Shown in pieces: positions 1 to 64,000 of a DNA stretch of 64,000 nucleotides. The position numbers were made by a program, and so were the translations under genes. The first letter of the stretch is position 1; each line of letters starts with the position of its first letter. This DNA is from Rhizobium sp. Root708 (GTDB lineage: Bacteria; Pseudomonadota; Alphaproteobacteria; Rhizobiales; Rhizobiaceae), in NCBI RefSeq assembly GCF_001429725.1, contig NZ_LMHV01000041.1, positions 62,001 to 126,000 of the forward strand, in the 5' to 3' direction. The notes beneath the pieces are model-generated. The model was not told the DNA's origin and did no database searches. It saw nothing but the letters and a program-made list of their open reading frames with translations.

Positions 1-1100
1 AAGCCGGTTGCGGCCGCCTCGCCTATGACCCAAAGGCCTTCCACAGAGCTGCGGCCGCGAATGTCCGCCGCCACTCCGCCCATGTGATAGTGAGCAGCCG
101 GACGAACGGGGATGGGGTCGTGGGCAGAGTCGATCCCCGCTTCATGGCATAGTCGATGGATCGTCGGAAATCTCGCCGCGAAGCCAGCACCAAGCGCCGA
201 GCGGGCGTCGAGAAACACGCGACGCCCCTGTGCGAGTTGCGCAGCTATGGCGCGCGAAACGACGTCGCGGGGGGCAAGCTCCTCACCTTCGACGCCGACC
301 ATGAAGCGGTCGCCGAGGTCGTTGATCAAGATCGCGCCTTCCCCTCGTACCGCCTCGCTGACCAAAGGCAGAGGCCGCCGAGAGCAAGCTAGTGCCGTTG
401 GATGGAATTGAACGAATTCCAGATCCGCCAGGATGGCGCCGGCGCGGGCGGCGAGCACTATCGCTTGGCCGATATTCCCAAGAGGATTGGTTGTCGCTTC
501 ATAGAGCCCACCCGCCCCACCCGTCGCCAGCACAATCCGGGAGCTTGGAATGACGGCTTCGCCTGTCGGACCGAGTATCTGGAGCCCCGAAACCGAGCCG
601 TCGGCAGTCAGAACGGCGGTCGCCTCGACCCCTTCGAGCAGCGAGATCGACGATTGCGCGGCAACGGCGCATATCAGAGCGTGCGTAATGGCGGCACCCG
701 TGCCGTCTCCCCCGGCATGAACGATGCGGCGACGCTGATGCGCCGCTTCCAGGCCAAAGGCAAATTCACCGGTTGCGTCCCGATCGAAGGAAACTCCTGC
801 CCGCTCCAGCGCAGCAACCGCTTGGTGTGCGTCAGCAAGGATCGACCGCACCGCCGCTTCGTCACAAAGGCCGTCGCCGGCACGAAGCGTGTCCTGAAGA
901 TGCAGTGAGGGAGTATCGTCAGCGCCAAGTGCGGCGGCAATCCCGCCCTGGGCCAGAGCGCTCGAACTCCCACCTGCGAGTTTGCCGCGGCTGACGATGA
1001 CGACCGGCTGCGGAGCAAGCCGAAGCGCCGCCATCATCCCTGCAAGCCCACCGCCGACGATGACGACGTGATCGCGAAATTCCTCCAGGATGTCGCTCAT
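1..1100 (-). CDS. nadB: L-aspartate oxidase NadB (3' part cut by window edge)
   Basis: NadB oxidises L-aspartate to iminoaspartate, the first step of de novo NAD synthesis, with FAD as cofactor. Reading from the ATG at 1100, the frame stays open to the window edge, giving about 366 codons of a family that is usually near 510-540. The N-terminus carries the FAD-binding dinucleotide motif [15 protein letters not shown], followed by [13 protein letters not shown], which is typical of NadB. Near the window edge the conserved HYHMGGV segment is readable, followed by GLWVIGEAA. The start codon overlaps the nadA stop (ATGA), so the two are translationally coupled in the order nadA-nadB. nadC is expected next, outside the window. 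Confidence 0.93.
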
Positions 1101-2068
1101 ATCGCCAGCATCCTTTCGACGGCTCGGCGCGCTCCAACCGCCACCTCGGGATCGACCAGGACTTCGTGGCGATTTTGCTCGAGCGCCGTTCGGATGTTGG
1201 AGAGCGTGATCCGCTTCATGTGCGGACACAGATTGCAGGGCCGGATAAACTCGACGTCCGGGTGGTGCACGGCGACATTGTCGCTCATCGAGCATTCCGT
1301 GAGAAGAACAACCCTCGCCGGGCGGTTGGCCGCAACATACTCGGACATGACAGCGGTGGAGCCCGCGAAATCCGCTGCCGCGACCACGTCAGGCGGACAT
1401 TCCGGATGCGCAAGCACGGTAATCCCCGGATGGTTCTCGCGCAGTTGCCTGATGTCCTCCGCGTCAAACAGCTCGTGCACCTCGCAGTGGCCATGCCAGG
1501 CGAGAATCTCGACATCCGTCTCGCGCGCCACGTTGCGTGCCAGATACTCGTCGGGGATCATCAGAACACGCGGAACGCCGAGCGACCCAACCACCTGTTT
1601 CGCATTGCCCGATGTGCAGCAGATATCGGAAGCCGCTTTGACGGCCGCCGAAGTGTTGACATAGGTGATGATGGGAACGCCGGGATGCGCTGCTCTCAGC
1701 AGGGCGACATCCTCCGGCGTGATGGAATCGGCGAGCGAGCAGCCGGCGGCGGTATCCGGTATCAGGACGGTTTTCTCGGGATTGAGCAGCTTGGCCGTCT
1801 CGGCCATGAAGTGAACGCCGGCGAGGACGATCACATCGGCCTTCACATCGATTGCCTTGCGCGCGAGCGCCAGGCTGTCGCCGACGATATCCGCGACACC
1901 GTGGAAGATTTCAGGCGTCTGATAGTTGTGCGCAAGAATGACGGCGTTGCGCTCACGCTTCAGTCGAAGGATCGCCCGGACATCGTCCTCGAACATCAGC
2001 CATTCCGCCTTCGGAACGACGCGGCTTACGCGCTTGTAAAGGTCATCGGTCGTCAAAGGCTGGTTCAC
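1097..2068 (-). CDS. nadA: Quinolinate synthase NadA
   Basis: NadA condenses iminoaspartate with dihydroxyacetone phosphate to give quinolinate, using a [4Fe-4S] cluster. Cysteines in the contexts [15 protein letters not shown] and CNLCPHMK are candidates for the three cluster ligands. The frame is open up to 2098, but the likely start is the GTG at 2068. A strong GGAGGG site sits six bases before it, giving a protein of 323 residues beginning VNQPLTTDD. An ATG at 2080 or 2098 is less likely, since the longer version would run through an operator-like palindrome. The gene is preceded on the same strand by the nadQ-type regulator and followed by nadB with a 4-base overlap. Confidence 0.95.
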
Positions 2069-2080
2069 GGCACCCTCCAT

Positions 2081-2099
2081 TATGCTCGATATGAGCATA
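2081..2099. promoter_or_regulatory. Operator-like palindrome 1 upstream of nadA (probable NadQ site)
   Basis: A perfect 7-base inverted repeat TATGCTC with spacer GATAT and GAGCATA lies immediately before the probable nadA start. The same half-site with the same 5-base spacer recurs at 2114-2134. Position and duplication suggest binding of the regulator encoded just upstream. That NadQ controls nadABC in Rhizobiales is prior knowledge; its binding here is inference. Confidence 0.7.
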
Positions 2100-2113
2100 T
2101 CATGCGCAAATAG

Positions 2114-2134
2114 ATATTCTCAATGTGAGTATAT
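2114..2134. promoter_or_regulatory. Operator-like palindrome 2 upstream of nadA (probable NadQ site)
   Basis: Inverted repeat ATATTCTC-N5-GAGTATAT, with seven of eight positions symmetric. The core CTC-N5-GAG and its spacing match palindrome 1. The centres of the two palindromes are 34 bases apart, roughly three helical turns, so two dimers could sit on a similar face of the DNA. The site fills the 67-base gap between nadQ and nadA. Confidence 0.7.
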
Positions 2135-2135
2135 G

Positions 2136-3071
2136 TCAATTGCGGGAGAGAGGCAGTTTCGAACCGGCGAGTTCACGCTCTTCGAGCACAGCATGGCGGT
2201 AACGGAAGAGCTTGGCCGGCCGACCGCCGGTTTCGGCCTCGGTCTGGCCGGTTTCCTCGACAAGATCCTGCTGCTCGATCAGTCGACGAAAGTTTTGCTT
2301 ATGCAGCGTTAGGCCTGCAAGCGCCTCGACGCTGCGCTGCAGTTGCAGCAAGGTGAAGGCGTCAGGCATCAGCTCGAACACGACGGGGCGGTATTTGATC
2401 TTTGCCCGGAGCCTTGCGATACCGGTCGCAAGAATGCGCCGATGATCGGCAAACATCGCGCGACCGAAATTCACGTCACCACCCGCTTCAGCAACGAGTC
2501 TTGCTTCGTAGAGCAGTTCGTAACGCTGCAGGACAAGATCCTCGTTCCAGGAAATGTCGTCGAGCCCGAAGGCGAAGGCGGCACGGCGCTTGCGTTCGAC
2601 ACGGCGGGCCGGCTCGCTATCGGCCCAGGCAGCCAGACCATCGATAAGCTCGTTGAGGACGGGCGCGATCCCGTTTCGCCGGTCTTCCCAGGGAAGATAA
2701 TCGTACCAGCCATGCCAGCCCGGCCGCCCCGCGCCGGCCTGTTCACGGACAAGCCCGAGATAACTGATCGAAATCGTCCGGCCGCCCTGAATGTCGTTGT
2801 TGCGATCCCGATCCGCGAAGGTATAGAGCTGCTCGAGATAGCCGACCGGATGCGCCGTCTGCTCTTGAACCCATTCCCTCAGGCCGCTTTGCAACGTGCG
2901 GTGACCCATCTCGAACGGGCCCGACGGTAATGCCTGGCCCGAGCGGATCGTCATGACGCGCGGCTCCCCCGCTGTCACGGCCGTTAACACGGCGATCAAT
3001 TCTGCGTGGGCAAATCCAATGGTCAATGCGGGGCGATTCTCGTGTTGGCTGACGGTCCATCTCTGCCACAA
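2136..3071 (-). CDS. nadQ: Nudix-like NAD biosynthesis regulator (NadQ/NrtR type)
   Basis: This protein of about 311 residues has an N-terminal Nudix-fold region and a C-terminal winged helix, the layout of NrtR-type NAD regulators. The Nudix box is degenerate: where hydrolases have GX5EX7REXXEE it reads GPFEMGH followed by LREWVQEQTAH, so it probably senses a ligand rather than hydrolysing one. The segment YLEQLYTFADRDRN and, later, ISISYLGLV are typical of this superfamily. The C-terminal stretch FELMPDAFTLLQLQR, followed by NFRRLIEQQ and GRPAKLFRYR, resembles the NrtR DNA-binding domain. It lies directly upstream of nadA on the same strand, separated by paired palindromes, so autonomous control of nadAB is likely. 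The start is uncertain: the TTG at 3071 has no clear ribosome binding site. Confidence 0.8.
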   Translation of the reverse strand: MWQRWTVSQHENRPALTIGFAHAELIAVLTAVTAGEPRVMTIRSGQALPSGPFEMGHRTLQSGLREWVQEQTAHPVGYLEQLYTFADRDRNNDIQGGRTISISYLGLVREQAGAGRPGWHGWYDYLPWEDRRNGIAPVLNELIDGLAAWADSEPARRVERKRRAAFAFGLDDISWNEDLVLQRYELLYEARLVAEAGGDVNFGRAMFADHRRILATGIARLRAKIKYRPVVFELMPDAFTLLQLQRSVEALAGLTLHKQNFRRLIEQQDLVEETGQTEAETGGRPAKLFRYRHAVLEERELAGSKLPLSRN

Positions 3072-3463
3072 CGCAGGCGGCGACGAAAGGACCGAGCCTC
3101 CACCGCGCCAATCAATTGGTAGTAACGCGCAGCAGGCATTACCAGCGCCCGGAAAGCTCCTTAGCGTTATGAAAGCCTTGGCAGAACATGCCTTTGAGGC
3201 TGGCGATGAGTGCGCCGAGGGGCGCGCGACCGACCAACCATTACGCTAAAAACATTTTTCTCTAATGAAGATCTATGGTTGCCGTCCGAGCGTATAGATT
3301 TTTGTAACCAAACAACCTGTTTCAGGTGCACGTCAGGCTTTTCAGCCACATGCACCATAAGCAAGAAAATTGGAGCGGCACAATTGATCCGTTCAAATAT
3401 CTTCGATAGGTTGTTTACTCGCAGAAAAGTCGCGCCACAACCGGCGTTGGAAAGGATAGGGCA
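3072..3463. other. Intergenic region between nadQ and the XRE regulator
   Basis: These 392 bases carry the divergent promoters of nadQ (minus) and the XRE gene (plus). The half nearest the XRE gene is AT-richer than its surroundings. It contains a short palindrome ACCTG-TTT-CAGGT at 3315-3327, a plausible operator for the XRE protein. I see no convincing small gene here. Confidence 0.5.
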
Positions 3464-3865
3464 ATGAAAGACGCACCGCATTCAGTCGACGTCCATGTCG
3501 GAAAAACCATTCGCATCAAGCGTCTGATGCGCAAGGTCTCACAGACCGAACTTGGAGACCGGGTTGGCGTGACCTTCCAGCAGATCCAGAAGTACGAGAA
3601 GGGTTCGAACCGCGTATCGGCAAGCATGCTGGTGGAAATCGCGGGCGCTCTTGACGTTGATGTGCGTTCTTTCTTCGAAGATTTGGCTCATGGCACCGCC
3701 AACGACAATCCAACCCCGAGCGAGGAGTTTGTTGTCTCTCGTGATGGCGTGCTGCTCAATGCTGCATTCCTTTCCATAAAGAACGAGCAGGTCCGCAAGA
3801 AGATCGTCAAACTCGTCCAGGCTATTGCCGGCATGGAACTGGCTGAAGGCGAAGCCGCGGAATAA
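3464..3865 (+). CDS. XRE-family helix-turn-helix regulator (PraR/rhizobial type)
   Basis: A 133-residue DNA-binding protein. The N-terminal half is a Cro/C1-type HTH: VGKTIRIKRLMRKVSQTEL, followed by VGVTFQQIQKYEKGSNRVSA, the very recognisable signature of rhizobial XRE regulators of the PraR group. The C-terminal half (about residues 75-133) is a short alpha-helical tail that probably mediates dimerisation. The gene stands alone on the plus strand and converges on the YcaO/TfuA block, with a 19-base gap to the 89-residue gene. Whether it controls that block, biofilm or quorum functions cannot be told from sequence. A palindrome at 3315-3327 upstream could be its own operator. Confidence 0.88.
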   Translation: MKDAPHSVDVHVGKTIRIKRLMRKVSQTELGDRVGVTFQQIQKYEKGSNRVSASMLVEIAGALDVDVRSFFEDLAHGTANDNPTPSEEFVVSRDGVLLNAAFLSIKNEQVRKKIVKLVQAIAGMELAEGEAAE

Positions 3866-3884
3866 CGCGGCCTCGCCTCACAGG

Positions 3885-4154
3885 TCAGTGGCAATCCAGG
3901 ACGACGATGTTATCGCGTGCGTCCTTGATCGCGATCTTGGTCTTTGCACCCATCAGCTTTTCCAGATTGACGTCGAGTTCCCGTTCGGGATCAATTCCGT
4001 CCCAATCGATGACGACTTGAAGCAGCGCCATGTTGGCGAGATGAGTCAGATTGTGCAGCTTGAGCTTCGCAGCTTCTTCCTTTGCCGCTGAAAGCAGCCG
4101 GAAGATTCTTGCATACTCGCTGCCCGTGCCTTCGTCCTTGGTCTGAATGTTCAT
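3885..4154 (-). CDS. Small protein of unknown function (89 aa) downstream of tfuA
   Basis: I do not recognise this family. The reading frame extends upstream to 4307, but the ATG at 4154, preceded by GAAGGCGG, is the probable start and gives 89 residues beginning MNIQTKDEGT. The first half looks helical (IFRLLSAAKEEAAKLKLHN); the second half is mixed and ends VVLDCH with the single cysteine. It follows tfuA on the same strand after 71 bases and so may be the last gene of the SARP-peptide-YcaO-TfuA block. An accessory or immunity role would be guesswork. It could equally be an independent conserved rhizobial gene. Confidence 0.6.
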   Translation of the reverse strand: MNIQTKDEGTGSEYARIFRLLSAAKEEAAKLKLHNLTHLANMALLQVVIDWDGIDPERELDVNLEKLMGAKTKIAIKDARDNIVVLDCH

Positions 4155-4225
4155 CAATGCCGCCTTCTCAGATGATCCGGAGTTCGCTCGAATTCCAGTC
4201 CTGTGACGATGATCGAGGTCGGGCG

Positions 4226-4975
4226 TTACTTGAGCGTTACAGGCGTGACGGAGCGCGCAACTTCGCTGCGAAGCAGTTCCCAGTGAGAGGTTGCCGCAAA
4301 GCCCCAATCGCAGCTATGTGAAGCCGGTTCCGCCTGTTGATGAAGGTACCGCAGTACGGTTTCCGCATCGGCGCGCTTGCGCTCGACCTTGTTGGCGCGA
4401 ATGAGACGAAGGATCTCCTTGGCGCGTCTCTCGTCGGCGAAGCCGCAGCGCTCGATGGCTTTGGGATATGTGCGCTCTGAAAAATGCAGCGCCCTGCCCG
4501 CGATGAGCAGTATCTTGCATTCTTTCGCGGAGATGCCATCGGCGCGGCAGAGCATCTCGATGGTCGGCTGAAAATCCACCCATGGGATCGAGAGCGGCAG
4601 CCAGCCAAGCTCTTCCGGCGCATGAACCAGCGCGACGGCCTCGTCGTCGATCAGACGACCGTCCGCATAATCGTTGTAGATAGCCCCAAGGCCCACCATC
4701 CCGAAGGCAGCGCATTCGGCCGCTCGAAGCGCACCCATGCTCGCGCCACCGGCCACGACGACATGCGCCTGCAGGGCGTAAAGAATCTCCTTGTGCCAGA
4801 CGGACGGCACTTCGCCAAAATAGCCATCGACGATGCCAATCGCGCGCGCGCCGTCTTCCACCGCCTGTAGAATGTCGCCACGGGCGGCCGGCGGGCGAAA
4901 CACGATCGACGGGTAGGATTTCCGAAGCGTTTCGAGATCGGCGCCGAAACTCGGCCCTGCGAAGATCACTTTCAT
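4226..4975 (-). CDS. tfuA: TfuA-like protein (YcaO partner)
   Basis: A 249-residue TfuA-domain protein, named after the trifolitoxin cluster. In characterised systems TfuA works with a YcaO enzyme, supplying or activating sulfur so that YcaO can convert a backbone amide into a thioamide. The sequence opens with VIFAGPSFG and holds the family hallmark HVVVAGGASMGALRAAE followed by YNDYADGRLIDDEAVAL. Its ATG overlaps the ycaO stop by four bases (ATGA), so the two are translationally coupled and almost certainly act together. The specific chemistry here is inference from the family. Confidence 0.9.
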   Translation of the reverse strand: MKVIFAGPSFGADLETLRKSYPSIVFRPPAARGDILQAVEDGARAIGIVDGYFGEVPSVWHKEILYALQAHVVVAGGASMGALRAAECAAFGMVGLGAIYNDYADGRLIDDEAVALVHAPEELGWLPLSIPWVDFQPTIEMLCRADGISAKECKILLIAGRALHFSERTYPKAIERCGFADERRAKEILRLIRANKVERKRADAETVLRYLHQQAEPASHSCDWGFAATSHWELLRSEVARSVTPVTLK

Positions 4976-6237
4976 ATCTGCATTCCCTGCATGGCCCGTA
5001 CCGCGCGAAGGCCGAGCTGGATGAATTCGCCGCTGACATCAACTTCCAGGCCCGGCACGATGACACGGACGACCGAGACAGGCAGACGTGGATGGTCGAT
5101 CGGCACTGCCACCAACTGCGTGATCCCCTTGGAAGCGAGGCGCTCAGCGATGTGGGAGATCGTTTGCTGGATACTGCGTTTTGTTGGCTCCAGGGGCGCG
5201 GTCCAAGCTCTTGGCGGCTCGCCGCACAGCTCGATCAGCTGCTGCATGGGGCCATCCTCGTCGAGCCTTTGATAAATACGCGGAGAGAAATCATCGCGGC
5301 TGCCGGCGATAGCCGTAAGCCGGCTTTGCGCCGCTTCGGTGATTGCCCGCAGGATCGCGCGAACAGGATCGGGATGGCAACCGCATCCGCCGCAGACATG
5401 CGTCCAGCGTGCATCGACGCGTTCGCCGAGATTGCCCGGGATGATCACGGCGAGAAAGCTCGGAACATCGATATCGGTCGTCATGTCGAGGACCAGAAGC
5501 TGCATGCCGGCGCGATTGATGCGGTCGACGATGATGTCGACGACCGGATCGCCGAGGGAACCGGGATCGACCCGCGCTCCTCTCAGCTGGTCGTAGGCGC
5601 GTAGTTGCATCAGCGCCCAGGCATCGCGCTCCACGAGCTCGCAGAGCCCGTGCAGGACGGCCTCAGCCGGCCGGTTGCCAGATGCAAGCCCGTCGCTCGA
5701 CTGCTCGAAGCCGCTCGGCCTGATCCCGCGGTGGTCAAGCCCTACGAGCGACCACGGCACGAACACCTGCCGGTTGGAAAGAATATCAAAGCCCTCGCAC
5801 CAGGCGATGGGAGCTGTGCCGATGTCGGAGGGTACACAACGGGCAACCGAATCAAGATCAATCAGCGGCGCCTTTTCGGCCCTCAGGCCTTCGACGGACG
5901 CCATGATCATGTTGTCGGGCCGCATCTCGGCGACGCGGGTCTCGACGGCCTCCATGGCCGCGGAGGTCATGGCCGCCTCCTCGTCGATGCCTTTTCCCTG
6001 AAAGACCGAGAGCGTGTGGCTGTTCGGGCGCGTCGCGAAGGCGACGGGAATATCGAGGAGGTCGAGCGCGGTCAGCAGTCCAACGCGGGTAATGCCAAGC
6101 TCGGCAAAATGCGGCTTGATCGCCGCGAACGTCTGCCCAGGTGTCAGTGATCGATCATGATAGGCGTTGACCCCGCCGGCCGAGAGACCGAGATCCGTGA
6201 TCAGATCCTGCAAAGCACCTTGGGCAGACATTCGCAT
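4972..6237 (-). CDS. ycaO: YcaO-domain ATP-dependent cyclodehydratase/thioamidase
   Basis: YcaO enzymes use ATP to activate peptide backbone amides, forming azolines or, with TfuA, thioamides. This 421-residue protein shows the three nucleotide/metal-binding stretches in order: AAMEAVETRVAEM near residue 95, EAVLHGLCELVERDAWAL near 200, and AILRAITEAAQSRLTAIAG near 310, followed by SRDD. The C-terminus ends VRAMQGMQI rather than in the proline-rich tail of azoline-forming YcaOs, in keeping with a TfuA-type enzyme. The start is the ATG at 6237; an in-frame TTG at 6246 is possible. The stop of the upstream 44-residue peptide gene lies five bases before the ATG and overlaps the AGG of the ribosome site, so peptide and enzyme are coupled. 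Confidence 0.92.
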   Translation of the reverse strand: MRMSAQGALQDLITDLGLSAGGVNAYHDRSLTPGQTFAAIKPHFAELGITRVGLLTALDLLDIPVAFATRPNSHTLSVFQGKGIDEEAAMTSAAMEAVETRVAEMRPDNMIMASVEGLRAEKAPLIDLDSVARCVPSDIGTAPIAWCEGFDILSNRQVFVPWSLVGLDHRGIRPSGFEQSSDGLASGNRPAEAVLHGLCELVERDAWALMQLRAYDQLRGARVDPGSLGDPVVDIIVDRINRAGMQLLVLDMTTDIDVPSFLAVIIPGNLGERVDARWTHVCGGCGCHPDPVRAILRAITEAAQSRLTAIAGSRDDFSPRIYQRLDEDGPMQQLIELCGEPPRAWTAPLEPTKRSIQQTISHIAERLASKGITQLVAVPIDHPRLPVSVVRVIVPGLEVDVSGEFIQLGLRAVRAMQGMQI

Positions 6238-6242
6238 CGACC

Positions 6243-6377
6243 TCAACGGAACTTCAGCGCGTGAACGATGCTGGCCGTGGCGTTCGTGTCGAACTGAACG
6301 GACTGCTGCTTCAGAGCAGCCTGGGCAGCGGACGAGAGGCGAACGGCGGGCGCGGTCTTGATGTCTGTCGAGTTCAT
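6243..6377 (-). CDS. 44-residue peptide, candidate RiPP precursor for YcaO-TfuA
   Basis: A small frame too short for usual gene callers. It starts with ATG at 6377, has GGAG ten bases upstream, and stops at 6243, five bases before ycaO. The peptide starts MNSTDIKTAPAVRL, has an alanine/glutamine-rich middle (SSAAQAALKQQ), then a serine/threonine/asparagine-bearing part (SVQFDTNATASIV), and ends HALKFR. It has no cysteine, so thiazoline formation is excluded; thioamides or oxazolines on backbone amides remain possible. Tight placement between a regulator and the YcaO-TfuA pair is the classic position of a RiPP precursor. The gene itself is well supported by its ribosome site and its spacing to ycaO; its role as substrate is inference. 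Confidence 0.75.
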   Translation of the reverse strand: MNSTDIKTAPAVRLSSAAQAALKQQSVQFDTNATASIVHALKFR

Positions 6378-6499
6378 TCTGATTCTCCAGCTGGAAGCAG
6401 CGCTTTGCTGCGGGCGAGGAGAAGATGACGGCGAGGCGTTATTCCGGCGTGACTGGCTTCCGCGCCAAACGGCAACGGAAATCCCGCAGATGTCACACT

Positions 6500-8455
6500 T
6501 TAGGACAGACCGGCCAGACGGAGCCCGTCGATGAGCTGGCGCGTATCGTCCGGGTTGCGGTCAGGTACAAAGCGCCAGACGTCGTCCGTGCGGAAATCCG
6601 GGAAATTCTCGAGCACGACGGACGCGTAATGCGCGGCCGCCTTCGCGTTCCCGTTCTTCGCGTGCGCTGCCGCAAGCAAGCGCGCGGTCGCCGGACGTGA
6701 CTTCACGCGGTCCAGAATCTCGATCGCCTTGGCGTAGTTCTCCTGGACAAAATAAATGCCGCCGAGGTTCCAGTAATAGTAATCCGGCGGCAGCGGATTG
6801 AGTTTCAGCGCCGCCAGGCTGAGCTCCAGCGCTCGGTCGCTCTGGCCATCATGCACCAATGCGTCCGCGTGATCGGCGAGGATATCTGCGTCGTTCGGGC
6901 TCAACATCTGTGCCTCGGCGAAGAAATCGAGGCTCTCGGCAAACCGCCGGCGATACAGGGCGACAAATCCGAGCTCCCGCATCGCGCGTCCGCTGTTCGG
7001 ATCCGCATCGCGCGCGTGCCAGGCAGAGCGTTCGGCCTCCTCGAGAAGCTCGGTTTCCCGCATGCCGCGAACCAACCATTCCATCCCAAGTACACGCGCC
7101 ATGCCGGCATGCGCGGACGAGAAGCTGTCGTGCTTCGCGAGCGCCGACTTGAACCATTTGCGTGCCTGACGCAGGTGCTGCAAATCCGTCTTCGAGACCA
7201 GCCGTTTGCCTTCAAGGTACAAGCGGTAGGCGGACGGGCTGATCTCCTCCGCCATATCGGAAAGTTCCCGCCGCTCGATAGTATCCACGAGGGTCAGAAC
7301 GATTCGGCGGGAGAGCTGACCGAAGGAATGTGTAACCTTCTGCATGGCGAGCGGAAGATCGATCGCCCACAACACCTCGGCTGTCGACGTCTTGGTCAGC
7401 CGGCACGTTGCGTAGATATCGTCTTCGCGACCGTGGATCGTCACATAGACGGTATAGTCGAAACGCAACTCCGGCGGCGTCGGCTGGCTGGCGTCCGCCA
7501 AGCTTCGATTGAGAATTTCGACACTGGTGTGGGCTGCGATGACCTTGAAGCCACGCTGCTGGCTGAGCCCGATCGTGACCTCTTCGAGCAGAGCGCGACC
7601 GATGCGCTGCAACAGTGGATCGGACAGCATGGTTTCCGGCGGCAGGATGAGAACCCGTGGCTCGCCGACGATGTCTGCATTCGCCAGCTCCGGCGGCATG
7701 ACGATGCTTGCCTTTGAAGCCGGCGCCGGAGGCGTGATGATCGCGAGTTCGTAGGCGAGAGACTGCGTTGCAGGCTCCGGCTCCGCGCCGAACTCTGTCT
7801 TCAATTCGTTCCGGCAGCGAAGGTAGACTTGTCGCGCCGCAGCGGTATCACCGGCGCTCGTATGAGCGCGCATCAGTGCCCGGCAAGCAACCTCATTGGA
7901 CGGGTCGTTGTCGATCAGACGCCCGGCAAGCAGGAGGACATCTCGAGATGCCAGGCCGCCCCCATCTTCGATGAGCCGCGTCAGATGCGCGTCGCGCCAT
8001 TCAACTGCCCGGCGCCGCTCCAACGCCAGCCGTTCGTCGGCTTCGATCGTCGGAGCGCGAAACCCCTCGAGAAACTCGCCTTCGAGCAAGTCCCAGCTTT
8101 CAGGCTCCAGCGGCGGTAGTGTGTCGCGCAGGACAAGGACATCGACCTGCCACTGGCCGGCGTTGAACGTCACATCAGTATTCGTTGCTTCCAAGAGCCG
8201 CGGGAATTCGGGCGGGACGCTTCGCTCGATACGGGCAAGAAGCTGCCGCAAGCTACCGGCACGCTGCTTTGCCGCATCCGCATCCCACAAGACATCGCGC
8301 AGCGTTTCCCGGTCCATCGACAGATGCTGCGACGTAACGAGAAGAGCAAGAAGCGCGTATGCCTTCTCGGGAAGCATGAGCTCACGCCCATTGGCGAAAA
8401 GCGAGGGCTTTCCGAGCAAACGAAGCAGAAGGCTGTACCGGGCAACCAACGTCAA
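6500..8455 (-). CDS. SARP/BTAD-domain transcriptional regulator with TPR repeats
   Basis: A 651-residue regulator. The N-terminal part (about 1-110) is a winged-helix domain of the OmpR/SARP kind (LRLLGKPSLFANGREL, then YALLALLV). It is followed by a bacterial transcriptional activation (BTAD) region (about 110-240) containing the typical VACRALMRAHTSAGDTAAA segment. A middle alpha/beta domain (about 265-400, VLILPPE at its start) resembles those of CadC/adenylate-cyclase-linked regulators. The C-terminus (about 410-640) is built of TPR helices. SARP proteins commonly switch on neighbouring peptide or antibiotic clusters. This one sits 122 bases upstream of the peptide-ycaO-tfuA genes on the same strand. 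The start appears to be a TTG (8455 or 8449); no ATG is available nearby. Confidence 0.85.
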   Translation of the reverse strand: MTLVARYSLLLRLLGKPSLFANGRELMLPEKAYALLALLVTSQHLSMDRETLRDVLWDADAAKQRAGSLRQLLARIERSVPPEFPRLLEATNTDVTFNAGQWQVDVLVLRDTLPPLEPESWDLLEGEFLEGFRAPTIEADERLALERRRAVEWRDAHLTRLIEDGGGLASRDVLLLAGRLIDNDPSNEVACRALMRAHTSAGDTAAARQVYLRCRNELKTEFGAEPEPATQSLAYELAIITPPAPASKASIVMPPELANADIVGEPRVLILPPETMLSDPLLQRIGRALLEEVTIGLSQQRGFKVIAAHTSVEILNRSLADASQPTPPELRFDYTVYVTIHGREDDIYATCRLTKTSTAEVLWAIDLPLAMQKVTHSFGQLSRRIVLTLVDTIERRELSDMAEEISPSAYRLYLEGKRLVSKTDLQHLRQARKWFKSALAKHDSFSSAHAGMARVLGMEWLVRGMRETELLEEAERSAWHARDADPNSGRAMRELGFVALYRRRFAESLDFFAEAQMLSPNDADILADHADALVHDGQSDRALELSLAALKLNPLPPDYYYWNLGGIYFVQENYAKAIEILDRVKSRPATARLLAAAHAKNGNAKAAAHYASVVLENFPDFRTDDVWRFVPDRNPDDTRQLIDGLRLAGLS

Positions 8456-8626
8456 CAGACAACTCGCGATTGGATAAGTTGTCCCGATTATAGGAGCACG
8501 CGATCCAAAGGCAAAAGGATTGTGGCCGTTTGGTTGAATTTTTCAACCACCGGATGCCAAACTGGCACAGCCTGTCGCCAGATCTTCCATAAGGAAAAAA
8601 TAATGCGCCCAATGATGGCAACGCAC

Positions 8627-8660
8627 AAAAGCGAAGGCGCCGGTCAGAAGACCGGCGCCT
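8627..8660 (-). terminator. Rho-independent terminator of glnII
   Basis: A perfect 10-base stem AGGCGCCGGT/ACCGGCGCCT with a 6-base loop lies 25 bases after the glnII stop. On the minus strand it is followed by a short T-run (TCGCTTTTG). It separates glnII from the SARP gene downstream. Confidence 0.8.
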
Positions 8661-8685
8661 CGTGATTCGAGCCAGTGAACCCGAC

Positions 8686-9726
8686 TTAGGCCGCTGCGGA
8701 AACGAAGCCAGCCGTCGGAACTTCCGAGATCGTCTTCAGAACCTGCGAAGCGATCTGGTAGGGGCAACCCTGGGAGTTCGGACGACGATCTTCCAGATAG
8801 CCCTTGTAGTCGTTCTTGACGAAGGAATGCGGAACGCGGATCGAAGCACCGCGGTCAGCTACGCCGTAGGAGAACTTGTTCCACGGAGCAGTCTCGTGCT
8901 TGCCGGTCAGGCGCAAGTGGTTGTCAGGACCGTAAACGTCGATGTGCGCCTGCAGGTTCTTGTCGAACTGCGCCATGAGGGCTTCGAAGTAAGCCTTGCC
9001 GCCAACTTCGCGCATGAACTTGGTCGAGAAATTGCAGTGCATGCCCGAACCGTTCCAGTCGGTGTCGCCGAGCGGCTTGCAGTGATACTCGATATCGATG
9101 CCGTACTTTTCAGTCAGGCGCTGCAGCAGATAGCGTGCCATCCAGATCTGGTCAGCGGCCTTCTTGGAGCCCTTGCCGAAAACCTGAAATTCCCACTGGC
9201 CCTTGGCCACTTCGGCATTGATGCCTTCGTGGTTGATGCCGGCAGCGAGGCAGAGGTCCAGGTGCTCTTCGACGATTTCGCGCGCGATCGAGCCAACGTT
9301 CGAATAGCCGACGCCGGTGTAGTACGGACCCTGCGGAGCCGGATAGCCTTGCTCCGGGAAGCCGAGCGGACGACCGTTTTCGTAGAAGAAGTATTCCTGC
9401 TCGAAGCCGAACCATGCATCTTCATCGTCGAGGATGGTTGCGCGGCTGTTGGACGCATGCGGCGTAACGCCATCAGGCATCATGACTTCGCACATGACGA
9501 GTACGCCGTTGGTACGAGCCGGGTCCGGATAAATGGCGACGGGCTTCAGCACGCAATCGGAGCTGCGGCCTTCAGCCTGCATCGTGGACGAGCCATCAAA
9601 GCCCCAGAGCGGCAGCTGCTCGAGCGTCGGGAATTCTGCAAATTCCTTGACCTGCGTCTTGCCACGAAGGTTCGGTACCGGGGTGTATCCATCGAGCCAG
9701 ATGTACTCGAGCTTATACTTGGTCAT
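8686..9726 (-). CDS. glnII: Glutamine synthetase type II (GlnII)
   Basis: GlnII makes glutamine from glutamate, ammonia and ATP. It is the eukaryote-like, heat-labile isoenzyme that rhizobia carry beside GlnA. The 346-residue length and the start MTKYKLEYIWLDGYTP fit the family. The GSII hallmarks are readable: LPLWGFDGSST near the N-terminus, FGFEQEYFF in the catalytic beta-grasp region, KGQWEFQVFG, and GSGMHCNFSTK in the ATP/ammonium region. There is no adenylylation tyrosine loop as in GSI. The ATG at 9726 is chosen because homology starts there, although the frame is open further upstream. A sigma54 promoter at 9815-9830 and the divergent gstI gene point to nitrogen control through NtrC and translational control by GstI. 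Confidence 0.96.
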   Translation of the reverse strand: MTKYKLEYIWLDGYTPVPNLRGKTQVKEFAEFPTLEQLPLWGFDGSSTMQAEGRSSDCVLKPVAIYPDPARTNGVLVMCEVMMPDGVTPHASNSRATILDDEDAWFGFEQEYFFYENGRPLGFPEQGYPAPQGPYYTGVGYSNVGSIAREIVEEHLDLCLAAGINHEGINAEVAKGQWEFQVFGKGSKKAADQIWMARYLLQRLTEKYGIDIEYHCKPLGDTDWNGSGMHCNFSTKFMREVGGKAYFEALMAQFDKNLQAHIDVYGPDNHLRLTGKHETAPWNKFSYGVADRGASIRVPHSFVKNDYKGYLEDRRPNSQGCPYQIASQVLKTISEVPTAGFVSAAA

Positions 9727-10217
9727 TTGCGAGTCTCTCAAAACAAAGGTGTCAGCAGGTCCCAGGGACGCGGGAGCCGAAGCCGCCTTGCCCGTGGAGG
9801 GATGCCAAAGAATATGCACGTAGCGTGCCAGTTCAAAAACGCACCCCGAAAACAGGTCGAGAAATGCACTACCCCAAGCCGGAACCGCAATCCGATTGTG
9901 ACGGATTTTTGAACCGCCTGGCAGGCGAACAATGAGCGGACTCAATCGTTTATCAACAAGCCGACGACATGGTTTCGTGCCAGGAAACGGTCGCGCCGGC
10001 TCCACCAGCCAGCGCATCAAATTCTCATCACGAATAGGCAAATGCATATTTATTATGCGCTTGATTAATATGAGGACATCATCGAATTCTGATACAATCC
10101 TGAGCAAAATCAAAACGCCCAACAATCCGACATTCAATGCCTTTTTTTCAATCAAATAGAGCATTTTATAAGCATCCGTGCTATTCTATCAAATGTGACT
10201 GAACCAGGAGGCATGAC
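9727..10217. other. glnII-gstI divergent intergenic region
   Basis: These 491 bases separate two divergently read nitrogen-metabolism genes. The half next to glnII is GC-rich and holds the sigma54 promoter. The half next to gstI is AT-rich and contains a perfect GCATA-TTTAT-TATGC palindrome at 10044-10058. I cannot confirm canonical NtrC boxes by eye. Confidence 0.5.
9815..9830 (-). promoter_or_regulatory. Sigma54 (-24/-12) promoter of glnII
   Basis: On the minus strand the sequence TGGCAC-GCTAC-GTGCA carries the invariant GG and GC dinucleotides ten bases apart, matching the RpoN consensus TGGCAC-N5-TTGCA. It lies about 90 bases upstream of the glnII ATG. glnII genes in rhizobia are known to be NtrC/RpoN dependent. 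Confidence 0.8.
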
Positions 10218-10415
10218 ATGGCCATCGGAGTGCACCACGAGTCAGCAGTGATCTACGCGTTTCCGGCGAAGCGCTTCTCAAAGTCCGCGCGTCCGGCAAT
10301 TGAGATCGAGGCTGAGCTTGAGCCGTGTGTCTATGACAGCTGCTGGTATCATGAAGACGCCATGAAGGAAGAAGCGGCTCCGAAGCCAAGCTTCAAGCCG
10401 CGCCTGGTCGATTGA
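10218..10415 (+). CDS. gstI: GstI-like small protein, glutamine synthetase translational inhibitor (DUF2735)
   Basis: This 65-residue protein is read divergently from glnII, in the position of gstI in Rhizobium leguminosarum, where the GstI peptide inhibits glnII translation. It has a strong AGGAGG ribosome site before the ATG at 10218. The pattern of an aromatic-basic N-terminal part (VIYAFPAKR) followed by the cysteine-containing CVYDSCWYHEDAMKEE is what I recall of the DUF2735 family. The identification rests on position plus this motif. The inhibitory function here is inferred from the named homologue. Confidence 0.8.
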   Translation: MAIGVHHESAVIYAFPAKRFSKSARPAIEIEAELEPCVYDSCWYHEDAMKEEAAPKPSFKPRLVD

Positions 10416-10528
10416 TAGATTGGCTGCTGCAAGCCACCCCGTTCGCCATCCGACGGGAGGAAATCAGCTTGCGTGCAGTAGCGGGGCGCGTCATGAGAAA
10501 GGCCGATAACCAGATCGGAAGCTCGTGA

Positions 10529-11734
10529 ATGCAAAAACAGGTGGCGATATTCGGCGGCGGCCCATCCGGATTGGCGGCCGCCGAAATCTTGTCAAAGCTC
10601 GGCCACGCCGTAACGGTGTATGAGGCGATGCCTACCGTCGCCCGGAAATTCCTGCTGGCGGGCAAATCCGGCCTGAACATCACACATTCCGAACCATATG
10701 AGCGTTTCGCAACCCGTTTCGGGCCATCGAGCGAGAGGCTTCGCAACGCCCTTGATGCGTTCAGGCCCGAAGACGTCCGCAGTTGGGCGGCCTCAGTGGA
10801 GACCGAGACATTCGCCGGCTCCTCGGGCCGTGTTTTTCCTGTCGAGATGAAAGCGTCTCCTCTTCTGCGCCGGTGGCTGAAACGCCTGGAAGCGCAAGGG
10901 GTGACGGTCCTCACACGCCATCGATGGATCGGCTTCGCGGATGAGGGTTTTCGCGTGGAGACGCCGGCTGGCGTGGTGACGGTGCGGTGCGACGCCGCGC
11001 TCCTTGCCTTTGGCGGGCCGAGTTGGCCCCGGCTGGGGTCGGATGGTGCCTGGACACCGGCGCTTGCCGAGAGAGGCGTCGACCTGCAGACGTTCCAGCC
11101 AGCGAACTGCGGATTTGACGTTGATTGGAGCTCTCACTTCACCGAACGGTTCGCAGGCCATCCGATTAAATCGGTCGCTGCGCGTTCGCCGGCGGGGTCA
11201 ATCCCGGGCGAGTTCGTCATCACGAAGCACGGTATCGAAGGGAGCCTCGTCTATGCTCACTCGGCCGCGCTCCGTGACCAGTTGGCATCCGGGCGACCGA
11301 CAAACCTCTGGCTCGATCTCGCGCCCGGACGCTCTCAGGAGAGGATCGCACGCGACCTCGCGCGGCAGGACAGCAAGGCCAGCCTATCCACGCGACTACG
11401 CAAGGGTGCTGGCCTCGACGGCGTGAAGGTTGCGCTTATCCGCGAGGTTGGCGGCGAAGGATCGCCGGAAGCGCTGTCCGCGCTCATAAAGGACCTGCCG
11501 ATCCCACTCGCCCGACCCCGTCCGATCGCGGAGGCCATTTCCTCGGCGGGTGGCGTCGACTGGAACAGCATAGATGATCGCTACATGCTGCGAGCCGTGC
11601 CCGGCCTGTTCGCTGCCGGTGAAATGATTGATTGGGAAGCCCCGACAGGCGGCTATCTCCTGACGGCGTGCTTTGCGATGGGCCGTGCGGCCGGCAGCGG
11701 GATCGATGCCTGGCTTGCCGAAGGCTCGAAATGA
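10529..11734 (+). CDS. FAD/NAD(P)-dependent flavoprotein, HI0933/BaiN-like (TIGR03862 type)
   Basis: A 401-residue flavoprotein of unclear substrate. The N-terminal Rossmann motif VAIFGGGPSGLAAAEIL binds FAD. The segment ARKFLLAGKSGLNITHSEP is the diagnostic signature of the HI0933/YhiN-BaiN group. The C-terminal FAGEMIDWEAPTGGYLLTACFAMGRAAG region (readable in pieces as GEMIDWEAPTGGYLL and then CFAMGRAAG) completes the FAD site. Members have been linked to reduction of unsaturated sterol-like or other substrates, but most are uncharacterised. The start at 10529 has GGAAG upstream. The gene converges on panB with only a 7-base gap. Confidence 0.88.
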   Translation: MQKQVAIFGGGPSGLAAAEILSKLGHAVTVYEAMPTVARKFLLAGKSGLNITHSEPYERFATRFGPSSERLRNALDAFRPEDVRSWAASVETETFAGSSGRVFPVEMKASPLLRRWLKRLEAQGVTVLTRHRWIGFADEGFRVETPAGVVTVRCDAALLAFGGPSWPRLGSDGAWTPALAERGVDLQTFQPANCGFDVDWSSHFTERFAGHPIKSVAARSPAGSIPGEFVITKHGIEGSLVYAHSAALRDQLASGRPTNLWLDLAPGRSQERIARDLARQDSKASLSTRLRKGAGLDGVKVALIREVGGEGSPEALSALIKDLPIPLARPRPIAEAISSAGGVDWNSIDDRYMLRAVPGLFAAGEMIDWEAPTGGYLLTACFAMGRAAGSGIDAWLAEGSK

Positions 11735-11741
11735 CCGCGCG

Positions 11742-12563
11742 CTACTTCCGAACCTGGAACGTATGTTCGGCGGCCGGGAAACGACCGGCTCGCACGTCCT
11801 CGGCATAGCTTTCCACCGCGCTCGACACCATCGGGCTAAGCTCGGCGAACCGCTTCACGAATTTCGGCTTGAAGTCGTTGAAGAGGCCGAGCATGTCATC
11901 GGAGACGAGCACCTGCCCGTCACAGGCCGGCGACGCCCCGATGCCGATCGTCGGAACACTGACGGATGCGGTAATTTCGCGCGCAAGCGGCTCGACGGTG
12001 CCTTCGATCACGATCGCAAAAGCGCCAGCCTGTGCGACCGCCTGGGCATCGCGCCGGATCTTGTCGGCCTCTTCGTCCGAGTGGCCGAGGGAGCGGAAGC
12101 CGCCCGATGTGTTGACGAGTTGCGGCATCAAACCGACATGTCCAAAGACGGGGATGCCGCGCGCCACCAGGAATTCGATGGTCTCCGCCATTTCCTCGCC
12201 GCCTTCGAGCTTGACGCCGTCGCAGCCGGTTTCCTGCATCAGCCTAACCGCACTGCGGAAGGCCTGTTCCTTTGATTCCTGGTAGCTCCCGAACGGCAGA
12301 TCGACAATGACGCATGCATGCTGAACGCCGCGCATGACGGCACGCCCATGCGCGGCCATCATGTCGAGCGTAACGCCGACGGTCGTCTCCATTCCGTAGA
12401 GAACCATGCCGACGGAGTCGCCCACCAGCAGCAGGTCACAATGCGGATCGAGCAGCTTGGCGATCGGCGTCGTGTAGGCTGTCAGGCAGACGACCCGTGC
12501 CTTGCTCTTCATCTTGCGGATAGAGCTGGTGTTCAGCCGCTTCTGATTACCATGCGCACTCAT
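11742..12563 (-). CDS. panB: 3-methyl-2-oxobutanoate hydroxymethyltransferase PanB
   Basis: PanB transfers a hydroxymethyl group from methylene-tetrahydrofolate to 2-oxoisovalerate to form ketopantoate, the first committed step to pantothenate and CoA. The 273-residue protein contains the family landmarks [36 protein letters not shown] and [10 protein letters not shown], plus the later catalytic-site segment AFAIVIEG. Its ATG shares one base with the panC stop (TGATG), so panC-panB are coupled in that order. Start 12563 is clear. Confidence 0.96.
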
Positions 12564-13432
12564 CAGGCAGCCCTCGTCTGGTTCGTGGCGCCGATGACGC
12601 GGTTGTCGAGGAGACGCGTATTGCCGATGCGAACGAAAAGCGCGACGAGCACCGGTTCGGCCTGCAAACTGGTCAACGGCGCCAGCGTCACAGGATCGCG
12701 GACAGCAACGACTTCAGGGACCGCTAGCGGTTCGCCGCCGATGAACTGCGTCAACGCTGCTTCGAGGCTCGCCGGATCGTCGCAACCCTCTCGGTAAAGC
12801 CGCTCCGCTTCCTCCAGAGCCCGGGGAACGATCACGGCCGCGGCGCGCTCCTGCGGGCTGAGATAGACGTTGCGTGAGGAACAGGCCAATCCGTCGGGCT
12901 CGCGAACGGTCGGAACAGGAACAACACGAACCGGCTGCGCCAGATCGTCGACCATCCGCCGGATCAGGGCCACCTGCTGGTAGTCCTTCTCGCCGAAATA
13001 GGCGGCATCCGGCTGCACGAGGTTGAAGAGCTTCGTAACGACAGTCGCGACACCGGCAAAGTGCCCCGGTCGTACTGCCCCTTCCAGCTCCCGGCCCAAT
13101 TCGGGAACATCCACCACCGTCTTCATCGGATGCGGATACATTTCAGAGACAGGCGGCGCAAACAGTACGTCGACGCCTGCCGCATCGAGAAGCGCGCTGT
13201 CGCGCTCGAGATCGCGCGGATAGCGCGCAAGATCCTCGTTTGCGCCGAACTGCAGCGGATTGACGAAGATCGACACAACAGTCACGTCATTCTGCGCCTT
13301 GGCCTGTGAAACCAGCGTCATGTGCCCGACGTGCAGAAAGCCCATGGTCGGCACGAAGCCGATGGTCTTGCCATCGCGTCGAAAATTGCCAAGGCAGTCG
13401 CGCAATTCGGCGACGGTCTCGATAAGGCGCAT
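12563..13432 (-). CDS. panC: Pantothenate synthetase PanC
   Basis: PanC ligates pantoate and beta-alanine with ATP to make pantothenate. The 289-residue sequence holds the nucleotidyltransferase signature [16 protein letters not shown] and, downstream, the pantoate/ATP-binding stretches [31 protein letters not shown] and a KMSKS-like loop in [12 protein letters not shown]. The start at 13432 has a GGAGGAGA ribosome site. It is the first gene of a two-gene panCB operon. A short GC hairpin just upstream (about 13450-13468) may be a terminator for the giant-gene unit or a leader structure. Confidence 0.96.
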
Positions 13433-13591
13433 GTCTCATCTCCTCCAGTTCCGGCATCAGACCGGAAGGCGGCGGATAGAACTCGATTTGAGCAAAAGCG
13501 TCAACGCGAGCAGCGCCATTATATCGATTAAGCAGGCAAAGCGGCATAGACTCTTTTCAGATCGTCGTTAAACCTGCGCGTCGATGCTTCA

Positions 13592-16500
13592 TCAGGTAGT
13601 CCCGATCATCGTTATCGGTGCGTAGATCTCGATAATCTGCAACGGAACGTCCGCCTGCGCCTGGCTTCCGAAGACTTTTGTGGGATCGACGGGTTCGTCA
13701 TTTTCGGCCGGGAAGAACTGTCCCCATGGATCTTCGAGCCACGTCTGGATATCGGCCTGCTGCAGGTTCGCACGCCCGGATCGAATGGTGAGAATTCTGC
13801 CGATAAGCGCCTGTCCCGCAAGATCTCGACCGGCTTGAAGCGCAAACGGCTGCAAGCCGACGGCTTTCTTATTGCCGTCGTAGCCTTCAGGAGAGTGAAA
13901 CAGTCCGACAAATATCTCGTCCGGTTCTCCCGACACGCTCGTGATGCTTTTCGTCACCAGCAGCAAATTGAAAAGCCCCTGGTTTTCGCACCCCCTGACG
14001 CGCTCCGAAAACAGTCCATTCGTGCCGAGCCAGCCCCATTGCGTACCGCCTGCGCTCAACAGCAGATGCTTGGTGTCGTCAGAATCTACCCGCATCGCGA
14101 GGCCTGCAAGCGAGACTCGGCTCGACCGCACAAGCGCTGCCATGTTCGGCATGAACTGCGCCCAGCGCCCTTCCGTCGGTTCCGATATCTGAAGCGATCG
14201 GCTCACCCTTATTTCCCCGGCGCGGGCTCCCTCCACCGTCCGCGTGAGATTGACAGTCAGTTCTGTCGTCGCAGGATCGGCATCCGCCAACTCGTCGGGC
14301 TGCAGCGCCTCAAACCATTTGGTTTGCCAGGCAAGCATCCAATGCCCGCCCGAGGGCTTGACCAACAGGAAGATGTCGAACCAGGCGTAGGATGCTGCTC
14401 CGCCCTCGCGCTCGATCTCCGAAACTCGGCGGACGGCGACAACGCGGAGATCGAATACCGGGACTGAAAGCGCGAACATCTTGTTCGCAGCACCGTCGAT
14501 CGTGAGGCTGCACTTGCCGCCCGCCCATGTGGCAGCGACGGAAAATGCCCTGCTGATCTGTTTCGTCCCGTCTTTCTGCCGGCGAGAAAGGTTTCCGGCG
14601 CAGGTGAACGTCGCCGTTGCCGTCTTTTTCTCCGGCACGGCATCGTGTTGGGTGATCGAAATCTGGGGCGATATGCACTTTGCCGGCGTCAATAACACGT
14701 CCTGCCAGTAGCCTTCCGTTGCCTCGGCAAGCACGAGCCGGCGGAATGAGAGCTTGGCCATCCACCAGGCATCCGGATCTTCATGGGTAAACTCCGGTGG
14801 GCTGATGACGAACGAGCTGTTGAGAAACAATCCGGTTGCGGTTCCGGTGTCGAAGCTGTGGCCGAGCGGCCCCGCGACGGTCAGCGGCGCGACGTTTCGC
14901 AACTCGTCATGGCTCCTCGGCGTTTTCTTTTCCGCTGGCGATGCTGAACTCAGACCATAGGCTCGAACCAGAGGATCCGGCCCCATCTCGACCGCACTCG
15001 CGCTGATCGAAGCACCGTTCTCGCGGAACTTGGTCCGCTGTGCGATGTCGACACCGCCGAGCATCCAATCGCCCAGCCCAGAATGCTCGAACCAAGCCCC
15101 GTCGACCACTGCCAGGACCCCGGCAACCGGAGATGCCTCATCACCTTCCGCCAGAGCGCGCGTCAAGGGAAGAACCGCCCTGACAGCCGGCGGCAGCAGC
15201 TCTCTCGTGCTGCGGGCCGGACGAAGCATTCGGTACCACGGCGTCGACCACCCGCTGGCGCTTTCCCAACGCGCCTTGACCGGCAGCACCGGCGCGCCAA
15301 CCGCACGATAGGCGGCTGCGTAGCGCGAATGCGCCGTGGCGGCAAAGCGCAGATATCGCGTGCTCTCGCGGCGACCTGTCGAGTTGAGCGTGATCCGGAT
15401 TGGAAGTGTTTTTGCGGTCGACGATCCGATCGTTTCGATAATGGGCACGGCCGTCGGAGTATCGTCCAACGTTTCGCCCAGCCGTTCGGCAAATCCGGCA
15501 ACATCCCAGAGAAAAGGGTATTCGCTCGGCGACGGCGGAGCTGCCCGCTTGCTTATGTCACCGTCGTACGGGTCGGCTGGCGGCGCCGGTGGAAAACCAT
15601 TGAAGGTTGCTTCCTTCTTGAACGGGAACGGCGGTACTGGCCGCCCTGTCCAGCGCCAGGCCTGCGCCCCGACGGCAATTGAACCGATTGCATCCATTTT
15701 CGCAGACGTTGACCGTGTGAAATCCAGTCGGAAGTCACCCTCCCGCTCATCTGGCGAGCCGCCACCGCTCACGATGCTCCCGGAAATCCGTTGCGCGATC
15801 TCAGCTGGCTCCGGCAGATGCCTGGAAGCCGCCTCAACGGCAAACTCATGCAGACTGAACAAACGGTAGTGCCGTCCGTCGGTCGGATCGACGACATCAA
15901 CATCGCCGACCGATGCTTCCCGGACAACCTTGTCGAAGCGGCGCTCACCGGCTGGATCGACCTTACCGGAAAACCGTTCCGTCCTGACCGCCGCGAAGAG
16001 CTGCACCACAACGACATCACCCGATGCGACCGCGACTGTTCTGCTGCCACTGTCGAAAGCGGTTCCAGCGTTCCGCTGGACGATACAAGTCAGGTTGATC
16101 GATGGTCGGCTGGCAAAGGGATCCTGAGCAGTCGTATCCGCATCCCAGTTCCAGCCCCACGGTACGAATACCGGCGCAAAGGATGCGCTAGAATTGGCCA
16201 CAAGCGCTCCATCCCGTCGCACGCGCCGCACTGAAATCGCGAGCGCATCCACGGCGGGATCCTGAATGACAAGTTCCTTCCTGATCTCTTCAGACCTGGC
16301 CTTGAGGGCACCGGTGTCGGCCCGCCGCCGTTGTTGCTCCAACTCGTGGAGCTCGGCTGTCAACGCGGCATGCCGCGTTCGGACGGCCTTTCGGAAATCC
16401 CGCAACTTGAGCTTCTCGGCGCTATTCTGACCAAGCAAGGCCTCGTCAAGCGCAATCCAGCGGTCGAAGTCCTCGATAGGCGTGACCGGCGGCCCGATCG

Positions 16501-19375
16501 TGAGCGTCAGTTTCCCCGCGGTCTCGTTGAACGGATCGCCATCGTCGTTCGAAAGCAGGAGAGCAGTCTTCATCTTCAGCGGTCGGCTCCCAGTCGAAGT
16601 CGATGTGTTCCATGGCTCGACGGCAATCGTCGGCACCGAAATCTCTTCCGCGATCGGCTTCACATCCTTTCCAGGCAGTAAGGGATGAAATGCTCCTCCA
16701 CCCGCTGCGACAGGATCGACGCGGAGCGATCCAATCCCGGTTCGTCGCAGATAGGTAAAGCGCCGGATCGCTTCAGGCGGCGGCGAAAAATGCTCCTCGC
16801 CGAGCTTCGACGGATCGAGCAGGGCAGGAAAATCGTTGTTTCGGATCTCGATCGGTAGACCGCCCTGATTGGAGATACCGAAGGGAGCGACCTCGTAGGT
16901 CCCGCCGTAGGCCAGAAACGGCAGCAGCGTTTCAGCCGGCGGCTTTTCCTGCACGCGCGGCTGCACCTGGCGGATGATGCGTGGCAGCGGCGCTTCACCC
17001 GAAGGCTGGTCGTCGGGCTTCATGGCTCCCACCGAGTCACCAATCACCGGCCTGTTCTCATAAGGAAGGATTGCCTGCGGAGCGCGTCCGACATAGCCGA
17101 TCGGCAGTGCCGAAAGCACCGTCGGCGGAGCGTTCTTGAACTCCAGCGACTTAGGTCCCGCACCATAGCCGGCGTCAGGATTGATCTCCGCAAATCCCGC
17201 CGTCAGACAGCGCCAGTCCTCGGCGGGGGTCGAGCGGCGCATCATCATCCCGTACCCAGCCATATCGTCGTTCAGGTCGGTCGTGCTTTGCGCCGCCACG
17301 ACAAGACGATCGACCTGAAGCATCACGGGATGTGCATCCGCCGCCAGACTGCCCGATAGCAACGTGTCACCATCGGTATCGACTGCCGGCTGCGGGAACC
17401 AATCACCCCTCTGCGCTCTGAGTATGGCGTCGATCCCGGTTGCGATCACCTCCCGCGCGCCGGCTGGAAGCTTGCCGATCCGGCCATGATCTGCCTCGTA
17501 TCGAGCCTCCAGCGCGGCCATTCCGCTGGCGTCGCTCTCGCAGAGTGTCCCGAAAAGGCTCGATATAACGGAGGCTCTAATGCTTCCGCGGTCCCCATCA
17601 CTGTCGGCTCCGCAGAGAATATCCACGTCGGTCTGATCCGGCGCTCCCGCGTTTCGCCAAATCCCCTCTGGATCGGTCCATGCAAGGTCGATGTTGGAAG
17701 CCTTCAATATCCTGACAACGTTGAAACCCTGTTCAAAAAGAGAACCAAAGGCCTTCTCTGTGGCAGAGAGCCACGGTCGCAAACTCTCCTGCGCGGAAAC
17801 AGCATCTCGCCAGAGGGCAATCTGGATCGCCGCCGCGTTGGCCGCCGTGATTGCTCCGTCGACGACCTTGCGCAGCAACGCCGGGTCAAACGCCCCCGGT
17901 TGATTGACGTTGTCAACCGTGGCGCCGGCCAGCGCCCTTGCAAACTCGACCCCATCCTTCGGCATGCCCAAAGCCGGTCCCAACACCGAAGCGAGAATAT
18001 CGAACCACCGGCCAAGCTGAGCCGCCTGATCGGGCGTCTTCAGACGAAAAGCGTTGCGGAAGATACGATCCGCATTGGCCACCGCGGTCGCAAGTGCCTC
18101 CGTATCCTTCAGGCGCACATTATGCGGCACCTCCTCATTGACCTGCCCGATGATTGCCGCATGCGCAGGCGACCCGTTCGGCCCGGTCACCAGCTTCGTA
18201 TCCCCCACATGCGGTGGATCCAATGCGATGCAGCCCGGGCCTATGATATCGCGAAGCGCTATCAGGACGGCCTCCGACAGAAGCGCGGCACCTTTTCGCT
18301 TGTCGCCGCCGGAAATGGCGTGGGCGATCGGCGCATCCTGCGTGGCCGCGTCGCTTTCGATCGCGCCGACGAGCAACTCCGCCAGGCTAAATGCCTCCGA
18401 CAATTTTGCGCGCAGTCTCGCCATGGCATCATCGAAAGCCACGCCTTTTCTCGGATCCGACGCGTCGCCGGTATGGGTTCTGCGCACCCAGAACGTATCG
18501 CGATCCAGAAAGCTGGTATCGCTGCTCCCGGATGACCGTGGATCCGCGGCACGGCAGATCGCCTCGATTGGCAAGCCGTTGAAGGTCGTCGCGTAGGGTA
18601 TCGTCGCGACGACACCAGCCGGCGTGGTCTCCCAGACAATCTTCGAGGGATCACTGACATCTGGCTCGAAGACCGTGCTGCTTTTGCGCGGCTTCAGGCG
18701 AGGAGCGGCAACCAGCAAAGTGCGCTCGCCCGGCTGAACGTTAGGCAGGCTGCGCAGGCGGGTGAACCGGACCAGATTAAGGCGCCCGTGGGGAATCGGG
18801 GCCGCCATCGAGGCGAGGCCAGCCAAAAAGGCCTCGTATCGAAACAGCGTCTTGCCGTCGTCAATCTCGTCGAGCCGCTTGCGATGGTTGCTATCGTCCA
18901 ACCCCGCGAGCACGAAGGGAAGCGGATCTGAAAAGCTATTCGTGCGATCCGGTCCGGCGAGATCGCGCAGGGCTGTGTAGAGAAGCCAGCGCCAGCTTTG
19001 ATCGCCGAGCTCGAAATTCGATTTTCCGGTCTCGTTGCTCGCGGGGAGCAACAATTCCTGCTCGTCCGAGGCGACGACGTTTCCGCTCGGAAGGCCGACC
19101 GATGTGGCGGTCGCGCAGAAGGACGAAAAGCCGAGTTCACCACCAATCCACGGGAAAAGCGGGCCGGCATCCTCTCCCAGGATATCGAGGTAGTCATCGA
19201 GCCCTTGGTCCGGCGATGAGGGAAGCGGCGTAGCACCCGCGCGCTTGAAAAGGTCGATTTTTGCTGGATCGTCCCCGGGAGACAGGCGAAGGCCGGCGCC
19301 GGACAGGCGGACCCCGAAGATATTCTGGCCGCCGCCCGGCGCTGCGACGAGATCACATAGAAGAACGATTTTCAT
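13592..19375 (-). CDS. Giant protein of unknown function (1927 aa), unit member C
   Basis: I do not recognise this protein. The frame continues upstream to 19537, but the ATG at 19375, seven bases after the stop of the preceding giant gene and with GAGGG before it, gives a clean start MKIVLLCDLVAAPGGGQ. The protein is 1927 residues long. It has no convincing signal peptide or membrane helix and no Walker A, protease or glycosidase motif that I can see. Most of it looks beta-rich and tryptophan/proline-bearing. One short coiled coil occurs near residues 985-1040 (ELHELEQQRRRADTGALKAR). Three other segments are recognisable by eye only as repeated hydrophobic strands. It is the last gene of a three-gene unit and ends 159 bases before panC. 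A structural or surface-assembly partner of the 2157-residue protein is an inference from context only. Confidence 0.85.
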   Translation of the reverse strand: MKIVLLCDLVAAPGGGQNIFGVRLSGAGLRLSPGDDPAKIDLFKRAGATPLPSSPDQGLDDYLDILGEDAGPLFPWIGGELGFSSFCATATSVGLPSGNVVASDEQELLLPASNETGKSNFELGDQSWRWLLYTALRDLAGPDRTNSFSDPLPFVLAGLDDSNHRKRLDEIDDGKTLFRYEAFLAGLASMAAPIPHGRLNLVRFTRLRSLPNVQPGERTLLVAAPRLKPRKSSTVFEPDVSDPSKIVWETTPAGVVATIPYATTFNGLPIEAICRAADPRSSGSSDTSFLDRDTFWVRRTHTGDASDPRKGVAFDDAMARLRAKLSEAFSLAELLVGAIESDAATQDAPIAHAISGGDKRKGAALLSEAVLIALRDIIGPGCIALDPPHVGDTKLVTGPNGSPAHAAIIGQVNEEVPHNVRLKDTEALATAVANADRIFRNAFRLKTPDQAAQLGRWFDILASVLGPALGMPKDGVEFARALAGATVDNVNQPGAFDPALLRKVVDGAITAANAAAIQIALWRDAVSAQESLRPWLSATEKAFGSLFEQGFNVVRILKASNIDLAWTDPEGIWRNAGAPDQTDVDILCGADSDGDRGSIRASVISSLFGTLCESDASGMAALEARYEADHGRIGKLPAGAREVIATGIDAILRAQRGDWFPQPAVDTDGDTLLSGSLAADAHPVMLQVDRLVVAAQSTTDLNDDMAGYGMMMRRSTPAEDWRCLTAGFAEINPDAGYGAGPKSLEFKNAPPTVLSALPIGYVGRAPQAILPYENRPVIGDSVGAMKPDDQPSGEAPLPRIIRQVQPRVQEKPPAETLLPFLAYGGTYEVAPFGISNQGGLPIEIRNNDFPALLDPSKLGEEHFSPPPEAIRRFTYLRRTGIGSLRVDPVAAGGGAFHPLLPGKDVKPIAEEISVPTIAVEPWNTSTSTGSRPLKMKTALLLSNDDGDPFNETAGKLTLTIGPPVTPIEDFDRWIALDEALLGQNSAEKLKLRDFRKAVRTRHAALTAELHELEQQRRRADTGALKARSEEIRKELVIQDPAVDALAISVRRVRRDGALVANSSASFAPVFVPWGWNWDADTTAQDPFASRPSINLTCIVQRNAGTAFDSGSRTVAVASGDVVVVQLFAAVRTERFSGKVDPAGERRFDKVVREASVGDVDVVDPTDGRHYRLFSLHEFAVEAASRHLPEPAEIAQRISGSIVSGGGSPDEREGDFRLDFTRSTSAKMDAIGSIAVGAQAWRWTGRPVPPFPFKKEATFNGFPPAPPADPYDGDISKRAAPPSPSEYPFLWDVAGFAERLGETLDDTPTAVPIIETIGSSTAKTLPIRITLNSTGRRESTRYLRFAATAHSRYAAAYRAVGAPVLPVKARWESASGWSTPWYRMLRPARSTRELLPPAVRAVLPLTRALAEGDEASPVAGVLAVVDGAWFEHSGLGDWMLGGVDIAQRTKFRENGASISASAVEMGPDPLVRAYGLSSASPAEKKTPRSHDELRNVAPLTVAGPLGHSFDTGTATGLFLNSSFVISPPEFTHEDPDAWWMAKLSFRRLVLAEATEGYWQDVLLTPAKCISPQISITQHDAVPEKKTATATFTCAGNLSRRQKDGTKQISRAFSVAATWAGGKCSLTIDGAANKMFALSVPVFDLRVVAVRRVSEIEREGGAASYAWFDIFLLVKPSGGHWMLAWQTKWFEALQPDELADADPATTELTVNLTRTVEGARAGEIRVSRSLQISEPTEGRWAQFMPNMAALVRSSRVSLAGLAMRVDSDDTKHLLLSAGGTQWGWLGTNGLFSERVRGCENQGLFNLLLVTKSITSVSGEPDEIFVGLFHSPEGYDGNKKAVGLQPFALQAGRDLAGQALIGRILTIRSGRANLQQADIQTWLEDPWGQFFPAENDEPVDPTKVFGSQAQADVPLQIIEIYAPITMIGTT

Positions 19376-19382
19376 GGAACCC

Positions 19383-22300
19383 TCACGCGAAGTTGTCGAG
19401 ATGGTCGCCGGAGGCGGCCGCGGCGTTTTTCTGAGCGCCGGAGAGGTAGTAGGTGATCGCTTGGCGAACCTTGATCTCGCAGCACCAGCAGATTTTGAAG
19501 CTGACCTCCAGGGTGCCCCGAGCCACCGCGCTGCCATCGTCGCGGTACACCAGTTCCAGAAGCATGGAGAGGCCGATATTGAAGCGCCCGAGGATCACGA
19601 CACCGCCGCGAACCAGGAAGATGACGGCAATCGAAAAGTTCTTGCCGCCGGATCCGTCCGTCTCGAACTCCGCATAGGCGCCGAGCATCGCATAGACGAA
19701 GCCGCTGCACGGTCCGAAGGCGAAATCCATGCCGACGCCGGCGGTGAGACCGATCGACACGGCGCTCGAGAGCTTTCCGCTGGTCGGAAAATACCGTGCC
19801 CGCGCCTCGAACCATCCCCCGCCGAGGAAGACCCAAACGCGCAACACGAAGGGTTCGCTCTTGCGCCCAAGCGCCATGCTGGTCGCCAGGGCGAATTCAC
19901 CCGCCCTGCCCCCGTCTTTCTTCGATGTCACCAATTCAAATGAGGTGGCGAAGCGCATGCCGGTTGCCGAGAAGGCGCCAAACGACAGCGGGGGTAGCGG
20001 CAGTTCGATACGCGCCGAAATACCGGCCGGAACTCCGTTCTCCTCCAGCATTTCGAGGAAGAATCCCGAGTTTGGGTCGCTGAATGACTTGATGAGGTCA
20101 GACAGAAACTTGATCGAATTATCGAGCCGCACCCGGCGCGGATCGATGTCGACATCGAGGCCTTTGCCGTCCTCAAAGAAGATACGCGTCTCTTCAAGCG
20201 TGACGAGCGGATGGCCGCTGAAGGCCAGCTCCCAATCGCCCGTAATCTCTGCCTTCGTGGTCCGCTTGGAAAGTCCCTGCGGGTCGATTGCGAAATCGGC
20301 AAGTGCCGCGAACGTGCCTGAGACCATCGACAAATTGAGTGGACCGAATTCGAATATTTCGGATCGATCCCCAAGCGATGTGCTAGCCTCGGCTTTCGCC
20401 CAACCGCTCAGACTGGCCTTGTCGAAACCGTGGCTGACCTTGATCTTGTCACTGGCGAACGCCGGCAGGTGGAAGTTCTTGAACAAGCCGTCCAGCTTGA
20501 GGCCCGCGAGATCGGGAAAGATCTGGCTGAAATCGAAGTTCTCCAATCCCTTCGGCGTGAAACGGTCGAGAATTTCGTCAGTCGGCAAGCGAATGCCCAA
20601 CGCCTTCAGGTCGTCGTCGAGCCGGTTCATCAGCGCGACGACAGGCGACGTGCGGATCGCATCACGCGCGTCATCGAAGAAATAGGCAATGCGATCCCGA
20701 TTGAAACTCAGATTTGGAAGGATCGGGGAAGCCCCTGCGGCCCGCACAAGCGCCAGCGTGTCGCTGGGGTTCTGGAAGGAAGGCGCATTCGAGAGCCGCT
20801 TATATCCTTCCTCCAACGCGCGGATATTCTCTGCGACGGATGGCGGGATTTGCTGTCGCAAGCCGTTGGCGATAGCCTTCGCCCCGTCTTCAAGTTTCTC
20901 CGCCGCCTCCTTGATCGCCCCGCCGTCCCGCCGAATCACGGAGATCCCGGCATCGATCGCCTGAATGAGGCCGACCTCCAGCCCGGTGATCGTCGTCGTC
21001 GCAGCGACAGCAGCCCCGTCGATCACATCGCCGATGGCCTTCTCTTCGTCGGCCATCGACCGGCCGACGCCATCGAGCAAACCGCCGAGGTCGTTCATTG
21101 TGCTCTTCGTTGCTGCCGAGATCGCAGGCTTCAACGCAACGGCTTGGTCCGTCAGCTTCCGAAGCTCGCTCTGGACATGGCTGCGAAGATCATCCGCCGG
21201 CTTCCGGCATATTTCGTAAAGCACCACCAGCCAGTCTCGACAAACATCATCGAGGCCGGTCGTGAATGCCCCGAGACTCGCGGCGGCTTGCTGTCGATAA
21301 CCGTCCACGGGAGTATTCAGCGCCGTCATGGCGCTCCCGGCGGCCTCGATGACATGGACAGCTTGACGGAGCGCCTCCCCGACCGCGGCGCGCACACCGC
21401 TCAGGTTCGCCTCAGCCTTCTGCACCTCGGAGAAAGCAGTGGAATGGACCTCGTCGAGGGCTGCTCGCAACGCGCCCAGCAACACGCTCAACGAAACATG
21501 GTCCGGTCCAACCGGGAAGATCTTCTCGTTCATCAAGACCGGCGGAAGACCGCGCCGCGCGTTGTCCAGAACGCCTTCGATGATGCCCATCGTGCGGCGA
21601 TGAAATGCATCATACGCAGACAGAACCTGCCCGGCATCCGGCAGCGATGCGACGGTTCCTTCAACGTCGGCGGCCGCATCCGCAACGGTGCGCGCCGCAT
21701 CCGACATCCCCCGAAGCAACTCGGCCACGCCGCGATCGAGTTGCTCGAAGCCGGCCGAAAGTCGATTGATCCCGGTCAGCAGTTGCGACCGTGGCAAAGC
21801 AAGCGCCTGTTCGATCTGTCGGGCGACATTCTCGGCATTGTTCGGCGTCGTGCCCTCGAAAAGATATGGATCCGCCTGCAGTTCGCCCAGCGCCTTGATC
21901 AATGCATCCAGCCGGAGGCTTACCGTTTCCTCGATGGCTTTCGTCTCCTTGCTTTGAAAGCTCACGGCCTCGTCGGTCCATTTCGATCGAGCGGCATCCA
22001 AGGCTGCCTTCGCCTCGGAAGCCGCCTCGCCGATCGTCTGTCGTGCGGCAGCGGCCCGCTGGCGGACCTCGCCTTTCAACGCGTCAAGCCGGGCGATGGC
22101 AGCCTCAACCGGATCGCCCGCCGCCGACGCGCTCCACAAGCCGGCGACGATACCTCGGGCAGTCGAGATGGCCTCGTTGAGCCGCGCTTCCAGGACCCGC
22201 GCATCATCGGCCATCGTCTGTAGATGCGCTCTCAACGCGATCGCCTGAGCAGGCCCGCCACCGGCTCCGGTCGGCTTCGATCGCATCATCGAGACGGTTT

Positions 22301-25300
22301 CGACCACGGCACCAATCGGCTCACCCGAGGCTCTTGCGGCGATCAGATTCGTCGGCGCGCTGCCGCTATCGACGTCGAACGTGCCGCGATCGAACATCGG
22401 ATCGCGCATACGCTCATCCGGCTGCCGCCCGTCGGGATCTGCCCGGTCGATGACCGGCCGCCCTGTCGGTGAAGGCGCTGGCGCGTTGACAAAATCCACA
22501 TCCGCGACCGGCAGCCACTGATCGGGAAGATCGCCATCCTCCTCTCGTACCGAGGTAAAGAAGACGAGTTGGCTCGGATCGCTAAGGCGCGAAAGAACGG
22601 CCGCTGACGCGCCCGTATTCGCGCTCGACAGCCGAAGCCGGATATCCGGCTTGGGAAAGAGATTCCGGTCCGCATCGCTCCTCCAGAGGGGCACAATCCA
22701 GCCGGCCTCGATATCGCGGCCCCAGCTGCTTTTCACTGGGATACGGCGGGTGCGAAACAGACAGGCTTCGACGAAACCCCGTGCCTTCTGTCCGCCGCTC
22801 TTTTCGGGATAAGCGCGATCCGGCTCCAGAAGCTCCACATACTCCTGAACTTTGCGTACGACGGGACGACCAAGATGCTGCCCGTCCTGCTCCTCGGCAA
22901 ACTGATCCGGCGGCAAGACCGTCCGCTCGTAGACGATGACGTGCTTTGCGATATTCCAGAACACACCGATGCGACCGATCCGCTCCAGCGTGTAGGTATC
23001 AGTTCGTCCAACAACGGTGTTGGAGACGATCCGCGTCTTCCCATTCGCAAAGAAGGCGCGCATGAAGCCCGAGCCGCCAAGCGCGGTGAAACTCGGCTCG
23101 ATGATCTGCCCGCGTGTGCTCGCCGGCTTTCTCATCACCTCCTGAAAGATGGTCTTCGACTCGAAGCCGCGCGTGGCTCCGCCCCCCAGATTGTTGGATT
23201 GGCTTTGCGGATCCCAAGGATCGGGATCGACTTCGGCATTGGCCCGGAGTTCGAAGGCGACCTTGTCATCCACCGACAACGGGCCCTCGGTTCCTTCACG
23301 ATAGATCCCGAACTGAGCGAGGCGCGTTTCGTAGACCTTCGAAAAGCCGGCCGCGAGGTCACGCTGGCGATCATAAAGCTCCGCTTCCACGAGCGGCTGC
23401 CGGTTCGTACCGGTCGGAGAACGGACTATCCCCTTCGGCCGCGCCGGAAGCGGCGTGCGCAGCCCCCCGATGCGCGCGCCGATCTCCGCTAGCCGCAGGC
23501 CTGACGATGTCAACCGGCTCGCAAGACCATAGAGGAACTCGAACCTGGCGGTCGCCATCCCCGCGCCTGGAGCCCGGTCGCCGGCAGAACCGAGAACCCG
23601 GCGCAGGTTCCACGGCGCCTCCGCATATTGCTGCTTGAAATACGAGGACTGCAGCGACAGGCGCGAAAGCGTCCCCAGACGGTAATCGACGGTAATCTCA
23701 GCGCCCGTGGGCGAGATCGGTGGCCACGGAACGCCCTTCTCGAAGGCTTCCCCTGTCGCCTGGGGCGGGAAGGACAGGTTGAAGCCAGCCGTTACGCCGG
23801 CGATCTCCCATTTGCCGCCGCCGAACTCCGAGGTTTCCCAGTTCGCGATCTCACCGTCGCTGTCTTCGGATTGCGCGAGATCGAGCCCGAATGTGGGGAC
23901 GTTGGCCATTGCTACGGTCAATGGCTCGGCGTCGATGACGATCGTCCGATCTCCAGATTTCACCTCACCCGTCGAAGTGTCCTTGCTGAGTGGCTTTCGA
24001 CGCAGCGCAAGCGCCAGGCGACGATTGCTGCCGGTTGCCGTCACTTCCTCTCCGGTCAGGAAAAAGGGCGTCCGTAGCGATTCCTTTTCTGAGGCTGCCT
24101 TCTGTCGATCGACCAGCACCAGCGGCACATCGCGTGACAAGTTGTTCGCTATCCGCTTTTCGCGCGCGACCTTTGAAAACTCCGGATCCGAGGTGTCCGC
24201 ATCACGGCGCCTGAGCGGCTCGAGCACCGCGTCGAACGCGCGCCCGCTATCCGGCGGCGCATCCTGCGCGCCCGGGCGGACGTCAGCCAGATCGAACCGG
24301 TCGATACGAGCGACAATTCTCGGGATTGCTTCGCCGGGATAAGGAAGCCGCGCACGTCCCGCCTTCCCTTTTGGATCGCGCTTAGCGGTCGCATAATGCG
24401 GCAGCGCCGGGTCCGCGGGATCAAACGTCACCGCAAGAGCCATCTCCAGGGGACCGGCCTGCGCTTCGGCATGGCCTGGCACGTCCAAATCCAGCGCTCC
24501 GAATCGGAGGGAGGAGGACGGTTCCTTGCCCGCATCGGCTTCAGCAACGATCTCGACCTTGATTTCCGGTATGCTCGACGATGCAGGCGAAGTGTCGAAC
24601 CAGCAGAAGGTGTCTTTTATCGCTTCACGCTCGATGCGGACCTTTACCCGGCGGCGAACGGGCAGACCATCATGCGTGACCAGGCCTGGAAAGACCGCAT
24701 CGGCAATGAAAACAGCAGCCGCCTGCGTGGGGCGAACGGCAGCCAGGACGATATCGCCGACATCATCGCTACGAGCGTCGGGCTGCACCATGTCGAACAG
24801 CGCATCGAACTCTCCGCTCTCTCCCTTGGAGTTGCCGATATTCTGCAGCAAGGGGACGAAAGACGTTTCACGAGCATCGTCGACTGTTCTGAGTGCCGAA
24901 AGATAGGGTTGTGCGACGCGCTCGTTCCAGAGATCGGCAAACAGGTGCGGTGACAGCGATGTCATCGCGACGTAGGAATGGAGAGCGCTATCTACCTTCT
25001 TGGGATCGTCGAGGTCCGGCTGATTGAATACGTCGGGTATCAGGTGGAAATCGACCGGTTTTGCGATCTCGACCGCAACGCGGGAAGCATTGCGGCTGTC
25101 GACAACGATATTCACCGAACCAGGTCCGGCGCCTGTCGGCTCGACCTGCACCCGACCGCCGAATGTCAAAAAGTCGTTGTCGCCGTCGGGGCCTTTCCGG
25201 CGTATTCCGACGGGCCTGAGACCAATGGCGCGCGGTTGCTTGTATTTGCCGTCCGTCTTGAAAGGAATCTGCTTCACATCCTTGAAGGCGACGCCCGCGG

Positions 25301-25856
25301 TCCGACCAAGCATTCGCGCCAGCAACGGGTAGGCATCGGGCGAAATCGCAACCGGCGCATTTGTTGCGAATACGGCGCGTTCGAACCTGTCGGAGGGTGA
25401 AGGATTGGAAAGCTGCTTCAGCGAAAAATAGCCGCTGATATCGGCGTCATCGCCGGGGAAGGCGTCCCCTGCATAGGCAGACGCGTAATTTGTGAAGACG
25501 TTGAGCGAGCCATCCGCATTGAACATGCCAGTCTGCGACAGTGTCCATCTCAACACACACGAAAGGCCGGGACCACTGGGTAACCTGGCCGTCTGAAACG
25601 ACCTCAGCATCGCGAGGGCGATCTGCTGCTTGTCGGCATAATAGTGAAATCGACCGCCGGGCGTGCGAAGACTGAACCGCAACTTCGTTTCGTCGCCGTC
25701 GAAGAGTTCGATGTAGTGAAAGGTGCTGTCGGCACCGAGGACATTGTCGAACACCAGTTTGTTTTTGGCATCCAGCCCGAATTGCATCCGGCTGCGCTGA
25801 CCATCTGCGCCGATGGCATATAGGTGGCCTGCCAGCCGCGCGATGACGCCTGCCAT
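19383..25856 (-). CDS. Giant protein of unknown function (2157 aa), unit member B
   Basis: No family recognised. The ATG at 25856 with GAGGG upstream is preferred over an in-frame GTG at 25886. Three zones can be seen. Residues 1 to about 1150 are beta-rich with many short strands (for instance GADSTFHYIELFDGDETKL). Residues about 1210-1690 are helical and alanine/glutamate-rich, looking like long coiled coils (DDARVLEARLNEAISTARG and similar). Residues about 1770-2145 form a series of alternating hydrophobic strands with glycine turns, such as FVLRVWVFLGGGWFEARA, that recall beta-barrel or lipid-binding sheets. A cysteine cluster CWCCE lies near the C-terminus. There is no signal peptide. 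It is seven bases upstream of the 1927-residue gene and 93 bases downstream of the 107-residue gene. Confidence 0.85.
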   Translation of the reverse strand: MAGVIARLAGHLYAIGADGQRSRMQFGLDAKNKLVFDNVLGADSTFHYIELFDGDETKLRFSLRTPGGRFHYYADKQQIALAMLRSFQTARLPSGPGLSCVLRWTLSQTGMFNADGSLNVFTNYASAYAGDAFPGDDADISGYFSLKQLSNPSPSDRFERAVFATNAPVAISPDAYPLLARMLGRTAGVAFKDVKQIPFKTDGKYKQPRAIGLRPVGIRRKGPDGDNDFLTFGGRVQVEPTGAGPGSVNIVVDSRNASRVAVEIAKPVDFHLIPDVFNQPDLDDPKKVDSALHSYVAMTSLSPHLFADLWNERVAQPYLSALRTVDDARETSFVPLLQNIGNSKGESGEFDALFDMVQPDARSDDVGDIVLAAVRPTQAAAVFIADAVFPGLVTHDGLPVRRRVKVRIEREAIKDTFCWFDTSPASSSIPEIKVEIVAEADAGKEPSSSLRFGALDLDVPGHAEAQAGPLEMALAVTFDPADPALPHYATAKRDPKGKAGRARLPYPGEAIPRIVARIDRFDLADVRPGAQDAPPDSGRAFDAVLEPLRRRDADTSDPEFSKVAREKRIANNLSRDVPLVLVDRQKAASEKESLRTPFFLTGEEVTATGSNRRLALALRRKPLSKDTSTGEVKSGDRTIVIDAEPLTVAMANVPTFGLDLAQSEDSDGEIANWETSEFGGGKWEIAGVTAGFNLSFPPQATGEAFEKGVPWPPISPTGAEITVDYRLGTLSRLSLQSSYFKQQYAEAPWNLRRVLGSAGDRAPGAGMATARFEFLYGLASRLTSSGLRLAEIGARIGGLRTPLPARPKGIVRSPTGTNRQPLVEAELYDRQRDLAAGFSKVYETRLAQFGIYREGTEGPLSVDDKVAFELRANAEVDPDPWDPQSQSNNLGGGATRGFESKTIFQEVMRKPASTRGQIIEPSFTALGGSGFMRAFFANGKTRIVSNTVVGRTDTYTLERIGRIGVFWNIAKHVIVYERTVLPPDQFAEEQDGQHLGRPVVRKVQEYVELLEPDRAYPEKSGGQKARGFVEACLFRTRRIPVKSSWGRDIEAGWIVPLWRSDADRNLFPKPDIRLRLSSANTGASAAVLSRLSDPSQLVFFTSVREEDGDLPDQWLPVADVDFVNAPAPSPTGRPVIDRADPDGRQPDERMRDPMFDRGTFDVDSGSAPTNLIAARASGEPIGAVVETVSMMRSKPTGAGGGPAQAIALRAHLQTMADDARVLEARLNEAISTARGIVAGLWSASAAGDPVEAAIARLDALKGEVRQRAAAARQTIGEAASEAKAALDAARSKWTDEAVSFQSKETKAIEETVSLRLDALIKALGELQADPYLFEGTTPNNAENVARQIEQALALPRSQLLTGINRLSAGFEQLDRGVAELLRGMSDAARTVADAAADVEGTVASLPDAGQVLSAYDAFHRRTMGIIEGVLDNARRGLPPVLMNEKIFPVGPDHVSLSVLLGALRAALDEVHSTAFSEVQKAEANLSGVRAAVGEALRQAVHVIEAAGSAMTALNTPVDGYRQQAAASLGAFTTGLDDVCRDWLVVLYEICRKPADDLRSHVQSELRKLTDQAVALKPAISAATKSTMNDLGGLLDGVGRSMADEEKAIGDVIDGAAVAATTTITGLEVGLIQAIDAGISVIRRDGGAIKEAAEKLEDGAKAIANGLRQQIPPSVAENIRALEEGYKRLSNAPSFQNPSDTLALVRAAGASPILPNLSFNRDRIAYFFDDARDAIRTSPVVALMNRLDDDLKALGIRLPTDEILDRFTPKGLENFDFSQIFPDLAGLKLDGLFKNFHLPAFASDKIKVSHGFDKASLSGWAKAEASTSLGDRSEIFEFGPLNLSMVSGTFAALADFAIDPQGLSKRTTKAEITGDWELAFSGHPLVTLEETRIFFEDGKGLDVDIDPRRVRLDNSIKFLSDLIKSFSDPNSGFFLEMLEENGVPAGISARIELPLPPLSFGAFSATGMRFATSFELVTSKKDGGRAGEFALATSMALGRKSEPFVLRVWVFLGGGWFEARARYFPTSGKLSSAVSIGLTAGVGMDFAFGPCSGFVYAMLGAYAEFETDGSGGKNFSIAVIFLVRGGVVILGRFNIGLSMLLELVYRDDGSAVARGTLEVSFKICWCCEIKVRQAITYYLSGAQKNAAAASGDHLDNFA

Positions 25857-25949
25857 ATCGATACCCTCATCGATGGAGTGGAACACCTCGCCTCGCGAGG
25901 CCGTTTCAGAAATCAGTACGGAGCAAGCTCTCGCCTGAACGAACCCGCG

Positions 25950-26273
25950 TCAGGAACCGAGGAACCATTGAAACGGCTCGTCACCAAAGGTCTTCCCGAA
26001 CCCTGGGAGCAGGATTTCGCCGTCACCAGTGCTGTTGCCCTCAACATAACCCTTGAGAAGCATGACCTTGGTGTCACTCTTGTCGTAGAGCCTCATGTTG
26101 TTGGAGTTTCCGGGACTGCCGAGTATCCAGTTTTCCCACTGTCCGCTGCTCTCCAGCAAGGCTGAGGTCGGATCGGCTTCCAAGACCTTCCAATCGCCCT
26201 TTGTGACGAGCGTGCCGCCAGCGATCGTCAGGACAATATGCTTACGCGGCCTCACCAAGCGCAATGTTGGCAT
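25950..26273 (-). CDS. Small protein of unknown function (107 aa), unit member A
   Basis: The first gene of the giant-protein unit. The ATG at 26273 with GGAGGGGG upstream gives 107 residues beginning MPTLRLVRPRKHIV; the frame is open further back, but without a comparable ribosome site. The sequence looks entirely beta-stranded, with regular tryptophans (GDWKVLEAD, GQWENWILGS, FQWFLGS) and several Gly/Asn turns. This suggests a small beta-sandwich or trefoil-like fold. I cannot assign it to a family. It probably functions with the two giant proteins, given shared strand and a 93-base gap. Confidence 0.75.
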   Translation of the reverse strand: MPTLRLVRPRKHIVLTIAGGTLVTKGDWKVLEADPTSALLESSGQWENWILGSPGNSNNMRLYDKSDTKVMLLKGYVEGNSTGDGEILLPGFGKTFGDEPFQWFLGS

Positions 26274-26692
26274 AGCAATACCCCCTCCGAGCCAGCTGCT
26301 TTGCAGAACAATAAGATAATTCATGGTGGGTCATTCAAAATTACAACATGATAATCGACGGATTATCTCGCCATTCGATTCGCTAAATTGCTATAATCCA
26401 AAATACTACTTAATACATCTATCGGTTTCCCGACACATACATCAATTACGCCTAGGATCGGATAATTTATACATCATAATTACCACCAGAGCCGCGACAA
26501 AGCAACACTAAAAATTGCATCATCAAACAGATACAACCAAACACTCGTCACCTCGATCAACTTCGGTGGAGACAGCATTCCGCAATGCATTCTTTTGTCC
26601 AAACTCTGCCCCAGTGATGGTAGAAGAAGGGAAATCATACCACGGCGCGCCTCACGGGCGCCGGCGCGATATCCGGCAAAAGCGGAGAGATA
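26274..26692. other. AT-rich divergent intergenic region
   Basis: These 419 bases lie between the giant-gene unit (minus) and the J-domain gene (plus). The first 250 bases are markedly AT-richer than the GC-rich surroundings. A perfect palindrome GATAATC-GACG-GATTATC lies at 26350-26367, about 80 bases upstream of the first gene of the unit, and could be an operator. No convincing coding frame is present. The plus and minus ORFs crossing it have no ribosome sites or recognisable products. Confidence 0.55.
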
Positions 26693-27364
26693 GTGACCAA
26701 TCCCTACGAGATTCTCGGCGTTCGGCGCGACGCAAGCGATGATCAGATCAAGGCCGCTTATCGGCGGCGCGCCAAGGCGACGCACCCCGATTCCGGCGGC
26801 GATCCGGCCGCGTTTGGCAGGGTGCAAAAAGCATACGAACTTCTGCTGGATCCGGTGCGCCGGAAGGTGTTCGACGACACAGGCTATGATGTCGAGCTGG
26901 CAGATCCGGTTGACCTCCAAGCACTGATCGTCATCGAAAAGCTGGTCAACGAACTCACTCTGGACGAGCGTGAGCCCGGCTCGTTCGACCCATTGGCCAG
27001 GATGCGTTCCGATCTGTCGGAAGAAATGCGCAAGGCGAGATTCAGCAAGCGCGAACTCGAACGTCATGCCGCCCGTATCGAGCACCATCTCGAGCGTCTC
27101 GACAAGAGGCCGACGACCGATATTCTCGGCTCGATGCTGAGAGCGCGGATCAAGGCGATCACAACAGCCGTCAGCGAGACCGAAGCCAAGATCAAGGCCA
27201 GCGAACGGGCCTGTGAAATGCTTTACGACTACAGTTATGAGATCGACGCCCACGAAGGCGAGGATCCTTTGGTTGCAGGCGAGGAAGCGGTGGCTACACT
27301 TGCACCCAAGCGGGAAGAGCGCCCGCTCTGGGTGGTGCCGGCAGCCGCCGCGCAGGAAGGCTAG
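26693..27364 (+). CDS. J-domain (DnaJ-like) protein
   Basis: A 223-residue protein with an N-terminal J domain (residues about 3-65): NPYEILGVRRDASDDQIKAA, the catalytic HPD tripeptide in ATHPDSGGDP, and FGRVQKAYELLLDP. The rest is a charged helical region (about 95-190) without the Gly/Phe or zinc-finger parts of full DnaJ, so it is a J-domain co-chaperone that stimulates an Hsp70 for a special client. It starts with GTG at 26693 behind GGAGAG. It converges on the Tim44-like gene 12 bases away. Confidence 0.9.
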   Translation: MTNPYEILGVRRDASDDQIKAAYRRRAKATHPDSGGDPAAFGRVQKAYELLLDPVRRKVFDDTGYDVELADPVDLQALIVIEKLVNELTLDEREPGSFDPLARMRSDLSEEMRKARFSKRELERHAARIEHHLERLDKRPTTDILGSMLRARIKAITTAVSETEAKIKASERACEMLYDYSYEIDAHEGEDPLVAGEEAVATLAPKREERPLWVVPAAAAQEG

Positions 27365-27376
27365 GCGCCCGGCCGG

Positions 27377-28378
27377 TCAAGCCGCGCGCTGCTCAGTTCC
27401 CTGGATCGCCGCGAGTTTCCATTCATTGCCGGGCTTGCGCACGAACGTCCATACCTCGGTCGTCTCCGTCGGCGTCCGGTTGTCGCCGCTGACGACGCGA
27501 CCGCTTGTGCGCTCGACGAGCGCGTCCACCGATGAATATCGCATCGCAAGCGTGGCGTAGTCGGACCCGTCTTCGCGCCAGGCTTCGGCAATATCGCCCT
27601 GCAGAAGCTTGACGTCGGTGACCTGATTGCGAACGCCGTTGGTGGCATTCTCTCCCAGTTCTTCCGCGAGGTAGGACATCGCTTCCGGCGTCGTGAGGCG
27701 CCGCAGCGTCGGATAGTCCTCCGAACCATAAGCTGTCTGCACTTCGGTCAACAGGCCCTCGAAGCGATCAAGATCGTTCTGCTTGATTCCGATCTCGTCA
27801 CTCGGGCCCGAGTTCGCCTGGGTCTGACCATAGCCCGCTCCTGAACCGATGGATGGGATGGTGAACGACGATCCGGCACTCGGCTTTGTGTTATAGGACG
27901 GCGCGGAGGCGGCCGAACCGTAGGACGGCTGGCGTCGATTGGCGAAATAGCGCATCGCGAAGGAACCCGCGATCGCGATCAGTGCGATCTGAAGCAGCAT
28001 CCCGAGGAAGCCGAAGCCGCCGCCGAAACCGTGTCCCAGCAGCATACCGAGCAGGCCGCCGGCGACCAGACCGCCAATCATCGAGCGCCCGAAACCGCCG
28101 CCGAAAAAGCCGCCGGGACGCTGGGCGGTTGCCGGCTGTTGCGTGCCGTAAGGTGCGTTCGTCTGCTGCCCGGGCGTCATCGAACGCTCGATCGGGGCAG
28201 CGGGAGACGGTGCCGTTCGGGTCACGGGAGGCGCCTGAAATGTGCGCGTTCCGCGGCTTCCAAACCCGGAACCGCCAGCACGTCGCGCGTCAGCCTCTCC
28301 AATCGAGGCGAACACCGTAGCGCCCGTCAAGACGGCGATCGCCGCAATCTTGGCAAAACGCGAAACAACAGCAGGCAT
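27377..28378 (-). CDS. Tim44-like domain protein, exported/membrane-anchored
   Basis: A 333-residue protein with an N-terminal signal sequence (about 1-32, IAAIAVLTGATVFASIGEADA). A Pro/Gly/Arg-rich linker follows, then a glycine-rich hydrophobic stretch (about 95-145, GGLVAGGLLGMLLGHGFGG followed by FLGMLLQIALIAIAGSF) that may span the membrane. The C-terminus (about 200-330) is a Tim44/MBA1-like domain: DLDRFEGLLTEVQTAYG, LRRLTTPEAMSYLAEEL and the final VWTFVRKPGNEWKLAAIQG. Such proteins are common in alphaproteobacteria, and their exact role is not settled. The gene is followed at the other end by the ybaK-like gene, 84 bases upstream on the same strand. Confidence 0.88.
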   Translation of the reverse strand: MPAVVSRFAKIAAIAVLTGATVFASIGEADARRAGGSGFGSRGTRTFQAPPVTRTAPSPAAPIERSMTPGQQTNAPYGTQQPATAQRPGGFFGGGFGRSMIGGLVAGGLLGMLLGHGFGGGFGFLGMLLQIALIAIAGSFAMRYFANRRQPSYGSAASAPSYNTKPSAGSSFTIPSIGSGAGYGQTQANSGPSDEIGIKQNDLDRFEGLLTEVQTAYGSEDYPTLRRLTTPEAMSYLAEELGENATNGVRNQVTDVKLLQGDIAEAWREDGSDYATLAMRYSSVDALVERTSGRVVSGDNRTPTETTEVWTFVRKPGNEWKLAAIQGTEQRAA

Positions 28379-28462
28379 CTCAAATTCTCCTTCCGGTGGA
28401 AACAGCAGTCCCGCCCTATATAGGTAGGATTTTTGCCGTTTGAAGCAGAAAGCGAGTTTTGC

Positions 28463-28921
28463 TTATTGGCAGACGTCCACCCAGGTTGCGTTGGTGAGTT
28501 CGGCCAGCCGTTCGGTCGCGATACGCACCGCCGAATTGGTGGATCCTGCCGCGGGTACGACGACATCGAAACGGCGCAACGACACATCGCAATAAACAGG
28601 TAAAGGCGTCGGCAGCCCGAAGGGGCAAACGCCGCCCACCGGATGGCTGGTCACCGCGACGACTTCCTCGGCCTGGAGCATGCGTCCTTTCGCGCCAAAG
28701 GCGTCCTTGAACTTCCGGTTATCGAGCCGCGCAAGACCGCCCGCAACGACGAGGATCGGTTCATCGCCGACCCTCAGGCAAATGGTCTTGGCGATCTGCG
28801 AGGGATCAACCCCGTGCGCCTCAGCGGCAAGCGCTACGGTCGACGAACTTTCGAAGGTTTCGATGATCTCGATATCGGGGGCGTTTGCGCTGAAGAAAGC
28901 GCGGACTGTTTCAAGGCTCAT
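28463..28921 (-). CDS. YbaK/ProX-family aminoacyl-tRNA deacylase
   Basis: A 152-residue editing-domain protein that hydrolyses mischarged tRNA (Cys-tRNA-Pro or Ala-tRNA-Pro in characterised members). Landmarks are the conserved lysine in SQIAKTICLRV, GGLARLDNRKFKDAFGA, and the GGVCPFGL loop that forms the substrate pocket. The ATG at 28921 is chosen because the upstream TTG at 28936 gives only five extra non-homologous residues. It sits between the Tim44-like gene and glpR on the same strand but with no sign of functional linkage. Confidence 0.9.
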   Translation of the reverse strand: MSLETVRAFFSANAPDIEIIETFESSSTVALAAEAHGVDPSQIAKTICLRVGDEPILVVAGGLARLDNRKFKDAFGAKGRMLQAEEVVAVTSHPVGGVCPFGLPTPLPVYCDVSLRRFDVVVPAAGSTNSAVRIATERLAELTNATWVDVCQ

Positions 28922-28954
28922 GGCAAAGGATCGCAAAATCGTTGAAGGGAAATC

Positions 28955-29746
28955 TTATTCGGCCGATTGCATGGATTGCAAGCGCCTGTCAGTCTCGATC
29001 AGCCGCACACCGTTTTCCCGACAGAGATCCTGGATGGAATCGATCTCGCAATGATCGGTGATGAAGGTATTCACCTGCGACAGTTGCGCGATCCTGACCG
29101 GGGCGGTGCGCTCGAATTTGGTCGAGTCCGCGACGAGGATGACATGGCGTGCATTGGCGATGATGGCCTGAGCCACCTTCACCTCGCGAAAGTCATAGTC
29201 GAGCAGCGCGCCGTCCTGGTCGATCGCTGACGCACCGATCACGGCATAGTCGACCTTGAACTGACGAATGAAATCGACGGCGGCCTCGCCAACGATACCG
29301 CCATCGGACGCACGAACCACGCCGCCCGCGATCACCACCTCCATCGAGGGGAGAAGCCGCAGCCGGTTGGCGACGTTGATATTGTTGGTGATGACCATCA
29401 GTTCGCGGTGATTGATCAGCGCCTCGCCGACCGCCTCCGTCGTGGTGCCGATGTTGATGAACAGCGAAGCGTTGTTCGGGATGAGAGCCGCGGCAGCCAG
29501 GCCGATCGACTGCTTCTCGTCAGCGGCGATCTGCCGGCGTGCCTCGTACTTCACATTCTCGGTACCGCTCGGAAACAGCGCCCCGCCGTGAACACGCGTC
29601 AGCACCTGCGCGTCGCAGAGGTCGTTCAGATCCTTTCGGATGGTTTGCGGCGTGACCGAAAAATGAGCCGCCAAGTCTTCGACGAAAACGCGTCCGCTTG
29701 CCTTGGCCATATCGACGATTTCGGTTTGGCGATCGCTGAGGAACAT
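28955..29746 (-). CDS. glpR: DeoR-family repressor, GlpR-like
   Basis: A 263-residue DeoR/GlpR repressor. The N-terminal HTH is readable (LSDRQTEIVDMAKASGRVFV, then FSVTPQTIRKDLNDLC and the typical TRVHGGALFPSG). The C-terminal sugar-phosphate sensor domain has LFINIGTTTEAVGEAL, VITNNINVANRL, VIAGGVVRASDGGIVGEA and the QFKVDYAVIGASAID block, which match GlpR (glycerol-3-phosphate repressor) closely. Its glycerol genes are not adjacent. It is divergent from the luciferase-like gene with a 214-base gap. The ATG at 29746 is preferred over a TTG six bases upstream. Confidence 0.8.
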   Translation of the reverse strand: MFLSDRQTEIVDMAKASGRVFVEDLAAHFSVTPQTIRKDLNDLCDAQVLTRVHGGALFPSGTENVKYEARRQIAADEKQSIGLAAAALIPNNASLFINIGTTTEAVGEALINHRELMVITNNINVANRLRLLPSMEVVIAGGVVRASDGGIVGEAAVDFIRQFKVDYAVIGASAIDQDGALLDYDFREVKVAQAIIANARHVILVADSTKFERTAPVRIAQLSQVNTFITDHCEIDSIQDLCRENGVRLIETDRRLQSMQSAE

Positions 29747-29960
29747 TTCCAACAGCCCTTTCCGGTCTTGCGTGCCCCTGTTCGGGAGACATGCATATCA
29801 GAGGCTGCAAGTGCTAGCAAAGCCGGTCATTTCCGTGAGGTGGTAGCCGCAGCCAGAAACTCCTCGCGTCGATGTTCACCGCGCTATAGGGTCTCGCCAT
29901 CTGTAGCACGCTCCATCCCGCTGGACTGTGTTCGAGCATCTCTTGGCAAGGTAATCATTG

Positions 29961-30983
29961 ATGAAAAAGATCGGCTTTCTCTCCTTCGGGCATTGGACGC
30001 CTTCGCCCCAGTCCGAGACACGCTCCGCTTCTGATGCTCTCCTCCAGTCCATCGATCTTGCCGTCGCCGCCGAAGAGCTTGGCGCGGATGGCGCCTATTT
30101 CCGGGTCCACCATTTTGCGCGCCAGTTGGCTTCGCCCTTCCCTCTCCTTGCGGCTGTCGGCGCCAAGACCAGCAGGATCGAGATCGGCACTGCGGTCATC
30201 GACATGCGCTACGAAAACCCGGTCTACATGGCCGAGGACGCCGGTTCCGCGGACCTTATCGCGGGTGGACGGCTTCAGCTCGGCATCAGCCGCGGCTCGC
30301 CCGAACAGGTGATCGACGGCTGGCGCTACTTCGGCTACCAGCCCGCCGAGGGAACGGATGCGTCCGACATGGCGCGGCACCATACCGAGGTCTTTCTCGA
30401 CGTCCTGAAAGGCGAAGGATTCGCACAGCCGAATCCGCGGCCGATGTTTCCCAATCCGCCCGGAGCTCTTCGTCTGGAGCCGCATTCGGAAGGGCTGCGC
30501 GAGCGCATCTGGTGGGGTTCGAGTTCCAACGCGACGGCCGTGTGGGCAGCCGAGCACGGCATGAACCTGCAGAGCTCCACCTTGAAGGACGATGAGAACG
30601 GACTTCCCTTCCATGTTCAGCAGGCCGAGCAGATCCGCGCCTATCGGGAAGCGTGGAAGGCTGCCGGCCATCAGCGAGCGCCGCGCGTGTCTGTCAGCCG
30701 CAGCATCTTCGCGCTCGTCAGCGATCGAGACCGCGCCTACTTCGGCCATGGCAACAAGGAGGCCGATACGATCGGCTTCATCGACGAGAACACCCGGGCG
30801 ATTTTTGGCCGCAGTTACGCGGCGGAGCCCGATGCTCTTATCCGTCAGCTTGCCGAGGACGAGGCGATTGCGGAAGCAGACACCCTGCTCCTGACCGTGC
30901 CCAATCAGCTCGGCGTCGCCTACAACGCCCATGTCATGGAATCCATCCTGACGCATGTCGCTCCAGCGCTCGGCTGGCGATAA
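29961..30983 (+). CDS. LLM-class flavin-dependent oxidoreductase (luciferase-like)
   Basis: A 340-residue bacterial-luciferase-like monooxygenase, usually FMN/F420-dependent TIM-barrel proteins of unknown substrate. Seen in the sequence: FLSFGHWTP at the N-terminus, AAEELGADGAYFRVHHFAR (the N-terminal flavin-pocket motif), IEIGTAVIDMRYENPVYMAE, and GGRLQLGISRGSPEQVIDGW. The C-terminal TVPNQLGVAYNAHVMESI completes the group-1 pattern. A TTG three bases upstream of the ATG at 29961 is an alternative start. It stands alone, divergent from glpR. Confidence 0.88.
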   Translation: MKKIGFLSFGHWTPSPQSETRSASDALLQSIDLAVAAEELGADGAYFRVHHFARQLASPFPLLAAVGAKTSRIEIGTAVIDMRYENPVYMAEDAGSADLIAGGRLQLGISRGSPEQVIDGWRYFGYQPAEGTDASDMARHHTEVFLDVLKGEGFAQPNPRPMFPNPPGALRLEPHSEGLRERIWWGSSSNATAVWAAEHGMNLQSSTLKDDENGLPFHVQQAEQIRAYREAWKAAGHQRAPRVSVSRSIFALVSDRDRAYFGHGNKEADTIGFIDENTRAIFGRSYAAEPDALIRQLAEDEAIAEADTLLLTVPNQLGVAYNAHVMESILTHVAPALGWR

Positions 30984-31317
30984 CCCCCGCCGCAGCGACC
31001 GGCCGCTCGCTTGGCTCGCCGTTTCGGCGGGCCGCTTCCCCGATCCGCGCCACTGTTTCGTTCATGGCCACATGGGAACGAACACGCCATGTCAAAGTTA
31101 ATTTCGGCACCTTGCCAACACGTCTAAGATCAGCCTCTTGGGCCAAGAAGTGGCCCCGATGCAGGCCGTCCGCCGAAAAACGCGAGCGGGATCTCTCTGA
31201 TGACGATGGTCGGATGGATCGAAAGCGCTGCCTGCGCATTGGTATATCAGACAGTCGCGAAGCCCGAAGGCGCCGACAGCACCATCCGGCAACGCCATAC
31301 GCAACGAGGAGGCGAAG
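30984..31317. other. Intergenic region upstream of the BON gene
   Basis: 334 bases without a recognisable gene. It contains GGAAC-N16-AGTT at 31075-31099, close to the EcfG/RpoE2 general-stress promoter pattern GGAAC-N16/17-CGTT. It points toward the BON gene but lies about 220 bases from its start. A GC-rich inverted stretch follows the luciferase-like gene at about 31010-31030. Confidence 0.4.
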
Positions 31318-31602
31318 ATGGTAATGCGTTTCGATGGTTACGAACAATCCAGAAACAGCGCCGAAGCGGGCCATTGCTCGGCGGCGACCAAAGCCGCGGT
31401 ACGCAGTGCCCTGGAGGCGGCGGCTGCTTTTGACAGCACCCAGATCATCGTCTCGATTCTTGGCGATTTCGTTGTTCTTGAAGGCTTTGTGCGTTGCCGC
31501 GGCGACGACGGGCTAGCGGTGGACGTCGCGGCCGCTGTCGTTGGGCCCGCTTATGTTCACAACCGATTGATCTGCCGAGGCTCCATCCGCGATCCGCACT
31601 AA
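31318..31602 (+). CDS. BON-domain protein (94 aa)
   Basis: A small protein with a single BON (bacterial OsmY and nodulation) domain, covering about residues 22-88: helix KAAVRSALEAAAAFD, strand QIIVSILGDFVVLEGFV with the conserved glycine, then helix DVAAAVVGPAYVHNRLICR. BON domains are thought to bind phospholipid or membranes and are often stress-induced. There is no signal peptide, unlike OsmY. The ATG at 31318 has GAGGAGG upstream. It ends 48 bases before the 3' end of the convergent small RNA. Confidence 0.8.
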   Translation: MVMRFDGYEQSRNSAEAGHCSAATKAAVRSALEAAAAFDSTQIIVSILGDFVVLEGFVRCRGDDGLAVDVAAAVVGPAYVHNRLICRGSIRDPH

Positions 31603-31649
31603 CCTGATACCGCTACCCTACCGGTTGATGATGCAGGTCAGACGTTAAA

Positions 31650-31830
31650 AGCAAAAAAGCCTGCCGCGGGAGGAGGTGCGGCAGGCTTTCTTTGAATGGT
31701 CGAACAGCAACGGGAGGAGGAGTGTTGCTGTTCAGCAAAAGACCTTGGGAGGAGGAGTAGGTCTCTTGCGCTGCGAAGCGACACGGGAGGAGGTGCATCG
31801 CTTCGATGTTTGTTACAAAACACGATCGGC
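31650..31830 (-). ncRNA. Small RNA with four anti-SD hairpin loops (alpha-r14/NfeR1-like), copy 1
   Basis: Read on the minus strand, this stretch folds into four consecutive hairpins, each exposing CCTCCTCCC, the complement of the ribosome binding site. The stems are GAAGCGA/TCGCTTC (31774-31804), AGACCT/AGGTCT, GAACAGCAAC/GTTGCTGTTC, and AAGCCTGCCGC/GCGGCAGGCTT, the last followed by six Ts, making it a rho-independent terminator at about 31650-31688. Anti-SD loops in tandem hairpins are the hallmark of the rhizobial alpha-r14 family (NfeR1 in Sinorhizobium), which pairs with mRNA leaders. A second copy lies at 38784-38962. The 5' end is approximate. Confidence 0.85.
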
Positions 31831-31852
31831 GCTCAATTCGTAGGCAGAAATT

Positions 31853-31876
31853 TGCAAGGCAGCCATGCGCTATGCG
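31853..31876 (-). promoter_or_regulatory. Conserved upstream block of sRNA copy 1
   Basis: The block TGCAAGGCAGC-C-ATGCG-C-TATGCG (plus-strand reading) recurs upstream of copy 2 at 38986-39009 with only two differences. The flanking TAGGCA also recurs at a similar distance. Conservation outside the transcribed hairpins suggests a shared promoter or activator site. Exact -35/-10 boxes cannot be fixed by eye. Confidence 0.6.
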
Positions 31877-31900
31877 ATTGCCGGGACGCTCGTACGAAAC

Positions 31901-31925
31901 AAAAAAGGCGCCCGCTTTGCGGACG
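31901..31925 (-). terminator. Rho-independent terminator of the DUF1127 gene
   Basis: On the minus strand a GGCGTCCGC-AAA-GCGGGCGCC hairpin (one G-T pair) is followed by six Ts. It lies 32 bases beyond the stop of the DUF1127 gene and just before the upstream region of sRNA copy 1. Confidence 0.85.
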
Positions 31926-31957
31926 CCGACAACAGAGCCGATACCGTTCGGCTGAAC

Positions 31958-32104
31958 TTAGCGGGCGATAGCTGCCCGTGCGACGCTAGCGATATCAGCG
32001 CGGGCGATACCAAGATCGTGAAGTTCGCGTGTGGTCATGCGGCCCAGCTCGGAGACCGTCTGACGGTACTTGCGCCAATTGTTGAAAGAGCGTGCTACGT
32101 TCAT
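31958..32104 (-). CDS. DUF1127 (YjiS-like) small protein, 48 aa
   Basis: A short gene below usual length cut-offs. It begins with ATG at 32104 (GGGGA upstream) and encodes 48 residues: MNVARSFNNWRKYRQTVSEL, then GRMTTRELHDLGIARADI, and it ends VARAAIAR. The arginine-rich N-terminus and the L-x-x-L-x-D-L-G-I-x-R-x-D-I pattern are diagnostic of DUF1127. In Agrobacterium and Rhodobacter, members of this family have been linked to RNA binding, phosphate/carbon metabolism and sRNA maturation (CcaF1-type). Its close proximity to an anti-SD sRNA of matching strand is therefore notable. A terminator follows at 31901-31925. Confidence 0.9.
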   Translation of the reverse strand: MNVARSFNNWRKYRQTVSELGRMTTRELHDLGIARADIASVARAAIAR

Positions 32105-32539
32105 GTTAAATCCCCTTTCCGTGGGCTTTCGAAGCTCAGCTGCCAGTCCGTGGCGCTTTGTTTGCTTCGATGACGCTCATATAGGCGCAATCCCGACCGT
32201 CTAACAGACGCAAGTAATCACGCCACCTATGCGCAGGATGCATGACGACGTCCACGTCCTGGACGGGTCAGCGGCTGCCGTTTGCTCTCAAATGCCGGAA
32301 AAAGCGAGACAGTCCCCCATAGGCATGGTTAAGTCGTTACTTGAATACCCGGGCTCTGTAGCAGCTGCTATCGAGGCAGTAGAAAATGACGAAAAACCGC
32401 GGCGCAGTTTGCCATTGGCTGACGATCGCATGGGAGAAATCAATCAGGATGAGTGGGAGAACCTGATGCAGATACTGGAGCCCGCGCACGCGGCATGTGG
32501 GCTCTCGGACATCTCGCCGCTAAGAAAAAGGGAACCAGA
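32105..32539. other. Intergenic region upstream of the betaine transporter
   Basis: 435 bases between the divergent DUF1127 and proX-like genes. A 104-codon frame at 32229-32543 overlaps the proX start but has no ribosome site, unusual codon use and no recognisable product; I do not call it. No terminator or palindrome stands out. Confidence 0.4.
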
Positions 32540-33541
32540 ATGAATAAGTTGCTTGCATCCACATGCCTCATGTTCAGTCTACTGGGAGGCATCTCCGTTG
32601 CCAACGCCGCCGAGTGCGGCACCGTCACCATCGCCAGCATGAACTGGCAGAGTGCGGAAGTTCTCTCCAACATCGACAAGATCATCCTCAACGAAGGCTA
32701 TGGTTGCCAGGCAGAGATCACGGTCGGCGATACCGTTCCGACGATCACCTCCATGGCGGAAAAGGGCCAGCCCGACATTGCTCCCGAAGCCTGGATTGAT
32801 CTTCTTCCGGATGTGGTCAAGCGCGGCGTCGATGAGGGCAAACTCGTCCAGGCTGCCACCGCCCTTCCCGACGGCGGCGTTCAGGGTTGGTGGATTCCTA
32901 AATACGTTGCAGACGAGCATCCCGACATCAAGTCGATCGGTGATGTCCTGAAGCATCCGGAACTGTTCCCCGATGCGGAAGATTCCAGCAAGGGCGCGAT
33001 CTACAACGGCCCGCAGGGCTGGGGCGGCACCGTCGTGACGGCGCAGCTCTATAAGGCATTCGATGCTGAGAAGGCAGGCTTCACGCTCGTCGATACGGGT
33101 TCGGCCGCTGGCCTCGATGGCTCTGTTGCCAAGGCCTATGAACGCAAGAAGGGATGGGTGGGCTACTACTGGTCTCCGACCGCATTGCTCGGCAAGTACG
33201 AGATGGTGAAGCTCGAAGCCGGCGTTCCGGCGGACGCTGCCGAATGGAAGCGCTGCAACACCGTCGCCGATTGCCCTGATCCGAAACCGAATGCTTGGCC
33301 GGTCGACCACGTCGTGACCCTGGTCGCGAAGCCGTTTTCCGAGAAAGCCGGCCCCGACGTCATGGGCTACCTCAACAACCGCTCCTGGAGCAACGAGACT
33401 GTCAACAAGCTGATGGCGTGGATGACGGAAAACCAGGCAAGCGGCGAGGAAGGTGCGAAGCACTTCCTCAAGGATAGCGCCGACGTATGGTCGAAGTGGG
33501 TCTCCCCGCAAGCGGCAGAAAAGATCAAGGCTTCGCTTTGA
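32540..33541 (+). CDS. proX: Glycine betaine/quaternary amine ABC transporter, periplasmic binding protein
   Basis: A 333-residue OpuAC/ProX-type binding protein. The N-terminus is a signal peptide (MNKLLASTCLMFSLLGGISV, then ANA/AE as cleavage context). The mature part starts CGTVTIASMNWQSAEVLSN; the tryptophan-containing stretches PDIAPEAWIDLLPDV, GWWIPKYVAD and GWVGYYWSPTALLG are typical of the aromatic cage that holds trimethylammonium groups. Two cysteines in KRCNTVADCPDP could form a disulfide. The frame is open upstream to 32453, but the ATG at 32540, with AAGGGA before it, starts the signal peptide. It is followed by the permease and ATPase genes. Substrate could be glycine betaine, proline betaine, choline or histidine. 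Confidence 0.88.
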   Translation: MNKLLASTCLMFSLLGGISVANAAECGTVTIASMNWQSAEVLSNIDKIILNEGYGCQAEITVGDTVPTITSMAEKGQPDIAPEAWIDLLPDVVKRGVDEGKLVQAATALPDGGVQGWWIPKYVADEHPDIKSIGDVLKHPELFPDAEDSSKGAIYNGPQGWGGTVVTAQLYKAFDAEKAGFTLVDTGSAAGLDGSVAKAYERKKGWVGYYWSPTALLGKYEMVKLEAGVPADAAEWKRCNTVADCPDPKPNAWPVDHVVTLVAKPFSEKAGPDVMGYLNNRSWSNETVNKLMAWMTENQASGEEGAKHFLKDSADVWSKWVSPQAAEKIKASL

Positions 33542-33639
33542 TCGAAGCGGTTGCGGCGCGTGAAAACGCGCCGCACTGATCGCCGAAAAGATATATAATC
33601 GCACGATCTCGGCTTCTTATAAAAATAAAGGGGAACCGG

Positions 33640-34527
33640 ATGGAATGGCTATACAAATTCCCGCACATGGACGACGATTCCCTTCGGAATCTCAAGAAGG
33701 CCATTGACGATGGCTTTCGCGCTTTCACGCGCACGTACGGCGATGGCATCGAAGCCTTTTTTTCGCCGCTGCAGAAATTTCTGATCGCCTCGGAGCGTTT
33801 CATGACGCAGACGCCCTGGCCGATCATCACGCTGATCATTATGGCCATCGCCTGGGCTGCGAGCCGGAGCATCAAGGTCGTTCTGGGCTGTCTTTTCACG
33901 CTGCTGGCGATCGGCTATTTCGACATGTGGGACGACACCATGCGGACGATCTCCATGATCTTCGTCTGTACCCTCCTGTCGATTGCCATCGGCATCCCGA
34001 TCGGCATCCTGATGTCCCGCTCGGATCGCTTTCAGCGCGTCGTCAATCCGCTCCTCGACGTGATGCAGACCATGCCGAGCTTCGTCTACCTGATTCCGGT
34101 CGTCATGCTGCTCGGTATCGGCAAGGTCCCGGGCTTGATCGCCGTCGTCATCTACGCCATCCCGCCGATGATCCGCCTGACCAACCTGGGAATCCGACTG
34201 GTCGACAAGGACGTTCTCGAAGCCGCCGATGCGTTCGGCTCCTCGAACTGGCAGAAGCTGAAGAATGTGCAGCTACCGCTGGCACTGCCGACGATCATGG
34301 CCGGCATAAACCAGACGATCATGATGGCGCTGGCGATGGTCGTCGTGGCCTCGATGATCGGCGTCCAGGGCCTCGGCCAACCCGTCCTCAAGGCGATCGC
34401 CAACCAGTATTTCACACTTGGTATCTTCAACGGTCTTGCCATCGTCGGCATTGCCATCATTTTCGATCGGGTCAGCCAGGCATACGGACAGCGACTCCAG
34501 AAGCATCGGGAGATCGTTCATGGCTAA
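33640..34527 (+). CDS. proW: Betaine ABC transporter permease (ProW type)
   Basis: A 295-residue inner-membrane permease. Five or six hydrophobic segments are visible from about residue 60 on (PWPIITLIIMAIAWAA, IKVVLGCLFTLLAIGYFD, ISMIFVCTLLSIAIGIPIGI, FVYLIPVVMLLGIGKVPGLI, IMMALAMVVVASMIGVQGLG). The EAA loop that docks the ATPase reads EAADAFGSSNWQKLKNVQLP. It starts 98 bases after the binding-protein gene and overlaps the ATPase gene by eight bases, so all three are one operon. The N-terminal 60 residues are cytosolic and charged. Confidence 0.92.
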   Translation: MEWLYKFPHMDDDSLRNLKKAIDDGFRAFTRTYGDGIEAFFSPLQKFLIASERFMTQTPWPIITLIIMAIAWAASRSIKVVLGCLFTLLAIGYFDMWDDTMRTISMIFVCTLLSIAIGIPIGILMSRSDRFQRVVNPLLDVMQTMPSFVYLIPVVMLLGIGKVPGLIAVVIYAIPPMIRLTNLGIRLVDKDVLEAADAFGSSNWQKLKNVQLPLALPTIMAGINQTIMMALAMVVVASMIGVQGLGQPVLKAIANQYFTLGIFNGLAIVGIAIIFDRVSQAYGQRLQKHREIVHG

Positions 34528-35557
34528 TCCGGCATTCGATGGCATCAGAGTTCGCAATCTCTACAAGATCTTTGGGCCCAACGCCCAGGCCTACGTCGAG
34601 GCTGTGAAGAACGGCATGACGAAGGCTGAACTGAACGCCAAGGCCGGGCTTATCCTTGGCCTCAAGAACATCAACATCGACATGCCCGCCGGCTGCATCC
34701 AGGTCATCATGGGCCTTTCGGGTTCCGGCAAGTCGACGCTGATTCGCCACATCAACAGGCTGATCGACCCGACCGCCGGCGAGGTGCTGATGGGCGGTGA
34801 GGATGTCGTCAAGATGAACCCGACGGAACTTCGCACCTTCCGTCGTCACCAGACCGCCATGGTGTTCCAGAAGTTCGCGCTATTGCCGCATCGCAACGTC
34901 CTCGACAACACCGTCTACGGCCTCGAGGTCCAGGGCGTTCCGAGGTCGAAGAGCGTCGACATCGCGATGAACTGGATCGAACGCGTCGGCCTCAAGGGCT
35001 TTGAAAAGAAGTATCCGAACCAGTTGTCCGGAGGCATGCAGCAGCGCGTCGGTCTGGCTCGCGCTCTCTCCAACGACGCTCCCGTGCTTCTGATGGACGA
35101 GGCCTACTCAGCGCTCGATCCATTGATCCGCATGGACATGCAGACGGTTCTTCTCGACCTCCAGAAGGAGATCAAGAAAACCATCGTCTTCATCACCCAC
35201 GACCTCGATGAGGCGCTTCGGTTGGGAGACCAGATCGCCATCCTCCGAGACGGCGAGATCATCCAGCAAGGCACGAGCCAGGACATCGTGCTTCGCCCAG
35301 CGGACGAGTACATCGCGAATTTCGTTCGCGAGGTGAACCGCGGTCGCGTCATCCAGGTAGATGCCGTCATGGCGCCGATGACGCCCGGGTTCCAGGTGAA
35401 CGGAACAACCGTTGCGTGCGGAACGACCATCGAAGATGCGATCCGCGTCTTGGCCAAGACACCGGCAGTCGACGTCGCCGTCATCGACCAGAGTGGCAAA
35501 CCGATCGGTCTTCTCAACCTGCAACGCCTGGCGAGCGCCGTCGTGGCGCCACACTAG
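34520..35557 (+). CDS. proV: Betaine ABC transporter ATPase with CBS-like tail (ProV type)
   Basis: A 345-residue ATPase. The ATG at 34520 (GGGAGA upstream) overlaps the permease stop; the longer frame from 34418 is not needed. Visible motifs: Walker A GLSGSGKST, Q-loop MVFQKFALLPHRNV, signature LSGGMQQRVGLARAL, Walker B VLLMDEAYSALDP and H-loop FITHDLDEAL. The N-terminal extension NLYKIFGPNAQAYVEAVKNG and the C-terminal region (about 280-345, IEDAIRVLAKTPAVDVAVID) are typical of ProV/OpuAA-type ATPases, in which tandem CBS modules sense ionic strength. Here the CBS part is short, so osmotic gating may differ. Confidence 0.93.
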   Translation: MANPAFDGIRVRNLYKIFGPNAQAYVEAVKNGMTKAELNAKAGLILGLKNINIDMPAGCIQVIMGLSGSGKSTLIRHINRLIDPTAGEVLMGGEDVVKMNPTELRTFRRHQTAMVFQKFALLPHRNVLDNTVYGLEVQGVPRSKSVDIAMNWIERVGLKGFEKKYPNQLSGGMQQRVGLARALSNDAPVLLMDEAYSALDPLIRMDMQTVLLDLQKEIKKTIVFITHDLDEALRLGDQIAILRDGEIIQQGTSQDIVLRPADEYIANFVREVNRGRVIQVDAVMAPMTPGFQVNGTTVACGTTIEDAIRVLAKTPAVDVAVIDQSGKPIGLLNLQRLASAVVAPH

Positions 35558-35760
35558 GCGCAATTCACGCGATAGCCTGCGCCGTTGGCTGAAACGGCGC
35601 AGGCCTCTTATTGGATGACCCATGGTTGTTTCGGGATTCATCATGTCGGAGACAACTCGGCCGGCCGAACAAGCGTGCGCCGTTTTCCTTGAAGATTACT
35701 ATTGACGAAAAGCCTGCAGACCGTTGAATTGCCAAGGACAATTACGGGAGGGCGGACTCT

Positions 35761-37584
35761 TTGCCGAATAGTGACGGGTCGAGCGAGATGGCAGATGCGT
35801 TCCGCGACCGCGACTGGGCTGACACCAGCCTAGGCCCGAAAGAGAATTGGCCGGACTGCCTGAAGGTGGCGGTCGACATCATGCTGTCGGCCGATGCCCA
35901 GATCGTGATGTTCTGGGGCGAGGACTTCACTGCTCTTTACAATGACGCCTACAAGCCGACGATCGGCGGCAAGCATCCGCAGGCGCTCGGCCGCCCGGCA
36001 AGGGAAAACTGGGGCGAGTTGTGGAGCGATCTGGAGCCATTGCTGCGGCGCGTCCTCGATGAGGGCGAAACCGTCGCGGCCAAGGATCGCCCTTTCTACA
36101 TCGAACGGCATGGATATCCCGAGACCGTCTATTTCGACATATCCTATTCTCCCGTGCGCGATGACACAGGAAAACCACTCGGCGTCTTCTGCATCGTCAA
36201 CGAAACCAGCGAGCGAATCCGCTCAGAGAAGGCTTTGCGAGAGAGCGAAGAGCAGCTTCGCGCGATCTTCTCGCAGACGGCGGCCGGAATCGGCCAACTG
36301 GATCTCGACGGACGCATTCTTCTTGCCAATCGCCGCCTCTCCGAGATCGTCGGTTACACCGAGGCCGAACTGCTGACGATGCACATACAGGATCTCACGC
36401 TGGCGGAGGATTTGGAGGAAAACGCTCGCCTGCTGGAGCAGATGGTGACAACCGGACAGAGCTTCGAAATCGAGAAGCGCTACGTCCGCAAGGACGGGAG
36501 CCTTGTTTGGGTGTCCAACTCCGTGTCGGCCCTGCGCGACAGTGGCGGAGAGATACGTCAGGCGACGGCTGTTATCATCGATATCACCGAGCGAAAGCGC
36601 GCCCAGGAAGTGGAGCGCCGGCTGGCAGCCATCATCGCGTCCTCGGACGACGCCATCCTCGGTACCGATCTCAATATGAACGTCACCAGTTGGAACATCG
36701 GCGCCGAGAAACTCTATGGCTATCGAGCCGATGAGATGATCGGCCGCTCGGTCCTGATGCTTGTGCCGGACGACCGTCTCGACGAAGAGCCTGCGATCAT
36801 CCGGGAGGTCAGCGCCGGGCGGAAGGTCGAGGCATACGAAACCAAGCGGCGGCGGCGGGGCGGCAGCCAGGTTGATGTCCTGCTCAGCGTATCCCCAATC
36901 TATGATGTCTACGGGCGGATCGTCGGCGCCTCGAAGATTGCCCACGATATCAGTGCACGCAAGGAAGCCGATCGGCTTCAGGCCGTGCTCGTGGGCGAGC
37001 TCAATCATCGCGTCAAGAACGTGCTTGCGACTGTGATGGCAATCGCCCGCCAGACTTTCGGAAGGGACGAAGCCTATCGCACCGGCGTCGATGCATTCGA
37101 AGCGCGCCTGGCATCGATGTCTCGCGCCCATGATCTGTTGACCCACGGTAGCTGGGAGCGCACGGCGCTTGCAGCCGTCGTCGAGCAATCAGTGTCACCC
37201 TATTCGGCCGAGCGCTTCCAAATATCCGGACCGCATTTGCAGGTCGCTCCGCGCGCCGTCGTTTCGATCTCGCTCGCGCTTCACGAACTGGCGACGAATG
37301 CGGCCAAGTACGGAGCGCTTTCGGTCCCGACCGGCCGCGTCGTGCTGTCGTGGTGGATAGAACCCGGCGACGCAGCGAGGCTTCGTCTGCGCTGGCAGGA
37401 GTCAGGCGGTCCGAAGGTGGAACCTCCCTCGAAGCGCGGCTTCGGCTCGCGCCTGATTGAAAGCCTTTTGGCAGCCGAACTGGGCGGCAAGGTCTCGATA
37501 ATCTACGATCCGGATGGCGTCTTGTGCGAGGTGGATGCCGAGATGACGGATGCCTGGGAATACGACGCAGGCGCGCTCACATAG
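35761..37584 (+). CDS. Multi-PAS HWE-family sensor histidine kinase
   Basis: A 607-residue soluble sensor kinase. It has three PAS-like domains (about residues 25-150, 155-280 and 285-400, each ending in a DI/E-x-R linker such as IIDITERKRAQEVE and IAHDISARKEADRLQ). An HWE/HisKA2-type kinase core follows: the phospho-acceptor block LVGELNHRVKNVLATVMAIA, then the N-box HELATNAAKYGALS, and the G-box GFGSRLIESLLAAELGG. There are no transmembrane segments, so the signal is cytosolic (light, redox or ligand). HWE kinases in Rhizobiaceae often feed the general stress response or act as blue-light sensors; no LOV cysteine motif is evident. The probable start is TTG at 35761 because it has GGGAGGG upstream. 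No response regulator is adjacent. Confidence 0.9.
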   Translation: MPNSDGSSEMADAFRDRDWADTSLGPKENWPDCLKVAVDIMLSADAQIVMFWGEDFTALYNDAYKPTIGGKHPQALGRPARENWGELWSDLEPLLRRVLDEGETVAAKDRPFYIERHGYPETVYFDISYSPVRDDTGKPLGVFCIVNETSERIRSEKALRESEEQLRAIFSQTAAGIGQLDLDGRILLANRRLSEIVGYTEAELLTMHIQDLTLAEDLEENARLLEQMVTTGQSFEIEKRYVRKDGSLVWVSNSVSALRDSGGEIRQATAVIIDITERKRAQEVERRLAAIIASSDDAILGTDLNMNVTSWNIGAEKLYGYRADEMIGRSVLMLVPDDRLDEEPAIIREVSAGRKVEAYETKRRRRGGSQVDVLLSVSPIYDVYGRIVGASKIAHDISARKEADRLQAVLVGELNHRVKNVLATVMAIARQTFGRDEAYRTGVDAFEARLASMSRAHDLLTHGSWERTALAAVVEQSVSPYSAERFQISGPHLQVAPRAVVSISLALHELATNAAKYGALSVPTGRVVLSWWIEPGDAARLRLRWQESGGPKVEPPSKRGFGSRLIESLLAAELGGKVSIIYDPDGVLCEVDAEMTDAWEYDAGALT

Positions 37585-37614
37585 ACGTCTCGCGGCCACG
37601 CTCAACGCCCCGGC

Positions 37615-37657
37615 AGAAAAACGCAATGCCAGCACTGCCGAGGGCCGCGCTGGCATT
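37615..37657 (-). terminator. Terminator between the kinase and oxygenase genes
   Basis: A 9-base perfect stem AATGCCAGC/GCTGGCATT (37625-37657) lies between two convergent genes. On the minus strand it is followed by GCGTTTTTC, so it most likely ends the oxygenase transcript. It may work weakly in the other direction. Confidence 0.65.
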
Positions 37658-37690
37658 CCATAGTTTCGGCTCAATACCCGCGAGACGGCG

Positions 37691-38530
37691 TCAGAAGCCC
37701 AGCCGGCTCAACGGGCCGATGATCTTGCGGAATAGCATCGGTGGTGTGAATTCTTTCAGCAACTCACGCCGCTGCTCGGCATAGTCCCGCTTGTCCTTGG
37801 AGTTCGGGCGCGGCTTGAACAGCGTCGAATGCGATTTCCGCGTGTCATCCCAGGTCGCCGTGTAGTAGTACAGCGCGATGGAGAATCTTGAGCGCTCATC
37901 CGGCTGGGCAACGACGGTTGGGTTGCCGTGGAAGGACTCCGATGTCGTCGAGAAAGCCACCATGCGGTTGAAGAGCGGCACGAAACCCTTCACCTTCCCC
38001 TTCATCTCCTTGTCCCAGACTTCGAACGAGCCGCCCCACTCTTCGCGCCAATCCTTGTTGAGATAGATCAGCACGTTGATCCGGCGCTCGAGCTTCATTT
38101 TCGAATGAAGGTTGAAGTCCGCGTGGATATCGAGATGGCCACCATTCGCGACCTCGTGGATGCCGGCGCCGAAGAAGAACGGATCCGGGATCAACCCTTC
38201 GATGCCGGTGAGGTCTTCGAGGAAAAGCAGGAACGGTCGCGAGTTGAGGGCGTAAAACAGGTTCCTGGTATAGCTCGGAAGCCGCTCCGGCAGGTACGAT
38301 GTCTTCTTGTTCTCCTGCGCACGCGCGAAGCTGCTCTCGGCAGCCGGCAGCGAGGAAAGATCGCTAAGCACCTTTTCGAGAATATCCGGCGGCAGGAAGT
38401 TGTCGATGCAGACATGCGGATAGGGCTCGTTGTGCTGGTAGGCCTCCGAATAGGATTTCGCCGCGGCACGCGCGGCGTCCGTATCGATCAACAAAGTCTC
38501 GGCATTCATTGGATATGCTGGATTTGCCAT
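37691..38530 (-). CDS. 2OG-Fe(II) oxygenase (prolyl-hydroxylase-like)
   Basis: A 279-residue protein of the 2-oxoglutarate/iron oxygenase superfamily. The facial triad can be read as H-x-D in GGHLDIHADFNLHSK and a distal histidine in SESFHGNP, with the 2OG-binding arginine in RSRFSIALYYYT. The preceding strand RINVLIYLNKDWREEWGGSFE and the ending GKVKGFVPLFNRMVAFST fit the double-stranded beta helix of the P4Hc group. Substrate is unknown; relatives hydroxylate protein residues, antibiotics or surface polysaccharides. The start at 38530 has GGAGGG upstream and is preferred over the one at 38542. It stands alone, upstream of a terminator hairpin. Confidence 0.85.
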   Translation of the reverse strand: MANPAYPMNAETLLIDTDAARAAAKSYSEAYQHNEPYPHVCIDNFLPPDILEKVLSDLSSLPAAESSFARAQENKKTSYLPERLPSYTRNLFYALNSRPFLLFLEDLTGIEGLIPDPFFFGAGIHEVANGGHLDIHADFNLHSKMKLERRINVLIYLNKDWREEWGGSFEVWDKEMKGKVKGFVPLFNRMVAFSTTSESFHGNPTVVAQPDERSRFSIALYYYTATWDDTRKSHSTLFKPRPNSKDKRDYAEQRRELLKEFTPPMLFRKIIGPLSRLGF

Positions 38531-38783
38531 CGTTCCCTCCACTGGCGCATCGAGATTGTGGCAAAATCGTGAATCTTGTAAATGGTGCCGCTAGGCGGCA
38601 ATTGGGATGAAAAATACACCTTTCGATCTAGGCGGCGACGAAAGTGCAGCGCCAAATCGCACGACCGGATCGACCAACAACGACTCTTCCGAAGACACCG
38701 AATTTTTAGAAAAGCATCATTCGAGGAGCCGGGCTACGCCCGGAAGGGGCGCTCAACCCGTTTGAAGGCTATCGCCAGAAACG

Positions 38784-38962
38784 AAAAAGCCTGCCGCGGG
38801 AGGAGGTGCGGCAGGCTTTCGAAAAATAATCGAACAGCAGCTGGGAGGAGGAGTGCTGCTGTTCCCACAGGCGCCCTTGGGAGGAGGAGTAGAGCGCTTG
38901 CGAATACGAAGGGCTGCGGGAAGAGGTGCAGCGCTTCGATGAAAAGGAGAATACAGGATTTT
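38784..38962 (-). ncRNA. Small RNA with anti-SD hairpin loops (alpha-r14/NfeR1-like), copy 2
   Basis: This is the same design as copy 1. The terminal hairpin AAGCCTGCCGC/GCGGCAGGCTT (38787-38818) has an identical stem and loop and is followed by Ts on the minus strand. Upstream come GAACAGCAGC/GCTGCTGTTC (38832-38864), GCGCCCT/AGAGCGC with one mismatch, and GAAGGGCTGC/GCAGCGCTTC with one mismatch. Three loops carry CCTCCTCCC; the loop of the 5' hairpin has drifted to CCTCTTCCC. Stem changes relative to copy 1 are largely compensatory (CAAC to CAGC on both arms), which supports a structured RNA. The 5' end is approximate. Confidence 0.85.
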
Positions 38963-38985
38963 CGCCCAAATGATAGGCACGAACC

Positions 38986-39009
38986 TGCAAGGCAGCTATG
39001 CGTTATGCG
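38986..39009 (-). promoter_or_regulatory. Conserved upstream block of sRNA copy 2
   Basis: TGCAAGGCAGC-T-ATGCG-T-TATGCG on the plus strand matches the block at 31853-31876 with two differences. A TATCAT on the minus strand at about 38969-38974 could be a -10 element for copy 2. The shared element implies co-regulation of both sRNA genes. Confidence 0.6.
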
Positions 39010-39163
39010 CGTAGCGCGTAGCTGGATGTCGACTTCGCCCTATTTTCCGCAGTGAACGACCTTCCACAGGCGAAATAGGAGAATGATCGTGCGGATCCTG
39101 ACGGCGGCTTTGGAAAACGGATCCTTTTCTGCTAGGAGGCGCCAATCAAAAAGGACATCGAGC

Positions 39164-39691
39164 ATGGCTGCGGCGCGTTATCGTGAATATGTTATGGATC
39201 TGAAATCACGCATCGAGGCGCTTCATGCCGAACCGGAGCGGTTTCAGACTTACGAGTTGTCGATGGAGCTTCTCGCCAAGCAGAACCTGATCAGCTACTC
39301 GCTGAAGAAGCAGCGCGGCGTAACCGACAGTCTCTTCTATCGCCGGGACACCTCAACGGGTCAGGGCGTCCAGATGCAGCAGGAAACGGCATACAAGCTT
39401 TTCTCCGGCTTCCTCGGCCTTGGCGAATTTTTCGCCGCGACCGGTCGAACCGACGGGCTGAACGAGGAGGCCTTCGCCGAGCGACTGACGCGCAAGTGGC
39501 AGTATCCGAGCTGTGCGGTGCATCTTTCCTATCGGAAAAAAGGAAGTGAGTGGTCAGCGTCGATGAAGATGCTGTTCATTGGGCTCAACGGCGAGGCCGA
39601 TTCCACCGCTTACGAGGACAGCATGGAGGATCCAACGCTTCTCGTGCAGCAACGCCCCTATTCGTCGGCCGTCCTTTGGGAGTGGAAGTAA
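39164..39691 (+). CDS. Conserved hypothetical protein (175 aa)
   Basis: I do not recognise this protein. The frame opens at 39083, but the ATG at 39164 with AAGGA eight bases upstream is the better start, giving 175 residues beginning MAAARYREYVMDLKSRIEAL. The first third looks helical; the rest is mixed (LSMELLAKQNLISYSLKKQ, TAYKLFSGFLGLGEFFA) and ends SSAVLWEWK. There is no signal peptide or membrane segment. Codon use looks like a real gene. It converges on oxyR with a 10-base gap. Confidence 0.7.
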   Translation: MAAARYREYVMDLKSRIEALHAEPERFQTYELSMELLAKQNLISYSLKKQRGVTDSLFYRRDTSTGQGVQMQQETAYKLFSGFLGLGEFFAATGRTDGLNEEAFAERLTRKWQYPSCAVHLSYRKKGSEWSASMKMLFIGLNGEADSTAYEDSMEDPTLLVQQRPYSSAVLWEWK

Positions 39692-39701
39692 CCGATAGAT
39701 T

Positions 39702-40646
39702 TCAGCCGGCGCCGCCCGCACGAAGCAGCGTCATGGTCTGGCCATCGGGCGCTTCCGCGAGCTGGTGCTGCGCCACCTCGCGCACAAGCGCCGCGATATC
39801 CTTAAGGAAGCTTCCCATTGCCGAGCCGCTTCGCCAGAAAAGCGCCAGCTGGCGGCTCGGCGAAACATCGTCGAAATGCAGAAGACGAATGTTCCCGCGA
39901 ACCGGATAAAGCGTGGCCAGTTCGGGCAGCAGGGTAATTCCGACGTCGGCGCTGACCATCTGGCGCAAGGTTTCCAGGCTGGTGGCGCGGAAGGATGCAC
40001 GTTCGGTTGCGCCTGACAGCCGGCAGACATCAAGTGCCTGATCGCGCAGGCAGTGGCCATCTTCCAGCAGCATCAGGTCAAGCCCTCGAAGCTCGTCCAG
40101 GGACAGGTGGGCACGGTTTGCAAGATGGTGTCCGGCCGGCACGGCCAGCAGAAACCGTTCCGCGAAAAGCGGCTCGGACTTCAGCCGCTCGTCATTGACG
40201 GGAAGAGCAAGAATTGCGGCATCCAGTGTTCCGTCACGCAGCCGCATCAACAGGCTGTCGCTCTTCTCCTCCGTCAGCAGAGTTTCAAGATACGGGAAAG
40301 CCGCTCGCAATCTCGGAACGACATGCGGCAGGAGATACGGCCCAAGCGTCGGGAAAATCCCGAGCCTCAAAGTTCCAGAGCCCGGATTCTGGCTGCGTAG
40401 GGCCGCGGCCTTCATCTCGCCGATCTCGGCCATGATGCGGCGAGCCCGTTCGACCGCATCCTGCCCGAAGGGCGTCAGCATCACCGCACGGGGTGTGCGT
40501 TCGATCAACGGCGCCCCCAGCGCCTCCTCGAGCTTGCGTATCTGCGTCGAGAGCGTCGGCTGCGTAACAAGGCAAGCTTCCGCCGCCTTGCCAAAGTGCC
40601 GGTGCTCCGCCAGGGCGATCAGATATTCAAGCTCTCGAAGTGTCAT
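39702..40646 (-). CDS. oxyR: Peroxide-sensing LysR regulator OxyR
   Basis: A 314-residue LysR protein. The HTH is at the N-terminus (LEYLIALAEHRHFGKAA followed by VTQPTLSTQIRKLEEALGAP). The sensor region holds the two redox cysteines of OxyR in LLEDGHCLRDQALDVCRLSG, with the nine-residue spacing expected of the C199/C208 disulfide pair. It is the third gene of an ahpC-ahpF-oxyR run on one strand, starting 15 bases after ahpF. Oxidised OxyR would be expected to activate ahpC, making a feedback unit. In other rhizobia oxyR is more often paired with katA. Confidence 0.93.
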   Translation of the reverse strand: MTLRELEYLIALAEHRHFGKAAEACLVTQPTLSTQIRKLEEALGAPLIERTPRAVMLTPFGQDAVERARRIMAEIGEMKAAALRSQNPGSGTLRLGIFPTLGPYLLPHVVPRLRAAFPYLETLLTEEKSDSLLMRLRDGTLDAAILALPVNDERLKSEPLFAERFLLAVPAGHHLANRAHLSLDELRGLDLMLLEDGHCLRDQALDVCRLSGATERASFRATSLETLRQMVSADVGITLLPELATLYPVRGNIRLLHFDDVSPSRQLALFWRSGSAMGSFLKDIAALVREVAQHQLAEAPDGQTMTLLRAGGAG

Positions 40647-40661
40647 TCGCTATCGCTGACG

Positions 40662-42242
40662 TTACGCGGCCTTGACCGCATCCGCTGCCGTATCGGCATG
40701 ACGGATCAGATAGTCGAAGGCACCGAGAGACGCTTTCGCGCCTTCACCCAAGGCAATCACGATCTGCTTGTAAGGCACCGTCGTGCAGTCACCGGCGGCA
40801 AAGACGCCGGGGGCCGATGTCTGGCCGTGATGATCGACGACAATCTCGCCCCGGGGAGAGAGGTCGATAGTGCCCTTCAGCCACTCGGTATTGGGCAGGA
40901 GGCCGATCTGAACGAAGATGCCTTCGAGAGCGAGCGTGTGCCGCTGCCCCGCGATGCGGTTGTCATAGGCGAGACCGGTCACCTTCTGGCCATCGCCCAG
41001 CACTTCGGTTGTCTTGGCCGAGAGCAGAACGTCGACATTGGGCAGGCTTTCAAGCTTGCGCTGCAGCACCTCGTCGGCCCGCAGCTTGGAATCGAATTCG
41101 ATCAAAGTCACATGCTGAACGATATTGGCGAGATCGATCGCAGCCTCAACGCCGGAATTACCGCCCCCGATGACTGCAACGCGCTTGCCCTTGAAAAGCG
41201 GGCCGTCGCAATGCGGGCAGTAAGCAACGCCCTTGTTGCGATAGTTGTCCTCGCCCGGCACACCCATCTGCCGCCAGCGCGCGCCCGTCGCGATGATGAC
41301 GGTCTTCGATCGGAGAGCAGCGCCGTTCTCGAGCTCCACCGACACAAGACCCTTACCTGTAACCAGCTTGCGCGCGCGCTGCAGGTTCATGATGTCGACG
41401 TCATAGTCCCGAACGTGTTCTTCCAGGGCCGCGGCGAAGTGCGGTCCCTCTGTATGGCGAACCGAAATGAAGTTCTCGATGGACATGGTATCCAGCACCT
41501 GTCCGCCGAAGCGCTCCGCAGCCACGCCTGTCCGGATTCCCTTTCGGGCCGCGTAGATTGCAGCAGCCGCGCCGGCAGGGCCACCGCCGACCACGAGAAC
41601 GTCATAGGGTGCGCGATCGTTGAGGCGCTCGGCGGCGCGTGCGGCGGCATTCGTGTCCAGCTTGGAAACGATTTCCTCGATCTCCATGCGGCCCTGCCCG
41701 AAGACCTGACCATTGAGATAGACCGTGGGTACCGACATGATCTGGCGGCTCTCGACCTCTTTCGGGAAGAGCGCTCCGTCGATGGCGACATGCTTGATCC
41801 GCGGGTTCAACACGGCCATCAGGTTCAAAGCTTGAACGACATCCGGGCAGTTCTGGCAAGACAGCGAGAAATAGGTTTCGAACGTCAGGTCGGCGTCCAG
41901 ATCCTTGATCTGATTGGCGATCGCCTGTTCGATGCGCGGCGGATGGCCGCCAACCTGAAGCAGCGCCAGAACGAGCGACGTGAATTCGTGTCCCATCGGG
42001 ATGCCTGCAAAACGCAGGTTTATGTCATGTCCGGGGCTCGTCAGCGCAAACGATGGCGCACGCTCTTCCTGGCCTTGTAATTCCGTCAACGAGATCTTGT
42101 CGCAGAGTGATACCAGCGCATTCAGCAGCTCCGACAACTCGCGAGATTTTGCGCTGTCGTCCAGCGATGCCACGATCTCGATCGGGCGGACAACACGTTC
42201 CAGATAGCTTTTGAGCTGGGATTTCAGGCTTTCGTCGAGCAT
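40662..42242 (-). CDS. ahpF: Alkyl hydroperoxide reductase subunit F (AhpF)
   Basis: AhpF passes electrons from NADH through FAD and two disulfides to AhpC. The 526-residue length is right. The N-terminal thioredoxin-fold pair contains [11 protein letters not shown] (CxxC). The thioredoxin-reductase-like body shows the FAD motif [21 protein letters not shown], the redox-active CxxC in [13 protein letters not shown], the NADH motif [19 protein letters not shown], and the terminal [19 protein letters not shown]. It lies 90 bases downstream of ahpC on the same strand, separated by a hairpin at 42294-42325, and is followed by oxyR. Confidence 0.97.
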
Positions 42243-42293
42243 TGCGCACTCCGCTAAATAGATTCATCTGCCGCGCAAGCGGCACGGCCGGTC

Positions 42294-42325
42294 GTGAGCC
42301 GCCCCCAATCGAGGGAGCGGCTCAC
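42294..42325 (-). other. Hairpin in the ahpC-ahpF gap
   Basis: A 9-base perfect stem GTGAGCCGC/GCGGCTCAC with a 14-base loop lies in the 90-base spacer. There is no T-run after it, so it is more likely a processing or mRNA-stabilising element that lets ahpC exceed ahpF than a terminator. Confidence 0.5.
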
Positions 42326-42332
42326 CGATCAA

Positions 42333-42896
42333 TCAGATCTTGCCAACGAGGTGTAGCGAGGGAGCGAGCGTCTTTTCGCCCTCTTCCCACTTTGCAGGGC
42401 ATACTTCGCCCGGATGCGCGCGGACATACTGGGCTGCCTTGATCCTGCGCAGCAGATCGGCGGCGTTGCGTCCCACGCCTTCTGCCGTCACTTCCATGGC
42501 CTGGATCACGCCATCGGGATCGACGACGAAGGTGCCACGGTCAGCAAGGCCTTCGGCTTCGCGCATGACGTTGAAGTTGCGCGTGACGGTGCCGGTCGGG
42601 TCGCCGATCATGGTGTACTGGATCTTGCCGATCGTCTCGGAGCTGTCGTGCCACGCCTTGTGCGTGAAATGGGTATCCGTCGAAACGGAATAAACCTCGA
42701 CATCGAGACGCTGAAGTTCGGCGTAGTGGTCGGCGACATCACCGAGCTCGGTCGGGCATACGAACGTGAAGTCAGCGGGATAGAAGAAGAAAACCGCCCA
42801 CTTTCCCTTCGTGTCGACGTCGGTCACTTCGACGAACTTGCCCTGCTTGTAAGCCTGGGCCTTGAAGGGCTTGATAGCGGTATTGATGAGGGACAT
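42333..42896 (-). CDS. ahpC: Alkyl hydroperoxide reductase subunit C (AhpC, peroxiredoxin)
   Basis: A 187-residue typical 2-Cys peroxiredoxin that reduces hydrogen peroxide, organic peroxides and peroxynitrite. The peroxidatic cysteine is in [16 protein letters not shown] (about residue 47) and the resolving cysteine in [14 protein letters not shown] (about 166). The start at 42896 has AGGAG upstream. It is first in the ahpC-ahpF-oxyR run. The upstream region (42970-43024) has several ATAG/CTAT quartets that may be an OxyR site. Confidence 0.97.
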
Positions 42897-42973
42897 GCGG
42901 ACTCCTGTGAATTGCTGCGAAGCGAGATATCGCTTTCGCGGCGCAACATAAACAGGCGTCCGCCATAAATGAA

Positions 42974-43024
42974 ATAGATAAGCTATAAAATTCCGATAGA
43001 GAACATCAATCGATCCCTATCGGA
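42974..43024. promoter_or_regulatory. Possible OxyR site upstream of ahpC
   Basis: ATAG occurs at 42974 and 42996 and CTAT at 42983 and 43017. An 8-base inverted repeat TCCGATAG/CTATCGGA brackets the later part. The OxyR consensus is ATAG and CTAT alternating about every 11 bases; only part of this spacing is met. Location between ahpC and the next gene fits. Confidence 0.4.
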
Positions 43025-43051
43025 AAAGCACGATGCGGCGCCAGCGGTCCT

Positions 43052-43756
43052 TTAGACCGAACGCCCCAAGCCGCCGTCGACGCGGATGTTCTGGCCGGTA
43101 ATGTAGCCAGCGCCTTCAGATGCAAGGAAAGCGATGGTGGCGGCAATCTCCTCGCTCGTTCCATAGCGCCTCATCGGAACCGAATCGCGTCGCTCCTCGG
43201 TGCCCGGCAGGCTGTCGATCCAGCCCGGCAGCACGTTGTTCATGCGGATATTATCGGCCGCATAGGTGTCGGCATATATCTTCGTGTAGGAAGCAAGGCC
43301 CGCCCGGAAGACGGCGGATGTCGGAAACATCGCGGCGGGCTCGAACGCCCATGCCGTGGAAATATTGACGATCGCGCCCGACTTCTGCGCCTGCATGATT
43401 GGCGTGACCAGCCGCGTCGGCCGGATCACGTTCATCAGGTAGACGTCGAGCCCCTTGTGCCAATCCTCGTCGGTGATCTCGATGATCTGCGCCCGCGGTC
43501 CGTGGCCGGCGCTGTTGACGAGGACATCGATCCGCCCCCAGTTCGACATGGCAAGATCGACGAGGCGCCGCATGTCGTCATTCGATTGATTCGAACCGGT
43601 GACACCGACGCCCTGAAGTTCCGCGGCCAATGCCTCGCCCTTGCCCGACGACGACAGAATGGCAACCTTGAAACCATCAGCAGCAAGCCGGCGTGCCGCC
43701 GCTGCTCCCATTCCGCTCCCACCAGCTGTTACGAGCGCTACTTTTTGCGTTGGCAT
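43052..43756 (-). CDS. SDR-family protein with altered catalytic residues
   Basis: A 234-residue Rossmann-fold protein of the short-chain dehydrogenase family. The cofactor motif VALVTAGGSGMGAAAARRL and the NSAG block (IDVLVNSAGHGPRA) are present, as is the terminal FLASEGAGYITGQNIRVDGG. The catalytic region, however, reads IVNISTAWAFEP followed by MFPTSAVFRAGLASYTK. By alignment with the usual Ser-x12-Tyr-x3-Lys layout, Ser, Tyr and Lys appear replaced by Thr, Ser and Arg. So it probably is not a standard alcohol/ketone reductase. The ATG at 43756 with GAGGA upstream is the start. It stands alone between ahpC and the EamA gene. Confidence 0.88.
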   Translation of the reverse strand: MPTQKVALVTAGGSGMGAAAARRLAADGFKVAILSSSGKGEALAAELQGVGVTGSNQSNDDMRRLVDLAMSNWGRIDVLVNSAGHGPRAQIIEITDEDWHKGLDVYLMNVIRPTRLVTPIMQAQKSGAIVNISTAWAFEPAAMFPTSAVFRAGLASYTKIYADTYAADNIRMNNVLPGWIDSLPGTEERRDSVPMRRYGTSEEIAATIAFLASEGAGYITGQNIRVDGGLGRSV

Positions 43757-43816
43757 ATCGCTGTCCTCTTCTTCAATGGAGTTCGACTTCAAGAATTTAC
43801 CAGACCGGCAGCCTGC

Positions 43817-44734
43817 TCAGTGACCATCGACCGGCACGGCCTCGGTCGGGACAGTCCCCAACAGGTTCTTGCGATGGAAGATGAACAATCCCGCCACGAC
43901 GATGATCGTTCCTCCCACAATCACGTACATATCAGGAATGTCGCCGAAGAAAGCGTACCCGAATGCAATCGCCCATATCAACAGGGTGTATTGCAGCGGC
44001 GCCAGCAATGAAGCGGGCGCAAGCTTCAGTGAGCGCGTGATCAGCAGATGCGCGCAGGATGCGACGACGCCGAGCGCCAGCATGCTGCCGAGCTCGAGCG
44101 GCGTGGTCTGCTGCCATGATCCGATCGACAGGACGACGCCGACGACAAGCGCGGCCAGCATCTGCCAGGTTACCAGCGTCGTGTCGCTGGTGTTGCGCAG
44201 ATGCCGGTTGAGCACCAGGGACATCGAGAAGGACAGGCTGCCGATAATGCCGAAAAGCGATGGTAACGACAGCATCGCCGAAGATGGGCGAAGCGCGATG
44301 ACCACACCGCAGAAGCCGAAGAGGACAGCGAGCCAGCGGCGCCAGCCGATACGCTCGTTCAGGAAGAAGTGCGACAGCGCGGCGACATAGATCGGTCCAG
44401 CCATGTAGAACGTCATGACGTCAGCGAGCGGGAGGTAGGCAACGGCAGCGTAGAAGAGGACAACATCAAGCGTGGCGAACAGGACGCGCAGGACCTGCAG
44501 GCCCTTTCGCTCGACCCGAAACAGCTTTTCCGGCCCCTGCTTCACCAGCAGCGGCCCGAGTACGATGAAGCAGCCGAGCGAACGGATAAGCAGCACCTGC
44601 CCGAGCGAAAAATTCGTGACCAACCATTTGCCCATGGCATCGTTCAGCGCGAAGAGAAGGTCTCCAAGCAGCATCAGGACGACCCCGACCAGAACGGCGT
44701 TTTTGACGCCTGATGCCGTGGGTTGAAGCTGCAT
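43817..44734 (-). CDS. EamA/DMT-family inner-membrane transporter
   Basis: A 305-residue permease of the drug/metabolite transporter superfamily, with about ten hydrophobic helices in two EamA repeats (first GVVLMLLGDLLFALNDAMGK to GVVIALRPSSA; second LFGIIGSLSFSMSLVLNRHL to GTIIVVAGLFIFHRKN). Relatives export amino acids or S-adenosylmethionine; the substrate here is unknown. The start at 44734 is supported by the position of the first helix. It is read in the same direction as the SDR gene, 60 bases upstream of it. Confidence 0.88.
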   Translation of the reverse strand: MQLQPTASGVKNAVLVGVVLMLLGDLLFALNDAMGKWLVTNFSLGQVLLIRSLGCFIVLGPLLVKQGPEKLFRVERKGLQVLRVLFATLDVVLFYAAVAYLPLADVMTFYMAGPIYVAALSHFFLNERIGWRRWLAVLFGFCGVVIALRPSSAMLSLPSLFGIIGSLSFSMSLVLNRHLRNTSDTTLVTWQMLAALVVGVVLSIGSWQQTTPLELGSMLALGVVASCAHLLITRSLKLAPASLLAPLQYTLLIWAIAFGYAFFGDIPDMYVIVGGTIIVVAGLFIFHRKNLLGTVPTEAVPVDGH

Positions 44735-44818
44735 GTCGGATTCCTTTTGTCGGCCGCCGCGGCGCTGCGGCTGCCGGGCCGTCGCTGATATCGCTCAGCG
44801 TGTCAAGTCACGCGAACG

Positions 44819-45703
44819 CTATATGCCCTTGCCACGCAACATTTCGATGATGGCCGAAAAATCCCGCCCTCCGTTACCCTGCTTCTCGAAGAGAGCATAG
44901 AGCTGCGCCGCCTCCGCCCCGAGCGGCGTCGAGGCACCCGTGGAGAGCGCTGCTTCCTGGGAGAGACGGAGATCCTTCAGCATGAGAGCGGCGGCAAAAC
45001 CCGGCTTGTAGTCATTGTTGGCCGGCGAGGCGGGTACCGGCCCCGGCACCGGGCAATAGGTGCTGACAGACCAGCACTGCCCCGAGGATGTCGACGCGAC
45101 GTCGAAGAGCGCCTGATGCGACAGACCAAGCCTTTCACCGAGCGCGAATGCTTCGCACACCCCGATCATCGATATGCCTAGGATCATGTTGTTGCAGATC
45201 TTCGCCGCCTGCCCTGCGCCCGCCTCACCGCAATGGATGATCTTCTTTCCCATGGCTTCGAGCACCGGTCGTGCCTTTTCGAATGCCTCATCGGAACCGC
45301 CGGCCATGAATGTCAACGTCCCCGCCGACGCTCCGCCGGTGCCGCCGGAAACCGGAGCGTCGAGAGACAAACATCCGGCTGTCCTGGCCAGCTCATGAGC
45401 TTTTCGCGCGCTGTCGACATCAATGGTCGAGCAATCGATTACCAGGGTGCCGCTCGCGACTGAGGCCAGGATATCAGGCCAAGCGGTCAAGACGTGCTTT
45501 CCCTGGGGTAGCATCGTCACGACGATCTCCGCCCCCGAGACGGCTTGGCTGATGTGGCTCGCGGGCGTCACGCCATTTCCTTCCGCGGCCTGCAGAACAG
45601 TTGCGGCCAGATCGAACCCGGTCACCTCGTGGCCAGCCTTGACGAGATTGGCGGCCATCGGCCCGCCCATATTGCCAAGTCCGATAAATGCGATCCGTGC
45701 CAT
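44819..45703 (-). CDS. mmsB: 3-hydroxyisobutyrate dehydrogenase (MmsB)
   Basis: MmsB oxidises 3-hydroxyisobutyrate to methylmalonate semialdehyde in valine breakdown with NAD. The 294-residue protein has the NAD motif IAFIGLGNMGGPMAANLVKAG, the beta-hydroxyacid dehydrogenase catalytic block DAPVSGGTGGASAGTLTFM, and the lysine region GAGQAAKICNNMILGISMIG. The position just after a branched-chain amino-acid importer makes valine catabolism a sensible role. The start at 45703 follows the decayed GMC remnant by only nine bases. Confidence 0.94.
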   Translation of the reverse strand: MARIAFIGLGNMGGPMAANLVKAGHEVTGFDLAATVLQAAEGNGVTPASHISQAVSGAEIVVTMLPQGKHVLTAWPDILASVASGTLVIDCSTIDVDSARKAHELARTAGCLSLDAPVSGGTGGASAGTLTFMAGGSDEAFEKARPVLEAMGKKIIHCGEAGAGQAAKICNNMILGISMIGVCEAFALGERLGLSHQALFDVASTSSGQCWSVSTYCPVPGPVPASPANNDYKPGFAAALMLKDLRLSQEAALSTGASTPLGAEAAQLYALFEKQGNGGRDFSAIIEMLRGKGI

Positions 45704-45712
45704 GCCATTCTC

Positions 45713-45808
45713 CTATTTAAGACGAGGATCGACCACACTGTCGCGATCCGCGCCCATCCGGCATGTGCCGACCGGGTGAAAGATCGTCGTGCCTATATCT
45801 CCTGCCGA
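45713..45808 (-). pseudogene. Remnant of a GMC-family FAD oxidoreductase (31 codons)
   Basis: Directly after the livM stop and in the same frame, the minus strand reads [20 protein letters not shown] followed by [11 protein letters not shown] and a TAG stop. The HPVGTCRMG-x5-VVDP pattern is the C-terminal signature of GMC oxidoreductases such as choline or alcohol dehydrogenases (the histidine is the catalytic base). The other 500 or so residues, including the FAD-binding N-terminus and the final DASIMP region, are gone. It is probably the scar of a deletion that joined livM to mmsB. Confidence 0.85.
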
Positions 45809-46798
45809 TCAACGACGGTAGACAAAGCCGAGTTTCCGTCCGAGGCGCGACGCGTAGAATTCACCGATGATGCCGCGGCGGAAGATCAGCACGCAAACCA
45901 TGAACACGATGCCCGTGATGATCGTCACCGGGAATTCCGACGTTGCGAGGTAGTTTTCCAGCGTGACGACCAGGCCCGCGCCAAACAGCGGGCCGATCAG
46001 CGTGCCGATACCGCCAAGCAGCGTCATGAGGATCACCTCGCCCGACATCTGCCAGGCGACATCGGTCAAGGTCGCGAACTGGAAGACTAGCGACTTCACG
46101 GCACCCGCCAGCCCCGCCAGGGCTGCGGACATCACGAAGGCGCCGAGCTTGTAGCGCGCGACGGAGTAGCCAAGCGATATTGCTCGCTGCTCGTTCTCGC
46201 GGATCGATTTCAGGATCATTCCGAACGGCGAGTTTATGAAGCGCCAGATAATCACGATGCCGACGACGAAGACGGCCAGCACGAAGTAATACATGTTGGT
46301 CGAACTGTTGAGGTCGATGAAGCCGAACAGGTGGCCGCGTGGCACGGACTGGATACCGTCCTCGCCATGCGTGAACTTCGACTGCAGGCAGAAGAAGAAG
46401 AACATCTGCGACAGAGCCAATGTGATCATCGCGAAATAGATGCCCTGGCGGCGGATCGCGAAAAAACCCATCACGAGACCGAGAACGGCGGCACCGGCCA
46501 CGCCGACGAGAATGCCAAGCTCCGGCGAGAGCCCCCATTCCTTCACGGCATGCGCCGTAAAGTAGGCGGCGCCGCCGAAGAACGTCGCATGGCCGAACGA
46601 GAGAAGGCCGGTATAGCCAAGCAGCAGGTTGAAGGCACAGGCAAACAGCGCGAAGCACAGGAGCTTCATCAGGAAGATCGGATAGAAAAAGAATGGCGCC
46701 AGCAACAGGAGCAGCAGGCCGATGATCAGGAAGGCCGCCTGCACCGACAGCGCGGTCCGGCTCTTCTCGGCCCTGATGGTTTCGCTGATCTCAGTCAT
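45809..46798 (-). CDS. livM: Branched-chain amino-acid ABC transporter permease LivM
   Basis: A 329-residue LivM-type permease with about nine hydrophobic segments. The hallmark is FNLLLGYTGLLSFGHATFFG, followed by the coupling loop SPFGMILKSIRENEQRAISLGYS (read in parts as GMILKSIRENEQRA). The terminal part holds GGIGTLIGPLFGAGLV. The ATG at 46798 or a GTG at 46804 overlapping the livH stop may be used. It is the last intact gene of the SBP-livGFHM unit. Confidence 0.94.
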   Translation of the reverse strand: MTEISETIRAEKSRTALSVQAAFLIIGLLLLLLAPFFFYPIFLMKLLCFALFACAFNLLLGYTGLLSFGHATFFGGAAYFTAHAVKEWGLSPELGILVGVAGAAVLGLVMGFFAIRRQGIYFAMITLALSQMFFFFCLQSKFTHGEDGIQSVPRGHLFGFIDLNSSTNMYYFVLAVFVVGIVIIWRFINSPFGMILKSIRENEQRAISLGYSVARYKLGAFVMSAALAGLAGAVKSLVFQFATLTDVAWQMSGEVILMTLLGGIGTLIGPLFGAGLVVTLENYLATSEFPVTIITGIVFMVCVLIFRRGIIGEFYASRLGRKLGFVYRR

Positions 46799-46800
46799 CG

Positions 46801-47688
46801 TCACGCATCCCGGCCGAAGAGGCCCGCGGGCCTGATGAGGAGAACAATCGCCATGATGACAAAGATCACGATGTTGGACGCCTCCGGATAAAAGACCTTG
46901 GTCAGGCCTTCGGCAATGCCAAGGAAATAACCGGTGATGATTGCTCCCATGATCGAGCCCATCCCGCCGACCACGACGACGGCGAACACAACGATGATCA
47001 TACTGGAGCCCATCAGCGGCGATACCTGATAGATCGGCGCCGCCAGCACACCGGCGAAGGCCGCAAGGCCGGCCCCAAGCGCGTAGGTCAACGTCAGCAG
47101 AACCGGCACGTTGACGCCGAAAGCCTGGACGAGCGTCGCGTTTTCGGTGGCGGCCCTGAGATAAGCGCCGAGCTTCGTCTTCTCGATCAGAAGCCAGGTA
47201 CCGAGGCAGACCACCAATGAGACGACGACCACCCAGCCGCGATAGATCGGCAGGAACATGAAGCCGACGTTCACGGCACCGGTGAGGGCCGCGGGCGGCG
47301 CATAGGGTTGGCCTGAAGAACCGTAGAGATAGCGGAAGGTGCCTTCGACGGCGAGCGCCAGACCGAAGGTGAAGAGCAGGCCATAGAGCGGATCGAGGTC
47401 ATAAAGCCGGCGCAGGAAAAGCCGTTCGATCACGGCACCCGCCAGTCCGACAATGATCGGTGCCAGGATCAGCGACGGCCAATAGCCGATGCCGGCATAG
47501 GCAAGCAGTAGATAGGCAGCAAAAGCACCGAGCATGTATTGCGCGCCATGCGCGAAGTTGATCACCCGCAAGAGGCCGAAGATGATGGCAAGTCCGAGAC
47601 TCAAGAGGGCATAGAAGGAGCCGTTGATCAGGCCGATCAGCAGCTGACCCATGAATGCCTGCAGGGGAATGCCGAAGATCATCGTCAT
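46801..47688 (-). CDS. livH: Branched-chain amino-acid ABC transporter permease LivH
   Basis: A 295-residue LivH-type permease with the signature INGSFYALLSLGLAIIFGLL and RVINFAHGAQYMLGAFAAY near the N-terminus, the coupling segment TKLGAYLRAATENATLVQAF, and VVVGGMGSIMGAIITGYFLG near the C-terminus. The ATG at 47688 follows the livF stop by four bases, with GGGAGTG in the end of livF; the frame upstream to 47745 overlaps livF and is not used. Adjacent livM overlaps or nearly touches its stop. Confidence 0.94.
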   Translation of the reverse strand: MTMIFGIPLQAFMGQLLIGLINGSFYALLSLGLAIIFGLLRVINFAHGAQYMLGAFAAYLLLAYAGIGYWPSLILAPIIVGLAGAVIERLFLRRLYDLDPLYGLLFTFGLALAVEGTFRYLYGSSGQPYAPPAALTGAVNVGFMFLPIYRGWVVVVSLVVCLGTWLLIEKTKLGAYLRAATENATLVQAFGVNVPVLLTLTYALGAGLAAFAGVLAAPIYQVSPLMGSSMIIVVFAVVVVGGMGSIMGAIITGYFLGIAEGLTKVFYPEASNIVIFVIMAIVLLIRPAGLFGRDA

Positions 47689-47692
47689 CAGG

Positions 47693-48394
47693 TCACACTC
47701 CCAGAACCTTGTGCAGCGTACCCATCCGCTCCGGCAATTCGCCAACCGGGAATTCCGACACCATCTGCCCGTGATCCATAAGATAGAACCGATCGGCGAT
47801 CCGGCTAGCGAAGCGGAAATTCTGTTCGACGAGCAGGATCGTCATGCCGCGTTGCTTCAATTGCTTCAGCACCTCGCCGATGCGTTGGACGATAACGGGC
47901 GCCAGTCCCTCGGTCGGCTCGTCGAGCAGAAGCATGCGAACACCGGTGCGCAGGATGCGGGCGATCGCCAGCATCTGCTGCTCGCCACCCGACAGTTTCG
48001 TGCCCGGACTGTTGCGACGTTCGTAGAGGTTCGGGAACAGCTCGTATATCTCGTCGGTGGCCATCCCGCCCGAGGCCACTACGGGCGGGAGCAGCAGGTT
48101 TTCGGACACCGTCAACGTCGAGAATATGCCTCTTTCCTCCGGTACGAAGCCGATGCCGCGATGCGCGGTCTTGTGCAGCGGCACCTGCATCATGTCCTCG
48201 CCGGCGAAGGTCAGCTTGCCCTTTCTGGAGCGGACAATGCCGGTGATGGTGCGCAGGGTCGTCGTCTTGCCGACGCCGTTGCGGCCAAGGATGGTGACCG
48301 TCTCGCCTTCTCCGACCCGCATGTCGACACCATGCAGGATATGGCTTTCGCCATACCAGGCATTCAGCCCCTGGACCTCCAGAAGTGCCGCCAT
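47693..48394 (-). CDS. livF: Branched-chain amino-acid ABC transporter ATPase LivF
   Basis: A 233-residue ABC ATPase with Walker A ILGRNGVGKTTTLRTI, the LivF-typical loop GIGFVPEERGIFSTLTVSEN, signature KLSGGEQQMLAIARIL, Walker B MLLLDEPTEGLAP and H-loop LLVEQNFRFA. The start ATG shares one base with the livG stop (TGATG); a GTG one codon earlier is possible. It pairs with LivG as the heterodimeric motor. Confidence 0.95.
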   Translation of the reverse strand: MAALLEVQGLNAWYGESHILHGVDMRVGEGETVTILGRNGVGKTTTLRTITGIVRSRKGKLTFAGEDMMQVPLHKTAHRGIGFVPEERGIFSTLTVSENLLLPPVVASGGMATDEIYELFPNLYERRNSPGTKLSGGEQQMLAIARILRTGVRMLLLDEPTEGLAPVIVQRIGEVLKQLKQRGMTILLVEQNFRFASRIADRFYLMDHGQMVSEFPVGELPERMGTLHKVLGV

Positions 48395-49176
48395 CACGCC
48401 TCCTCCGCGCCCATATAGGCCTGACGCACCCGCGTATCGGCACTGACCGTCGCATAATCGCCTTCGGCCAGAATTTCTCCACGCTGCAGGACCGTCACAT
48501 GCTGGCAGATGGTGGCGACAACCGACAGATTGTGCTCAACCATGAGAACGGCGCGGTCGCGCGCCACCTCGCGGATCAAGGCAGAGATGACGCCGACGTC
48601 CTCCTGCCCCATGCCGGCCATTGGCTCGTCGAGCAGCAGTACGCGGGGATCAAGGGCAAGCGTCGTTGCGATTTCGAGCACGCGCTTGCGGCCGTAGGAA
48701 AGATCGGCCGCGATCGCGTCGCGCTCCTTGGACAAGCCGACCTTCGCCAACAATTGTTCCGCGCGATCGTTCAGGGCGTCCAGCGCCGACAGCGGACGCC
48801 AGAACTGCGTCGACAGATTGTTGGGCCGCTGCAGAGCAACGCGCACATTGTCGAGCACGCTGAGGTGCGGAAACACCGCCGAAATCTGGAACGATCGGAC
48901 CAGCCCCATGCGCGCCACCTTGTCCGGCGCGGTCCTAGTGATGTCAGTTCCCATCAGCGTGATCGTGCCTGACGTTGGCTGCAGGAACTTCGTCAGTAGA
49001 TTGAAGACCGTCGTCTTGCCGGCGCCGTTAGGGCCAATGAGGGCGTGAACGCACGCGTCGTGCACGTCGAGATCGACATTCTTGACAGCAGTGAAGCCAC
49101 CGAAGTCACGGCGCAGACCGCGGGCGGAGAGAACCACCCGCGGCGTTGCGCTCGATTGGGTTGCGGAGACCGCCAT
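48394..49176 (-). CDS. livG: Branched-chain amino-acid ABC transporter ATPase LivG
   Basis: A 260-residue ABC ATPase with Walker A LIGPNGAGKTTVFNLLT, the LivG-typical block GLVRSFQISAVFPHLSVLDN, a signature region LSYGRKRVLEIATTLALDP (serine-tyrosine-glycine in place of SGG is normal for LivG), Walker B LLLDEPMAGMG and H-loop MVEHNLSVV. It starts four bases after the binding-protein gene and overlaps livF. Confidence 0.95.
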   Translation of the reverse strand: MAVSATQSSATPRVVLSARGLRRDFGGFTAVKNVDLDVHDACVHALIGPNGAGKTTVFNLLTKFLQPTSGTITLMGTDITRTAPDKVARMGLVRSFQISAVFPHLSVLDNVRVALQRPNNLSTQFWRPLSALDALNDRAEQLLAKVGLSKERDAIAADLSYGRKRVLEIATTLALDPRVLLLDEPMAGMGQEDVGVISALIREVARDRAVLMVEHNLSVVATICQHVTVLQRGEILAEGDYATVSADTRVRQAYMGAEEA

Positions 49177-49180
49177 CGGT

Positions 49181-50386
49181 TCAGTTCGCCAGGGTGCAGC
49201 CGCTCTTGGCGGGATCGATATAGGCCTCCTTGCCGGGGATGGTTGCGAGAACGTTGAAATAATCCCACGGCTCCTTGCTGTCGGCAGGCTTCTTGACCTG
49301 CAGCAGGTACATGTCGTGGATCATGCGGCCGTTCGGACCAACAGTGCCGCCGCGACCGAAGACATCGTCGACAGGCAGTTCGTGCAACTGCTTGGCGACA
49401 GCCTCGGTATCGTCGGTACCGGCTTTGTCGACGGCCTTGAGGTACTGCAGAACCGCCGAGTAGGTACCCGCGTGGATCATGTTCGGCATCTTGCCCGTGC
49501 GGGCAAAGAACTTCTTGCCGAACTCGCGGCTCTTGTCGTCGAGGTTCCAGTAGTAGCCTTCGGTCAGCGTCAACCCCTGCGCTGCTTCGAGGCCAAGGCC
49601 GTGAACCTCGGCCAGTGTGAAGAGCAGCGCCGCCAGATGCTGGCCACCTTGCGTAATTCCGAATTCAGCCGCCTGCTTGATGGCGTTTGCGGTATCGAGA
49701 CCTGCATTGGCAAGGCCGATAACCTTTGCCCCTGACGACTGCGCCTGCAGCAGGAAGGACGAGAAGTCCTGCGTCGACAGCGGGTGACGAACGGATCCGA
49801 CGACCTTTCCGCCGTTGGCCTTCACGAAGTCACTCGTCTGCTGCTCCAGGGAGTAGCCGAAGGCATAGTCCGCCGTCAGGAAGAACCAGCTGTCACCGCC
49901 CTGCTTGACGAGCGCGCCGCCGGTACCGACCGCAAGAGCGTGCGTGTCGTAAGCCCAGTGGAAACCGTAGGGCGAGCAAGCCTTGCCGGTCAGGTCGGTC
50001 GTCGCCGCGCCGGTGACGATATCGATCTTCTTCTTTTCCTTCGCCACGGCCTGAACCGCGAGCGCCACCGACGAGGTGGTCAACTCCATGATCGCGTCGA
50101 CCTGCTCGGTATCATACCACTGGCGGGCAATGTTGGAGGCGATGTCGGGCTTGTTCTGGTGGTCGGCATCGACGATCTCGACCGGAACGCCGAGCACCTT
50201 GCCGCCGAAATCCTCCACGGCCATCTTTGCGGCCTCGACGGAAGACTTGCCGCCGAAGTCGGCGTAAACACCGGATTGGTCGTTCAGGATGCCGATCTTC
50301 ACCTTACCGTCGGATGCACCGTCGGCGAGCACAGCGGTACTGCTTGCAAGTAGAAATGCCAGCGACGCAATGAGATTCTTTCGCAT
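49181..50386 (-). CDS. Branched-chain/amide ABC transporter binding protein (LivK/UrtA-like fold)
   Basis: A 401-residue periplasmic binding protein of the Leu/Ile/Val type I family. The signal peptide is MRKNLIASLAFLLASSTAVL, cleaved near ADG. The mature part starts VKIGILNDQSGVYADFGGKS and carries the usual GVPVEIVDADHQNKPDIAS, TGAATTDLTG and SWFFLTADYAFGYSLEQ segments. It is distinct from the classical LivJ/K and is of the kind that often takes short-chain amides, aromatic acids or other carboxylates, so the substrate is open. The start at 50386 has GGGAGGAGA. It is the first gene of the importer unit, with a divergent LysR gene 302 bases away. Confidence 0.9.
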   Translation of the reverse strand: MRKNLIASLAFLLASSTAVLADGASDGKVKIGILNDQSGVYADFGGKSSVEAAKMAVEDFGGKVLGVPVEIVDADHQNKPDIASNIARQWYDTEQVDAIMELTTSSVALAVQAVAKEKKKIDIVTGAATTDLTGKACSPYGFHWAYDTHALAVGTGGALVKQGGDSWFFLTADYAFGYSLEQQTSDFVKANGGKVVGSVRHPLSTQDFSSFLLQAQSSGAKVIGLANAGLDTANAIKQAAEFGITQGGQHLAALLFTLAEVHGLGLEAAQGLTLTEGYYWNLDDKSREFGKKFFARTGKMPNMIHAGTYSAVLQYLKAVDKAGTDDTEAVAKQLHELPVDDVFGRGGTVGPNGRMIHDMYLLQVKKPADSKEPWDYFNVLATIPGKEAYIDPAKSGCTLAN

Positions 50387-50688
50387 AAGTCTCTCCTCCC
50401 AGAGATTGGCCAGAATGCGGATCTGTTCAAATTTGGCCAGCCGCTCTCCTCAAAGCTGCCAACCCGTGCCTCACGATCACGGAATTGCACCAATCAGGCA
50501 AGGCCGCTTTACAACTAATTCCAAACAGTATCTGTTCGTTTTTGAACAGAACTATCGTTCGGCACCGCTCCAACCCAGGGAATGCAGATCGTTAGGGCGC
50601 TTTCGTTGGAACCTAGGGCGGACCACGGCGACGTGCAGGCTGCATCGCATTAGACGAAAGACCAATATCGAGCGGGCGGAAGACACAG
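50387..50688. other. Divergent intergenic region, importer unit versus LysR
   Basis: 302 bases. A palindrome TCTGTTC-N6-GAACAGA lies at 50531-50550, and a related half-site ATCTGTTC occurs at 50420-50427. A direct repeat TTGGCCAG occurs at 50406 and 50433. These are candidate LysR binding sites that could control either direction. No gene is seen. Confidence 0.5.
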
Positions 50689-51609
50689 ATGAACAATCCG
50701 CCGCAATTTACCTGGGACGATCTTCAGTTCTTTCTGGCGGTTGCCCGCACCGGCCAGTTGTCGACCGCAGCCCGGCAATTGCGCACCAGCCATGCGACCG
50801 TCTCGCGGCGCATCGACAGGCTGGAGTTCGCGCTGAAGGTCAAGCTCTTCGAGCGCAACCCGCGCGGCTACGTGATGACGGCGATGGGTGCGCGCTTCGT
50901 CGAGACTGCCGAGAAGATGGAACAGGAGACCGAACGGCTGCGCGCCGATCTGACCGATGGCGCGACCACGCAGCGTGGTGTCGTTCGCCTCAGCGCACCC
51001 GAGGGCTTCTCGAACTTCTTCTTCGCACGCGTGCTGCCGCAGTTCGTCGCGCGCCATCCCCATCTGTCGCTCGAGTTGGTCACGATCCAACAGATCATGT
51101 CGCTGTCGCGCAAGGAGGCCGACATCTCCGTCATTCTCGACGAGCCGAAGGGCGGACCCTATTTTTCCGACAAGCTCACCGACTACCATCTTCAGGTCTA
51201 CAGCTCGCGGGACTATCTGCAGCGAAGCGCGCCGATCACCTGCCGCGACGATCTTTTGGAGCATCCCTTCATCAGCTACATCGAGGAGATGATCTTCGCC
51301 CCCGGCCTCGATTACCTCGGCGACGTGCATCCCCGCATCAAGCCGCAGTTCCAGAGTTCCAGTATCTTCGCGCAGTTGACGGCGACCAGAAATGGCCTTG
51401 GGCTGTGCGTGCTTCCCTATTTCTTCGCGAGCCGCTACCCGGAACTTGAGCGGGTTCTTCCCGACGAAGTCGATCTCAAGCGACATTACTGGATCACCTG
51501 TCATCGTGACCTTCGCCAGTCGCCGCGGGTTCGGGCGGTCATCGATTTCCTGCGGGAAGCGGTGACCGGCGAGGATGTCAGGTTCGTCCCACCCTGGGTC
51601 AAGCGTTAG
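50689..51609 (+). CDS. LysR-family regulator next to gcdH
   Basis: A 306-residue LysR protein. [23 protein letters not shown], then [20 protein letters not shown] (read as [20 protein letters not shown]). The effector domain starts at about residue 90 ([20 protein letters not shown]). It belongs to the group whose HTH begins W-D-D-L, which often regulates adjacent catabolic genes. It is read in the same direction as gcdH with a 97-base gap, and divergently from the amino-acid importer. Control of glutaryl-CoA dehydrogenase (lysine/tryptophan breakdown) and possibly of the importer is an inference. Confidence 0.9.
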
Positions 51610-51706
51610 ATCGGGGGCCGAAATCCCCTGGCGAGTTGACCCTTCCAACCTGCGGGTCTATGCCCGAAGAGTGTTCGCACCGGCAGGTGAACGAGGAGGA
51701 ACGACC

Positions 51707-52894
51707 ATGCAGCATACCCGCGAGATCTTCGACTGGGCCGATCCGTTCCGGCTTGTGGAGCAGTTGACCGACGAAGAGCGCATGGTGCAGGAAACCGCCC
51801 ACGCCTATGCCCAGGACAAGCTGGTGCCCCGCGTCCTCGAAGCCTTCCGTCATGAAAAGACCGATCCTGAGATTTTCCGCGAAATGGGCGAGCTTGGACT
51901 GCTTGGACCGACGATTGCCCCGGAATATGGCGGCGCCGGTCTCGGCTATGTCGCCTATGGCCTGATCGCCCGCGAGGTCGAGCGCGTCGACAGCGGCTAC
52001 CGCTCGATGATGAGCGTACAGTCCTCCCTCGTCATGGTGCCGATCGATGCCTTCGGCTCCGAGGCGCAGAAGCAGAAATACCTGCCGAAACTTGCGACCG
52101 GCGAATGGATCGGCTGCTTCGGCCTGACCGAACCGAACCACGGTTCGGATCCAGGTTCGATGGTGACGCGGGCACGGAAGGTCGATGGCGGCTACAGCCT
52201 CTCCGGCGCCAAGACCTGGATCTCCAATGCCCCGATCGCCGATGTCTTCGTCGTCTGGGCTAAGACCGAGGACGGCGTTATCCGCGGCTTCATCCTGGAG
52301 AAGGGTTGGAAGGGCCTGTCGGCGCCGGCGATCCATGGCAAGGTCGGCCTGCGCGCCTCGATCACCGGTGAGGTGGTCATGGACGAGGTCTTCGTGCCGG
52401 AAGAGAACCTTTTGCCTGATGTCACCGGTCTCAAGGGACCGTTTACCTGCCTCAACTCGGCCCGCTTCGGTATTGCCTGGGGAGCGCTGGGCGCTGCCGA
52501 AGACTGCTATGCCAAGGCCCGCCAATATGTGCTCGACCGCAAGCAGTTCGGCCGTCCGCTGGCGGCCAACCAGCTGGTCCAGAAGAAGCTTGCGGACATG
52601 ATCACCGAAATCTCGCTCGGCCTGCAGGGCTGCCTCCGGCTCGGCCGCATGAAGGAAGACGGGCATCCGCCGGTCGAGCTGACCTCGATCGTCAAGCGCA
52701 ATTCCTGCGGCAAGGCCCTCGATATCGCCAGGCTTGCCCGCGACATGCTCGGCGGCAACGGCATTTCCGACGAATTCGGCATCGCCCGCCATCTCGTCAA
52801 CCTCGAGGTGGTCAACACCTATGAGGGGACGCATGACGTTCACGCGTTGATCCTCGGCCGCGCCGTTACCGGCATTGCCGCCTTTGCCAACTGA
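51707..52894 (+). CDS. gcdH: Glutaryl-CoA dehydrogenase (acyl-CoA dehydrogenase family)
   Basis: A 395-residue flavoprotein that oxidises and decarboxylates glutaryl-CoA to crotonyl-CoA in lysine and tryptophan catabolism. Seen: [20 protein letters not shown] (acyl-CoA dehydrogenase signature 1 with the GCDH-type NHGSDPG), [18 protein letters not shown], a substrate-site arginine in the N-terminal third, and the catalytic glutamate in [19 protein letters not shown]. The ATG at 51707 with GAGGAGG is the start; the upstream in-frame extension is non-homologous. Confidence 0.94.
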
Positions 52895-53215
52895 ACCAAG
52901 GCGATGTGCTCGGCGATGGGACCTGAGAGCTGCCGATCCGCTAGAGAACTCGGAACCTAAATGCGTTTCCCGCGTTTGATATCCGATGTTCAATATCGTC
53001 TTCCTTTACAACCCCGCCAGAGCGCGGGGTTTTTTCTTAGGCGGCGCCCGTTCCTTCGGTCATGTCTGCGAGCTAGACCGAACCGAGAGCAGGACTTTTG
53101 TTACCTATTTTGCCACGGGGTTAACTGTAACGTACTTCCGCAGCGAGGAGCTTCAGCCGCATAGTCCATGGACAGGGTGATAAAGCGCGAAACGGCGCTT
53201 CGCGGGGGACGAACG
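52895..53215. other. gcdH-mltF intergenic region
   Basis: 321 bases holding the gcdH terminator at 53010-53036 and, after it, the promoter region for the transglycosylase gene. I see no further gene or repeat. Confidence 0.5.
53010..53036 (+). terminator. Rho-independent terminator downstream of gcdH
   Basis: Stem AACCCCGC/GCGGGGTT with a 6-base loop, followed by a run of Ts. It lies 115 bases after gcdH and ends the LysR-gcdH transcript. Confidence 0.9.
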
Positions 53216-54673
53216 ATGAAATCGCTTCAAAAGTGTTTGGTTCTGGCAGTTGCCTTTTCCTCGTCGTATCTCCTTGCGCCAGGCGCCTTCCCGAATACGG
53301 CAACTCCTGCGGCGAAGCCCGCCCTTATTGAACGACATCTCATCGACCTCGACGCGATGAAGCAGCGCCGCATCGTTCGTGTGCTCGTTCCCTTCAGCAA
53401 AACGATCTACTTCGTCGACAAGGGGCGCCAGTTTGGCACGGCGGTCGAGTTTGGCAGGGAGCTCGAAAAGGTCCTGAACAAAGACCGAAAGAAGCAGATC
53501 GATCAAGTCAACGTCATTTTCGTGCCGACGCCGCGAGACCAGCTGCTCACCGCGCTGAATGAGGGACTTGGCGATATCGTCATGGCCAACCTCACGATCA
53601 CGGACGAGCGGGCGAAGACCGTTGATTTCACCGATCCGCTCTATGCCGATGCGAAGGAAGTCCTGGTCGCATCGCCAGCCAGTCCAAGCGTGGCTGGCCT
53701 TGATGACCTCTCAGGCCAACACGTCGCTGTGCGCAAGTCGAGCAGCTATTACGAGCATCTTCTCGCCAGAAACCAGGAACTCGTCTCCAGCGGAAAGAAA
53801 GAGATCGTCATCGATTCGATGGACGAAAGCCTCGAAGACGAGGACCTGATGGAAATGGTCAATGCAGGCCTTTTTCCGTTCACGGTCGTCGACTCCTACA
53901 AGGCAGCGATCTGGGCGCATGTCTTTCCCGACTTGAGAGTGCGCGACGACGTCGTGGTGTCATCGGAAGGCAAGATCGCGTGGGCGATCCGCAAGAACAG
54001 CCCACTGCTGAAAACCGAACTCAATGCCTTCGTGGCAACCCATAAGGTCGGCACGACATTCGGCAACATCCTGCGTACGACCTTCTTCAAGCAGGACAAG
54101 ATCGTCAAGCGCGCCTACTCGCCCTCTGATGTGCAGCGGTTCCAGGCGCTGATCGAGATTTTTCGAAAGTATGGCGACACATATTCCTTTGATTATCTGA
54201 TGCTGATGGCACAAGGATATCAAGAATCGCAGCTCGACCAGTCGAGACGCTCGCCGAGGGGTGCTGTCGGCATCATGCAGATGCTGCCTTCGACCGCCAA
54301 GGACAAGGACATCGGCATCAACGGCATCGATAAGGATCCTGATCGGAACGTGGAGGCCGGCGCGAAGTACCTGCGTCACCTGATCAAAACATATATCGAC
54401 GATGAGAACCTCCAACCCAAGAATCGGCAACTCTTCGCTTTCGCTGCCTACAATGCGGGGCCTGGAAATCTTCGCAAATTCCGCGAGAAAGCGAAGACGA
54501 TGGGGCTCGATCCCGACGTCTGGTTTGGCAATGTCGAAAATGGCGCGGCAGCCATTGTCGGACGAGAGACCGTTCAATACGTCAGCAATATCTACAAGTA
54601 CTACGTCGCCTACTCACTACTCGTGGAGCGCATGGACGAGCGTAAGCGGACGGAACTACTGCAACAGAAATAA
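53216..54673 (+). CDS. MltF-like lytic transglycosylase with solute-binding domain
   Basis: A 485-residue periplasmic enzyme. After a signal peptide (MKSLQKCLVLAVAFSSSYLL) comes a bacterial solute-binding domain of family 3 (about residues 50-290, RRIVRVLVPFSKTIYFVDKG and later FVPTPRDQLLTALNEGLGD). An SLT transglycosylase domain follows (about 310-460) with the catalytic glutamate in MLMAQGYQESQLDQSRRS, then GAVGIMQMLPSTAK and FAAYNAGPGNLRKFR. This order is that of MltF, where the first domain senses muropeptides and gates the second. The ATG at 53216 with GGGGGACG is preferred over 53168. It is a lone gene behind a terminator. Confidence 0.9.
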   Translation: MKSLQKCLVLAVAFSSSYLLAPGAFPNTATPAAKPALIERHLIDLDAMKQRRIVRVLVPFSKTIYFVDKGRQFGTAVEFGRELEKVLNKDRKKQIDQVNVIFVPTPRDQLLTALNEGLGDIVMANLTITDERAKTVDFTDPLYADAKEVLVASPASPSVAGLDDLSGQHVAVRKSSSYYEHLLARNQELVSSGKKEIVIDSMDESLEDEDLMEMVNAGLFPFTVVDSYKAAIWAHVFPDLRVRDDVVVSSEGKIAWAIRKNSPLLKTELNAFVATHKVGTTFGNILRTTFFKQDKIVKRAYSPSDVQRFQALIEIFRKYGDTYSFDYLMLMAQGYQESQLDQSRRSPRGAVGIMQMLPSTAKDKDIGINGIDKDPDRNVEAGAKYLRHLIKTYIDDENLQPKNRQLFAFAAYNAGPGNLRKFREKAKTMGLDPDVWFGNVENGAAAIVGRETVQYVSNIYKYYVAYSLLVERMDERKRTELLQQK

Positions 54674-54813
54674 CCGCATGCTTGACGATCGTCGGTGGGT
54701 CACCGCCATTGCCAATTGCGTCAAGTAGACCATCGCGCAAATTGAAACCTGCGCAACAATATGCAAGCCTCCCGTGACCGCGATTGAATTGCACGCGGCA
54801 TGGGGGATTGCAC

Positions 54814-55272
54814 ATGCTTTTGTTTCTTGCATTTCTGATTGGAATTATCGCAGGGCTCCGAGCCATGATGGCGCCGGCCGCCGTTGCCTGGGGCGCTGCT
54901 CTCGGTTGGTTTGACGTTTCGCAGACACCGCTTGCCTTCATGGGATATCGCTGGACTCCGTGGGTGTTCAGCCTGCTCGCCGTCGTCGAGTTGATCACCG
55001 ACCAGCTGCCCTCGACACCATCTCGCAAGGTCCCGATGCAGTTTGCCGCCCGCCTGATCATGGGCGCGCTGACGGGCGCCACCATCGGCGCCTCCGGTGG
55101 TTCGCTCGTCGGCGGGCTGGTTGCGGGCGTGGTCGGCGCCGCGGTTGGCACACTTGGCGGAGCGGCCGCGCGCGGCAGGCTCGCCGCCGCCTTCGGCAGG
55201 GATACACCGGCCGCCCTGATCGAGGATGCGGTTGCGATCATCGGCGCGCTCATCATCGTGGGAGCAGTGTGA
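54814..55272 (+). CDS. DUF4126-family membrane protein
   Basis: A 152-residue inner-membrane protein with four hydrophobic helices: LLFLAFLIGIIAGLRAMMA, WTPWVFSLLAVVELITDQL, a Gly/Ala-rich repeat-like stretch (ALTGATIGASGGSLVGGLVA, then GVVGAAVGTLGG) and ALIEDAVAIIGALIIVGAV. The opening G-I-x-A-G-L-R-A-M-x-A-P-A is the DUF4126 signature. Its stop overlaps the start of the next gene by one base, so it is translationally coupled to the mercuric-reductase-like enzyme; a joint redox role is conceivable. The ATG at 54814 has GGGGGA. Confidence 0.85.
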   Translation: MLLFLAFLIGIIAGLRAMMAPAAVAWGAALGWFDVSQTPLAFMGYRWTPWVFSLLAVVELITDQLPSTPSRKVPMQFAARLIMGALTGATIGASGGSLVGGLVAGVVGAAVGTLGGAAARGRLAAAFGRDTPAALIEDAVAIIGALIIVGAV

Positions 55273-56639
55273 TGCCAAGTTTCGACGCCATCGTCATCGG
55301 GGCCGGCCAGTCCGGTCCCTTCCTCGCCGCCCGCATGGTCGCGAAGGGCATGAAGGTGGCGTTGATCGAGCGCAAGTTCCTCGGCGGCACCTGCGTCAAC
55401 GCCGGCTGTATGCCGACGAAGACGCTGGTCGCCAGCGCTCGCGCCGCCCATGTGGCGCGACGCGCCGCCGACTACGGCGTGCTGATCCCGGGCGCCATCG
55501 GCATCGACATGACGGTGGTGCGCAAGCGCGCCGAAACCGTGACGATGAATGCCCGCAACGGCTTGATCGACTGGTTTGCCGGCATGGAAGGCATGACCGT
55601 CATCTACGGCCACGCCCGCTTCGACGACGCTCATACGGTGAGCGTCAATGGCGAGACACTGACCGCTCCGAAGATCTTCCTGAATGTCGGCGCGCGGCCG
55701 ACCATTCCCGATATGCCGGGGATCGGCGATATAGACTATCTGACGAGCACATCGATCATCCATCTCGACCAGCTTCCGAGGCATCTTGCGGTCATCGGCG
55801 GCAGCTATATCGGGCTGGAGTTCGCGCAGATGTATCGCCGCTTCGGTGCCGAGGTGACGGTGATCGAGCGAGGCGCGAAGCTCGCGTCGCGCGAGGACGC
55901 CGACATCTCCGATGCGATCGCCGATATCCTGCGCTCGGAAGGCATTGCCGTCCACACCGATGCCGATGGCATCGGCTTCTCGAAGACGGCAGACGGGGTC
56001 GAGGTCAGTATCGGCAATGGCCAGCCGGCAATCAAGGCAAGCCACGTGCTTGTCGCCACCGGGCGCACGCCGAACACCGGCGACCTCGGGCTCGACAAGG
56101 CCGGCGTCATCACCGACAAGCGCGGCTACATCACCGTCGACGACAAGCTTGCCACCAATGTCGAGGGCATCTGGGCGCTCGGCGATTGCAACGGCCGGGG
56201 CGCCTTTACCCATACATCCTACAACGACTTCGAGATTGCTGCCGCCAACCTGCTCGATGGCGAGGATCGCAAGCTCAGTGACCGCATCCTCGCCTATGCG
56301 CTCTATATCGATCCGCCGCTCGGCCGCGTCGGGATGAGCGAGAAGGAAGCGCGGGCCACCGGCCGCAAGATCATGATCTCCACCCGCCCGATGAGCCGAG
56401 TCGGCCGCGCCAACGAGCGCGCCGAAACCAAGGGCTTCATGAAGGTGATCGCCGATGCCGACACGCAGCAAATCCTGGGTGCCGCCATTCTCGGCATCGA
56501 GGGCGACGAGGCGATCCACGGTTTCATCGACGCCATGAATGCCAAGGCCCCCTATCCCGTGCTCAAATGGGCGGTGCCGATTCATCCGACCGTGTCCGAG
56601 CTGATCCCGACGCTGCTTGGGGATTTGAAGCCGGTGTAG
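55272..56639 (+). CDS. Mercuric-reductase/dihydrolipoamide-dehydrogenase-like FAD oxidoreductase
   Basis: A 455-residue class I pyridine-nucleotide disulfide oxidoreductase. The FAD motif VIGAGQSGPFLAARMVAKG (glutamine for the usual glycine), the redox disulfide in GGTCVNAGCMPTKTLVASAR, the NAD(P)H motif VIGGSYIGLEFAQMYRRFG, FAD motif IWALGDCNGRGAF and the dimer-interface HPTVSELIPTLLG catalytic His-x4-Glu are all present. There is no N-terminal heavy-metal domain and no C-terminal cysteine pair, so it is not a true mercuric reductase; the substrate is unknown. The start overlaps the DUF4126 stop. Confidence 0.9.
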   Translation: MPSFDAIVIGAGQSGPFLAARMVAKGMKVALIERKFLGGTCVNAGCMPTKTLVASARAAHVARRAADYGVLIPGAIGIDMTVVRKRAETVTMNARNGLIDWFAGMEGMTVIYGHARFDDAHTVSVNGETLTAPKIFLNVGARPTIPDMPGIGDIDYLTSTSIIHLDQLPRHLAVIGGSYIGLEFAQMYRRFGAEVTVIERGAKLASREDADISDAIADILRSEGIAVHTDADGIGFSKTADGVEVSIGNGQPAIKASHVLVATGRTPNTGDLGLDKAGVITDKRGYITVDDKLATNVEGIWALGDCNGRGAFTHTSYNDFEIAAANLLDGEDRKLSDRILAYALYIDPPLGRVGMSEKEARATGRKIMISTRPMSRVGRANERAETKGFMKVIADADTQQILGAAILGIEGDEAIHGFIDAMNAKAPYPVLKWAVPIHPTVSELIPTLLGDLKPV

Positions 56640-57275
56640 TTGGTGATCAGCCCAAGTGCTTCCGTCATGCAGCGCTTGATCCGGCATTCAGTGGCGCCGC
56701 GTCTGCGGCCCGTATCGGTCCTTCGCGCTCAAGGGCTTGAGCACACTCGACCCCGGATCAAGTCCGGGGTGACGGAGGAGAGGCGATGGCGGGAATGACA
56801 ACACATGGTTTCGCCCTCACGCGATCCTTGCGGCCCGTGGCTTGATCCTGCACTTCACTCGGACGGGGCGCTGGAAATTGCCTCGCTGGAGTAAAAACAA
56901 TATGGCGCTTCCCAGCGCCCCGTTCAGCGGTTTATGCCCGCAACTTGGGTCCCTCTGCCGCCTTGCCCGAGGAAGCTTTCGCCTCCCCGGGGGCCATGTG
57001 TGCCACACAGGCACGTCCGGGGCTCAACTCGACGCCGCATTCGCGCGGGCGCCGCCGTCCCCGGAGGGAGACCATTTTCTGCGGACCCGGTGTGTGAGGT
57101 TTTGCGTCCTACCCCCACACCCCGCGCCGGTCCCGCCTCGCCGCAACGCCTTGCGGTGTATCCGCGACGGGATGGCTCATTATCGTAGTCATTGGTGCCG
57201 CGTGGACGTAAGCCGGTCTAACTCCTTGATGATATTGGAGGAGGCGTGTGCCCTTGTCCCCCTGTCGGCGGGTGC
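56640..57275. other. Long GC-rich intergenic region with palindromes
   Basis: 636 bases with no supported gene. It contains the short palindromic repeat at 56751-56769, a palindrome GGCGCT-TCCC-AGCGCC at 56904-56919, and a larger imperfect hairpin around 56980-57020 with a TGTGTG/CACACA core inside CCCCGGG/TCCGGGG arms. Its structured character could reflect a non-coding RNA or a degenerate intergenic mosaic element. I could not match it to RNase P, tmRNA, SRP or 6S RNA by eye. Confidence 0.5.
56751..56769. repeat. REP-like palindrome
   Basis: CCCCGGA-TCAAG-TCCGGGG followed by TGACGGAGG. This is the short palindromic unit seen scattered in intergenic regions of many alphaproteobacterial chromosomes. 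Only one copy is visible in this window. Confidence 0.65.
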
Positions 57276-58460
57276 TCAGTCGGAGCTTACGGCAGGAAAA
57301 TCGCCGTCGAGCGTCGCCAATATCTTGTAGGCCGCCTTTACGCGCTCGCTGTTCGGATAGTTCTTGTTTGCTAAGAGGACAATGCCGATGCTCTTCGACG
57401 GCACGAAGGCGACGTAAGCACCGAAGCCGTTGGTCGAACCGGTCTTGTTGAGAAGCACATCTTTGCGCGGCGGCCGTGGCGGCGACAGCTTCTCGAGCTC
57501 GTTGGCCTTGAGGGTCATGTCGGCCGAGTTGCCCGCCAAAAGCTGGTCGAGGGTCGTCGGGTAATCATACATTTCCCAACCGAGGCCCTGGGTCATGCCG
57601 CCGACCTTGTAATAGCCCGTATGAGTCGCGGCGATCGCGGCTTGCATGGTCTTGTCGAGATCGGCGCCATCCATGTTGGCTTCGACGAAACGGAGCATGT
57701 CATTCGCCGACATCTTCACGCCATAGGCTTCGGAATCCAGGACGCCGGGGGACACACGGATGGCCTTGCCGGTCTTCGAATAGCCATAGGCGTAGTTCCC
57801 ATCCTCAATCTTCGGAACCGAAATGAAGGTATGGCTGAGGCCGAGCGCAGGAAAGAGCTTTTGCTGCATCAGGTCGTCGAAGGGCCAACCCATCGCCTTT
57901 GCCGCCGCGTAGCCGAACAAGCCGATGCTCGGATTGGAATAGACGCGCCGGGTTCCGGGCGCATAGGCCGGCTTCCAGTTCCTGTAGTAGCCAACCATCG
58001 CCTTGTGGTCGGTGACGTCATCGGGGAACTGCAGCGGCAGCCCACCGGCCGTATAGGTGCCGAGGTCGAGCATGGTCGTTTCGGTAAGGCGGCTGCCGGC
58101 GAGTTCCGGAAGGTATTTGGCCGGGCTGTCGGCGAACGAGAGATCGCCGCTCGCGTGAGCGTAGCCTGCAAGGGTCGCGGTGAAGGTCTTGCTGACCGAG
58201 CCGATCTCAAACAGTGTCGCGTCCGTCACACTCCGTCGGCCGGCCTTCGATGCCACGCCATAATTGTAGATGTATCGCTTTCCTCCCACCGTGACGGCAA
58301 TTGCCATACCGGGGATGTTGTTCTTCGCCATCAGCGGGACGGCCACCGCGTCAACGACGCGAGCGAGTTCGTTCTGGCGGTCGGTCGCCTGCGCACCAGA
58401 TCCAATAAAAACTGAAGCGGCGGCGAGAATAGCAAATGTGGATTGCGGAATATTTCTCAT
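57276..58460 (-). CDS. ampC: Class C beta-lactamase (AmpC type)
   Basis: A 394-residue secreted serine beta-lactamase. The signal peptide (MRNIPQSTFAILAAASVFIG) is cleaved near AQA. The active-site serine lies in FEIGSVSKTFTATL (SxxK), the tyrosine in RRVYSNPSIG (YxN) and the KTG triad in LLNKTGSTNGFG. The order and length match class C enzymes. The ATG at 58460 begins the signal peptide; the frame is open to 58706 without homology. It is divergent from the LysR gene, as is usual for ampC-ampR. Confidence 0.95.
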   Translation of the reverse strand: MRNIPQSTFAILAAASVFIGSGAQATDRQNELARVVDAVAVPLMAKNNIPGMAIAVTVGGKRYIYNYGVASKAGRRSVTDATLFEIGSVSKTFTATLAGYAHASGDLSFADSPAKYLPELAGSRLTETTMLDLGTYTAGGLPLQFPDDVTDHKAMVGYYRNWKPAYAPGTRRVYSNPSIGLFGYAAAKAMGWPFDDLMQQKLFPALGLSHTFISVPKIEDGNYAYGYSKTGKAIRVSPGVLDSEAYGVKMSANDMLRFVEANMDGADLDKTMQAAIAATHTGYYKVGGMTQGLGWEMYDYPTTLDQLLAGNSADMTLKANELEKLSPPRPPRKDVLLNKTGSTNGFGAYVAFVPSKSIGIVLLANKNYPNSERVKAAYKILATLDGDFPAVSSD

Positions 58461-58675
58461 AACAGATACGGAGCCTCGGGGTTCGTGGAATTGCCGCGCG
58501 CTGGTCGCCGCGACAGGACGTCCGGTGCAAAATGCCTTGAGACACCGAGCAAACCGGCATTGTCGATTATCGTCGGAGAAGTGGATTGGCTCGGGCGGGG
58601 TTTGTATACGGGACCTGTACCGCTGTCTCAAACGACGATATCTAGCGTGAGGCATTAGAAAAATTGGGGGTTGGC

Positions 58676-59560
58676 ATGGTTCGTCCGCATCTGCCGCTGA
58701 ACGCACTCAGAGCGTTTGAAGCATCCGCCCGGCACCTCAGCTTCACCAAAGCCGCGATCGAGCTCTGCGTCACGCAGGCCGCCGTCAGCCATCAGGTCAA
58801 GAGCCTGGAAACGCGGCTGAACGTGACCTTATTCGAGCGACTGCCACGCGGATTGATGCTGACCAGCGAAGGCGAGACGCTGCTGCCGGCGCTCCGCGAT
58901 GCCTTCGACCGGATCGCCGGTACACTGGAGCAGTTCGAGGGCGGGCACTACCGCGAAGTGCTGCGCGTCGGCGCCGTCGGGACCTTTGCGGTCGGCTGGC
59001 TGTTGCCCAGGCTGCGGGCCTTTCAGGCTCAGCACCCGTTCATCGACTTGCGGCTCTCGACCAACAACAACCGGGTCGACATTGCCGCCGAGGGTCTGGA
59101 TTATGCGGTCCGCTTCGGTTCTGGCGCATGGCACGGCATCGAGGCCTTGCGGCTGCTGGAGGCGCCGCTGTCGCCGCTCTGCGTGCCCGAGATCGCGACG
59201 CAATTGAATTCGCCGGCCGACCTGCTGAAGCAGACGTTACTGCGCTCGTACCGCGCGGATGAGTGGTCGCAGTGGTTCGCGGCTGCCGGGCTGGAGGCGA
59301 GCCTGCCACCGTTTAAGAACATCGTCTTCGATTCATCACTTGCCATGATGGAAGCCGCGCTGCAGGGCGCGGGCGTTGCCTTGGCGCCGCCGCTGATGTT
59401 CTCCCGGCATCTGCTTGCCGAGGCAATCCGCCAGCCCTTCGACATCACCGTCACCATGGGGAGCTACTGGCTGACCCGCCTGCAGTCCCGGCCGGAGACG
59501 CCGGCGATGACGGCCTTCCGTCTTTGGCTCAGCGAGGCGGCGGCTACACCCGCCGTCTGA
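58676..59560 (+). CDS. ampR: LysR regulator AmpR
   Basis: A 294-residue LysR protein divergent from ampC. The HTH (LNALRAFEASARHLSFTKAA, then CVTQAAVSHQVKSLETRLNV) and the early ARHLSFTKAA are nearly diagnostic of AmpR. The effector domain starts LRVGAVGTFAVGWLLPRLRA and includes SLSTNNNRVDIA-like RLSTNNNRVDIAAEGLDYAV. AmpR senses muropeptides and induces ampC when the cell wall is damaged by beta-lactams. The ATG at 58676 with GGGGG is preferred over the TTG at 58664. The 215-base gap holds both promoters. Confidence 0.92.
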   Translation: MVRPHLPLNALRAFEASARHLSFTKAAIELCVTQAAVSHQVKSLETRLNVTLFERLPRGLMLTSEGETLLPALRDAFDRIAGTLEQFEGGHYREVLRVGAVGTFAVGWLLPRLRAFQAQHPFIDLRLSTNNNRVDIAAEGLDYAVRFGSGAWHGIEALRLLEAPLSPLCVPEIATQLNSPADLLKQTLLRSYRADEWSQWFAAAGLEASLPPFKNIVFDSSLAMMEAALQGAGVALAPPLMFSRHLLAEAIRQPFDITVTMGSYWLTRLQSRPETPAMTAFRLWLSEAAATPAV

Positions 59561-59646
59561 GCCTGATGCTCCATGCTGTGGACCTCGCGATGGCAACGGC
59601 GTAGGATGCCGCCAATGCTGAGGGGCTCTCCGAAGGACGCACGAAC

Positions 59647-60483
59647 GTGGCTATCTTCATGGACCGGCATGATCTTGCGGGTACATCCGCCGAAGACATA
59701 GCCGATGCGCATCGCAGGGATCTGGCTGTCGAGGATAGGTACGGGGTGAGGTTCCTGACCTATTGGTACGACCAGCGGCGCGGAACCGCATTCTGTCTGA
59801 TCGATGCGCCGGATGCCGAAATGGCCCAATGCGTGTATCGCGAAGCCCATGGCTTTATCGCGGGCGAAGTGGTCGAGGTGGCGCTGTCGGCGGTCGAGGC
59901 GTTTCTTGGGCGCATCAACGAGCCGGAACAAAAGGCGGGCGAGACCGGCGCTGAAAGGGATGCCGGTCACAGGGCCATCCTGTTTACCGACATTGTCGGT
60001 TCGACCGAGATGACCTCGCGGCTCGGCGACCGGATGGCTGCCGAACTCGTGAGGGCGCATGACGCCATCGTTCGCCGCTGCCTGGCGCAATGCGAGGGTC
60101 GGGAGGTCAAGCACACCGGTGACGGTATCATGGCTGCCTTCGCCTCCACGCACGCGGCTGTCGGCTGTGCGATGAGCATCCAGCGCGAATTCCGAATCTA
60201 CAACAGCGGCACGCCGGAACCCATCCATGTCAGGATCGGGCTCGATTGCGGTGAGCCGATCGAGGACAGCCGTGACCTCTTCGGCTCAACCGTGCAACTG
60301 GCCGCGCGCCTCTGCGCAGAGGCCGAAGTCGATCAGATTCTGGTTTCCGAAAACATCTTTCGCGAGCACGGGGCGGCGGACCTCTTCGCCAACGCGTCGC
60401 GACGGAATCTCAAGGGATTTGCGAAGCCGGTACTGGCATTCGAGTGCGAGTGGGCGGACTCCGAAGGGGCACGGCCGAACTGA
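59647..60483 (+). CDS. DUF4242-adenylate/guanylate cyclase fusion
   Basis: A 278-residue protein of two domains. Residues about 1-85 match DUF4242 (nickel-binding SCO4226-like; MDRHDLAGTSAEDIADAHRR, VRFLTYWYDQRRGTAFCLID, and the YREAHGFIAGEV end). Residues about 108-270 are a class III nucleotide cyclase: metal-binding aspartates in ILFTDIVGSTEMTSRLGD and HTGDGIMAAFAS, VRIGLDCGEPIEDSRDLFG and TVQLAARLCAEAEVDQILVS. The fusion suggests cyclic-nucleotide synthesis sensed by a ferredoxin-like metal or small-ligand domain. It starts with GTG at 59647. It lies 86 bases after ampR and just before a GNAT gene. Confidence 0.88.
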   Translation: MAIFMDRHDLAGTSAEDIADAHRRDLAVEDRYGVRFLTYWYDQRRGTAFCLIDAPDAEMAQCVYREAHGFIAGEVVEVALSAVEAFLGRINEPEQKAGETGAERDAGHRAILFTDIVGSTEMTSRLGDRMAAELVRAHDAIVRRCLAQCEGREVKHTGDGIMAAFASTHAAVGCAMSIQREFRIYNSGTPEPIHVRIGLDCGEPIEDSRDLFGSTVQLAARLCAEAEVDQILVSENIFREHGAADLFANASRRNLKGFAKPVLAFECEWADSEGARPN

Positions 60484-60522
60484 CGTCTTCAAGTCGCGGC
60501 AAATGCAACGAAGGGACTCGGA

Positions 60523-61026
60523 ATGATCTCGATCGCACCGGCGCGGAATGAAGAAGACTTCGACACCTGCGCCTCATTCTGCCGTGCGCTTGGCGAGTGG
60601 GACGTGGCTCAGGGCAAAGCCTTTGGCGTTCCGGCGGACCTGATCCTTGGCCTCTATCACGGCCAGACCGGTGGTAGCCTCGCCGAGAAATTCGGCTCGG
60701 CGGATGCGTTGATGCTCATCGCCAATTGGAACGGCACGGCCGCAGGCTGCATCGGGCTCACGGCCTTCGACACACAGGCGGGCGAGATTCACAAGTTCTA
60801 TGTCGATCCAGCCTTTCGCGGCCGACGCATCGGCCATGCCTTGATGGCAGCGGCGCTGGACGCGATCCGCGAGGCCGCACACCGAACGGTACTGGTGCAC
60901 ACGGCGATCTACATGACGCAGGCCGTCGCGTTGTATGAAGCCTTCGCCTTTCGACGCTGCGAGCCGTTCCGGACGGTTCCCGAAGACATCCGGCACACGG
61001 AAATCTTCCTGTCCCGCAGCATCTGA
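60523..61026 (+). CDS. GNAT-family N-acetyltransferase
   Basis: A 167-residue acetyltransferase. The acetyl-CoA-binding motif A is clear in KFYVDPAFRGRRIGHALMAA (R/Q-x-x-G-x-G/A), with strand AGCIGLTAFDTQAGEI before it and VALYEAFAFRRCEPF (motif B) after. The N-terminal part FDTCASFCRALGEWDV does not tell the substrate. The ATG at 60523 follows a GAAGGGACTCGG stretch. It is 39 bases downstream of the cyclase gene and could be co-transcribed. Confidence 0.88.
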   Translation: MISIAPARNEEDFDTCASFCRALGEWDVAQGKAFGVPADLILGLYHGQTGGSLAEKFGSADALMLIANWNGTAAGCIGLTAFDTQAGEIHKFYVDPAFRGRRIGHALMAAALDAIREAAHRTVLVHTAIYMTQAVALYEAFAFRRCEPFRTVPEDIRHTEIFLSRSI

Positions 61027-61075
61027 TCGGTTCGGCGGCTCTTCCAGAGCCGCCTCGCCTCCCATCGGCGTCGCG

Positions 61076-62119
61076 TTACCCCATCACGATCTGCAGCTTC
61101 ACGTCGTCGGGACGGGCCTCGACCGCGCGATCGAAGGCCTTGATGGAATCCTCGAAGCCGAATGTATCCGAGATCAGCGGCTTCAGATCGACACGGCCGG
61201 AGCCGAGCAGCGCAATCGAGCGTTCGTATTGGTGCGCATAGCGGAACACCGTCTCGATGCGGATTTCCTTGGTCGACGCCGTCGACACATCGAAACCAAC
61301 AGGATTGACCGGCAGGCCGACGGCAACGATGACGCCGCCCGGTCTCGGCAGCTCCATGATGGTTTCCCAGGCCTTCGGCGAGCCGGAGCATTCGAAGATC
61401 ACATCGGCGCCCCAGCCGTCGGTCAGGCGCGCGACTTCCTCGACGAGGCGTTTCTCGCGGATATTGACCGGGATGACGCCCTGATACTGCGCGGCGATGT
61501 CGAGCTTCGGCTGCGCAAGGTCCGCGACGACAGCGCGAGCGCAGCCACCGGCAAGAGCGGCGATCGCCACCATCGTTCCGATCGGGCCGGCACCGAGGAC
61601 AACGGCGGTGTCGCCGGGGGCGATCTTCGCCTTCGTCGCGGCCTGCATGCCGACCGCGAAGGGTTCGACCATGGCGCCTTCGGCAAAGCTGACATTATCG
61701 GGGAGCTTGTAGGTGTAATTGGCGGGATGGACGACCTCCGATGTCAGCACGCCGTGAACAGGCGGCGTCGCCCAGAAGGTGACGGCGGGGTCGACGTTAT
61801 ACATGCCGAGCCGGCTCGCCTTGGAATTGGGATCGGGAATGCCGGGCTCCATGCAGACGCGGTCGCCGACCTTGAGATGCGTCACGCCTGCGCCGACCTC
61901 GACAACGGTGCCGGCGGCTTCGTGGCCGAGCACCATCGGTTCGTTGACGACGAAGGGACCAATCTTGCCGTGGGTGTAATAATGGACATCGGAACCGCAG
62001 ACGCCGACCGTGTGGATCTTGATCTTCACCTGGCCGGGACCGGTATCCATCGGCAGGTCGATATCACGGAGCGCGAGTTCATGCTGGCGCTCGAGCACCA
62101 GGGCGCGGACTTTGGCCAT
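61076..62119 (-). CDS. Zinc-dependent polyol (xylitol/sorbitol-type) dehydrogenase
   Basis: A 347-residue medium-chain dehydrogenase. Catalytic zinc ligands are in [13 protein letters not shown] (Cys), [16 protein letters not shown] (His-Glu), and a further Glu in [12 protein letters not shown]. The NAD motif is [20 protein letters not shown]. The structural-zinc cysteine loop of sorbitol dehydrogenases is absent: the stretch [20 protein letters not shown] has none, as in rhizobial xylitol dehydrogenases. The ATG at 62119 is the start. It is read divergently from the PTS IIA gene. Confidence 0.9.
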
Positions 62120-62455
62120 TGTTCTGTTTCCTTCCCGTTGCCTCCCCGCGCCGATCAAATCGACGCGCCTTTGGGAGGACTATAAGACCCGAAGCGCTCG
62201 AAATTCAATCGCGCCCTTCTGGCTTTTGCCCACGAAACGATGAATTGCTCGAAATCTGACGTTTCACGAAGGGCTGCGGCATTTATGCCTCCTTTATATT
62301 TCCCGACCCCACACCCCCTCGACCATTTACCCGAATTGAACATATGAACGACTGAACGTTGCGCGGGAACTTCAGTTTCCAGCAAGCGCGCCCGGATAAA
62401 CCTGCGACGATTGCGCGAGCCATCGCGTGGCCATGCAGACGAGCAGAGAATTTCT
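62120..62455. other. Divergent intergenic region, polyol dehydrogenase versus PTS IIA
   Basis: 336 bases. An inverted pair GAAACG/CGTTTC separated by about 24 bases (around 62235-62270) could serve a regulator of the dehydrogenase. Near the PTS gene there is a GGGAACTTCAGTTTCC imperfect palindrome (about 62369-62384). No gene is seen. Confidence 0.4.
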
Positions 62456-62911
62456 ATGGACTTCACGAAGATCATTCAGCCGGAGCATGTGTTCATCGGC
62501 GTTTCCGCAACGACAAAGTGGCGCGGGCTGCAAGCGATCGCGGAAAAGGCATCGCGTGCATTCGGGATCGAGGAAAAGACGATCCTTCATGCCTTGGAAA
62601 GCCGCGAAAGCCTGGGCTCGACCGGGATCGGCAACGGCGTCGCCGTGCCGCATGCGGTCGTGGAGGGAATGGCCCATCCGCGCGGACTGCTGCTGCGATT
62701 TGCCAAGCCGGTGGATTTCGAAGCCGTCGACGACCTGCCGACCGACATCGCCTTTGCGCTCCTCTTTGGCGAGGCGCAGCGCGGCGAGTATCTGAACGCG
62801 CTGGCAGCGATTGCCCGCCAGTTGCAGTCGCCTGGAATCCTCATGGCGATGCGCAAGGCAAAGACTTCGGAGGAACTCTACTCCGATTTCCTGGCCGACT
62901 CCCGCACCTGA
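62456..62911 (+). CDS. PTS IIA (PtsN/fructose-type) protein
   Basis: A 151-residue EIIA of the fructose/nitrogen family. The phosphorylation histidine is in STGIGNGVAVPHAVVEGMAH, the standard EIIA(Fru) context, followed by FAKPVDFEAVDDLPTDIAFA. There is no neighbouring IIB/IIC gene, and a second EIIA beside the usual ptsN is common in rhizobia, so it is probably a regulatory phospho-carrier. The ATG at 62456 is the start; an upstream frame from 62411 exists but is not needed. Confidence 0.88.
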   Translation: MDFTKIIQPEHVFIGVSATTKWRGLQAIAEKASRAFGIEEKTILHALESRESLGSTGIGNGVAVPHAVVEGMAHPRGLLLRFAKPVDFEAVDDLPTDIAFALLFGEAQRGEYLNALAAIARQLQSPGILMAMRKAKTSEELYSDFLADSRT

Positions 62912-63090
62912 CAGCCGCGCATCGGTCTCGTGCTTCCCCAGGCAGTCACCAGGGGTGCGAGCAAGTTCATTTCAAAAGTCGGCCCGAAATGGCACTCCAT
63001 TCCGGCTGGCAGCCGCGGAACAGAAACAATCTTCGTTTCATTATACGACCAACTTGGTAGAGTTTGGCTCACGAACGAAGGAGGTTCCCG

Positions 63091-64000
63091 ATGAAATCAG
63101 TACGGATCACGCGGCTTCTGGCAGCCGCGGTTTTTGCAGGCAGCGTAGCAATCAGCGCTGCGGCGCCCGCATTCGCGGACCAGACCCTCTTGAACGTTTC
63201 CTACGATCCGACGAGGGAACTCTACAAGGATTTCAACGCAGCGTTCGCGAAGAAGTGGCAGGCGGACACGGGCGAAGCGGTTACGATCCAGGCGTCGCAT
63301 GGCGGATCTGGCGCACAGGCTCGCTCGGTGATCGACGGGCTTGAGGCCGATGTCGTGACGCTGGCGCTCGAAGGCGACATCGACGCGATCGCCAAGAAGA
63401 CCGGCAAAATCCCGGCCGACTGGAAGACCAAGTTCCCGAACAATTCCACGCCCTACACCTCGACGATCGTCTTCCTCGTCCGCAAGGGCAATCCGAAGGG
63501 CATCAAGGACTGGGGCGATCTGGTCAAGGACGACGTCCAGGTCATCACGCCGAACCCGAAGACCTCGGGCGGCGCTCGCTGGAACTTCCTGGCTGCCTGG
63601 GCATGGGCGAAGCAGGCCAATGGTGGCGATGACGCCAAGGCTCAGGAATACGTCACCAAGCTGCTTCAGCACGTTCCGGTTCTCGATACCGGCGCGCGCG
63701 GCGCGACGACGACCTTCGTACAGCGTGGCCTGGGCGACGTGTTGCTTGCCTGGGAAAATGAGGCCTACCTCTCCCTCGAAGAGCTCGGACCTGACCAGTT
63801 CGAGATCGTGACGCCGAGCTTCTCGATCCGCGCGGACCCGCCGGTTGCGATCGTCGACGGCAACGTCGACAAGAAGGGCACCCGCAAGGTGGCCGAAGCC
63901 TACCTCAACTATCTTTATTCCGACGAAGGTCAGAAGATCGCCGCCAAGCACTTCTACCGTCCGTTCAAGCCGGAAGCCGCCGATCCTGCGGATATCGCCC
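63091..64000 (+). CDS. Sulfate ABC transporter binding protein (Sbp/CysP), 3' end cut
   Basis: The first 303 codons of a periplasmic sulfate/thiosulfate-binding protein (usual length about 330-345). The signal peptide is [20 protein letters not shown] with cleavage near AFA-DQ. Mature motifs: [40 protein letters not shown] (sulfate-binding loop), [39 protein letters not shown] and [17 protein letters not shown]. The ATG at 63091 has GAAGGAGG upstream. Permease and ATPase genes are expected beyond the window. Confidence 0.95.

Follow-up and report, generated by a model that had tools for sequence, protein, structure and literature searches.

What do two adjacent giant genes of Rhizobium sp. 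Root708 encode, and do they and a small neighbor form a unit? The question is raised by the 64,000-nucleotide stretch of DNA analyzed here (the window), which sits in a 6.29-Mb genome and resembles parts of roughly 1.95-Mb plasmids, namely, one of Rhizobium sp. BG6 and an R. grahamii record. An earlier note had proposed a three-gene unit at this place, and mapping of the open reading frames showed all three to be intact and on the minus strand. We call the giant proteins A and B. The genes and the recognizable parts of their products are as follows.

25950 to 26273, minus strand: gene of the small protein, 107 aa (ATG at 26273, stop codon ending at 25950), beta-like by eye, an optional accessory of the A-B cassette
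19383 to 25856, minus strand: gene of giant A, 2157 aa (ATG at 25856; 2167 aa if translation began at an in-frame GTG at 25886)
13592 to 19375, minus strand: gene of giant B, 1927 aa (ATG at 19375), without a Tat motif and with little helical-like composition
22167 to 24209, minus strand: central conserved domain of A (residues 560 to 1240 in the 2167-aa numbering), with many invariant charged residues
20820 to 22168, minus strand, borders approximate: helical-like region of A, whose length differs between clades; all six clade 2 proteins examined have little or none of it
19386 to 20819, minus strand: C-terminal domain of A, detectable in all three clades and predicted to be a long-stranded beta-meander, with its first 123 residues unreliably modeled
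19443 to 20072, minus strand: barrel-like part of the C-terminal domain of A (residues 1939 to 2148), with a structural match to autotransporter beta-domains
14708 to 15349, minus strand, borders approximate: well-conserved core of B (SRYA ... VLPLT ... GPDP), the stretch in which a weak similarity to clade 2 B is detectable

The mapped starts and stops leave 93 bases between the small gene and A and 7 bases between A and B, the spacing that the note had given. An upstream in-frame ATG would yield a B of 1981 aa; the start at 19375 is favored because of its GAGG site and because it is common to the orthologous locus on plasmid pRPC of Rhizobium sp. BG6 (L004). Orthologues of the three genes on that plasmid are 88 to 90% identical, with dN/dS ratios of 0.127 for A, 0.155 for B and 0.141 for the small gene (2156, 1927 and 107 codons, respectively). 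The nearby panB, panC and Tim44 genes have lower ratios (0.04 to 0.06), and all values are far below 1. We conclude that the three genes are genuine and unbroken and that purifying selection maintains them, and the argument that an intact 12 kb speaks for function is strengthened by 12.7 kb of open frame evolving at a dN/dS of 0.13 to 0.16. Elsewhere in the window, positions 44001 to 48000 have a strong AT skew (up to 0.265) and overlap minus-strand genes resembling, by eye, hydrophobic ABC permeases.

We searched for known relatives of these proteins. A and B of the window matched no Pfam or NCBIfam model at E values up to 1, and in PHROGs A had no match and the best match of B (0.041) was at noise level. 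PADLOC gave no match for A, B, the small protein, the patatin found beside the pair at L011, or one clade 2 A protein. A profile built from 12 A proteins matched PDB sequences in the helical region, among the best 60 of 217 matches (a tape measure protein at 7.7e-13, apolipoproteins), and a profile of 13 B proteins matched nothing significant there. Searched singly against Pfam, the 12 A proteins matched mostly helical-type models, and the window's own A matched none. Comparison of the A and B profiles revealed no relation between the two giants. The conclusion that the unit belongs to no known system is thus upheld by these libraries and by the restriction of the A-profile matches, among those best 60 of 217, to the helical region. 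The partial texts of the literature consulted contained no recognized description of such a two-giant pair, and the available part of an article on R. grahamii replicons (PMC3898782) contains neither "panC" nor "hypothetical protein." The two-giant system is apparently undescribed.

Giant B lies directly downstream of A on the same strand in all 33 nonredundant loci that we collected with A, in hosts among the Alpha- and Betaproteobacteria and Streptomyces. The set consists of the window, L005, L006, L007, L011 to L018, L020, L028, L030, L043 and L045; L008, L042, L050 to L055 and L057; and L039, L040, L041, L047, L056, L058 and L061/L062. Left out of it were L004 and L010, both of the window's clade, L019 (a fragment), G208, whose A is spread over two contigs, and further plasmid matches. 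At L028 and L030, B extends past the end of the contig. Across 15 pairs of the window's clade, the distances between A proteins and between B proteins correlate with an r of 0.94, a value reached in none of 10,000 permutations (maximum, 0.61). A and B are co-inherited as a strict pair. The earlier proposal that the two giants belong together is supported by both results, and unlinked genes, which would have spoken against it, were not seen among the loci found by searching with A.

The 33 loci fall into three clades, whose names and borders are our own. Clade 1, that of the window, has 17 loci, with A proteins of 2068 to 2530 aa where unbroken. Clade 2 has 9 loci, including ones in Rhizobium, Diaphorobacter, Cupriavidus metallidurans CH34 and Streptomyces, with A proteins of approximately 1000 to 1600 aa. 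The most distant, clade 3, has 7 loci, including ones in S. meliloti LMB1 and Ruegeria THAF33, with A proteins of 2275 to 3311 aa. Profile comparison linked the C-terminal domain of clade 1 A with clade 2 (probability 99.7%, E 1e-26) and clade 3 (99.7%, E 5.7e-27), and the A proteins of clades 2 and 3 with each other (100%). For B, clades 2 and 3 are firmly related (100%, E 8.6e-64), clade 1 is weakly linked to clade 2 (64%, E 6.5e-5; 18% against pooled clades 2 and 3), and the comparison of clade 1 with clade 3 gave no link (5%). An N-terminal B motif that had seemed by eye to be common to the clades (LP..G...RLS..SP) was not borne out by profile comparison (probability 0.1%).

The pair is rare. 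As a protein query, A of the window found the gene in 1 of 37 genomes of its genus, its own, and in 2 of 61 overall. For the order, the profile of the C-terminal domain was positive in 8 of 397 genomes, and for the phylum in 5 of 398 (own genome counted each time). In the class, the full A profile was positive in 5 of 385 genomes, two of them (G348 and G393) by the helical part alone, and these two were set aside as relatives. Among 72,556 plasmid records, 7 matched the window's A and 16 a distant A, and none of 50,697 phage records matched any of three A queries. Scans of genomes and viral contigs added 10 loci and 3 viral (IMG/VR) contigs, all three of which carry the pair. In the A tree, the Rhizobium copies (window, L005 and L017) sit on separate branches, which together with the patchy occurrence suggests transfer between lineages. 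The tree and the patchiness thus point to A-B being a mobile, traveling two-gene cassette. We found no empty insertion site: in records with both flanks but no A-B, the flanks are not adjacent (approximately 0.3 Mb apart in CC1099). Rarity, patchiness and frequent residence on plasmids would also fit a selfish or selectively neutral cargo of mobile elements with no specific host role. We consider this very improbable, given 12.7 kb kept open under purifying selection, the strict co-inheritance and the recurrence of partner genes. On a viral contig carrying the pair (L029), a large serine recombinase gene, recognized by eye, lies 1.7 kb downstream of B (L029:20895-22235), which might indicate where a mobile element ends.

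The small protein adjoins A-B in the R. grahamii clade. It was found in 2 of 297 genomes of the family and in two plasmid records, each belonging to the clade of the window. In another genus of the Rhizobiaceae (G1403, locus L061), a protein 52% identical to it is encoded 0.5 kb downstream of the B gene of a Tat-type clade 3 pair, with a gene for a 121-aa protein with a signal-like N terminus in between. Beside the remaining pairs (a set without G1403), no homologue was found at a blastp E value of 1e-3. Because it recurs beside a distant pair in another genus, the small protein is best regarded as an optional part of the system, not a chance neighbor, and the partnership proposed for it earlier gains a second case.

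The predicted structure of A gives hints as to its function. The helical middle described earlier was confirmed by a helical-like composition from approximately residue 1250 onward and by profile matches to helical proteins covering approximately positions 1290 to 1850. The central domain was modeled by AlphaFold with a pLDDT of 70.5 and a pTM of 0.67 and matched no PDB fold (best Foldseek E, 0.028; Z at most 4.9), which does not make the fold new. The alternating hydrophobic strands noted at the C terminus are present and are predicted to be long beta-strands. In a model of the last 478 residues (pLDDT, 63.8; pTM, 0.43; first 123 residues unreliable), strands are up to 20 residues long, mostly with a pLDDT of 66 to 87 and dips to 54, and many of them have one hydrophobic and one polar face. 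Foldseek ranked Omp32 first (E 5e-4, TM-score 0.2) and P47, which we take to have a TULIP-like lipid-binding fold, second (E 8.8e-4, probability 0.51, TM-score approximately 0.1). A structural aligner placed autotransporter barrels at the top, with 4mee matching model residues 252 to 469 (Z 15.5, 196 residues, 3.7 Å, 6% identity); for models without a clear match, its best Z is usually 7 to 8. We thus propose, with modest confidence, that the C terminus of A consists of long amphipathic beta-strands like those of outer membrane barrels, and the model is barrel-like rather than filament-like.

The predicted long-stranded antiparallel meander is what A shares with autotransporter and outer membrane barrels such as AIDA-I, EspP and Omp32. 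It differs from them in the low identity, in the absence of a signal peptide recognizable by eye in the window's A, in its last predicted strand, which ends 19 residues before the end of the chain, and in having relatives in Streptomyces. Streptomyces is not known to have an outer membrane. An ordinary outer membrane barrel is disfavored because some hosts lack that membrane and because signals are missing.

Amphipathic strands and helices might instead bind lipid. A giant carrier of lipids or other hydrophobic ligands, for which phospholipases or patatins would supply or process the lipid, would account for the P47 match, for the apolipoprotein model matches in 7 of the 12 A proteins at E values up to 1 (best, 1.2e-9) and for four lipase-type neighbors of the pair (L011, L017, L050 and L058). 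We nevertheless find it unlikely. Matches to apolipoprotein models are what any amphipathic helix or coiled coil tends to produce, and the window's A has none; furthermore, the TM-score of P47 is very low, clade 2 is nearly devoid of the helical region, and proteases and peptidoglycan enzymes are equally frequent near the pair.

How might such giants leave the cell? A and B of the window have no Tat motif and, by eye, no hydrophobic N-terminal stretch, in line with the lack of signal peptides reported earlier. Other clades differ. Under a strict rule (RR.[FVL]L followed by a hydrophobic stretch, within the first 80 residues), the A proteins with a Tat motif numbered 0 of 16 in clade 1 (window included), 2 of 6 in clade 2 and 6 of 6 in clade 3. 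None of 29 B proteins had one; among 428 other open reading frames of the fetched loci (150 to 949 aa, some surely not genes), 3 were positive. A looser rule gave the same counts for A and was replaced because 49 of 426 control frames were positive. A further A of clade 3, the seventh (L062, 3007 aa), carries the motif ISRRGFLLG close to the N terminus. On the conjugative plasmid pC of S. meliloti LMB1, a 55-aa TatA gene (2.4e-9) lies 49 bases after B (L056:22697-22864).

A hitchhiker route of Tat export is known for PaoABC (PMC4273604). The giants resemble such pairs in that one subunit, A, has a Tat motif and its partner, B, encoded together with it, has none. They differ in that this holds for clades 2 and 3 only, not for the window, in the size of A in clade 3 and in the lack of any cofactor-binding family seen. 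By analogy, B may be exported by riding on A in the Tat-bearing clade.

The neighborhood of the pair offers further clues. An enzyme recognized as degrading peptidoglycan, lipid or protein lies near 12 of the 33 loci; none was recognized at the other 21 among the selected neighbors scanned, nor among 10 neighbors of the window's pair. As chosen neighbors alone were scanned, this count is neither unbiased nor complete. The enzymes are as follows.

Subtilase: L006, L015
Patatin: L011, L017, L050
M23: L013, L043
Lysozyme-M23 and trypsin: L047
Polysaccharide deacetylase: L016, L017
Rv2525c-type glycosidase-like: L028
Astacin: L055
Zinc phospholipase C: L058

Searching 15 genomes for M23, patatin and S8 yielded 209 rows. 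Eight of these rows (7 genes) could be placed no farther than 10 kb from the pair, where 0.73 rows would be expected. The P value for 7 is approximately 1e-5, which is optimistic because the three families were picked after the neighbors had been seen and because one genome (L015) supplies both S8 genes. Patatin alone is weakly enriched (2 against 0.32 expected, P 0.04), and none of the three patatin genes in the genome of the window lies near the pair. The long patatins of L011, L017 and L050 align with each other over approximately 400 plus 120 to 180 residues, beyond the stretch matched by Pfam. Judged by crude hydropathy, all 8 Pfam-supported clade 1 enzymes examined lack a hydrophobic N terminus, as does A itself, and the astacin (L055) and trypsin (L047) beside a Tat-type A have one. 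No clear hydrophobic N terminus was seen, by the same crude measure, on the patatin of L050, the phospholipase C of L058 or the lysozyme-M23 of L047.

Other neighborhoods vary: the pair lies among metabolic genes at L051 and beside conjugation genes at L056. Just upstream of A-B at L017, genes resemble by eye those of an OLD-type ATPase, a TOPRIM-like protein and a helicase of the UvrD type (L017:2962-6293), which would be a Gabija-like arrangement. A second protein family without a Pfam match is common to three neighborhoods (L011:22599-24320, L043:3881-5116 and L016:6066-6974; 25 to 29% identity). Three clade 3 loci share a protein of up to approximately 155 aa at 47 to 61% identity (L058:23522-23983, L041:2469-2939 and L056:7031-7243), whose L058 copy has no Pfam match.

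Patatins, subtilases and SIR2 proteins occur as effectors in known defense systems. The giants might thus be cytoplasmic sensors of phage or foreign DNA that switch on one of these variable effectors, as the patchy distribution would also allow. At L006, the pair is near methyltransferase, AAA and endonuclease genes, and its subtilase matches a PADLOC subtilase model; at L005, a SIR2 gene is located approximately 0.3 kb upstream of A. We regard a defensive role as quite improbable: PADLOC recognized neither giant, nor the small protein, nor the L011 patatin, no nucleotide-binding domain rises above noise (one AAA_13 match at 0.076, in 1 of 12 A proteins), and the Tat motifs of clade 3 and the peptidoglycan-active neighbors (M23, lysozyme and deacetylase) are ill suited to a cytosolic sensor.

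A phage origin was weighed on similar grounds. The statement that the unit does not look like a phage tail stood for the sequences: A and B of the window have no match above noise in PHROGs, and the three A queries matched none of the phage records. However, 2 of the 33 loci adjoin tail-type genes. Immediately upstream of the pair at L012, one gene is of the tape-measure kind (phrog_10574, 1.9e-19) and another is neck-like (phrog_5, 1.1e-9). At L028, which is on a viral contig of 65 kb, the upstream genes include fn3 and Gly-rich ones, probably of the tail-fiber type, and glycosidase-like ones. A gene annotated "phage tail tip lysozyme" is 11 kb away at L005. A and B could thus be structural proteins of phage descent (tail tip, fiber or tape-measure-like), domesticated or carried by prophages; the three viral contigs and the tape-measure resemblance of the helical region, which many helical proteins share, would agree with this. 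Its probability appears low, as no tail gene was recognized beside the other 31 pairs, whose neighbors were scanned in part, and Tat motifs are, to our knowledge, foreign to phage tail proteins. Contractile and phage tail systems resemble the pair in their giant tandem genes, in the signal-less peptidoglycan enzymes beside some copies and in the two prophage-type neighborhoods; the difference is that no tail, sheath, baseplate or spike homologue was recognized in A or B. ABC (Tc) toxin complexes likewise comprise two very large proteins encoded in tandem, and they differ in that the window's A and B have no Pfam match and that no family of such complexes is among the matches listed for the wider set of proteins (25 of 26 for 12 A proteins, 3 of 3 for 13 B proteins).

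Proceeding from these observations to a mechanism, we tentatively propose a giant complex that would be exported or released and would work with interchangeable envelope-attacking enzymes. After folding and assembly of A and B in the cytoplasm, the folded complex of the Tat-bearing clade would exit through the Tat pore, with A leading and B hitchhiking; that of the window's clade, for want of a signal, would work in the cytosol or be freed by lysis. The long helical region of A may form a stalk, and its amphipathic C-terminal meander may touch or enter membranes. Since the small protein and the exchangeable hydrolases would serve as cargo or helpers, the complex would most likely attack or breach cell envelopes and so act in antagonism between bacteria. 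We favor such antagonism, in which the envelope-cutting enzymes can be exchanged, over any other single reading, tentative as it is and short of probable.

Several observations weigh against the antagonism complex. It has no characterized homologue; 21 of the 33 loci, the window included, have no recognized enzyme among the neighbors scanned; at L058 and L047, the phospholipase C and the lysozyme-M23, respectively, show no clear signal beside A proteins that carry a Tat motif; the C-terminal model has a pLDDT of 63.8 and a pTM of 0.43; B of clade 1 is weakly linked to that of clade 2 and unlinked to that of clade 3; and L005 and L006 adjoin defense-type genes. A more specific version, a new modular antagonism machine of two giants that would assemble in the cytosol, exit folded via Tat or lysis, insert its C-terminal beta-barrel into the target membrane and bring exchangeable cutting enzymes along, is rather unlikely.

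The pair represents two families of approximately 1000 to 3300 aa that no library used describes and that are strictly paired across two phyla, with a Tat motif in some members and, once, a private tatA. It also delimits "hypothetical" giants of known strains, Cupriavidus metallidurans CH34 among them. If the proposed route is true, the complex of the Tat clade, with an A of up to 3311 aa, may be an unusually large Tat cargo. Two questions become testable with the pair: what size of folded cargo the Tat pore admits, and whether a weapon that is exported or released by lysis may consist of no more than two giants.
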